Positions 1 to 32,966 of a stretch of 32,966 nucleotides of DNA are shown here, piece after piece (positions within the stretch are counted from its first letter, which is position 1; every line of letters begins with the position of its first letter). The stretch is taken from positions 1 to 32,966 of IMG/VR virus record IMGVR_UViG_3300047469_000122. One strand, given 5' to 3'. The position numbers and the translations under genes were made by a program. The DNA is from a virus. The notes below the pieces were generated by a model. That model ran no database searches. It was given only the letters and a program-made list of their open reading frames with translations, and was not told the origin of the DNA.

Positions 1-98
1 CTGTCATTATGCCGCTTCACAGCTTTTCGACCGTAACCGCTCATCGTTTCGGGGAGGTATGTAGATGCGCGGTATCAGAATTGGATGCGCCCCACAAA

Positions 99-130
99 CA
101 AAAAAGGCCCACCTTTCGGTGAGCCTTTTC
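99..130 (-). terminator. Terminator of the host tRNA-Thr gene
   Basis: On the minus strand an 8-bp stem (one G-U pair) closes on a GAAA tetraloop and is followed by six T residues. It lies just downstream of the tRNA 3' end at 142 and has the form of an intrinsic terminator. It belongs to the host side of the junction. Positions 1-98 are host flank in which I see no supported gene. Confidence 0.8.
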
Positions 131-141
131 GATATTGCGTA

Positions 142-186
142 TGGTGCCGGCACCAGGAGTCGAACCCGGGACCTACTGATTACAAG
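142..186 (-). tRNA. 3' half of tRNA-Thr(TGT), attL core
   Basis: Read on the minus strand this is a tRNA from the anticodon loop (TGT at 184-182), through the variable loop, a complete T arm with GGTTCGA, and the acceptor 3' strand ending in CCA at 142. The sequence to its right does not supply the 5' half: no D arm or 5' acceptor strand is present. A 3' tRNA remnant beside an integrase gene is the usual mark of tRNA-targeted integration. The host terminator on the left shows that the CCA side is chromosomal. The intact tRNA should therefore be at attR, beyond the window. The fragment is not a functional tRNA. Confidence 0.85.
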
Positions 187-298
187 GAAGGTGCTTCAAG
201 CATATAAATCAATGGGTTAGGTGATTCCTTGTTACGTGCTAATACAACAGAACCCGCATAGATGGCGGGCTCTGGGGCGCTTGTTACGTGGTATTTGC
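187..298. other. attP arm region between attL core and int
   Basis: This non-coding stretch carries two exact 11-bp direct repeats (CTTGTTACGTG at 228-238 and 280-290). It also holds an inverted near-repeat: ACAAGGAA at 182-189 and its complement at 225-232. Repeats of this kind next to a tyrosine integrase core are expected for integrase arm or core sites. The function is inferred from position only. Confidence 0.5.
249..273 (-). terminator. Possible int-operon hairpin
   Basis: Nine-base arms (249-257 and 265-273) pair with one mismatch or wobble around a 7-nt loop, 25 bp downstream of the integrase stop codon. There is no good T tract on the minus strand, so this may be a weak terminator or an RNA-stabilising hairpin. 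Confidence 0.3.
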
Positions 299-1447
299 TC
301 AATCAGCAGAAGGCGAAACGGTCGGTATGCTGTGGTCGTAAACGTCCATCATCTTCGGGTCGCGATGGCCACTAGCCTCCTGTTTGTCCGCTCGGGTGCC
401 GACTGTGTCGGTGATGCCACGTCGCTTCAGGTCGTGAAGCGCGAAACGCTGTTCTGGCGAAATGATGTCGTCAGCGAGCGCCAAGGTAATGAAGCGCTGC
501 CAAGCCGTATCCAGGCTGGATTTACGAAGTGGGCCGCCATGGCTGGCTACGATGATGTTTCGACGTGACGGCGCGATCGGGATCGCTGTTTTGCGTTTGG
601 CCCACACCTTGGCGCGATACGCCTTGGCATGGTCCCAGGCTTTGCGCAGTCGTGGTGTCCAGCGAACAATGTTGTCCCGACTTCCCTTTCGTCGGTTTGT
701 CAAAATCCCGCTTTCCAGCTCGTTCGCGTCGGTCAGGGTGACGACTTCGATACCCCGCAACCTGCAAAGGTAGGCCAGCTCCATGACGTAGCCGAGATAT
801 TCGGGGCAGCCGCCTTTTTCACCGCGTATTAGCAATCCCCGTGCAATTGCCCGATCGATTAGCGTGTCCATGACTTGATGATTCGGTAGGCGGCGTTGCT
901 TGCGCTCGACTGGTGCCTCAATACCGAGGGCAGGGTTCACTTCCAGATATCCGCGGTTGCGACCCCACTGGAGGACGCGGCGCAGATAGCGAAGGGCGTG
1001 TGCGGCTTTAGAAGGTGTCCCTTCGTCCGCCAGTCGATCGACAATTCGTTGCACCAGGGCAGACGTAAACTTCCGCACTTCCAGATCACCCAGCGGCTTG
1101 CCCAACTTTGTAGGCAATGTCAGTAGGACGTCTCGCGAGTAGCAGTAGTCGCTATGAGTTTTAGGGCTGAGCTTCTTATAACGATCACTGTCGTGGAATT
1201 GTCCACAGAGGTAGCGAAGCGTTCCACGCTCGACATTGGATGCCCCGTCCATGATCTGGTGCAGTTCAGCTAGGGATACTTCAGCCGGCGCGATGTTTCG
1301 TCGGCGCTGCTTGCCCGTTTCGTCATAGTGAAGTGTGTACCAGACCCCCGCGTTCCTCTGGTCGAAGTAAACGGCCGCAGGTAGCGCGGCCTGGTCAATG
1401 TGTGCGGGGATGTGCGGATTATGCTTCCGCTTCCGTGCTTTCCTCAT
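299..1447 (-). CDS. int: Tyrosine recombinase (phage integrase)
   Basis: A 382-residue site-specific recombinase that should catalyse phage insertion into and excision from the tRNA-Thr site. The C-terminal half shows the family's catalytic residues: an arginine in the LCRLRGIE segment, the HxLKRRG box (HDLKRRG), the SGHRD box, and a terminal tyrosine in MMDVYDH. A SAM-like core-binding region precedes it (about residues 75-175). The basic N-terminus fits arm-site binding. The start overlaps the stop of the upstream DUF4224 gene by 4 bp (ATGA), which fixes the start and implies coupled translation. It is the last gene of the leftward early operon and sits about 110 bp from the attL core. The identity is clear. 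Confidence 0.95.
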   Translation of the reverse strand: MRKARKRKHNPHIPAHIDQAALPAAVYFDQRNAGVWYTLHYDETGKQRRRNIAPAEVSLAELHQIMDGASNVERGTLRYLCGQFHDSDRYKKLSPKTHSDYCYSRDVLLTLPTKLGKPLGDLEVRKFTSALVQRIVDRLADEGTPSKAAHALRYLRRVLQWGRNRGYLEVNPALGIEAPVERKQRRLPNHQVMDTLIDRAIARGLLIRGEKGGCPEYLGYVMELAYLCRLRGIEVVTLTDANELESGILTNRRKGSRDNIVRWTPRLRKAWDHAKAYRAKVWAKRKTAIPIAPSRRNIIVASHGGPLRKSSLDTAWQRFITLALADDIISPEQRFALHDLKRRGITDTVGTRADKQEASGHRDPKMMDVYDHSIPTVSPSAD

Positions 1448-1656
1448 AGAATTTCGGCGTCGTACCGCTCTACTGAGACAGGCTTGAAACCTGCCGCTTG
1501 GTTAATGAGATCCAGCGTTGTCCAAGGGCCGGTGCGCCCGCGAAACATGCGGATGCCCTGCTCGATCAGCGACCTTTCGACATCGGAGCGGCGTTGATAG
1601 CCGGTGATGCGCTGAAGGTCTTCGAACACCAGGACGTTGTCCGATCGGGAGTTCAT
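1444..1656 (-). CDS. DUF4224 small DNA-binding protein, likely directionality factor
   Basis: A 70-residue protein with the short DUF4224-like pattern: an N-terminal helix with ITGYQRRSDVERSLIEQGI, then a basic FRGRTGPW segment. In many Pseudomonas and Burkholderia prophages such proteins lie directly before the integrase and look like winged-helix excisionases. Here the stop overlaps the int start by 4 bp and the start is preceded by AGAGGG. The excisionase role is inference from size, position and helix-turn-helix character. No separate Cox-like gene was recognised near int. Confidence 0.7.
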   Translation of the reverse strand: MNSRSDNVLVFEDLQRITGYQRRSDVERSLIEQGIRMFRGRTGPWTTLDLINQAAGFKPVSVERYDAEIL

Positions 1657-1734
1657 GGTTTGCCCTCTATCGTATGAAGCGCCCCGGTGAGTGTAGGCTC
1701 GGCGCCGGGGCTGGTGTTATTAGAAGTTATGGGC

Positions 1735-1965
1735 TTAGTTGCTAGTGATACTGCCCGGGTGTACGAAGCGGGAACGACCGTACTCGAGATCATCGCAGCG
1801 TTGCTCTTGTAACAGGCCGGATGAGAGCCCCAGCTTGGTGGCGAGAGCCTCGGCAGCCTGCCTCGGGCCAGCGCTGCAACTGGCGCTCGGCTTACAACCC
1901 CTGGCCTTGGCAATATAGGTGCCGGTGCTTTGCCGGACGGTGATCATGATCGACTCAGCGGGCAT
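1735..1965 (-). CDS. Small phage protein of unknown function
   Basis: A 76-residue protein with the core MITVRQSTGTYIAKARGCK and a following alanine-rich helix (PRQAAEALATKLG). The pattern recalls short phage proteins that fold as a small beta-hairpin plus a helix, but I do not recognise a named family. The start at 1965 is supported by AAGGGGAAG 4-5 bases upstream; an internal ATG at residue 7 is an alternative. It overlaps the upstream gene by 11 bp. A minus-strand frame shifted against it (1653-1913) is rejected because its composition is not protein-like. Confidence 0.6.
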   Translation of the reverse strand: MPAESIMITVRQSTGTYIAKARGCKPSASCSAGPRQAAEALATKLGLSSGLLQEQRCDDLEYGRSRFVHPGSITSN

Positions 1966-2170
1966 ATCGCTTCCCCTTAGCTATTCGAGCAGCAACCCTC
2001 TCTGCCATCAGGGTGGCCCATTCCTCAGCCTTGCTTTGTTGACGAATACGACTGCAGGCTTGGTGTCTGCGCGTCGATCGCGCCTTACCGCAGATATCGC
2101 AGACGCTCGGTAGGTCGAGTCGATTGCTGGCCATGGTCGGTCGCAGACGTGGTGTGTTATCCATGGGCAT
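1955..2170 (-). CDS. Small putative zinc-binding phage protein
   Basis: A 71-residue protein with CDIC near residue 24 and a following H-x2-C (RRHQACSR), which could form a CCHC-like zinc site, then a charged helix ending in KGKRYAR. It overlaps both neighbours in the early operon (14 bp upstream, 11 bp downstream). The ribosome-binding site is weak for every candidate start; codons at 2170, 2164 and 2134 are all possible. The function is unknown. A nucleic-acid-binding role is inferred only from the zinc ligands and basic charge. Confidence 0.55.
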   Translation of the reverse strand: MPMDNTPRLRPTMASNRLDLPSVCDICGKARSTRRHQACSRIRQQSKAEEWATLMAERVAARIAKGKRYAR

Positions 2171-2399
2171 TGCTATCTGTGGCCAACATCAAATAGCTGG
2201 AGGGATAGGCTCCCTTCGGTTCATTTTTGAAGCGCACAATCACGCAGTTGCCCAATACACGCAGAACGAGTCCTGGTTTGTGATGACGCTTGGGGCGACG
2301 GGCGCGCTTGCCCTCGATCGCCTGATTCACCTTGTCGCCGGGTTTAAATTTCGTTGTGTTAGCCTTCCTAAGGACAACTCTGAGGGTTCGTGCTTGCAT
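2157..2399 (-). CDS. Small basic phage protein
   Basis: An 80-residue, strongly basic protein: MQARTLRVVLRKANTTKF, then a GDKV and KPGLVLRVLGNCVIVRF beta-rich stretch resembling a small SH3-like or KOW-like barrel. The start at 2399 is chosen because an ideal AAAGGAGAAG site lies just upstream; the 18 residues that could be added upstream are low quality. The function is unknown. The barrel suggests RNA or DNA contact, which is inference. Confidence 0.6.
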   Translation of the reverse strand: MQARTLRVVLRKANTTKFKPGDKVNQAIEGKRARRPKRHHKPGLVLRVLGNCVIVRFKNEPKGAYPSSYLMLATDSNAHG

Positions 2400-2461
2400 G
2401 GTGCTTCTCCTTTGGGTGGTCGGTGCCGAGGGGTTGCAGCCCCTCGGCGCCATTTCGATGT

Positions 2462-2599
2462 TTACTTAGCGAGCCAGATCAGGACGTCAGGTACCTGCAT
2501 CGCCGTGACAGCGATCAGTGCGACGGTTGCGATCGTGCTGAGCAGGTTGCTCAACAATTCCCTGCCTATTTGTTGGGCTGTTTCATTGATGCGCTGCAT
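2462..2599 (-). CDS. Small single-pass membrane protein
   Basis: A 45-residue protein with an amphipathic N-terminus (MQRINETAQQIGRELL) and one hydrophobic segment (about residues 17-41, LLSTIATVALIAVTAMQV) ending in WLAK. The start at 2599 is set by AAAGGAGAGAACC immediately upstream; a longer reading frame to 2701 would begin with cysteine-rich residues derived from a tandem repeat and is rejected. The function is unknown. A small inner-membrane protein in an early operon could act in superinfection exclusion, but nothing here shows that. Confidence 0.5.
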   Translation of the reverse strand: MQRINETAQQIGRELLSNLLSTIATVALIAVTAMQVPDVLIWLAK

Positions 2600-2616
2600 G
2601 GTTCTCTCCTTTCGAT

Positions 2617-2644
2617 GGTTGCCGGTTGCCGGTTGCCGGTTGCC
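2617..2644. repeat. Four tandem copies of a 7-bp repeat (GGTTGCC)
   Basis: GGTTGCC is repeated four times head to tail in the gap between the 45-residue gene and the gene ending at 2652. It lies just upstream of the 45-residue gene's ribosome-binding site, so copy-number change could alter the leader length of that transcript segment. Confidence 0.85.
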
Positions 2645-2651
2645 GCCGGCG

Positions 2652-2948
2652 TTACAGGTTGCTGTCTGGCAGTCGCACCAGGTGCAGCACCAGGTCTTCA
2701 AATTCGTTCGTGTCTTCTGTGCATGACCTCCATTCCAAAACCGCCTGGATCTGTAGCCTTGAACAATTCAGCACCAGGATCTCGCGCTGACCGTCGGTGG
2801 CCCGTACTTCCAAGATGTCGACCAGGCCGTTGGCGCCGTAGGCTTCGGCCTGCACCGTTTTGCGGTGATCGTTTCCGAGCTCGTTGAGCAACTGGGAGGT
2901 TCGGTCCTGCAGGCTTTTCGCCGTGCCGGCAACGACTTGAATCTGCAT
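2652..2948 (-). CDS. Conserved-looking phage protein of unknown function
   Basis: A 98-residue protein: an N-terminal strand (MQIQVVAG), a polar helix (LQDRTSQLLNELGNDHRKT), a central VDILEVRATDGQREILVLN, and an acidic C-terminus (EDTNEFEDLVLHLV). There is no catalytic motif or membrane segment. The start at 2948 follows AAAAGGAGAGAACC, nearly identical to the leaders of the genes starting at 2599 and 2399. It lies directly downstream of the replication gene in the early operon, suggesting an accessory role around replication or regulation, which is inference. Confidence 0.6.
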   Translation of the reverse strand: MQIQVVAGTAKSLQDRTSQLLNELGNDHRKTVQAEAYGANGLVDILEVRATDGQREILVLNCSRLQIQAVLEWRSCTEDTNEFEDLVLHLVRLPDSNL

Positions 2949-2988
2949 GGTTCTCTCCTTTTTGGGCTGTTGGACGTGGATTGCAGCC

Positions 2989-5799
2989 CTACGCCTGGAA
3001 CATCCAGCACTTGACGGTTGGTGACTTGGTGATCGTGTTGTTATTCCGCATCGCGTGATAAGCGCGCACCGCGCTGTCGACGGCTTTGTTCGATTCCAGG
3101 AATTTGCGGCAGCGGGACTCCTTCAGGCGATCGCGCAGCTCGCTGACGTCGGCCAGCTTCTGGCGGTGCTCTGCGGCTCGTTCGACGAATTCGTTGAGGT
3201 TGATCGCGATGACGTTGTCTTTTTTGCTGTGGTTGACCACCGGGCCATCGGCGTCGAGGCCTTGGAGGTAGTCGTAGACTTCCCAGAATTCCGCGACGAC
3301 AGGGTGGTCAGCGCTGATCGAGCTTTGGCGCTCGATCGCCATTGCGATGATGCAACGCTGGGTGGTGCTGATCTGGGTATCACTCAGGGGTACGAACGAG
3401 CGGACGCAGTCCAACAGCCCGAGCAGCTGGGCATGGTTTTTAACGATCCGTTCGACGCGGATATAGCCTCGCAACTGATTGCCGCATTTTTGGCATGCGG
3501 CCTTTTCGTTGTTGGCTGGGTACTCGGTGTCGCAACTGATGCAATGGGTGTGCAGCCGGCGTAAACGGGCCTCGTGTGAGGGGATTTTGTCGGCTAGCGT
3601 GGACATAACATCGGTTTCACGTTTCACCGCCTGCAGCAGGAAGTGGCTGAGCTGATTGCCGTCCAGGGCAGTCAGCCGGTCAGCTGCGGCTCGGCTTTCA
3701 GGCGTTACGTTTGGCCGCACGAAGTGCAGCTTCACAATCCGCGTCATGATGGCTTCGGAAGCAATGACAGGCGCGTTTTGGCTTATCGCGATCGTGCCTC
3801 GGAAGGGCGGCTCGTACGTTTCGTTGCCGGCGGTTTTAACGCCCTTTGTCGCCAAGGTTCCGCCACCGAAGTAGTCCTTTAGCTCGTCCCATTCGAAGTT
3901 CTTTGCGTGGGACTTGTCGTCGCCACTCCGATCGGACTCCAGCAGCACTACTGGCATGCCGGACACTTGCCCCATAAGCCGGCTACGTCCAGCCTTGGTG
4001 GATTTCGATGGGTCAAATCCCTCGTAGCTTGCGCGGCCGAGCAGTTTCCACAGCAGTTTGAGCAGGGTAGTTTTACCGGCACCGGCTTCACCAGTGGCTT
4101 CGAGGAAGGGGAACGACTCGTATCTAGAACGGATCTGCTCGGCGAACAGTGATCCGAACCAGAAGGTCAGCGCGACAACGCCCTGAGCGCCGAAGCACGT
4201 CCACAACAATTTGGCCCATTCGTCGCTGTATTCCTTCGGGTCGCGCTGAATTCGCACCGGTACCGCGCGCTGCAGGGTTTTCAGGCGCAGCTTCCCGAAC
4301 TCGAAGAATTCCTCGTCATTAACGTCGACCACTTGGCCATCTTTGATCGCCACGTCGCCGTACACGTAGCAGCCGTATTCCTTGCTGTACCCGACGAAGT
4401 CGATCGTCTGAACGGTTTTGATCGCGAACAACTGGTCCTTCATGATCTTGTCGAGCTGCTGGCCGCTGCCGGTGAACACTGCGCCGGCGGCCATGCCGAG
4501 CAGGCGCTTCTTGAATTCGCTCGCAGCTGCGACCTGGCCACCGGTGAAGGTGTTTTTTACCGAACCGCCGTCGTGCGGAAAGTCGACTCGGAAGAAGTAC
4601 CAGGATTCGTCCGTGATTTCGTTGCGCTGGAAATACAGTGCCTGGGGATAGCAGTTGGCGATCTCAACCACACAGCCCGACATGCGCAGCGCTTTTTCAC
4701 GCATCGCTTTGTTGTTCAGCTGCTGCTCTTCGTGGTTTTCGCTCGTTTCCAGCGCCTGCATGGCGCTGTTGAATTTGCTGATATCCAGCTTCCACCAATA
4801 CAGCCGGGACTCAAACCCGAAGTGGAATTCCTCGCGTTCGCGCCAGTCGTAAATCAGCAGGGCTTTTTCTGATGCGCTTTCGGCGATCAGCATGGCACCG
4901 TGGTGGCGGGCCTCGTTTAGATCCGCTTCGGTGCGCCGCTGGCGATCGGCCTCATCACTGACGAACGCCCAGCGCTGATGCAAGTCGTTCCAGTCCACCT
5001 TCCGCGCATCGCGTTGCGGAATTTGCGCAGCAGTGCATTCAAAACCCAGAGCCCGGGCCATAGCGACCCATTTGCGTGTGTAACGGTGTGCGCCCGGCTC
5101 GTTATCCAGAGCCCACACCAGTCTCGGCAGACTGCCTGCTCGATCAACGGCCAGTGCTTTCAGCGAGGCTTCAGGAAAAGCATTCGACGACATTGCCGCG
5201 ACCGCATCAATCGCGTTGTGCTCGAGGGCGATCGCATCAAAAATGCCTTCGACGATCCACAGCTCTTCAGTCTGTGACAGGTCGATATTCGGCGAGCACC
5301 ACCAGTAGCCCTTGTACGACTCCCCGGGTTTGAATCGTGCCTTCTTCTTCCCGAAGCGCTGAGGCTGGTCAATCAGGCGCTCCCAGTAACCGCCGCGCTC
5401 CAAGGGGAAACGGACAGTTGCCGACCCGATATTCAGGACGCGATCAAAATAGTTTTCCTGGGTGAACAGTCCGGCGACCAACTCGATCTTGAAGCCCCGA
5501 GCGAACTCCATGTAAGCGCGGGCGCTTGCTGTTGGTTGATCGTCTGTGGCCGGCGCACGTTTGCTCCAGTCGTCGAACAGATCCGCGTACAGCTCTTTGA
5601 CATGCCACTGCTGACCGCATTTGCTCTCACGACCGCATTTGATGAACCACGGGTTTTCGAAGCTCGAATACAGTTCCTTCTTCGAGCAGGCAGGGCAGGT
5701 GCCACCGCGCATGAAGTCGGTGCCTGTGCGATGCCGCAGGCCGTAGTCGTTTTCGAGTCGGGTCAGTACATCGCCCCGCATTTGATGTTCCATCGTCAC
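2989..5799 (-). CDS. TOPRIM primase-helicase, phage replication protein
   Basis: A 936-residue replication protein. An N-terminal zinc finger (C35, C38, C55, C61) is followed by a TOPRIM fold (E184 in WIVEGIFDAIA, D232 and E234 in ALDNEP). Next comes an SF3/DnaB-like ATPase with Walker A at 570-578 (GEAGAGKTT). A second zinc ribbon (C753, C756, C769, C772) leads into a C-terminal domain (about 831-936) that recurs in the antirepressor-like protein at 31571. The combination fits primase plus helicase and takes the place of P2 gene A in this phage. The start is GTG at 5799, overlapping the previous stop (GTGA); an ATG two codons later (5793) is the alternative. Confidence 0.85.
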   Translation of the reverse strand: MTMEHQMRGDVLTRLENDYGLRHRTGTDFMRGGTCPACSKKELYSSFENPWFIKCGRESKCGQQWHVKELYADLFDDWSKRAPATDDQPTASARAYMEFARGFKIELVAGLFTQENYFDRVLNIGSATVRFPLERGGYWERLIDQPQRFGKKKARFKPGESYKGYWWCSPNIDLSQTEELWIVEGIFDAIALEHNAIDAVAAMSSNAFPEASLKALAVDRAGSLPRLVWALDNEPGAHRYTRKWVAMARALGFECTAAQIPQRDARKVDWNDLHQRWAFVSDEADRQRRTEADLNEARHHGAMLIAESASEKALLIYDWREREEFHFGFESRLYWWKLDISKFNSAMQALETSENHEEQQLNNKAMREKALRMSGCVVEIANCYPQALYFQRNEITDESWYFFRVDFPHDGGSVKNTFTGGQVAAASEFKKRLLGMAAGAVFTGSGQQLDKIMKDQLFAIKTVQTIDFVGYSKEYGCYVYGDVAIKDGQVVDVNDEEFFEFGKLRLKTLQRAVPVRIQRDPKEYSDEWAKLLWTCFGAQGVVALTFWFGSLFAEQIRSRYESFPFLEATGEAGAGKTTLLKLLWKLLGRASYEGFDPSKSTKAGRSRLMGQVSGMPVVLLESDRSGDDKSHAKNFEWDELKDYFGGGTLATKGVKTAGNETYEPPFRGTIAISQNAPVIASEAIMTRIVKLHFVRPNVTPESRAAADRLTALDGNQLSHFLLQAVKRETDVMSTLADKIPSHEARLRRLHTHCISCDTEYPANNEKAACQKCGNQLRGYIRVERIVKNHAQLLGLLDCVRSFVPLSDTQISTTQRCIIAMAIERQSSISADHPVVAEFWEVYDYLQGLDADGPVVNHSKKDNVIAINLNEFVERAAEHRQKLADVSELRDRLKESRCRKFLESNKAVDSAVRAYHAMRNNNTITKSPTVKCWMFQA

Positions 5800-6029
5800 G
5801 CCTGCTTTCTGATGGCGACCTGAAGGGCGCCGAGAGTTGTTTTTTGAGCCGCCAAGGCGGGGTAGGCAGAGAGAATTGCGCCGGTCCGCAAGCCATCAGG
5901 GATGCGCCGAAACTCATCTGAATACCAATGCTCCTGAATGCCCATCCGAAGGCGCTCCCGCAGCTCCAGGTGCAGGGCTTCCGCGAGGTTCTTGCTAAGG
6001 TCCATCCGGATGGAAAGTGCTGTATTCAT
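5796..6029 (-). CDS. Small early protein, unknown function
   Basis: A 77-residue protein, largely helical (MDLSKNLAEALHLELRERLRMGIQEHWYSDEF), with no recognised domain. The start at 6029 is preceded by AGGGAAAAAGCC. Its stop overlaps the GTG start of the primase-helicase, so the two are probably translationally coupled. Small proteins at this position in related prophages are usually of unknown function, and I cannot assign one here. Confidence 0.6.
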   Translation of the reverse strand: MNTALSIRMDLSKNLAEALHLELRERLRMGIQEHWYSDEFRRIPDGLRTGAILSAYPALAAQKTTLGALQVAIRKQA

Positions 6030-6093
6030 GGCTTTTTCCCTGATTTCGGGCGCAACTTGCCCAAACCCACTCGCTTAAGGTGGCGCTATTCGG

Positions 6094-6468
6094 TTAGTTG
6101 AAAGGGGCTGTCGGTTGAGGCTCGGTGGCGTCGACCAGGTGTTTGAATATCAATACGACGGGAACGGCGAAGGACTTGCCGCTGGCTGGGTCTGTGAGCA
6201 TCGCCACGGACGCACTGCTGTTCTTTAGGTCGAGGTGGCGCTGGCCACCACTGGAATGCAATTCGCCGAATGCCAAACCCGTAAGTGTCTCGGCAAGGTA
6301 GGCAGGCACTTCCAGCGTTGTCTGCAGGTGCATGACGGTACGGTTGAAGAGCTGCTGGTCATTTTCCAGGTGTTCAGCCTGGTGGCGTTGCATGAAGCAA
6401 AGCGCGGCGCTCTGCATGGTGGCGCGGTATTCGTGTTCACAGTTTTGCGCGGTGGTCATCATGTTCAT
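6094..6468 (-). CDS. Early phage protein, unknown function
   Basis: A 124-residue protein with a His/Cys-containing N-terminus (NCEHEYRATMQSAALCFMQRHQ), a middle helix, and a C-terminal beta region (SASVAMLTDPASGKSFAVPVVLIFKHLVD). No known motif was recognised. It starts inside the stop codon of the Ogr gene (TGATG), with GGAGACGG as ribosome-binding site; ATG at 6462 is an alternative. It lies between the activator and the replication genes. Confidence 0.6.
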   Translation of the reverse strand: MNMMTTAQNCEHEYRATMQSAALCFMQRHQAEHLENDQQLFNRTVMHLQTTLEVPAYLAETLTGLAFGELHSSGGQRHLDLKNSSASVAMLTDPASGKSFAVPVVLIFKHLVDATEPQPTAPFN

Positions 6469-6749
6469 CAGGCCGTCTCCAGCTCAAGTAGGTCCATTTG
6501 TTGTTCGCCTTCCTTTTTCATCGCGTGCCTGCGAATCGCCACTGGGGCGACCGGCAGGCGAACGGATGGATTGGGCATACCGGAGGGGCTCATTTCATGA
6601 GTCATTTCGAACTCAGCCCGAACTGACCAGCCGCAGGCTTCGTTGGTGCATTGCAGGTAGGCAATACGCAGAAAAATGTGCGTGCCTTCACTTGTGCGGA
6701 TCCGCATTCGCCCTTGGCAATGCGGGCATACCAGTTTGTAAGTGCTCAC
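6468..6749 (-). CDS. ogr: Ogr/Delta-type zinc-finger late transcription activator
   Basis: A 93-residue protein with the Ogr/Delta signature near the N-terminus: CPHC (residues 8-11), then a hydrophobic RIAYLQCTNEACGW block giving the second Cys pair (C-x4-C). This family binds sites upstream of late promoters in P2-like phages and contacts RNA polymerase alpha to turn on late genes. Three TGTA-N11-TACA sites in this window (15726, 20304, 26681) are its likely targets. In P2 ogr lies next to D; here it is inside the leftward early operon between the regulators and replication genes. The C-terminus is more variable, as usual. Confidence 0.85.
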   Translation of the reverse strand: MSTYKLVCPHCQGRMRIRTSEGTHIFLRIAYLQCTNEACGWSVRAEFEMTHEMSPSGMPNPSVRLPVAPVAIRRHAMKKEGEQQMDLLELETA

Positions 6750-6815
6750 TTTGTTTCCCCCATCGCAAATTGCGACTTTTCGGCTAAAGCCGAGAATTGG
6801 TGACGCTTCTTGCGC

Positions 6816-7301
6816 CTACTTCGTATCCAGGCTGCCCGGGTTTTCCCGGTGCAGAACGATCACCGCAGTGACCTCTTCATGTCTGGCTGCTACGTGTGCT
6901 CGATGTGCCGCGAGGATGTCCTGCACCTCGTCGTCTTGGATGACGCCGTCTTGAAGTGCCTTGGCGATGATGGCGTCAACTAGCCCGCGCTTTACGGTGG
7001 TGTTGATCGAACGCGCGTACAGGTCGAGGTTGTCGAGCTGCCCTGCCTCAGCTACGGGGACAAAAACACCGCCATACAGATTGCTGACGAAGTCGGGCAG
7101 GTGAGTGGTGCCGGTTTGCGACTCCAGCAGGCAAATCTGCTCGTCGGTCAGTGGGCGGCTACCAGCGTTTTCATATGCGTGGTTGTCGAACTTTTTGACC
7201 GACATCCCTAGACGTGGTGCTGCGCAATCACGACCGCCCGGGTACGCGCAAATGACTGCGCTCACAACTTGCCGGCGGGTTTCTAGAACAGTGCGTTTCA
7301 T
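6816..7301 (-). CDS. YmfL/CII-like phage regulatory protein
   Basis: A 161-residue protein that begins MKRTVLETRRQVVSAV and continues with AYPGGRDCAAPRLGMSVKKFDNHAYEN, a helix-turn-helix-like block typical of YmfL/phage CII-type regulators. The C-terminal half is helical. The start at 7301 is chosen over a longer frame reaching 7400 because the extra residues overlap the upstream Cro-like gene and are not family-like. Proteins of this type occur next to the early promoter in P2-like and lambdoid prophages. A role in the lysis-lysogeny decision is inferred. A partial copy of the early operator palindrome (7328-7338) lies just upstream. Confidence 0.75.
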   Translation of the reverse strand: MKRTVLETRRQVVSAVICAYPGGRDCAAPRLGMSVKKFDNHAYENAGSRPLTDEQICLLESQTGTTHLPDFVSNLYGGVFVPVAEAGQLDNLDLYARSINTTVKRGLVDAIIAKALQDGVIQDDEVQDILAAHRAHVAARHEEVTAVIVLHRENPGSLDTK

Positions 7302-7327
7302 CTTCTGGTTTCTCAAAAAGGTGGATG

Positions 7328-7338
7328 CAATTAATTTG
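7328..7338. promoter_or_regulatory. Second, imperfect copy of the early operator
   Basis: CAATTAATTTG matches 10 of 12 positions of the perfect palindrome at 7589-7600 when read with one flanking base. It overlaps the 3' end of the Cro-like gene, about 30 bp upstream of the YmfL-like start. It could be a secondary repressor or Cro site. A chance AT-rich match remains possible. Confidence 0.35.
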
Positions 7339-7552
7339 AGATCACGCCGTCTTTGATACCCAGAAGCACAGCCGCTCGGTGAGCTTCGCCTCGCAAACAT
7401 TTTTTTTGACCATTCAGCACTGCATAAACAGTGCTGGGGTTGAGGTCGTGTCGTTTGGCGAAATCAGCAGCAGACAGTCCCTGCGCGACCAACTTACTTC
7501 GAGCTAGCTGTAGTGCTTGCTCGGTGATAGCAGTGTTCGGCATAGTGCTCAT
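7331..7552 (-). CDS. Cro-like DNA-binding protein
   Basis: A 73-residue helix-turn-helix protein: the segment LSAADFAKRHDLNPSTVYAVLNGQKK (about residues 26-51) reads as helix-turn-helix, followed by a short tail. Similar small proteins (BcepMu gp16-like) are found in phage control regions. It is the first gene of the leftward early operon, divergent from the repressor gene, which is where Cro or Cox normally sits. The start at 7552 is an ATG, with a second ATG at 7543. It may combine a Cro-like function with excision control, since no other Cox-like gene was found; that part is inference. Confidence 0.75.
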   Translation of the reverse strand: MSTMPNTAITEQALQLARSKLVAQGLSAADFAKRHDLNPSTVYAVLNGQKKCLRGEAHRAAVLLGIKDGVISN

Positions 7553-7580
7553 TCGTGTGATTTAGTGTGGAATTCTGGCG

Positions 7581-7609
7581 ATCTTGGTCCAATTAATTGG
7601 GACTGTCAA
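7581..7609 (-). promoter_or_regulatory. Early promoter with operator in its spacer
   Basis: On the minus strand a perfect -35 TTGACA (7609-7604) is followed by exactly 17 bp and a -10-like CAAGAT (7586-7581). The spacer consists almost entirely of the palindrome CCAATTAATTGG (7589-7600), extended to GTCC...GGGAC. A repressor bound there would block RNA polymerase from the cro-to-int operon. The promoter for the rightward repressor gene must overlap the same region, but I cannot place its boxes with confidence. Confidence 0.7.
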
Positions 7610-7629
7610 GCTATGAGGGTGCGATTTTG

Positions 7630-7977
7630 ATGACCATTGGAGCTCGGCTTCGCGATGAGCGGGCGCGGCTGGGCGTTAGCCAAACGGAATTGGCAAATGT
7701 TTGCGGTATTGCAAAGAACACTCAGCTGAATTACGAAAAAGATGAGCGGAGCCCTGATGCTCCCTACCTTTTGCTAGCGGATAAAGCTGGGGTGGACGTT
7801 CACTACGTATTATTTGGTGAGCGTCTACCTGCATCTGCAGATCAACTGTCGCCGCTTGAGGCAGAGGTGCTCTCATATTTCCGCGATCTGTCGGACTACG
7901 ACAAAGAGTCGTTGCGCCGTATGGCCTACGCGATGGCTACCGTTGCAAAAGATTCAACACCAGCCCCTCGTACTTAA
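7630..7977 (+). CDS. XRE-family phage repressor (immunity repressor)
   Basis: A 115-residue repressor. Residues 1-65 form an XRE/lambda-repressor-like domain with helix-turn-helix SQTELANVCGIAKNTQLNYEKDER (about 17-40), followed by ADKAGVDVHYVLFGER, the usual end of this domain. Residues 73-105 (SPLEAEVLSYFRDLSDYDKESLRRM) form a helical tail likely to mediate multimer contacts. There is no S24/LexA-type peptidase, so RecA-driven self-cleavage is not expected. The start is ATG at 7630 (GAGGGT upstream). It is divergent from the Cro-like gene and shares the palindromic operator with it. It is co-oriented with the cargo gene at 8010. Confidence 0.85.
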   Translation: MTIGARLRDERARLGVSQTELANVCGIAKNTQLNYEKDERSPDAPYLLLADKAGVDVHYVLFGERLPASADQLSPLEAEVLSYFRDLSDYDKESLRRMAYAMATVAKDSTPAPRT

Positions 7978-8009
7978 TAGCCGTAACTGATTAGAAGGAA
8001 CTTGCGTTC

Positions 8010-8576
8010 ATGTTTGGGATTGCCAAAAGGACTGTGTTGGCTGCTGTACTTGCATCATCTGTTGCGCTCTCGGCTCATGCTTTGGAGCCTCAACACTTCG
8101 ATAATTTGCCTGCGATGGTCGAAGATTTCGGAGATTTTTCCGAGGAGAATGGCACATTCAAAATACTGAAAACTCAGCCCCTGCATGTGCAGTTTTCTCC
8201 TCAAGTGGTGCCGGGTGATCTCGCAGAAAATGTTCGATTCGAAGTTCAGCGAGCCGCTCTGTACGGGGTGTATCGGACCTTCGTGCATACCTCCGCCGAG
8301 TCGGTTCGGGTCACTGCCCTTCCCATTGAACTGGACATCAAGAATGGGTCTTCCAAAAAACTCAAGGGTCCATCGGTTGACGTGACGGTAACTCGAGCCC
8401 AAGCATTAGCTGCTGTGCAGAAGTTTTTTCAGGTTAATAACTTTGCAGAATTGGTGAAACCGGAACAGATGGGAGACATGCAGCTAGACAATTGGACGAA
8501 GAACTTCGAAACCCTTTATTACAAGCAGCCAGGGATCGATCGGCTGCTCGCTGAGTTGAAGGCGAAGCAGGGCTAA
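8010..8576 (+). CDS. Secreted protein of unknown function (lysogeny cargo)
   Basis: A 188-residue protein with a clear Sec signal peptide: basic AKR, a hydrophobic stretch (TVLAAVLASSVALSAHA) and likely cleavage after AHA at about residue 24. The mature part has no cysteine, no lipobox and no catalytic motif I recognise. It is predicted periplasmic or secreted. It lies 32 bp behind the repressor gene, with GAAGGAA as ribosome-binding site, and ends before a strong terminator, so it is probably transcribed with the repressor in the lysogen. That position is typical of lysogenic-conversion genes. Its base composition is lower in GC than the surrounding structural genes. The role is unknown. Confidence 0.75.
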   Translation: MFGIAKRTVLAAVLASSVALSAHALEPQHFDNLPAMVEDFGDFSEENGTFKILKTQPLHVQFSPQVVPGDLAENVRFEVQRAALYGVYRTFVHTSAESVRVTALPIELDIKNGSSKKLKGPSVDVTVTRAQALAAVQKFFQVNNFAELVKPEQMGDMQLDNWTKNFETLYYKQPGIDRLLAELKAKQG

Positions 8577-8603
8577 AAACGTCATTGTTGTAGGGTCGGA
8601 ATC

Positions 8604-8632
8604 AAAAAGCCCAGCGTCCGCTGGGCTTTTTT
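8604..8632 (+). terminator. Strong intrinsic terminator after repressor/cargo unit
   Basis: A symmetric stem, AGCCCAGCG pairing with CGCTGGGCT around a two-base centre, is flanked by A and T runs. It separates the repressor-cargo transcript from the SOS-controlled unit that follows. The flanking A run means it could also act on leftward transcripts. Confidence 0.9.
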
Positions 8633-8677
8633 GTATCCAATTGAATGGCCCCATTGGCGAAATGGTTTTATCTGGTT

Positions 8678-8695
8678 ACTGTATGTGCATACAGT
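8678..8695 (+). promoter_or_regulatory. LexA (SOS) box
   Basis: CTGTATGTGCATACAG at 8679-8694 fits the LexA consensus CTGT-N8-ACAG. Adding the flanking A and T gives 8-bp perfect arms around a TG centre. A possible -35 (TTGGCG, 8654-8659), 17 bp and a weak -10 (TACTGT, 8677-8682) place the box over the promoter. It stands 20 bp upstream of the start codon of the small protein at 8715. Confidence 0.85.
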
Positions 8696-8714
8696 GATGG
8701 AGCCTTGCATAAAA

Positions 8715-8906
8715 ATGGAACCGATTTGCGTCACCCCCGTAACCGCACCCATTGGGCTCGCTACATTCGAGCCTGTTACGACAAGGGAGCGTGAGCTGAT
8801 TGTCGGCTACAGACGTTTATCCAACGATGATCAGGAGCGTTTGCTACTGATGCTGCATGCTTTGGTTTCTGTGACACAGATAAACGAAAGCCATGTGCAC
8901 ATTTGA
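8715..8906 (+). CDS. LexA-controlled small protein, candidate SOS antirepressor
   Basis: A 63-residue protein. Residues 24-50 (RERELIVGYRRLSNDDQERL and on) align without gaps to residues 76-102 of the phage repressor, with ten identical positions by my count (E25, E27, R33, L35, S36, D39, E41, L43, M46, A49). There is no DNA-binding domain. The LexA box lies 20 bp upstream. The repressor has no self-cleaving domain, so an SOS-induced partner that binds its tail would explain prophage induction; phage 186 Tum is a functional precedent but I see no sequence relation. The start is ATG at 8715 with GGAG 12 bases upstream; ATG at 8697 is only 2 bp from the LexA box and less likely. The function is inference. 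Confidence 0.65.
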   Translation: MEPICVTPVTAPIGLATFEPVTTRERELIVGYRRLSNDDQERLLLMLHALVSVTQINESHVHI

Positions 8907-8928
8907 TGTCCTGTCAGCGACACGCCTG

Positions 8929-10209
8929 CTAAGAAGGGGTGGCGACTGCCTTGCTGGCGGTTAGTCGCTTGTACTCACGTTCGACCGCACGCTGTGCCGA
9001 CTTCTTGCTCTCATACAGGTGTGTCAACTGTTTCGGCTTGCTCTGGTCACCCTCGGTAAGCTTTTGCTGCTTACCGCTCTTCTTGTCGCGGTACCACGCG
9101 ACGATGCCCGTGTAATCCTTGGAGTCGTCAGCCAGCTCCGCTACCTCGTCGCCATCTGGCAACTTTGATTCAAGCTCAAGACTCGTGGTGAATGAGTCCG
9201 ACGTGAAACTGTGTTTGACGTTGCCCCCCAGCCAGATAATGTCCGCAATTTCTTGCTTGATGCCTGTCAGGGAGTAGGTGAGCTCTGGCGTCAGGTCCGG
9301 ACGGCCGCGCGCTAACGAGTAGCTGAGCGTCGCCGTTCCCCGCTGCAGCTTATTCCATTCGGCCCGGGCAGCGACCAGCGCGCTTTTTTGATCGGTGTAG
9401 GAGTGCCGCAGGTCCTTGATGTTTTCCCCACCACCGGATACCGCCTCTTTTTTTTCGGCGCTGTTGACGTCGTAGTAGAACGCCCGCACGCCCGTGTAGC
9501 TATCTCGATCCGCTTGCAGAAACCGGTGCGAATCGCCGTCCCGGCGAGTAAGGGTGATGTGCGGCAGGTTCAGTCCGCTGGCGCTGGTTGCGTTGCCAAT
9601 CGGCATGAACAGCAGCTTGCCTGCTTTCACCGTGGCAATCGCGTCATGTTCTTGTCCGAGACGAGAGAGCAGGTTGGCGTCTGATTCATTGGCCTGGTCA
9701 AGGTGCACGACTTGAATGGCGCTCAGCGCAGCGCTGACCAGAGGACCAAGGCCATAGGCCCCGGCGATGGCTTGCACGACTGATGCAATTGTCTCGTCAT
9801 GCCAGCTGCGTTCCCGTTTGACCTTCAGCCCCGCGCTCAGGTCTACGCTACGCGCGCGGATGTTCAACTGGTCCGGCGCGCCGCTGTGTTCGGTCTCGTC
9901 TACGGTGTACGAGCCTTTGTCCACCAGTCCGGTATCACTCCAGCCAAGCCATAAGCGCAGGGTTGCGCCTTTCGGTGGAATAACCAGACGCCCGTCATGA
10001 TCCGAGAGCGTGACATCGAGCTGGTCTGCCGTGAGTCCGCGGTTGTCGGTCAGTTCGATGCTCATCAGGCGCTGCTCGATCGCCGCTGTGATGTCGCGTC
10101 CGTCGACCTCGAGTCGGCAAATTGGACGGGGGTAGGCGTTCGCTTCTCGCATGGCGGCCTGCGCATCATTCAGATAGCTATCGATCTGACTCAGTGCCTG
10201 GTCAATCAC
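8929..10209 (-). CDS. D: Tail protein gpD (baseplate hub)
   Basis: A 426-residue protein matching P2 gpD (late control D family): an N-terminal hub fold with PICRLEVDGRDITAAIEQRLMSIELTDNRG, a VDETEHSG segment, and a DANLLSRLGQEHDAIATVKAGKLLFMPIG block. The C-terminus carries repeats of the YRDKKSGKQQ and HLYESKKSAQRAVERE type. It forms the hub below the tail tube that holds the spike. It is the last gene of the leftward FI-D late operon; its start overlaps the gpU stop by 4 bp. It faces the SOS unit tail to tail across 22 bp. Confidence 0.92.
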   Translation of the reverse strand: MIDQALSQIDSYLNDAQAAMREANAYPRPICRLEVDGRDITAAIEQRLMSIELTDNRGLTADQLDVTLSDHDGRLVIPPKGATLRLWLGWSDTGLVDKGSYTVDETEHSGAPDQLNIRARSVDLSAGLKVKRERSWHDETIASVVQAIAGAYGLGPLVSAALSAIQVVHLDQANESDANLLSRLGQEHDAIATVKAGKLLFMPIGNATSASGLNLPHITLTRRDGDSHRFLQADRDSYTGVRAFYYDVNSAEKKEAVSGGGENIKDLRHSYTDQKSALVAARAEWNKLQRGTATLSYSLARGRPDLTPELTYSLTGIKQEIADIIWLGGNVKHSFTSDSFTTSLELESKLPDGDEVAELADDSKDYTGIVAWYRDKKSGKQQKLTEGDQSKPKQLTHLYESKKSAQRAVEREYKRLTASKAVATPS

Positions 10210-10646
10210 AGGATCTTCCTCAGAATGTTGCCGGCTGTACTGACGGCTGCGCCGAGCAGGTCAACGCGCCCATCATCGATCCGCTTGAGCGCAATGGTGA
10301 ATTCAATTCGCCGTGCTGCGCCGTCCTGGAAGAACAGGGTTTTGGTCTCGCTGATGTTCTCTATCACCCAGATGCCTAAGATCCTGCCGGTGCCTTCAAT
10401 CAACGGCCAGGCCTTGCCTGTATCCGCCATGGCGCGAAGTGCGTCGAGGCTCAGCGGTGTTCCAGCGAGCGCCGGCAGAAGAATTCCAGGCATGCTGATC
10501 GAGTCATCGCCACGGCCCAGGAACTGTCGTGATGGATTGGTACCGATACGAGAGGTCGAGCCGTGACGCCATTCGGTCTGCCGCTGCAGTTCCTGATACG
10601 CCAGGGTCTCAAGGCTGAAAATGAACATGCCCAGTGACATCATCAT
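10206..10646 (-). CDS. U: Tail terminator protein gpU
   Basis: A 146-residue protein of the P2 gpU family: MFIFSLETLAYQELQRQTEWRH at the N-terminus, then GRGDDSISMPGILLPALAG and IWVIENISETKTLFFQDGAARRIEFTIALKR. It caps the tail tube. It lies between the tape measure gene (6 bp gap) and D (4-bp overlap). Three consecutive ATG codons open the frame, so the exact start is uncertain by one or two residues. Confidence 0.92.
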   Translation of the reverse strand: MMMSLGMFIFSLETLAYQELQRQTEWRHGSTSRIGTNPSRQFLGRGDDSISMPGILLPALAGTPLSLDALRAMADTGKAWPLIEGTGRILGIWVIENISETKTLFFQDGAARRIEFTIALKRIDDGRVDLLGAAVSTAGNILRKIL

Positions 10647-10652
10647 GTCCGT

Positions 10653-13391
10653 TTACTCCTGGTCATAAAGGGCGCTGCGGCCCTTGGCTTGTTTTGCATG
10701 CTGCCGCTTATCCAGTTCTGCAGACACGGCGCGCGCGATCGCAGCGGCATCCATCCCTGGGGCGGCGTGAATATTGATGACGATCTGATCGGGCGCCATC
10801 TGCATCGCAGCTGGAGCTGCAGCAGCACCGATTGGCAGGCGGTTGTCGACTGCGATCGCGCCCTGTGCTCCACCCATTCCCATAGCAATCGCGCCTACCT
10901 GGGCGACGCGCTTGCCCATGCCGATGATCGAGTCGAGCATGCCTCCGCTCTCGCTGTTTGCGCCGGTCATGGCTGCGGCTGGATTCAGCGCTGCTCCAGC
11001 ATTGGTTATTGCGCTCATGGTCACGGTCCCGGCCTGAGTCATCAGATCGCCTACTGCCTTGACGGCCTGCATCGGCCCGCTCTGGCCCGCAGTGACGCCC
11101 TGCGCGAGACCGGCCATGGTGAAGCCACCGAGCTCGGCGAATACCCGGGAGGGGCTATGAATTCCCAACTTCTCCTTGAACCAGTCGACGGTATTGCTAC
11201 CGGCGTCGGTGATCGCCGTCTTCACAGAACCCATCGCGTTCGTGATGCCGTTGACGAGCCCCGCGATGATCATTCCCCCGAACTCGGTGAATCGGCCTGG
11301 CATCTCGATACCCATGTAGTTCATCACCGCCGAGAAGGCCTGATAGATCAATCCAATAGGGCTGAAGTTGGCGAGCGTTTGCAGGATGCCGCTGATCCCG
11401 CCGCTGAACCCCGCTTTGATTTCCGCCCAGGCACTGACGAAGTAAGCCTTCACCTTGTCCCAGTTCGCGTAGATCAGATACGCAGCAACGGCAATTGCCG
11501 TGATGGCCAGGCCAATTGGGTTGGCCATGAACAATCGGCCAACCCACATGAATGCCTGACCGACAAAGGGCAGGACTTTCGAGCCAAGGTTGAATAGCAG
11601 CCCGATCACAGAGGGTAGACGGATCCCGATCAGCGATAACCCGTAACGCACCGCGAGGAATGGGCCAAGGGTTGTCGCCAGTGAGAGGGCCACGGTGCTG
11701 AAGCCAATCGCCAGTGCTGCAATGCCGGCGGCGACTTTGAGGATTCCCAGCACCAACCCCGGGTTAGCGGTCGCCCACGCGTTGACGCGCTCCAGGACAC
11801 CGTTAAATCCGGTGACCAGTTGGATCAGTGCCGGTCGGAGAGTGGCGCCCAAGGCGCTGCTCAGGTTGAACATGCGGTTCTGCGACATTTCCCATCGGGC
11901 GGACAACTGGTCTGCTCGGATATCACCCTCACGCTGCATCGAGCCGTCGCGTTTGGGCGCGTTGTCCGCTCCATTCACCAGGTCAAGTTGGCGCCGGTAT
12001 TCGCCGATATTGGACGCCAGTTTCGCCGCGTCGTCGCCGTATTCTTTACCGAACAACTGGGTCATCACACCGAGCTGCTGATTTTTGGGTAGTTTGTTGA
12101 CCGCTTCCAACACCTTCTGGATGGTGCCCGTCGCGTCCTTGCTCATGCCATCCTGAACGGCTTTCGCCTCCAGCCCGATCGACTTGAGGCCGGTGACAAA
12201 TCGCTTAGGTTGCTGGGTGGCGATAGCTAGCTCTCGGATCATGGCATTGGTAGCGGTTCCGGCGATCTCTGCGGATGCCCCAAGCGTCAGGAAGGTTGAG
12301 CCTAATGCGGCAGCGTCCTTGAACGACATTCCGACCGACGCGGTAATACCTGCCGTGCGCTGCATGACTTCAATGATGTCTCCACCCTTCGACATCGCGT
12401 TGTCGTCCAGGTAGTTGATCGCGTCGCCGAGCTGGCTGACGTTTTTGATGGGCAATTTGTAGAGACTGGCGATACGCGCCAGGCTCTCGCCGACCTGGTC
12501 CGCAGGCAACTCGAAAGCCGTTGCAGCAGTCGCCGCGACGCGGGCGAACTCCAGAAGGTCGTCTTTGCCCTGGATGCCCATTCGCGCACCGCCTTCCACC
12601 AGCGTGGCGATATCGGTAGTCGCCATAGGGATGGTTTCGGACATCTTCTTGATGGCCGCGCCCATGTCGTAATAGGTCTGAGTGAGCTGACCGTTGTCAT
12701 CCCGGGCGCCGTTGACCTGTTTGGCAACACCCGCCATGGCATCTTCAAAACGGGAATAGTCTTTGACCATCCCAACGATCGGCAGGCCGACCGCTGCACC
12801 CACCGCACCTGCGCTCGCGCCGGCTACAGCGGCGTTGCCGGCGAGCTCTTTTCCCTTGGAATAGTTTCTCTGTGCCTTCGAGACCCGCTCCTGCTGCTTG
12901 GCAAGTGCTGAGAGGCGGTCTCGTTGAGCCTGGATGGCTTTATTCGCAGCCTCGATCTCGGTTTTTAAACGGCGTTCGGTGGTGCCGAGATTGCGAGTAT
13001 CAGCACCGGTCGATTTCATGAGGGGGATCAGGCGCTGCAGCTCCGATCGCTGAGCCGTGTGTTTGTTTGTCAGCTTTTCCACCGAGGCGGAGGCGTTGAC
13101 GAACGACTTCTGGAAAGCCGCAGTAGGGGCGTCCATTTTCTGCAGCTGCTCACGCAGCCCGCGAAGCTTGTCCTGTGCCTTTGCCAATTCTTCGGAGGAT
13201 TGGCGGACGGCTTCCTTCTGGCGGGTGTAGCTGGAAATATTGGACTGCTGGGCGTTGAGTTCCTTCAGTTGGTCCCGCGCCTCTTTCAAGGCGCGAGAAG
13301 TGGCATTGCTCCCAGCGCTGATCTGTTTGAGGGGCGCGGTGACCTTGTCGATCGCCGACAGCAGAAATTCCAGCCGCAGCTTGTCAGTCAT
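10653..13391 (-). CDS. T: Tail tape measure protein gpT
   Basis: A 912-residue tape measure protein. The N-terminus starts MTDKLRLEFLLSAIDKVTAPLKQI and is a long coiled coil (about residues 5-180). A phage TP901-type domain follows, with GAAVGLPIVGMVKDYSRFEDAMAGVAKQV and MGAAIKKMSETIPM. Hydrophobic, probably membrane-active segments lie around residues 540-650. The C-terminus is glycine- and alanine-rich with LGIHSPSRVFAELGGFTMAGLA. Its length sets tail length. The start is ATG at 13391, overlapping the E' stop; an upstream GTG at 13403 is possible but less likely. Confidence 0.93.
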   Translation of the reverse strand: MTDKLRLEFLLSAIDKVTAPLKQISAGSNATSRALKEARDQLKELNAQQSNISSYTRQKEAVRQSSEELAKAQDKLRGLREQLQKMDAPTAAFQKSFVNASASVEKLTNKHTAQRSELQRLIPLMKSTGADTRNLGTTERRLKTEIEAANKAIQAQRDRLSALAKQQERVSKAQRNYSKGKELAGNAAVAGASAGAVGAAVGLPIVGMVKDYSRFEDAMAGVAKQVNGARDDNGQLTQTYYDMGAAIKKMSETIPMATTDIATLVEGGARMGIQGKDDLLEFARVAATAATAFELPADQVGESLARIASLYKLPIKNVSQLGDAINYLDDNAMSKGGDIIEVMQRTAGITASVGMSFKDAAALGSTFLTLGASAEIAGTATNAMIRELAIATQQPKRFVTGLKSIGLEAKAVQDGMSKDATGTIQKVLEAVNKLPKNQQLGVMTQLFGKEYGDDAAKLASNIGEYRRQLDLVNGADNAPKRDGSMQREGDIRADQLSARWEMSQNRMFNLSSALGATLRPALIQLVTGFNGVLERVNAWATANPGLVLGILKVAAGIAALAIGFSTVALSLATTLGPFLAVRYGLSLIGIRLPSVIGLLFNLGSKVLPFVGQAFMWVGRLFMANPIGLAITAIAVAAYLIYANWDKVKAYFVSAWAEIKAGFSGGISGILQTLANFSPIGLIYQAFSAVMNYMGIEMPGRFTEFGGMIIAGLVNGITNAMGSVKTAITDAGSNTVDWFKEKLGIHSPSRVFAELGGFTMAGLAQGVTAGQSGPMQAVKAVGDLMTQAGTVTMSAITNAGAALNPAAAMTGANSESGGMLDSIIGMGKRVAQVGAIAMGMGGAQGAIAVDNRLPIGAAAAPAAMQMAPDQIVINIHAAPGMDAAAIARAVSAELDKRQHAKQAKGRSALYDQE

Positions 13392-13503
13392 CCTTCGCCC
13401 CACTTCGTTTTCGAGCGCGTTCGCGCCATTCCATCAGTTCGGTCAGGGTTAGCGGATCCATCTCCGCTGGGCCCCAGTGAAAAATCACGGCGATATCCGC
13501 CAT
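13384..13503 (-). CDS. E': GpE' domain (tail assembly, frameshift product C-terminus)
   Basis: A 39-residue frame beginning MADIAVIFHWGPAEMD and ending RKRSGAKDD, the conserved P2 GpE family sequence. Its own ATG is at 13503. The same frame is open upstream to the slippery site at 13554-13560, so it is expected to be made mainly as a fusion with gpE by -1 frameshifting: 101 residues from E plus 56 from this frame, 157 in all. The fusion acts as a tail assembly chaperone with the tape measure protein. It overlaps the T start by 8 bp. Confidence 0.9.
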   Translation of the reverse strand: MADIAVIFHWGPAEMDPLTLTELMEWRERARKRSGAKDD

Positions 13504-13511
13504 CGCGTCAT

Positions 13512-13856
13512 CTACGCAACGAGGGATGCATCCACCTTCGCCGACTTCGGCAGCAAAAAACCGGCGACCTCGGTGGCCATCTGCACCAGGTCGGCAGGAT
13601 CCATCTGGCCGATGTCGTGATCGGTCAGGGTCGGCGTGGTGATCCGTGGCAAGACTTTGCGCAAAGCGAGGACGTCCATCTGCAGCAGATCGGTCAGTGA
13701 GACGCCACGCAGCTCGCCCGAGACCGGTTTGCGAAGCGTCACCTCGGTGATTTCGGTCGAGCCTCTGACGATCGGAGTGTCCAGGGTGATGACAGGGCGG
13801 TTCGGGTTCTTCTCAACGGGTGCGTCTGCAGCTTCGTTTTTCTGGGAGGTGCTCAT
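13512..13856 (-). CDS. E: Tail assembly chaperone gpE
   Basis: A 114-residue protein of the P2 gpE tail assembly family: PVITLDTPIVRGSTEITEVTLRKP, then GVSLTDLLQMDVLALRKVLPRIT and DLVQMATEVAGFLL. It lies between the tube protein FII and the tape measure T, as in P2. The T6G slippery heptamer lies at codons 99-101, 14 codons before the stop, allowing production of the longer E+E' form. Confidence 0.92.
   Translation of the reverse strand: MSTSQKNEAADAPVEKNPNRPVITLDTPIVRGSTEITEVTLRKPVSGELRGVSLTDLLQMDVLALRKVLPRITTPTLTDHDIGQMDPADLVQMATEVAGFLLPKSAKVDASLVA
13554..13560 (-). promoter_or_regulatory. Programmed -1 frameshift site (TTTTTTG)
   Basis: On the minus strand, in E codons 99-101 (GGT TTT TTG), a T6G run lets the ribosome slip back one base into the frame of E'. 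I checked that the shifted frame reads without a stop through the E' ATG to the TGA at 13386-13384. P2 uses the same T6G motif at the same place. Confidence 0.88.
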
Positions 13857-13910
13857 GTCGAAATCCTATGAAAGAGAGGGGGCCGGACGAGCCGGCGGGG
13901 AAAGCTGGGA

Positions 13911-14426
13911 TTACAGGCCGATCGCCTTGCGGTGTTCAGCCAGCATGTCTTTGCCATCGACCTTGAAAATGAAGTTGAGCAAGTCGATCTCAACCTCTTC
14001 ATTGCCATCGATCGTCAGCTTGTAATAGCTGCAGGTGGTGGTGAACTTGTGCTCGGTGTCTTCACCGCTTTCCGAGTCGCCCATGTCGATTTCTTCGTGC
14101 CGACCGCGCACGACAACCTCGACGGCTGAAACCTCACCGGTGTCGTCGCGCTGAATAGAGCCCGCCCAACGCAGCATGACGCCACTTGCTGACACTGCTC
14201 CGTACTGACGCAGTGCCGTCAGGTCCCAGCCACCGAGGGTCCATTCGAGCTGGATACCGTCGTCGCCGTGACCCAGGTCGACCTTCACACCACCGTCCAT
14301 GCCGCCGCCCCGGAAGGACTCGAGCTTGCGGGCGAGTTTGGGCAGGGTGACGCTCTTGCACGCACCGACGTAGCTAACGCCGTCGTTGTACAAATTCATG
14401 TTCTTGAGCTTTTTGGGTAGAGCCAT
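13911..14426 (-). CDS. FII: Major tail tube protein gpFII
   Basis: A 171-residue protein of the P2 FII family: MALPKKLKNMNLYNDGVSYVG at the N-terminus, then GGMDGGVKVDLGHGDDGIQLEWTLGGW and a C-terminal YYKLTIDGNEEVEIDLLNFIFKVDGKDM. It stacks to form the inner tube of the contractile tail. It has a good site (GGAGAGCG) before ATG at 14426 and follows the sheath gene by about 50 bp in the same operon. Confidence 0.94.
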   Translation of the reverse strand: MALPKKLKNMNLYNDGVSYVGACKSVTLPKLARKLESFRGGGMDGGVKVDLGHGDDGIQLEWTLGGWDLTALRQYGAVSASGVMLRWAGSIQRDDTGEVSAVEVVVRGRHEEIDMGDSESGEDTEHKFTTTCSYYKLTIDGNEEVEIDLLNFIFKVDGKDMLAEHRKAIGL

Positions 14427-14475
14427 GTGGGCGCTCTCCTAAAGGCGCGGCCGATGCCGCGCGGATGAATGAATA

Positions 14476-15648
14476 TCAGGCGCCGACGCGGCTGGCGAAG
14501 TCGATTAGGTAGCGATCGGTGATGCGCTGGCGAAGGTTCAGGTTCTCCAGCGGCGGTACCGGGGTGTAGTCGTAGTCCAGGTACAGCTTGCCGGCCTTGA
14601 GGGTGTCCTTGTCGTTGGCGGCTTCGTCGTACCAGCACTCTCCACCGATCAGGTAGCCCAGGCGTACCAGTTCGCGGAATTTGGCGTTGATGCCTTCGAC
14701 GATGTCGCGCACCAGGCTCGCGTGCATAGGCTTGTCGACCGCCCAGAATTGCCCCTCGGCCATGGTGTCGGCCAATACCTGGGCAGTGCGGGTGTAGTTT
14801 TCGAAGGCGAACAGTGGGTCGTCGCTGCAAGTACGGGAGCCCCAGAAGCGGAAGCCTTCGCGACGAATCAGCGTGGTGACATCCGCCGCGTTCAGCAGGC
14901 CGGCGTCGGTGGCCGGGTTCTGCAGATCCCAATAGATGTCCCGGCTCAGACCGGACACACCATTCACCGCCACGTTGGAAAGGGTTTTGTGCCAGCCGAC
15001 CTGCTCATCGAGCTTGGCGCGCAAGCCCAAAGCGCGGGCGATCGCCGAGGCCGGCGCATCGGCATTCAGCGTGGTGTCCCAGTTCACGAAGTCCGGCCAG
15101 ATGGTCATCAGCTCGCGGGCACCGAAGTTTTCACGGTAGGCGATGGCGTCGGAGACCGTCTCGCAGTCCCAGGCACTGGCATAAGCGAATCCCCGCAGTT
15201 TCTGTGCGGTGAGCACCAGCTCCGTGGCCACCGCCAGCGAATCGAGACCAGGTACGCCGAGAATACGAGGTCGCACGCCCAACTGCGCCTCCGCAGCCAA
15301 CAGAGCCTTAAGACCGGTGTACTGACCGCTGGGAGTAACGCCGCCGATCACATTGGTGGTGGTCGCGGCAGCGTCCGCACCTTCGGCGACACGGACAACG
15401 ACGGTGATGGGGCTTGCCTGGTCAGCGATGGCGTCCAAGCTTTTGGCGAGCGTGCCTTGAATACCTGCCTTACCGCTGGCGGTAAGGACGTCGGTTAGCA
15501 GGACGGGGCGATTGAGAGGAAACGCGATCGGATCGGCATCTTCGGCGGTGCAAACCATGCCGACGACGGCGGTTGCGACGGTGCGGATCGGGCGGGTGCC
15601 CTCGTTGATCTCGAGGACGCGTACACCGTGATGGTAATCGGTGGGCAT
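14476..15648 (-). CDS. FI: Tail sheath protein gpFI
   Basis: A 390-residue contractile sheath protein: [20 protein letters not shown] at the N-terminus, a large insertion domain, and a C-terminal handshake region with RRRE-type [39 protein letters not shown]. It is the first gene of the FI-FII-E-T-U-D operon. An Ogr-type site lies 78-96 bp upstream. No clear Shine-Dalgarno sequence precedes ATG 15648; instead an 11-bp inverted repeat starts 9 bp upstream. Confidence 0.94.
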
Positions 15649-15656
15649 GGGAGAGT

Positions 15657-15689
15657 GCCTGTGCAGTAGTGGAATGACACTGCACAGGC
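15657..15689. repeat. 11-bp inverted repeat in the FI leader
   Basis: GCCTGTGCAGT (15657-15667) and its exact complement (15679-15689) flank an 11-bp centre. There is no T run on either side, so it is not a typical terminator. It lies between the Ogr-type site and the FI start codon, where it could fold in mRNA or bind a protein. Confidence 0.7.
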
Positions 15690-15725
15690 TGCCGCGCGCG
15701 CGCTGAATCGGCGAGCGAAGGGGTT

Positions 15726-15744
15726 TGTAAAACGAAGCCCTACA
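15726..15744 (-). promoter_or_regulatory. Ogr-type late activator site upstream of FI
   Basis: TGTA (15726-15729), 11 bp, TACA (15741-15744); extended arms TTTGTA and TACAAA. The same TGTA-N11-TACA pattern occurs before V and in the O/P divergence. P2 late promoters carry a dyad near -55 bound by Ogr. That spacing would place transcription start near 15680. The interval 15649-15799 holds no gene. Confidence 0.7.
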
Positions 15745-15799
15745 AAGGGATGTTTGTTACGCGTGACTAAGAAGAGGCAATGCCCATCAGTCCGAGGCG

Positions 15800-16354
15800 T
15801 TATTCAGGCAAATCGGCGAGCCATGCCGGCGGTGATGGTCGGCCCGCTGGATCGGGAAATTGTTCCGCGTCGGTCCAGTTGCGCAGCGCCTGCCGGTAGA
15901 CGTATAGCTCCGAGCGCTGCTCGGCCGTGATCGGGTAATCCGGCATGGCCAGATAATCCGAAGCGGCAATTCGCGCATTGCGCCACGCGCGTTCCACTTC
16001 CTGCGCGGCCTCCAGCTGCGCAGCCGCATCCAGTATCCACGCATCACTGGACCAGATATAAAAGCGACCGGGCCACGTTTTTTCGGTCAGTCCCTCCGGC
16101 AGCGCCCCCAACCTGTCATTGATAACCTCGGCGCCGTCTTCGGTGCGGTAGACAACGCCCCGGTGGTCCGCCAGTTGTTGGGCCTTGCCGGCGACCCACG
16201 CCCACACGCAACCTGCCGCTGGCGGCGCCAACGCCTTGGCCAACTTTAGCGCCCCTTCTGGCACTTGAATACCAACGCCCGGCACCTCAATCAGGGCGAT
16301 CGGCCCGAACAGCTCGCCGGTTGGGCCCGGCATGTAAATAACACTCATAGACAC
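15800..16354 (-). CDS. Tail fibre assembly protein
   Basis: A 184-residue protein at the P2 G position, directly downstream of the fibre gene (1-bp gap). The C-terminal half has the common fibre-chaperone region: RIAASDYLAMPDYPITAEQRSELYVYRQALRNW, then FPDPAGRPSPPAWL, resembling DUF4376/tail-assembly chaperones. The N-terminal part (MPGPTGELFGPIALIEVPGVGIQVP) is matched to its own fibre. It is thought to help fold or attach the fibre. The family is clear; the exact subfamily is less sure. Confidence 0.82.
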   Translation of the reverse strand: MSMSVIYMPGPTGELFGPIALIEVPGVGIQVPEGALKLAKALAPPAAGCVWAWVAGKAQQLADHRGVVYRTEDGAEVINDRLGALPEGLTEKTWPGRFYIWSSDAWILDAAAQLEAAQEVERAWRNARIAASDYLAMPDYPITAEQRSELYVYRQALRNWTDAEQFPDPAGRPSPPAWLADLPE

Positions 16355-16355
16355 C

Positions 16356-17846
16356 TCAGATCAGTTTGATACGGCCAGGGTAAGCCACGTTGAGCGGCCG
16401 GGTTTCGGTGGCAGTGCGCGCCACGCGCGACGCGTCAAAAGTCATCTGAATGCAGCCGGTTGTACCGCTGCCACCTGGGAGCGAAACACCGCCGTTGACT
16501 TGGACGTTAAACGCCCCGGTCGCGGTCCCGCCAATTTGCACACCGTTCAGGGCGCCCATGCTGCCGGTGATGTTCTGTAGTGCGTCCACCTGCTGACTGC
16601 CCGCAACGCGAGCCGCATCGATCGCCCGAGCCTCATCGAGAAAGCGCATAAACACCCCACGCCCTTCCGGCGTGCGAAAGGTGTCGACACCATCCCCCGA
16701 GGTCCAACAACCTTCCTTGCCCACCCGCAGTGCATCCGTCGTCAACATCCCCGACTGTTGCGCGTGGTCCCACACCCACGGCCATTCCGCGCGGTTGTAG
16801 GTCAGCCCGTGATAAAGCCCCCAGCCGCCCGGGGCCAGAACCGTGGTCGTCTCGGCCACTGGGCGGCCCAATGGCGTGCTATCGAAGCGCGCCACAGGGA
16901 ACCAGTTGCCCGCGCCGTCACTGCGCAGATGCCAGTAGTCGCCGGCGCCCATCAAGACTAAAAACGAATACCCCTCAGCACGCAGATGGGTATGGAACTT
17001 GATTTTGTCCGAGCCCGCCGCCCTGACCACCAGACGATTGCCGGTGTTGTCGGTACGGCGCACGACCACATCACGCACGCCCAGCGCTTCATTGGCCGCT
17101 GGCAGGTCCACGGTAACCGGTACGGTTGCCGCACCAATCAACACCAGCCCCAGCTCGGCCGACACCAGCGCTTTCGACGCCGCGACAGTCACGACCGGAA
17201 TGGCCAACGCCGACTTGATCAAGTTGGTCGTTTCGGTCTTGGTATAGGCGTCGGTGATACCCATGCCGGTCAACGTGTTCGGGTTGTCCCCAGACACAAC
17301 AATCCCGCGATCATTGGTTTTAACCCGAGTCCATTCTCCCACCGTCTTATTTTTCGGCAGCACATCCAGAATGGCCGCATCGACGTAGGCGCGTGAGGCC
17401 AGCACAATCGACGGATCGATCTTGAGTGTGATGTTGCCGGCACTTGTGACAATGAAATTCATCCGAACGATTTGCGTGCGGCCTGAACCTTGTGACAGGA
17501 CCGGCTTGAAGCTCGGCGCGCAGTTGGCTACGGCCACCATGTCGCCGTCCGAATCGTACAGGGCGATCTCGCGGATCCACTTACCGCCTTCATCGGCGGG
17601 GATAATTTGCTCGGCGATAATCACTGCCGGATTGACTGGATCGATTTTGAGCTGATTCAGCGGCCGGCGGCGCCATTCGTTGATTAACCTGGTCTGCGCA
17701 GCATTGGGGATCGGGTCCGTGCCGTTGGCATCACCCACGCCCATCTCGGTGATGTTCCAGGGAATGCCAAGTGCGTCGGCGTTCGCCTGCTTGGCCATCC
17801 CCACGTTCGTGAGGATCGCAAAAAACTGCGAGTTCGCATCAATCAT
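16356..17846 (-). CDS. H: Tail fibre protein gpH
   Basis: A 496-residue fibre protein. Residues 1-150 are the conserved baseplate-attachment region (DUF3751-like: FFAILTNVGMAKQANADALGIPWNITEMGVGDANG). A variable shaft follows, with a collar-like YNRAEWPWVWDHAQQSGML and GRGVFMRFLDEARAID, and the distal end is IQMTFDASRVARTATETRPLNVAYPGRIKLI. The distal part should decide the host receptor. It overlaps the gpI stop by 8 bp. It is shorter than P2 gpH. Confidence 0.88.
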   Translation of the reverse strand: MIDANSQFFAILTNVGMAKQANADALGIPWNITEMGVGDANGTDPIPNAAQTRLINEWRRRPLNQLKIDPVNPAVIIAEQIIPADEGGKWIREIALYDSDGDMVAVANCAPSFKPVLSQGSGRTQIVRMNFIVTSAGNITLKIDPSIVLASRAYVDAAILDVLPKNKTVGEWTRVKTNDRGIVVSGDNPNTLTGMGITDAYTKTETTNLIKSALAIPVVTVAASKALVSAELGLVLIGAATVPVTVDLPAANEALGVRDVVVRRTDNTGNRLVVRAAGSDKIKFHTHLRAEGYSFLVLMGAGDYWHLRSDGAGNWFPVARFDSTPLGRPVAETTTVLAPGGWGLYHGLTYNRAEWPWVWDHAQQSGMLTTDALRVGKEGCWTSGDGVDTFRTPEGRGVFMRFLDEARAIDAARVAGSQQVDALQNITGSMGALNGVQIGGTATGAFNVQVNGGVSLPGGSGTTGCIQMTFDASRVARTATETRPLNVAYPGRIKLI

Positions 17847-18453
17847 AATAAACGTCCAGGGTGTCTATGGAATGTTCGCGGCCCACTACGCCGAAGGTCC
17901 CGGCGACCTCGATGTCACGCATGAGCGGCGGGTAAACGTCGATTTCGTCGCCTTCGTACAAGGCGACGCGGATATCTAAACTTCCGCTTGATTCGAGGCT
18001 GATCGCCAAGCCGGTCAGATGGCGGCTGACGGGTTTGGCGTCATCGATCAGGCGTTCCAGCTCCTGATACATTTCCTCAGTGATCCCGGTGTCCAGCACG
18101 CCGACCTTCAGTGCAAAGGTGCCTGGCACCCCTGTAGGCACCGTGTGGAACCACTCCACAATCTCGATCAGGTAACCCAGAGGCTCAACTACGCGCCGGA
18201 GTGCTCCGATCGTTCCTTTGCGGGAGTGGATGAAGAACGACCCTTTGATGACCTGACGTTTGGTGGCCTCCGACCAGGTGCTGTCCCAGCGGTCGACCGA
18301 GAATGCCCAGGCGAGGTAGGGCAGTAGGTGCACCGGGCATCGATCAGGATTCAGCAAATCCCTGATCGGAATCGGTACCCGCTCAATTTGCGCGAGCGCC
18401 TCCGCCGCCAGCCGCTCAAGCTGTTTGGCGTTCGGCGGCAACAGGCCTGTCAT
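17839..18453 (-). CDS. I: Baseplate protein gpI
   Basis: A 204-residue tail protein of the P2 gpI family: LLPPNAKQLERLAAEALAQIERVPIPIRDLLNPDRCP, then LPYLAWAFSVDRWDSTWSEATKRQVIKGSFFIHSRKGTIGALRR, which is the most conserved stretch. It is a baseplate wedge component. It overlaps J by 4 bp upstream and H by 8 bp downstream. Confidence 0.93.
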   Translation of the reverse strand: MTGLLPPNAKQLERLAAEALAQIERVPIPIRDLLNPDRCPVHLLPYLAWAFSVDRWDSTWSEATKRQVIKGSFFIHSRKGTIGALRRVVEPLGYLIEIVEWFHTVPTGVPGTFALKVGVLDTGITEEMYQELERLIDDAKPVSRHLTGLAISLESSGSLDIRVALYEGDEIDVYPPLMRDIEVAGTFGVVGREHSIDTLDVYYD

Positions 18454-19364
18454 GACAGCGCACCAACGGCCACGCTGTAGCCGGTGCAGTAAGCCGCTTC
18501 GGCTTCGTTCGGAGAGATATCGGCCCAGTTATTCAGAACCACCTTACGCACGCCCTCGACATGCAGCGCGGCATGAATAGCCGACTCGGAAACCTCGACG
18601 CCCAAGCGCCGGCGCTGGCTGATGAACGCGACTAGGCGGGCTTGCGCCGCTTCACGGATTGGCTCCGCTTCTGGGCCCGTGGTGGCGAGATAGAGCACCG
18701 CGTCGACCTGGTAAGGCAGTACAGTCGCCGACTGCACCGTTAGCCGATCGGCCACCGGGCGGCGATCATCGTCACTGAGGTATCGGCTGACGACATCCAG
18801 CAACGCCTGGTCGACGCTCCCGTCTCCGACCAAACCCTGAACCGTGACGACGACAACCGCCGGCGATGGACTTTCGGCCGTTGCGTCAGCAACGCGACCG
18901 TCTGCGCTGCGCGCATGCAGGATGTAGCTATTACGGGGGCCAGCCGTGGAAAGCCCTTCCCATGCCATCTGCGCCCGCTCGCGCAGCGAGTCGTCCGATT
19001 CCATTACGGCTACGATCGGCGGGACGGCGGCGCTGTTACCCGGGGTCACGACAAGGCGTTCGACATTGACGTTGCCGGCGAGGTGCTCGAGGTCCTTGCC
19101 CTTGGCTTTAGCCAGCATATTGGCCAGCGATGCTTCGTTCACACGCTGACGCAGCAGCATTTCGCGATACGCGTTCTCCTGCAGGAGTTTGGTCAGAGGC
19201 TCCGACTCTACGGCCAATGTTGCGGCGACTTCGGCCTGCTGCTCTACGGGCCAGAGGCTGACTGCGTAGGCCTTTCGTTCGGCGAGAATCAGTTCGTAGT
19301 CGATCTGCTCAACGACATCAGGATCGGGAAGCTGAGCCAGGTCGATAGGTGTAAAAGTTTTCAT
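18450..19364 (-). CDS. J: Baseplate wedge protein gpJ
   Basis: A 304-residue protein of the P2 gpJ family (baseplate J/gp47): FTPIDLAQLPDPDVVEQIDYELILAERKAYAVSLWP at the N-terminus, then LLQENAYREMLLRQRVNEAS and LAGNVNVERLVVTPG. With W it forms the wedge that links hub and fibres. The W stop overlaps its start by 4 bp. Confidence 0.94.
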   Translation of the reverse strand: MKTFTPIDLAQLPDPDVVEQIDYELILAERKAYAVSLWPVEQQAEVAATLAVESEPLTKLLQENAYREMLLRQRVNEASLANMLAKAKGKDLEHLAGNVNVERLVVTPGNSAAVPPIVAVMESDDSLRERAQMAWEGLSTAGPRNSYILHARSADGRVADATAESPSPAVVVVTVQGLVGDGSVDQALLDVVSRYLSDDDRRPVADRLTVQSATVLPYQVDAVLYLATTGPEAEPIREAAQARLVAFISQRRRLGVEVSESAIHAALHVEGVRKVVLNNWADISPNEAEAAYCTGYSVAVGALS

Positions 19365-19714
19365 GCTGTCGCTCCCAAGCTGAGAGGAACGCTTAGGCTC
19401 AGCGGCTCATTGGTGTCGACCAAGCTACCTTCGATGTCGAGAATCGCTTGGCCGGCAACATCGCCCAGGGTCAGCTGGACGCGACTCAGTCGAATCCGCG
19501 GTTCCCAGCGCATCAGCGCGATAGCTGTGGCCGCATAAGCCTGCAGCCGAGTCGCGCTGTTGAGCGGCCAATCAATCAGATCAGCGAGCTGGCTGCCGTA
19601 TTCGCGCCGCATTACGCGGGTCCCGATGGGTGTGGTCAGAATGTCGGCGATCGATTGCACCAGGTGATCGTTGCCGACGAGGCTACGGCCGGTATTGCCG
19701 TTCATGCCGATCAT
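19361..19714 (-). CDS. W: Baseplate wedge protein gpW
   Basis: A 117-residue protein of the gp25/P2 gpW family: NDHLVQSIADILTTPIGTRVMRREYGSQLADLIDWP, containing the EPR-like wedge core (MRREYGS), then MRWEPRIRLSRVQL. It starts within the last codons of V and ends within the start of J, as in a tightly coupled operon. Confidence 0.93.
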   Translation of the reverse strand: MIGMNGNTGRSLVGNDHLVQSIADILTTPIGTRVMRREYGSQLADLIDWPLNSATRLQAYAATAIALMRWEPRIRLSRVQLTLGDVAGQAILDIEGSLVDTNEPLSLSVPLSLGATA

Positions 19715-20256
19715 GGGACTGGCCCATCGGAAAGCGCATTGCCACGCATCACGCCCGAGGTGCGGTGATTGACCAGGCTGATTTTCTGTTCGCCGGCGAC
19801 GACGTCCTTGGTCACGTTAACCAGGCCGTCGATATCGACATCGCCCTTGATTTTCAGACCACTGGGTACTATCAGCTCGACCTTGCCTCCCTCGGGCAAC
19901 GTGGCAGTCAACGTGTGAGTCGCGGTGTCGTAGTCGACTAGTGCCCCGTCGCGGTACCGGCGCCGGCGCCGGGTTGGCACGTTGTCAGGAGCAGGGAAGC
20001 GATCGCTGTACACGCCGAAAATGACAAACCCGTGAGCCGGATTGCCGGAAGGGGAGAGCACCAGGCACTGCTCGTCCACGCTGGGCGGATCCCAGTCGCT
20101 GTCCTCACCAGCCCGAAGGGCGAAGAACGGCAACCAGTCGGTCAGCAGGCCACCGGTTTTCACGCGGCAACGAGGTTTCTCCGGATCGAGCTCGGCGATG
20201 GTGCCGGCTCGGATCAGGTTTTCAAGGCGTCGGGTCAGTTCAGTAAGAGAGTCCAT
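19711..20256 (-). CDS. V: Baseplate spike protein gpV
   Basis: A 181-residue spike of the P2 gpV family: LTELTRRLENLIRAGTIAELDPEKPRCRVKTGGLLTDWLPFF (OB fold), DPPSVDEQCLVLSPSG, then a beta-helix (GLKIKGDVDIDGLVNVTKDV) and a tip. The family's tip normally carries an HxH iron-binding motif; here the tip reads NHRTSGVMRGN, with only one histidine. The start at 20256 (MDSL) is chosen because the family begins there; a longer frame to 20292 exists. It is the first gene of the V-W-J-I-H-G operon, 48 bp behind an Ogr-type site. Confidence 0.92.
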   Translation of the reverse strand: MDSLTELTRRLENLIRAGTIAELDPEKPRCRVKTGGLLTDWLPFFALRAGEDSDWDPPSVDEQCLVLSPSGNPAHGFVIFGVYSDRFPAPDNVPTRRRRRYRDGALVDYDTATHTLTATLPEGGKVELIVPSGLKIKGDVDIDGLVNVTKDVVAGEQKISLVNHRTSGVMRGNALSDGPVP

Positions 20257-20303
20257 GCCGCCGATGTTGCAGGTCGCGCGTGCGAGCCGCATCGGCGGGG
20301 GGC

Positions 20304-20322
20304 TGTAGCGCGAGTGCGTACA
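20304..20322 (-). promoter_or_regulatory. Ogr-type late activator site upstream of V
   Basis: TGTA (20304-20307), 11 bp, TACA (20319-20322), lying between the S stop and the V start. Its centre is 57 bp from the V start codon. If the P2 spacing of about -55 holds, the V transcript would have almost no leader; otherwise the spacing in this phage differs. Confidence 0.65.
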
Positions 20323-20330
20323 GGAGAGGG

Positions 20331-20783
20331 TCAGCTGGTGAGGTGATCGATGAGCAGATTTCGGATGTTTTCCAACTCGTCGCCGCTGAATCCCAGCAGC
20401 TGCCGCGTTTCGTATTGCACATCCGATTGGCCGCGCTCAGGTCGATCTTTCAGGCCGAATTGGTGAACCCGGGCGATGCGGCTCACGCGACCCACGAAGC
20501 CGACGGACAAGCCATTTGCGGTGCTTTCGGCGCGCATGTAACGGGCAGATTTCAGCTTGGTGAACATTTTGCTCTTGATCCGGCCCTTTTTCCCACGCAG
20601 GTCCTTGGGTTTGCGAGGTGCGAACGCTGAGCCATCAGGATTGCGCTGCGTCGTGATGCGTTTCGACTGGCTACGACGAAGATCCCGGGCGACGACGCTG
20701 AGCAGCTTGCGGCGTTCTCCCTCGTCCAGTTTGGCAATCAACACTGAAACCCATGTTTCCAGCGCCTGCAGGTCATTGCTCAT
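20331..20783 (-). CDS. S: Tail completion protein gpS
   Basis: A 150-residue protein of the P2 gpS/virion morphogenesis family: LQALETWVSVLIAKLDEGERRKLLSVVARDLRRSQSKRITTQRNPDGSAF, followed by PRKPKDLRGKKGRIK and the C-terminal ARVHQFGLKDRPERG. It is needed for tail completion and tail-head joining. Its start overlaps the R stop by 4 bp. Confidence 0.93.
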   Translation of the reverse strand: MSNDLQALETWVSVLIAKLDEGERRKLLSVVARDLRRSQSKRITTQRNPDGSAFAPRKPKDLRGKKGRIKSKMFTKLKSARYMRAESTANGLSVGFVGRVSRIARVHQFGLKDRPERGQSDVQYETRQLLGFSGDELENIRNLLIDHLTS

Positions 20784-21262
20784 GGTTTACCCCACTGCGA
20801 AACCAACTCGCCGCTGGGTGTCCTGAGCTCAAGTCCAGGCGTGAAGAACAACTCATCATCGACGACAGGCTCTGGTGGGTGATTGACGAGCAGCGTGCCG
20901 TCGTCCTGACGTTTGACGATCACGCGCTCTGTGAGTGGCAACTTGATCGATAGGTCGACCTTGCTGTTGTCCAAGACATCGGCTTCGAACGCGACGGCTG
21001 TTTTACTGCGTTCGACGTTTTCCATCAGCTCCCGTTGATTGATCAGGATCCAGGCGAACAAGGGAATGGCGATCGCGTCGGGGTGGCCAGCGTAATCCGT
21101 GAAGATCAGGTTCAGCGTGTAGCTGTATTCGAACGACAACCCAACGGCAGCGGTGCTGCGCATGGTGCCGTTGTCGATGAACACCATCAGGCGGTCCGGG
21201 TTTTTCTTTAACTCCGGTACCGAGGCGAGCAGGTGAGCGCGTAGAGATTCTGGTTTGTTCAT
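20780..21262 (-). CDS. R: Tail completion protein gpR
   Basis: A 160-residue protein of the P2 gpR family: MNKPESLRAHLLASVPELKKNPDRLMVFIDNGTMRST, then LSFEYSYTLNLIFTDYAGHPDAIAIPLFAWILINQREL. The start at 21262 overlaps the LysC stop (ATGA); a frame reaching 21328 adds residues that are the LysC region read in another frame and is rejected. It acts with S in tail completion. Confidence 0.92.
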   Translation of the reverse strand: MNKPESLRAHLLASVPELKKNPDRLMVFIDNGTMRSTAAVGLSFEYSYTLNLIFTDYAGHPDAIAIPLFAWILINQRELMENVERSKTAVAFEADVLDNSKVDLSIKLPLTERVIVKRQDDGTLLVNHPPEPVVDDELFFTPGLELRTPSGELVSQWGKP

Positions 21263-21525
21263 GGTCGGCCTGCCTGGGCCTGCTGATGCTGGTAAACCAT
21301 ATCGACCTGCGCAGCGCATTGGGCCCAATCGTTCTCGGTGACGTCCTGGTCGTTGAGCAGGGCGCCGTTCTTGTCCGGTTTAGTCGCCGACAGGGTGCAG
21401 GGCACCACGGCCGGACAACCAGTCGCGATAAGCAGCGGCTCCGGTGATGGCGGGGCGCTCGCGCATCCGGCGAGCAGCATCAGGGAGAGGCTGATCAGCC
21501 CAAAAGCGAAGTTCGGCATTCTCAC
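21259..21525 (-). CDS. lysC: Rz1-like outer-membrane spanin lipoprotein (LysC)
   Basis: An 88-residue protein starting MRMPNFAFGLISLSLMLLAGC: a lipoprotein signal with lipobox LAGC, cysteine at residue 21, and a proline-containing mature part. It starts inside lysB in another frame (nested Rz/Rz1 arrangement). As o-spanin it would pair with LysB to disrupt the outer membrane at lysis. Confidence 0.87.
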   Translation of the reverse strand: MRMPNFAFGLISLSLMLLAGCASAPPSPEPLLIATGCPAVVPCTLSATKPDKNGALLNDQDVTENDWAQCAAQVDMVYQHQQAQAGRP

Positions 21526-21811
21526 GTTTCAAGTCCTCGATCGTTCGTTGCCGGGCGGCGAGCCCTTGGCGCAGTTGGTCTTGCACGCTGCGCAATGCAG
21601 CCTGGGCGGTCCGTTCGTCCTGTAGCGACGCCTGAAGTTGAGCGGCCGTCTGCTCACTGCGCGTCGCTCGAGCAAGCGCTGCATCAGCGGCATCTTGTGC
21701 CCGGCCTGTTTTTTGATCTGCGACCTCAATCCGTTGGCTCTGAGCCCAGATCAGCAGCGTGATCGAGGCGAGCAGGGCGAACCCGTACAGCGCCTGGCGC
21801 AGCGTGCTCAC
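21380..21811 (-). CDS. lysB: Rz-like inner-membrane spanin (LysB)
   Basis: A 143-residue protein: an N-terminal transmembrane anchor (about residues 7-23, ALYGFALLASITLLIWA), then a long periplasmic coiled coil rich in A, Q and R (about 30-100), and a C-terminal WADQPLPDAARRMRERP motif typical of P2 LysB. It is the i-spanin. It overlaps the upstream 68-residue gene by 4 bp, and lysC is nested in its 3' part. Confidence 0.88.
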   Translation of the reverse strand: MSTLRQALYGFALLASITLLIWAQSQRIEVADQKTGRAQDAADAALARATRSEQTAAQLQASLQDERTAQAALRSVQDQLRQGLAARQRTIEDLKRENAELRFWADQPLPDAARRMRERPAITGAAAYRDWLSGRGALHPVGD

Positions 21812-22014
21812 GCGCGGTACCAGCCGGCTGCATTCATCGCAGCCGTATCGAGTTTGCGCACGTCGCCGCAGACGACTACAGCCTTTACGCCCGGTTTCGC
21901 GACTGCTATCGCTTCACCGAGTGCCCGGGCCAGTTCAAAGGGAGAGCCCGCCGGCAGGAGAAAGACGTCGCCATCGACGGGGCTGAGTTTGTGGATTTGT
22001 TCTTGGTCAATCAT
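21808..22014 (-). CDS. Small lysis-cassette protein of unknown function
   Basis: A 68-residue protein (IHKLSPVDGDVFLLPAGSP, AGSPFELARALGEAIAVA, VKAVVVCGDVRKLD) with no signal or membrane segment. It lies between the endolysin and lysB with 4-bp overlaps on both sides, so it is translated with the lysis genes. I recognise the type as a recurring small protein in Pseudomonas P2-like cassettes, but no function is known to me. Confidence 0.65.
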   Translation of the reverse strand: MIDQEQIHKLSPVDGDVFLLPAGSPFELARALGEAIAVAKPGVKAVVVCGDVRKLDTAAMNAAGWYRA

Positions 22015-22850
22015 GCGGCCTCCGGTATGGGGCAGCCCGCAGCGTGACGCTGATAGGCGCGCTCCAGCTTGGTGTCGTACAGGTTGCGAGCGTAGTTGGG
22101 GCCGTTATAGGCCTTGGCGAACGCCGCCCATTTTTTACCCTTCAGCGCCTTGAGCAGCGCCGGGTCAGCTTCGATAAAACGCACGAAGGCTTCGAATTGC
22201 TCGTTCTCGTTCCTGGCCATCCGATCGGTAAAGTCCGTCACGCTGGCGTATCCGAGGCGCACGGCGTGGTAACCCATCACCTGGAAGGCGCCCCAGCTGG
22301 CCGACTCCAACGCGCAACGGTCGTCAATCAGTCGGGCATTCGCCAGGCGTTGATGCTCTGCTGTTCCGCCGGAGTAACCCCCGGATTTCGGATTGACCAG
22401 GTTGGGCTGGACCACCGCCAATTGGTCGGCGTGGGCCTTCAAGTCTTCTGGATCATCACCAGGTGCGCGCGGCGTGCTGAGCTGGCGATACATGATGTGT
22501 CGCTCGAAAAGAATCTTCGGCTTGCCGTTGTCCAGGAATCCGCTGCCTTCGCTTTCGACTTCGTTCACCGCCATGACTGCCGCGAGCTCAACGCCAAGGC
22601 GCGCAGCCGCGTTTACCAACCGTTCGTGCTGGAGCAGGTTCGAACAATCCACGCCGGCCAGCGCCAGAGCGGTTTTCGAGCCGGCAATACCGTCAATTAC
22701 CAGCCCAGCCTTGCGCTGGTAATTACGCACCGCGAACTCGGTGGCATCACCGAAATCGCCGTCCGGGTCCAGTCCGGCGCCGTGCAGGTTGAGGCGCTGT
22801 TGCAGTGTGCGGACGTCTTGCCCGCGATCGCCGTGGCGCAAAACACTCAT
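22011..22850 (-). CDS. Endolysin: N-acetylmuramidase with peptidoglycan-binding domain
   Basis: A 279-residue lysis enzyme. Residues 5-65 are a peptidoglycan-binding type 1 domain (LRHGDRGQDVRTLQQRLNLHGAGLDPDGDFGDATEFAV). Residues 80-265 are an N-acetylmuramidase (DUF3380-like) domain: VNEVESEGSGFLDNGKPKILFERHIMYRQL with the catalytic Glu in NEVESEG, then SASWGAFQVMGYHA and FAKAYNGPNYARN. It replaces the P2 K lysozyme. No signal sequence is present, so release should depend on the holin next to it, whose stop it overlaps. Confidence 0.93.
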   Translation of the reverse strand: MSVLRHGDRGQDVRTLQQRLNLHGAGLDPDGDFGDATEFAVRNYQRKAGLVIDGIAGSKTALALAGVDCSNLLQHERLVNAAARLGVELAAVMAVNEVESEGSGFLDNGKPKILFERHIMYRQLSTPRAPGDDPEDLKAHADQLAVVQPNLVNPKSGGYSGGTAEHQRLANARLIDDRCALESASWGAFQVMGYHAVRLGYASVTDFTDRMARNENEQFEAFVRFIEADPALLKALKGKKWAAFAKAYNGPNYARNLYDTKLERAYQRHAAGCPIPEAA

Positions 22851-23161
22851 AGCTGATCCACCTTACGGTTGAAGAACTGCTTGGCCAGCGCGCGAGTCCC
22901 CTCAACGCCGAGCAGTCCGATCACACCGCCGAAGAACGGTCCGGTGGTCGCGGGAATTCCCAGCAGAAAGAGTCCGTGGCTCGCCGAAAGGGCAAGGGCG
23001 CCGCACAGTGGTGCCTCAAGCAAAACCCGGCGCCAAGTGCCGCCGCCGTAGATGATCCGCAGAGCGGCGATCACACAAGCAAGCCCGCCAGCGTAGAAGG
23101 CAGGCCAGTTCAGTTCGAGCCAGGCAGCTAACCAGGCCCATGTATCCGGTTTGTCAGGCAT
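22847..23161 (-). CDS. Phage holin
   Basis: A 104-residue membrane protein of the Pseudomonas P2-like holin type: MPDKPDTWAWLAAWLELNWP, then hydrophobic segments around residues 20-37, 50-67 and 71-89 (AFYAGGLACVIAALRIIYGGG; LEAPLCGALALSASHGLFLLG; GPFFGGVIGLLGVEG), and a basic tail. It forms the inner-membrane lesion that releases the endolysin. The start at 23161 matches the family; an ATG at 23233 inside the X stop region would add 24 polar residues and cannot be excluded. Confidence 0.85.
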   Translation of the reverse strand: MPDKPDTWAWLAAWLELNWPAFYAGGLACVIAALRIIYGGGTWRRVLLEAPLCGALALSASHGLFLLGIPATTGPFFGGVIGLLGVEGTRALAKQFFNRKVDQL

Positions 23162-23223
23162 GCGCGTGATTCCGCTGTCCGAGGTTGAAGGTGATGAAGC
23201 GTCTGTGCGTGTTGTTCGGTGGC

Positions 23224-23436
23224 TCAATCCCATAGGTTCACCATTTGCAGCTCGGGGGCTTGTGGTGCGATATCCGGAAGCGCCACCAGGGTGCCGTGCG
23301 GAATGATCGTGCCGAAATCTGATAGCCCTGGGTTTGCCTCGAGCACCGCCTCAGTGATGCCGGCGGTACGTCCGTAGATCCGCCAGCAAATGGCGTCGAC
23401 GGTGTCGCCCTGAGCGGCATGCACGGAGGTCGTCAT
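23224..23436 (-). CDS. X: Tail protein gpX
   Basis: A 70-residue protein of the P2 gpX family, a LysM-like fold: HAAQGDTVDAICWRIYGRTAGITEAVLEANPGL, then IIPHGTLVALPD. It is a small tail or baseplate component. It overlaps the L stop (TGATG). Confidence 0.92.
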   Translation of the reverse strand: MTTSVHAAQGDTVDAICWRIYGRTAGITEAVLEANPGLSDFGTIIPHGTLVALPDIAPQAPELQMVNLWD

Positions 23437-23900
23437 CAGATGAGCTCCACGGTGGAATGGCCAACGCCCAAAAGATCGCGAATGGCGAAGCGGGCGTCGC
23501 GGCGGTACTCATCGACCGAAGGCGTCAGTTCGTCCGCGTTCTTGTTGCCGTCGACGCTGGTGTCGTAGCTGCGATATCGCTCAGCGAGCTCCGCTCCGAC
23601 GCTGCAATAGATCGAACGGCGGTAAAGATGGATGAAGTGGCTTTCGCCATTGATTTCAAACGCCGGCACTGCCGCGATGGTGGTGTATCCGTTCTCTACA
23701 TGGTTCGACTTCACCTTGGCCAGTTCGCCGTTCACCTGGATCAACGCGTTGACGGTCACGACTTCAATGCGTGCGTCAGTGATGCTGCCATCCAGGCGGA
23801 TGGATCCGCGCAGGTGTACGACATCAATGTCAGGCCAGAACCCATCGTTGGTGATAACGAAGGGTTCGTCGGTGCCGCCGGTGGCAATAAATCCGCTCAT
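23436..23900 (-). CDS. L: Head completion protein gpL
   Basis: A 154-residue protein of the P2 gpL family: FWPDIDVVHLRGSIRLDGSITDARIEVVTVNALIQVNGELA, and the C-terminal DEYRRDARFAIRDLLGVGHSTVELI. It stabilises DNA-filled heads and links to the tail. The start is ATG at 23900. A gap of 100 bp separates it from M and holds no gene. Confidence 0.93.
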   Translation of the reverse strand: MSGFIATGGTDEPFVITNDGFWPDIDVVHLRGSIRLDGSITDARIEVVTVNALIQVNGELAKVKSNHVENGYTTIAAVPAFEINGESHFIHLYRRSIYCSVGAELAERYRSYDTSVDGNKNADELTPSVDEYRRDARFAIRDLLGVGHSTVELI

Positions 23901-24000
23901 GGTTCAGCCCTAAGTCGGCGGTGGCCGGGGCGTCACAGCAAGGAAAGGAGAGAGTCCTGCTGTTCAGCCCCGGGCCGCCGGGGTTGCGGGGTACGCTCGT

Positions 24001-24705
24001 TCAGCTCCCTGGTGGGGGAGCAATCTTTTTCAGTAGGCGTTCGGCGCCTTCCAGATCCTTCTTGCCGCCGCAGCTGTTGTTCAGCTCAATGGCGCGTTTC
24101 AGCAGTTCAATACCAGCCATTACCTGACCGGGTTGGCCCGGGTTATCGGCATTCAGACCGGCCACGGTGGCGCGTCCTGTAGCCAGGTACAGCTTGGCCC
24201 TGGCTTCATCCGGCATGTCTTGTTCTGCGGTCAGCTCCATCGTCCGGTGCAAGGTGGCCAGGTCGAATCCACCACCGGTTTTCTGTGAGCTCAACGCCGC
24301 TTCGGCGACTTCTTCGGCGACCAGGCAGCCGGTGGTCCGTTCGAAGCGATCGGGCATCAATAGGCTGTGCTGCAACACGTAGGCCGCGATGTCGAGCGCG
24401 CCGCTGTAATCGGAAGCATCGATCCGCCAGATCATGATGGTGGTGAGCACTTCGTCCTGAGAACCGTTGCCCGTTGCCAGAACGCCGTCGACGTAAGGCA
24501 CATAAGCCGGTAAAAGCTGCAACTTGAGCGCGGCTTTGCCTTCGTTCGACTGGATCTGTTTCAGGCGCAGACGATCCTGCAGCAGCTGGGCCAGCTGCAT
24601 TTCGTAGGCCGTCCCGCCCGCCATCGAAACGGAGGGCGAAGCGGCTGCAGCTTCCTGCGAGGCAAGCGCCTGCAGCCGGTGACGTTGAGCGAGGGAGAGG
24701 CCCAT
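24001..24705 (-). CDS. M: Terminase small subunit gpM
   Basis: A 234-residue protein of the P2 gpM family: MGLSLAQRHRLQALASQEAA, then YEMQLAQLLQDRLRLKQIQSNEGKAALKLQLLPAYVPYVDGVL and DEVLTTIMIWRIDASDYSGALDIAAYVLQHSL. It recognises cos and, with P, cuts and packages DNA. It follows the capsid gene by 2 bp. Confidence 0.93.
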   Translation of the reverse strand: MGLSLAQRHRLQALASQEAAAASPSVSMAGGTAYEMQLAQLLQDRLRLKQIQSNEGKAALKLQLLPAYVPYVDGVLATGNGSQDEVLTTIMIWRIDASDYSGALDIAAYVLQHSLLMPDRFERTTGCLVAEEVAEAALSSQKTGGGFDLATLHRTMELTAEQDMPDEARAKLYLATGRATVAGLNADNPGQPGQVMAGIELLKRAIELNNSCGGKKDLEGAERLLKKIAPPPGS

Positions 24706-24707
24706 TT

Positions 24708-25712
24708 TTACGCGGCCTCTTCGATGTTTTCGACCAGGGCGCCGAGATCGAAGTCTTCGATCACGTAGTCCTCGTTCGACGACTGATAGTCGGCGATGCG
24801 ATCGCGCTCCGGCTCGTCCTTGGTCATGCGACGACGGCTGCTGATCTGGAAGTAGATCGACAGGTTCTTCAGCGTGGTGATCATGATGCCGCCGTCGATG
24901 AAGAATGGTGCGTCTTCAATCGGCAGACCGCCTAGTGTGCCGTTGGCAAGAATTCGCGCAGCTGCCAACTCGTTTTCGTTGTCGGCGGCGCCTTCGATGT
25001 TGGCTAGGAATTTCGCGTGCAGCAGGTTGCGATCGACCAGGACGACCAAGTCGGGACGTTTGCGGTGCCATGGGTCCAGCAGCTGGATGGCGTCGTAAAC
25101 CAGACCGTCGAGGGTCTTGTAGTCGCCAGTTGGGCCGATGGTGACTTTACCGGCGACCTTACCGCTGCTCAGCACACGCTCTGGCGCTTTGGTGCGGTAT
25201 TTCTCCAGCCAGCCTACGTTTACGTCTTCCAGCAACGGATGTGCGGTCCGATCGGTAGTCGCCGCAACGCTGGTACCGTTGAAGCCGATCATGATGCGGT
25301 CGAGCGCTTGACGCTCGACAATCGCGCCGGACAGGCGAGCCTGGAAGTCCGGAAATTTCGCCCAGGCATCCAACAGCGCGTAAGGGATCGCGGTGTCGAA
25401 GTCGGTTTTCTTGCAGCTGTAAGTGTCGTTCTTGAGCGAGCTCACGCCGCGGGGGTTTCGGGCGGCTTGGCTGGTGTCAGTACGGCCGGCAATGGTCGAG
25501 CCGACCCCGAGAATCACTGCCTCGCCGTCTTTCTCGTCGACGCCCAGCACGTTGATTTTTTTCAGGAAGGCACTGGATTCCTGAATCGCGGTTTCCAGCT
25601 TCTGCTGAACAGAAGGGGTGACGGTGAATTTCTCCGCCACCGAACCTACGGAGTTGATCGCGGCAACCTGTTTGGTGAAGCCGTTAAAGGCAAGTCGTGT
25701 TTCGTTACGCAT
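24708..25712 (-). CDS. N: Major capsid protein gpN
   Basis: A 334-residue capsid protein of the P2 gpN family: RNETRLAFNGFTKQVAAINSV at the N-terminus, SLKNDTYSCKKTDFDTAIPYALLDAWAKFPDF, and DDFLRNKYHAD-like SSNEDYVIEDFDLGALVENIE at the C-terminus. The N-terminus is normally trimmed by gpO. A good site (AGGAGAACACC) precedes ATG 25712. Confidence 0.95.
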   Translation of the reverse strand: MRNETRLAFNGFTKQVAAINSVGSVAEKFTVTPSVQQKLETAIQESSAFLKKINVLGVDEKDGEAVILGVGSTIAGRTDTSQAARNPRGVSSLKNDTYSCKKTDFDTAIPYALLDAWAKFPDFQARLSGAIVERQALDRIMIGFNGTSVAATTDRTAHPLLEDVNVGWLEKYRTKAPERVLSSGKVAGKVTIGPTGDYKTLDGLVYDAIQLLDPWHRKRPDLVVLVDRNLLHAKFLANIEGAADNENELAAARILANGTLGGLPIEDAPFFIDGGIMITTLKNLSIYFQISSRRRMTKDEPERDRIADYQSSNEDYVIEDFDLGALVENIEEAA

Positions 25713-25748
25713 GGTGTTCTCCTGGGGAGCTTGTAAGGGGCGGCGTGA

Positions 25749-26591
25749 TCAGTAGGCAGTCAGCACGGCGCCGTCGCCGCCAGGCATTGCTGGGCGGGTG
25801 GTCTGGCTGTGGTCCTGGGTTTCGCCCAGGCGCTTGATCAAGTCCGCGAAGTCGGTGGTCAGCTTTTCGTGTTTGCCGGTGAGGGATTTCAGCGCTTCAT
25901 CGGCTGAGGCGACGACTTTGGCTTGATCGGCGGCGTGACCGGCCAGAGCCTCGACGGCTTCGTTCAATTCGGAAAACTGAGCTTCGTCCTTATTGGCCTT
26001 GGCCTTGCTACGGCCGAGCAGATCGGAAACGCGGGAGAACAGGCCGTCAATCACGCTTGGGGTTTCGACGACTTCATCAAACTCCAGCTGTGCTTCGACG
26101 AGCTCCGAGAACAAATTGTCCGGTTTGCTCTTGCGTGCCTTCAGCGGTGAGGCGTCGGGGTTTTGCGCGCTGAATGTGAGCATCTCGGTGCCCAGGCTTG
26201 CCGGCGAATCGGTGACAGCTAACCCGTCAAGGTAAGCGCGGCCGGTGTCGGCAAACTTCGGCGAGATCTCGATGCTGGTGTACAGCTTCTGGCGCGCCTT
26301 GTTCATGGCGATCAGGTCGTCGGTCGGCTCGATCTGAACGAACAGGGCCAGCTTCTTCACACCGTTGACGTCGACTTCTTCAGTCTTTGCGGCCAGCACA
26401 TCGCCGTAAGCACGGAACGGGCTGTCCGGCAGGACGCTGCGGTAGTGCTCAACCCAGACGCGAGCGGCATAGGTGTTCGGGTTGTAAGTTTCGGCAGCAT
26501 CGACCAGCCACTGGCGCTCGATCTGACGGCCATCGGTGGTCGCACCTTCTACTGCGACTCGGAACCATTTGGAGCGAAACTTTTTCTTCAT
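25749..26591 (-). CDS. O: Capsid scaffold and maturation protease gpO
   Basis: A 280-residue protein of the P2 gpO family. The N-terminal serine protease part has KWFRVAVEGATTDGRQIERQWL, the histidine in WVEHYRSV and the serine in AVTDSPASLGTEM, as in the P2 protease triad. The C-terminal part (about 190-280) is a helical scaffold with QDHSQTTRPAMPGGDGAVLTAY. The start at 26591 (MKKKFRSK) is chosen over a frame to 26669. It is the first gene of the leftward O-to-R late operon. Confidence 0.93.
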   Translation of the reverse strand: MKKKFRSKWFRVAVEGATTDGRQIERQWLVDAAETYNPNTYAARVWVEHYRSVLPDSPFRAYGDVLAAKTEEVDVNGVKKLALFVQIEPTDDLIAMNKARQKLYTSIEISPKFADTGRAYLDGLAVTDSPASLGTEMLTFSAQNPDASPLKARKSKPDNLFSELVEAQLEFDEVVETPSVIDGLFSRVSDLLGRSKAKANKDEAQFSELNEAVEALAGHAADQAKVVASADEALKSLTGKHEKLTTDFADLIKRLGETQDHSQTTRPAMPGGDGAVLTAY

Positions 26592-26680
26592 GGAGCGGAT
26601 CCTCAAAGCGATGCTGCTGGGTGCAGTTGCGTTGAGGTACATCGTCGGCAGTAGCGTCATTGCGGGCAATCAGCGTCAGT

Positions 26681-26699
26681 TGTAGGCCCATGCGCTACA
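26681..26699. promoter_or_regulatory. Ogr-type late activator site between O and P
   Basis: TGTA (26681-26684), 11 bp, TACA (26696-26699) in the divergent interval. The centre is 99 bp from the O start and 58 bp from the P start. Leftward use would give an O leader of about 44 nt with P2-like spacing; it may also serve P. No second copy was seen in the interval. Confidence 0.65.
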
Positions 26700-26747
26700 T
26701 GGCACATCGCTACGCCTTCACGCGCGCGAGGCGTCAGCATCGCCGCC

Positions 26748-28508
26748 ATGACGACAACCAAAGCCACTCCCATCCGCGATAACCGCCGTCAGGCCAAGTT
26801 CCTCTACTGGACCGGTCTGCGGATCTGCGCGATTGCAGAAATGCTGGATGAAAAGGAAAAGACCGTTCATGCGTGGAAAACGCGTGATGAATGGGACCGG
26901 GCCGATAACGTCGAGCGCATCGGTGGGGCACTGGAAGCACGCCTGGTGCAATTGATCCTCAAGGACGGCAAGACGGGTGGTGATTTCAAAGAAATTGACC
27001 TACTGCATCGCCAGCTGGAACGGCAGGCCCGCATCGAGCGATATAAGGCCGGCGGCACCGACACTGACCTGAATCCAAACCTGGCCAAACGCAACGAAGG
27101 GCCGAAGAAGAAAGCGGCTCGCAACGAGTTCAGCGAAGAGCAGATCGAGCAGCTGACCGAAGCGTTCAAGTACGGTTGCTTCGGCTATCAGTTGGACTGG
27201 TACCGGGCGAGCAATCAGCGCACCAGGGCAATTCTGAAAAGCCGGCAGATCGGCGCCACCTACTACTTTGCCCGGGAGGCGTTCATTGATGCCCTGGTCA
27301 CCGGACGCAATCAGATATTTCTGTCCGCGTCGAAGAACCAGGCGCACATCTTCAAGGCCTACATTCAAGGCTTCGCCCGCGAGGTTTGCGGCGTCGAGCT
27401 CACCGGTGACCCGATCATTCTGGCCAATGGCGCCGAACTGCATTTCCTCGGTACCAACGCCAGAACCGCTCAGGGTTACCACGGTAATTTCTACTTCGAC
27501 GAATTCTTCTGGACCTTCAAGTTCAACGAGCTGAACAAGGTCGCCAGCGGCATGGCGATGCAGAAGCAATATCGTCGCACCTACTTTTCCACGCCATCGA
27601 GCATGGCGCATGAGGCCTACACGTTCTGGACCGGCGAGCGCTTCAACAAGGGCAAGCCGGTGGCCCAGCGGCTGAAACTCGACGTGTCGCACGACGCGCT
27701 GCAGCAGGGCCGACTTTGCGAGGACCGGATCTGGCGCCAGATCGTCACCATCCTGGATGCCGAGGAGCGGGGTTGCGACCTGTTCGACCTGGAAGAGCTA
27801 CGCCTCGAGTACAACGCGGACGCCTTCGCGAATCTGTTGATGTGCCAGTTCGTCGACGACGGGGCGAGCATCTTCCCGCTCAACGTCCTGCAGCCATGCA
27901 TGGTCGACAGCTGGGTCGAGTGGTCCGAGGACTACAAACCCTTTGCCGCACGGCCGTTTGCCGATCGGCAGGTGTGGATTGGCTACGATCCTGCTGAAAC
28001 CGGTGACAGCTCCGGTTTGGTGGTCGTGGCCCCGCCGGCTGTTCCTGGTGGCAAATTCCGCGTGCTCGAGCGCCACCAGTTCCGCGGTATGGACTTCGCC
28101 GCGCAGGCCGAGGCGATTCGCTTGGTCACGATGCGCTACTGGGTGACGTACATCGGAATCGACATCACTGGCATGGGTTCTGGCGTGGCCCAGCTGGTGC
28201 GCCAATTTTTCCCAAACGTGACGACCTTCAGCTATTCCCCCGAGGTCAAGACGCGCCTGGTACTCAAGGCCTACGACGTTATTCACAAAGGACGCCTGGA
28301 GTTCGACGCCGGCTGGATCGACATGGCCCAGTCGCTCATGGCGATTCGCAAAACCATCACGGCCAGCGGCCGGCAGTTCACCTACACGGCAGGCCGCACC
28401 GACGAGACCGGACACGCGGATCTCGCCTGGGCGCTTTTCCACGCATTACAGAACGAACCGCTTGAGGGGCAAACCTCAACGAATACCGGTTTCATGGAGA
28501 TTTATTGA
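26748..28508 (+). CDS. P: Terminase large subunit gpP
   Basis: A 586-residue terminase of the P2 gpP family. The N-terminus IRDNRRQAKFLYWTGLRICAIAEML is a helix-turn-helix. The ATPase begins near residue 160 with a deviant Walker A (ILKSRQIGATYY) and Walker B YFDEFFW. The nuclease domain has IGYDPAETGDSSGLVV, a metal-binding aspartate block, and GIDITGMGSGVAQLV. It translocates DNA into the head and cuts cos. It is divergent from O and its stop overlaps the Q start. Confidence 0.95.
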   Translation: MTTTKATPIRDNRRQAKFLYWTGLRICAIAEMLDEKEKTVHAWKTRDEWDRADNVERIGGALEARLVQLILKDGKTGGDFKEIDLLHRQLERQARIERYKAGGTDTDLNPNLAKRNEGPKKKAARNEFSEEQIEQLTEAFKYGCFGYQLDWYRASNQRTRAILKSRQIGATYYFAREAFIDALVTGRNQIFLSASKNQAHIFKAYIQGFAREVCGVELTGDPIILANGAELHFLGTNARTAQGYHGNFYFDEFFWTFKFNELNKVASGMAMQKQYRRTYFSTPSSMAHEAYTFWTGERFNKGKPVAQRLKLDVSHDALQQGRLCEDRIWRQIVTILDAEERGCDLFDLEELRLEYNADAFANLLMCQFVDDGASIFPLNVLQPCMVDSWVEWSEDYKPFAARPFADRQVWIGYDPAETGDSSGLVVVAPPAVPGGKFRVLERHQFRGMDFAAQAEAIRLVTMRYWVTYIGIDITGMGSGVAQLVRQFFPNVTTFSYSPEVKTRLVLKAYDVIHKGRLEFDAGWIDMAQSLMAIRKTITASGRQFTYTAGRTDETGHADLAWALFHALQNEPLEGQTSTNTGFMEIY

Positions 28509-29563
28509 TGAGCAAGCGCCGTAGCAGGACCCAGCAGTTGACCGCTTCTGCCCAACCCGCGATCGAGGGGGAGCTACTGCCGGCAGCGGGCGGCAAGATG
28601 GAGGCCTTCACCTTCGGAGACCCTACTCCAGTGCTTGATGAACGGGGGATTCTCGACTACCTGGAGTGCTGGGTGAACGGTCGATGGTATGAACCGCCGA
28701 TGTCTTTGGATGGGCTGGCCAAGTCCTCCCGGGCGAGCGTGTTTCTGCAATCGGGCCTGAATTTCAAACGCAACATGCTGGCCCGCACCTTCATCCCCCA
28801 CAAGTTGTTGTCCCGTCAGACCTTCGAGCAATTTGCTCTGGACTTCCTTTGGTGCGGCAACGGCTATCTGGAAAAGCGGGAAAACATGCTGCGCAGCACG
28901 CTCGGCCTGCAACCCGCCCTGGGCAAGTACATGCGGCGTGGTGTGGACCTCGAAACCTATTACCAGGTGCGCGGCTGGCGAGACGAGTACGAATTCAAGC
29001 GAGGGACCGTTTACCACCAGCGTGAGGCTGACATTAACCAGGAAATTTACGGCCTTCCTGAGTGGCTACCAGCGCTGCAAAGCGCGCTACTCAACGAGTC
29101 CGCGACTTTATTCCGGCGCAAGTACTACAACAACGGCAGCCACGCGGGTTTCATCATGTACATGACCGACACCGCGCAGAACGAGACGGACGTTGCCGCG
29201 TTGCGCAGCGCGCTGAAGTCCGCCAAAGGACCAGGAAATTTTCGGAACCTGTTCATGTATGCCCCGGGCGGCAAGAAGGACGGCATTCAGTTAATCCCCG
29301 TCAGTGAGGTCGCGGCAAAAGACGAATTTGGCTCGATCAAGAACATCAGCCGCGACGACATGCTCGCGGCGCTACGCATCCCCCCTCAGTTGATGGGCAT
29401 CGTGCCGCAAAACGCAGGCGGTTTCGGCTCGATCAAAGAGGCCGCGCAGATCTGGGCAATGAACGAGCTCGAGCCGATACAGGCACGTTTGCAGCAGATT
29501 AACGAATGGTTGGGGGAGGAAGTAGTGAGATTCAGAAAGGAAGAAGAGATGAGCCCTTCGTGA
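28508..29563 (+). CDS. Q: Portal protein gpQ
   Basis: A 351-residue portal of the P2 gpQ family: EAFTFGDPTPVLDERGILDYLECWVNGRWYEPPMSLDGLAK, NNGSHAGFIMYMTDTAQ, and LRIPPQLMGIVPQNAGGFGSIKEAAQIWAMNELEPIQARLQQINEWLGEEVVRF. The ATG at 28508 overlaps the P stop (TGATG); a TTG one codon earlier is ignored. The last residues (RKEEEMSPS) differ from the usual portal end, and base composition drops there, marking the junction with the cargo region. It converges on the PIN-like gene across 9 bp. Confidence 0.93.
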   Translation: MSKRRSRTQQLTASAQPAIEGELLPAAGGKMEAFTFGDPTPVLDERGILDYLECWVNGRWYEPPMSLDGLAKSSRASVFLQSGLNFKRNMLARTFIPHKLLSRQTFEQFALDFLWCGNGYLEKRENMLRSTLGLQPALGKYMRRGVDLETYYQVRGWRDEYEFKRGTVYHQREADINQEIYGLPEWLPALQSALLNESATLFRRKYYNNGSHAGFIMYMTDTAQNETDVAALRSALKSAKGPGNFRNLFMYAPGGKKDGIQLIPVSEVAAKDEFGSIKNISRDDMLAALRIPPQLMGIVPQNAGGFGSIKEAAQIWAMNELEPIQARLQQINEWLGEEVVRFRKEEEMSPS

Positions 29564-29572
29564 AGAAGGCTA

Positions 29573-30214
29573 TCAGTAGGAGAGGAGCCAGCGGATATCA
29601 CTTGCATAGTTGCGAAGGCATTCTAAGCAATGTTCTTGACTCCTGGTCTCGCCGAACGCTGCGCGTAAAACCTGATCGTATTTTGCCTCTACGACTTGTT
29701 GTCTAGCAGCGCTGACTTTCTGATTTACATGGTCGAACCCGACAAAGTCAATCATGTCCATCATGCAGGATTCAAGGCAGACAATTTTTGTTCGAAGGAA
29801 CGCAAACGCCTCAAGCTGATCGTAATTGCAGATCGCTCTCAATGCCCGTTTGTCTCCGGTCAGAATGCGGTAGTCAATTGACTTAGAGTCATTATCCTTG
29901 GCATGAAGGAAAAGAGCCTGCTCACCGGCATCAATGGCAGAAATCTCGTTCAGGTGCTCGAGCAGATCAAACTCCATAGGTGCTTCTGTAAGCACCTGGC
30001 AGTTCTCAAGCAACTCATTGATGCGGTCGTACGCCTGTGCGCTGCCTACATACTTCTCGATCGACTTATCAGGCTCATTAAGTCGAAGGCTGTACTTCAT
30101 GGTGTTGAGAACGAAACATTCGCTTCTGGCAGATTCAAGGGTATCCAACGCTTCATCAATAAGATCGCATTGGGCCAACTTGATAACAAGATCATTGTCA
30201 GACAGTAGAATCAT
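29573..30214 (-). CDS. PIN-like putative nuclease (cargo, toxin or effector candidate)
   Basis: A 213-residue protein with a PIN-type pattern: D6 and D8 in LLSDNDLVIKLAQCDLID, then D95 and E98 in ISAIDAGEQALFLHA, then D121 in YRILTGDKRALRAI. These are the positions where PIN ribonucleases place their metal-binding acids. The C-terminal third (about 140-213) is helical, Cys-containing (C146, C150, C196, C199) and unlike a minimal PIN. The ATG overlaps the stop of the metallopeptidase gene by one base (TAATG), so the two are coupled. Base composition is clearly AT-richer than the phage body. It was probably acquired with its partner. RNA cleavage is inferred from family, not shown. Confidence 0.7.
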   Translation of the reverse strand: MILLSDNDLVIKLAQCDLIDEALDTLESARSECFVLNTMKYSLRLNEPDKSIEKYVGSAQAYDRINELLENCQVLTEAPMEFDLLEHLNEISAIDAGEQALFLHAKDNDSKSIDYRILTGDKRALRAICNYDQLEAFAFLRTKIVCLESCMMDMIDFVGFDHVNQKVSAARQQVVEAKYDQVLRAAFGETRSQEHCLECLRNYASDIRWLLSY

Positions 30215-31188
30215 TATTGACCAACTAAAGTCCCTAACAATAAAAGGCTGTCTTCTTTGAGGTCGTTTTGGATATTAACGAATAAGTGCTTTGTAATGAG
30301 ATCGCTGTCTTTTCTACCTTCAGAAAGAATCCCCAGCGTCTTGGTGCATAGAGGCCAAAAATTCCCATTGTGCGCGCTGTTCAGCAGTACATGCGTTGGA
30401 TCAATTGCATGCTGCCTTCCGAAATCTTCAGCCATTCTGGCAAGCGTGGGCGCTGGCATAAAACGGGTGAGTGTAAGTCGTGCCTGCTCGCCCGCGAGTA
30501 GTCTGATCGCATAGGCGTCTGCTGCTTGCTCGGCTTCGTCTTTGCTGTCTGGATCGTCCTGAATATTGGTATCAACGATCGCGCCGTTGGGATCAAGATG
30601 ACCAAGTGCTATATGCCCCAGCTCATGCGCCAGATGGAATAGCAGAAAGCCACACGCCTTGCGGGAAGAAAGAACGATGGTCGGCCTGCCTTTTGTAGCC
30701 ATGGCAATGCCATCCATCTTCTTCTTCATCAGCGCAGATGCCAGATGGATAACGGGAACGCCCACTTGCCAGCAGTATTCAAGCAGACCTTCTAAGTCCA
30801 CCCACGGCTTACCGGTTGCCAAAATCTGAGCACGAACTTCTTCAGCAGACCCAGGTTGCTGAAATTCGCGGTCAAACGCGGAGAGAACGAGTTTGCTAGC
30901 ACTGCGAGCCAAGGCAACCGCAAGCTGTACATCGTCTTCTGTGGTGCCCTTTACCAGCTTGAAGCGCCGCATCTCAGGAAGGTCGAACTCCACGCGTGGA
31001 GGATCTTCAACCAAAGGGCGCACTTTGAGATTCAGTGCTTTAGCCACAATCAGCTTGGCCTGCTGGAGGCCGGCAGGAGTTTTTGCGATCTCATCTTCCC
31101 ACCAGGAGGGCAATATCGCTTTCACGTCCCGCTTCTTCAGGCCATGTGCGTTGAGGGCGGAATATAGATTTTGGATAGAGTCAGTCAT
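30214..31188 (-). CDS. ImmA/IrrE-type metallopeptidase (cargo, partner of PIN-like protein)
   Basis: A 324-residue protein. Zinc-peptidase motif HELGH at residues 188-192, with the downstream acidic ligand in DEAEQAADAYAIRLLAG (E218/E220), as in ImmA/IrrE peptidases. The N-terminal part (LYSALNAHGLKKRDVKAILPSWW, AKLIVAKALNLKV) is an all-helical region that may bind DNA or the partner. ImmA/IrrE proteins often cleave or derepress regulators, and in toxin-antitoxin pairs can act as the antitoxin side. Here it precedes a PIN-like gene in a two-gene unit. GGAGGGGGAAT lies before ATG 31188. AT-richer than the phage genes. Confidence 0.82.
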   Translation of the reverse strand: MTDSIQNLYSALNAHGLKKRDVKAILPSWWEDEIAKTPAGLQQAKLIVAKALNLKVRPLVEDPPRVEFDLPEMRRFKLVKGTTEDDVQLAVALARSASKLVLSAFDREFQQPGSAEEVRAQILATGKPWVDLEGLLEYCWQVGVPVIHLASALMKKKMDGIAMATKGRPTIVLSSRKACGFLLFHLAHELGHIALGHLDPNGAIVDTNIQDDPDSKDEAEQAADAYAIRLLAGEQARLTLTRFMPAPTLARMAEDFGRQHAIDPTHVLLNSAHNGNFWPLCTKTLGILSEGRKDSDLITKHLFVNIQNDLKEDSLLLLGTLVGQ

Positions 31189-31235
31189 ATTCCCCCTCCT
31201 TTGGCTAGATGTGCGACTGCGCTTAGACGGCGCGG

Positions 31236-31286
31236 ATGATAGCTCAAATTACACGATTGTGGTCATTTGTGGTCATTTGTGGTCAA
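31236..31286 (-). promoter_or_regulatory. Cargo promoter region with three 10-bp iterons
   Basis: A 10-bp unit (TTGTGGTCAT) is repeated three times without spacing at 31257-31286; the last base of the third copy differs. On the minus strand a good -10 (TATCAT, 31241-31236) lies 48 bp before the metallopeptidase start; the -35 position falls inside the first iteron and does not match TTGACA. This suggests a regulator that binds on one DNA face at helical-turn intervals. Confidence 0.6.
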
Positions 31287-31448
31287 TGCGCCATTACAAA
31301 GTCCATGGCGGAGTGATATTTCCAGATCTATTGCGACCCGACTCAATGCTAAAGGTGTAGACCATTTTTTAGCCGCTGCGTGCCTTTCACGGTTCGAAAA
31401 GCGGGGACTTCTTCAGGGGATTTGTGATCATAGTCAATCTCCAAGCAT

Positions 31449-31516
31449 AAAAAACTCGCCTTTTGCACGCCTGCGTTGAGGCAGGACCTTACCCGTTGGA
31501 TAAGACGTGTGGCGAG
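31449..31516 (-). terminator. Branched RNA structure ending in U6, terminator or small RNA
   Basis: Read leftward, CTCGCC (31516-31511) pairs with GGCGAG (31460-31455), CACG with CGTG further in, and two hairpins lie inside (CTTATCC/GGGTAAG at 31504-31488, CCTGC/GCAGG at 31485-31470). Six T residues follow directly (31454-31449). It stands 55 bp downstream of the antirepressor-like gene and may end that operon. A separate small RNA is possible. The rest of the gap 31189-31570 shows only the iterons and no supported gene. Confidence 0.5.
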
Positions 31517-31570
31517 TGTGTTCGGCTCAGATTACCAACTGCTTACTAAGGCGGTAAGGGCCACCTATCG

Positions 31571-32404
31571 CTATGGTGCTTGGAGTGGGGCCGGTTTTTT
31601 GAACACCCAGCACTTGGTGGTGGCTTTGCGAATGGTGCTGTCCACGGCCTTCATTCCCAGGAACTGTGGCTCGGTGCAGCGCTTCAGCGCGGTTGTGACC
31701 TCGGTGCTGATGACGGTCTGGATATCGTTTGTGGCGAACAACTCGCCCAGGTGCGGCATATTCAAGCCGATCAGCTGCGGATCCTTGGAGTGGTTGTAAA
31801 CGATCCCCTTCGAGTCCAGCTGCAGGAGCGAGCCCCAGAAGTCGGCGACGATGTCGGCCAGTGGAGGCTCGACGCTGCCGATGGCGTCCAGATCCGGGAC
31901 GGGCAGACCCATAGCGGTAGATAGATGTGTGATCTCAATGCCGAGCATGTCCCGCATCGGTCGATTGCGGCTACGCATCAGTTCTTTCAGCAGCGACAGG
32001 CGATGTTTCGACAGGCTGATTTGTTGCGCGATGGTGACGCCACTAGGTCGAATGGCCGCGCCCTTAGTCCAATAATTCCAGAGCACCTCGTCGCACTCTT
32101 CCTGGTACTGAATGATTTTGTCGCGAAGCTCGGGCGCCACCTTGTTTGGGCTGATCGAGTAGAGCCAGGCGGCGAGCTTACGGAGGGGGAGGCAAGTCAT
32201 TCCGTACTGTTTGCCATCAGCACCAGTTGTCACCATTTCGGTGACAACTGAACCGAACCGCTCGTTGATCTTTCTGTGTTGTACCTGCCAGGCCAACCCC
32301 ATGTTTTCGACGATAGAACGCATAGCGACGTAGGGTTCGTTGTCTTTGCCAACCAGCACTACGGTGTCACCGTGAAACGGAACGGGCATAAGTTGAGTGT
32401 TCAT
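31571..32404 (-). CDS. P22-antirepressor-like protein with shared C-terminal domain
   Basis: A 277-residue protein. The N-terminal domain (about 1-115) is P22_AR_N/BRO-like: MPVPFHGDTVVLVGKDNEPYVAMRSIVENMGLAW, then RKINERFGSVVTEM, LPLRKLAAWLYSISPNKV and IIQYQEECDEVLWNYW. Residues 186-268 match the C-terminus of the primase-helicase (VADFWGSLLQLDSKGIVYNHSK, KAVDSTIRK, TKCWVF). In P22 such proteins bind and inactivate the repressor. The start is ATG at 32404, with AAAGGAATC upstream; a TTG one codon earlier is ignored. It is last in a leftward three-gene operon. Its target here is unknown. Confidence 0.78.
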   Translation of the reverse strand: MNTQLMPVPFHGDTVVLVGKDNEPYVAMRSIVENMGLAWQVQHRKINERFGSVVTEMVTTGADGKQYGMTCLPLRKLAAWLYSISPNKVAPELRDKIIQYQEECDEVLWNYWTKGAAIRPSGVTIAQQISLSKHRLSLLKELMRSRNRPMRDMLGIEITHLSTAMGLPVPDLDAIGSVEPPLADIVADFWGSLLQLDSKGIVYNHSKDPQLIGLNMPHLGELFATNDIQTVISTEVTTALKRCTEPQFLGMKAVDSTIRKATTKCWVFKKPAPLQAP

Positions 32405-32424
32405 CAAGTGATTCCTTTCAGTCT

Positions 32425-32631
32425 TCAGATACGATTTTGGGTGTCGTTAGCAGAGCGAAGAACCCTGTTCAGGTCGCCGCATATACCGTCGAGGAAAGCT
32501 GCCAGCATCTGAGGCTTGTACAGTCCGGGATCATTGGCGTGGTGCGCGAGCGCACGTACCAAGGCAAGGGAATCGCGTACCCGTTCCAGTTCATTCATAT
32601 CATCGTCGGTGAGACCGTAGGGCTTTCTCAT
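32425..32631 (-). CDS. Small helical phage protein
   Basis: A 68-residue protein: KPYGLTDDDMNELERVRDSLALVRALA, then MLAAFLDGICGDLNRVL, wholly helical with no known motif. Its ATG overlaps the previous stop by 4 bp, and 20 bp separate it from the antirepressor-like gene. Proteins of this kind often precede antirepressors and might modulate them; that is inference. Confidence 0.6.
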   Translation of the reverse strand: MRKPYGLTDDDMNELERVRDSLALVRALAHHANDPGLYKPQMLAAFLDGICGDLNRVLRSANDTQNRI

Positions 32632-32789
32632 AGGGCACCGCCGTGCGTTTCCAGAACGCGCACCTGGTGCATGTGATGGTTGTAGCGCTTGAGGCGTGTG
32701 GATAGGGAAGAGTTAGCGTGCAGCGCTGCGAGCGCCATTCGGCGATGGGCAAGGGCGCGGATTTTGGACGGAATGAGAGCGGTCATCAT
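32628..32789 (-). CDS. Very small basic phage protein
   Basis: A 53-residue frame: MMTALIPSKIRALAHRRMAL, then ALHANSSLSTRLKRYNHHMH and VRVLETHGGAL. AGGAGCTTT lies just before ATG 32789, and the stop overlaps the next gene's start (ATGA). Strongly basic and His/Arg rich, with no known family. The good ribosome-binding site and coupling support it as real. Confidence 0.6.
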   Translation of the reverse strand: MMTALIPSKIRALAHRRMALAALHANSSLSTRLKRYNHHMHQVRVLETHGGAL

Positions 32790-32837
32790 AAAGCTCCTGT
32801 ACTGGTTAGGAGCTGCCGCCGATCGTCGCCAAACGAT

Positions 32838-32843
32838 ATTGTA
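32838..32843 (-). promoter_or_regulatory. Candidate -10 of the antirepressor operon
   Basis: TACAAT on the minus strand, 49 bp before the first gene of the operon. No strong -35 lies at 17 bp (GGTTGC), so the promoter may need an activator or be weak. No LexA box was found here. Confidence 0.4.
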
Positions 32844-32863
32844 TGGTCAGCCCACCTCCTGCA

Positions 32864-32918
32864 ACCACGAGCGATGAGCGGTAAAGCATGCTTGCGCTAA
32901 TGTATCCGGGCTCGTGGT
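32864..32918. repeat. 9-bp inverted repeat near the right edge
   Basis: ACCACGAGC (32864-32872) and its exact complement (32910-32918) are 37 bp apart in a stretch without a supported gene (32844-32966). It could be an operator for the leftward operon or part of the right attachment arm. The role is not established. Confidence 0.4.
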
Positions 32919-32966
32919 CGGCAGTTTTGCCGCCTGGCCCTTGATGAGTAATCGCTCCTGCCTGTC

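Follow-up and report, generated by a model that had tools for sequence, protein, structure and literature searches.

How P2-type prophages other than 186 respond to DNA damage calls for an explanation, because repressors of this type are not RecA-cleavable. Here, we examine a locus that offers a testable answer for one Pseudomonas lineage. The window, the whole stretch of 32,966 nucleotides that was analysed, is an IMG/VR contig of a P2-like Pseudomonas phage in which genes for a gpD-like hub, Ogr/Delta, a CII-like regulator and a P2-type primase were found, and all of its relatives at the DNA level are Pseudomonas phages. Downstream of the repressor gene lies a gene for a protein of 63 residues (Table 1). 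We will argue that this protein is probably an SOS-induced antirepressor working like SinI.

Table 1. Features around the gene for the 63-residue protein, with positions in the window (AF2, AlphaFold2).
Feature	Position	Strand	Basis and remarks
Divergent small HTH protein	7331..7552	-	phrog_925
Phage repressor, 115 aa	7630..7977	+	Pfam HTH_31/HTH_3; phrog_8 regulator; HTH and C-terminal two-helix hook (AF2)
188-aa gene, hydrophobic signal-peptide-like N-terminus	8010..8576	+	between repressor and LexA box
Terminator-like GC-rich hairpin and T run	8600..8632	+	by eye; T run conserved in the relatives' alignment
Predicted promoter	8656..8684	+	-35 TTGGCG, 17-nt spacer, -10 TACTGT into LexA box; by eye from alignment
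LexA box CTGTATGTGCATACAG	8679..8694	.	overlaps predicted -10; outer 12 positions do not vary among 15 aligned relatives
63-aa hook protein, proposed LexA-controlled antirepressor	8715..8906	+	hook = residues 23-59; AF2 helices, dN/dS
gpD-like tail/baseplate hub gene	8929..10209	-	Phage_GPD; phrog_52, E 3.1e-147; marks P2-like context

The locus and its LexA box

The repressor has no self-cleavage domain, as the first-pass annotation of this DNA had stated: Pfam reports only the HTH in its 115 residues, and a peptidase domain was not found. The divergent gene in front of it is the probable start of the early operon and the expected target of repressor control; at the place of this phrog_925 gene, the neighbour in phage Sirocco is annotated as 'cox-like antirepressor'. 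The DNA between the two divergent genes yielded no simple operator repeat. On the other side of the repressor, the 188-residue gene has no Pfam match and looks like a cargo gene, because its presence varies among the relatives (it is present in L004-L008, L010 and L021 and missing from several others). The hairpin with its T run divides this upstream gene from that of the 63-residue protein. A generic scan for promoters and terminators listed neither the hairpin nor the predicted promoter.

The LexA box is perfect and starts 36 nt before the start codon of the small gene. A perfect outer box, beginning 34-36 nt ahead of the start codon, is kept in all 19 close relatives, a set made up of 17 viral contigs (the window included), P. 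arsenicoxydans and the genome G135, in which some contigs may be near-copies. When 15 relatives are aligned, the centre and the flanks of the box vary around its 12 invariant outer positions, and the promoter reads TTGGC(G/T)-17-TACTGT with the -10 element running into the box. Allowing up to one mismatch, we counted 16 sites with the motif in the genome of the lysogen P. arsenicoxydans, compared with 1 for the reversed control; one site lies directly before lexA, and others precede yebG-like and umuD-like ORFs, which were identified by eye. Several relatives do without the 188-residue gene, and there the box, the small gene and gpD remain together, which argues for a separate promoter of the small gene. 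With a perfect, conserved box over a plausible promoter and the same motif in front of the host lexA, the LexA control claimed earlier holds at the level of sequence, and on this footing the 63-residue gene is predicted to be under direct LexA control. A second CTGTN8ACAG site in the window (24177-24192) lies inside a minus-strand ORF and has two further deviations; it was taken as chance.

The small protein and the repressor tail

No domain was found in the 63-residue protein by Pfam, and tblastn against phage records gave no match. The start at 8715 (MEPI...) is conserved among the relatives, and an alternative in-frame ATG at 8697, which would add 6 residues, was rejected for this reason. 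The N-terminal 20 residues are poorly conserved. Within the lineage, the N-terminal 18 residues have a median dN/dS of 0.52, and the hook has one of 0.19 and is thus under purifying selection; for the repressor, the value is 0.10 for both domains. The shifted frames of the small gene contain stops in 13 of 16 and in 16 of 16 sequences.

The starting observation was an ungapped alignment of residues 24-50 with residues 76-102 of the repressor, for which ten identities had been counted by eye; the count is exactly 10 out of 27. At the same offset (52), there are 12 identities overall, the best of all offsets, the next best giving 7. The Smith-Waterman score of the two proteins is 51, a value reached by none of 5000 shuffles of the small protein and by 2 of 5000 shuffles of the repressor, and among the other ORFs of the window the repressor scores highest against the small protein (the next one reaches 39). 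BLASTP of the single pair, a method too weak here, reported nothing.

Comparison of profiles leads to the same result. The small-protein family matches the repressor family with an E value of 1.3e-6 (90.6%), and with a broader and more diverse set of companions, as we call the small hook proteins beside repressors, this becomes 4.7e-9 (96%). A search with the small-protein profile through all six frames of a 7.2-Mb genome ranks its own family first and the tail of the adjoining repressor second (E 1.4e-5); in a 6.7-Mb genome, the tail of the neighbouring repressor is again second-ranked, with E 0.07. Such a second rank across a genome is hard to obtain by chance. The shared ancestry that the first-pass annotation had considered likely is hence supported as homology by both the shuffles and the profile comparisons. 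Its remark that the tail motif is common among XRE regulators of the genus also agrees with our profile searches, in which the hook is widespread in Pseudomonas.

AlphaFold2 was run on single chains of the repressor and of the 63-residue protein with family alignments. The repressor model has five HTH helices (3-62) followed by two C-terminal helices (75-85 and 89-107), and the small protein is modelled as two helices (23-34 and 37-59), with pLDDT of about 89-96 for residues 21-50. The helices of the tail and those of the small protein coincide at the sequence offset of 52, and the two are accordingly predicted to share the same two-helix hook. Foldseek finds SinR in the SinR-SinI complex (1b0n_A) as the best PDB match of the whole repressor, over 107 columns with an rmsd of 7.1. 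This match rests mainly on the HTH and the layout; it supports the general layout of the model and not its exact geometry, because at this rmsd the two domains are placed differently and the hook is placed poorly. The isolated small-protein model gave no significant match in the PDB, as expected for a two-helix hairpin, and profile searches of the PDB hit the HTH of SinR but neither its hook nor SinI.

Companions in Pseudomonas and the proposed mechanism

Profile searches over 400 Pseudomonas genomes revealed hooks of two classes, those that form the C-terminal tail of an XRE repressor and those that stand alone as small proteins. Among 274 genomes of the class, two matched besides the P. arsenicoxydans centre genome, both weakly. 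The HMM search for the same pair elsewhere, suggested in the first-pass annotation, located it in 35 of 60 Pseudomonas repressor neighbourhoods; these are the top repressor matches only, and the fraction is not a genus-wide frequency. In all 35 the small hook ORF (E <=0.01) follows the repressor on its own strand; the 60 neighbourhoods contain none in front of it or on the opposite strand. Phage UFJF_PfPro and P. arsenicoxydans E3 likewise carry a pair, and phages D14A and Sirocco have a companion shortened to 38 residues. Of 15 diverse companions, 10 have a match to phrog_23693, a family of unknown function, with a best E value of 5.4e-22; the 63-residue protein matches it weakly (E 0.0041 over residues 23-54), and the LexA-controlled lineage may be a distant member.

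Outside the window's lineage, no convincing LexA box was found at the companions: there is one CTGTN8ACAG match (L082/L156), which is about chance level, and no LexA2-type site (GTACN4GTGC). Three companions without a LexA box (L012, L017 and L022) share an upstream block, GGCACGC...AGAATGGG...CTCCC, which may be an alternative regulated promoter. In five cases with the companion close behind the repressor (L084, L090, L096, L097 and L120), a conserved stretch around taacgtcgattcagcaatgca is present ahead of the start, as a potential promoter or regulator site with another input. A separate group of hook proteins of about 63 residues ending in ...SVSRF (L052, L054, L055 and L070) is found in several Pseudomonas genomes, and for these a repressor was not detected nearby within the stretch checked. 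Some genomes hold several differing pairs of repressor and companion, four in G058 (C13, C49, C53 and C111) and at least two in G041 (C20 and C33), which would permit cross-talk between prophages.

The tail and the companion vary together. Over 59 pairs, distances between small hooks correlate with those between repressor tails, given the DNA-binding domain, with a partial r of 0.54, as against 0.13 for the hook and the DNA-binding domain given the tail; here linkage may contribute, as the companion gene lies closer to the tail, yet the break falls between the domains of one protein. With near-duplicates removed, the values are 0.41 for the tail and 0.10 for the DNA-binding domain. Between D14A and Sirocco, the DNA-binding domains differ by 50%, the tails by 3% and the companions by 22%. 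In L117 and L119, a DNA-binding domain near the L095/L108 type is combined with a companion of the L081/L088 type, a pattern that suggests recombination inside the repressor gene.

In the mechanism that we propose, LexA would silence the promoter of the small gene in the lysogen. Upon DNA damage, LexA would be cleaved and the 63-residue protein made. Its two-helix hook would then pair with the matching C-terminal hook of the repressor and displace the repressor-repressor contacts, with the loss of cooperative DNA binding and, as a consequence, expression of the divergent early operon. We infer, in other words, that the small protein binds the repressor, disrupts its oligomers and induces the prophage. 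The core of the antirepressor reading in the first-pass annotation, a LexA-controlled protein that resembles the repressor tail and is hence a probable antirepressor, is retained in view of the homology, the predicted structure, the conserved position and the conserved promoter, while its closest parallel is SinI/SinR rather than Tum. The SOS role put forward there holds for the window's lineage, but it does not define the family, because many hook companions have no LexA box. We thus see a broader module of repressor and companion, with LexA control as an additional input found in one lineage.

Four other explanations were considered. The small protein might bind the repressor hook as a modulator or co-repressor, adjusting the balance of dimers and tetramers or restoring repression after a transient SOS response, without being an inducer. 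In some cases a mere 67-106 nt separate the companion from the repressor in front of it, and the two may share a transcript; this arrangement, seen in several prophages, fits a constitutive modulator, and such close spacing together with the absence of the LexA box in most relatives is odd for a dedicated induction switch and counts against one. In the window's lineage, however, the gene has its own LexA-overlapped promoter behind a terminator-like sequence and is expected to be silent in the lysogen and expressed during SOS, and SinI, the nearest analogue in logic, is an antagonist. We therefore regard this alternative as unlikely. An action chiefly in trans, against the hook-tailed repressors of co-resident prophages with which the protein would synchronise or compete, has a somewhat smaller chance still: the gene stays beside one repressor and co-varies with its tail, which points to a cognate partner and would make trans action additional, even if some genomes do hold several pairs, as described above, and some Gifsy antirepressors do act on non-cognate repressors (PMC3121763).

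It is quite improbable that the small protein merely shares its ancestry with the tail, as a relic of duplication, and has another SOS-related target or none. The wide occurrence of the hook motif in XRE regulators of the genus would agree with such a relic, but the strict placement behind hook-tailed repressors (35 downstream on the same strand, 0 elsewhere), the co-variation with the tail and the concentration of purifying selection on the hook would not. A chance resemblance or a spurious ORF, in line with the empty pairwise BLASTP, has a negligible probability in view of the shuffles, the profile comparison, the genome-wide rank, the dN/dS values and the stops in the other frames.

The SOS-induced antirepressor thus remains the preferred reading for the window's lineage. 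For the family as a whole, we see an even chance that phrog_23693 and its relatives are widespread SinI-like companions in Pseudomonas, with tail and companion forming an exchangeable module that recombination joins to different DNA-binding domains and that receives different signals through different promoters, and that the window's lineage has plugged this module into SOS.

Comparison with known systems

The Gifsy repressors have no peptidase domain and are inactivated by LexA-controlled antirepressors (PMC3121763). The Gifsy/Fels-1 proteins GfoA, GftA and FsoA resemble the present case in that a small LexA-controlled protein is combined with a short, non-cleavable phage repressor. Their genes lie outside the immunity region, whereas the gene studied here is near the repressor. 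Moreover, the passages of PMC3121763 that were consulted do not describe them as repressor-like, and a conformational change is the mode of action proposed for GftA; the 63-residue protein, in contrast, is related to the repressor tail. Tum of the P2-like phage 186 and AntC of N15, as cited there, are also LexA-controlled antirepressors. Tum has 146 residues with a DinI-like half, and the lack of similarity to it noted in the first-pass annotation stands: the present protein is much shorter, no Tum- or DinI-type Pfam model matched, and PHROGs gave phrog_23693 only. As far as these proteins are described in those passages, GfoA/GftA, Tum and AntC share the LexA logic and not the hook-copying design.

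The smORF antirepressors of Vibrio phages are small phage proteins that inactivate a repressor without proteolysis (PMC10432266), as is proposed for the 63-residue protein. They are SOS-independent and switched on by phage transcription factors instead of LexA, they are reported to have no homologues or domains, and their repressors are self-cleaving (PMC10432266). The CI repressor of TP901-1 has a helical dimerisation domain modelled as a two-helix hook, a likeness to the predicted tail of the repressor here, and its antirepressor MOR is a second regulator of that switch (PMC4941734). In the literature searched, which covered few subscription papers, we found no description of a LexA-controlled hook-copying antirepressor or of a SinI-like trick in a phage; this does not prove novelty.

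The closest parallel is the biofilm switch of Bacillus subtilis. The C-terminal hook of SinR makes dimers and tetramers; SinI consists of nothing but such a hook, takes the place of the SinR hook and thereby puts an end to DNA binding (PMC3163267). The heterodimer is formed by the paired hooks, and the contact residues are conserved between both proteins (PMC3163267). The SinI models in Pfam match neither the window protein nor 14 diverse relatives, and PDB searches gave no SinI chain; by its sequence, the 63-residue protein is not a member of the SinI family. If the proposal is correct, it provides a function for phrog_23693, and it points to imitation of the repressor's oligomerisation hook, as known from SinI, as a common means of control in Pseudomonas prophages. 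In both systems, a small, separately regulated two-helix hook is related to the C-terminal oligomerisation hook of the adjoining HTH repressor. The gene order differs from that of SinI/SinR, the repressor here being followed by the hook protein with its own promoter, and the input is Spo0A there and LexA here, with a prophage repressor as the target.
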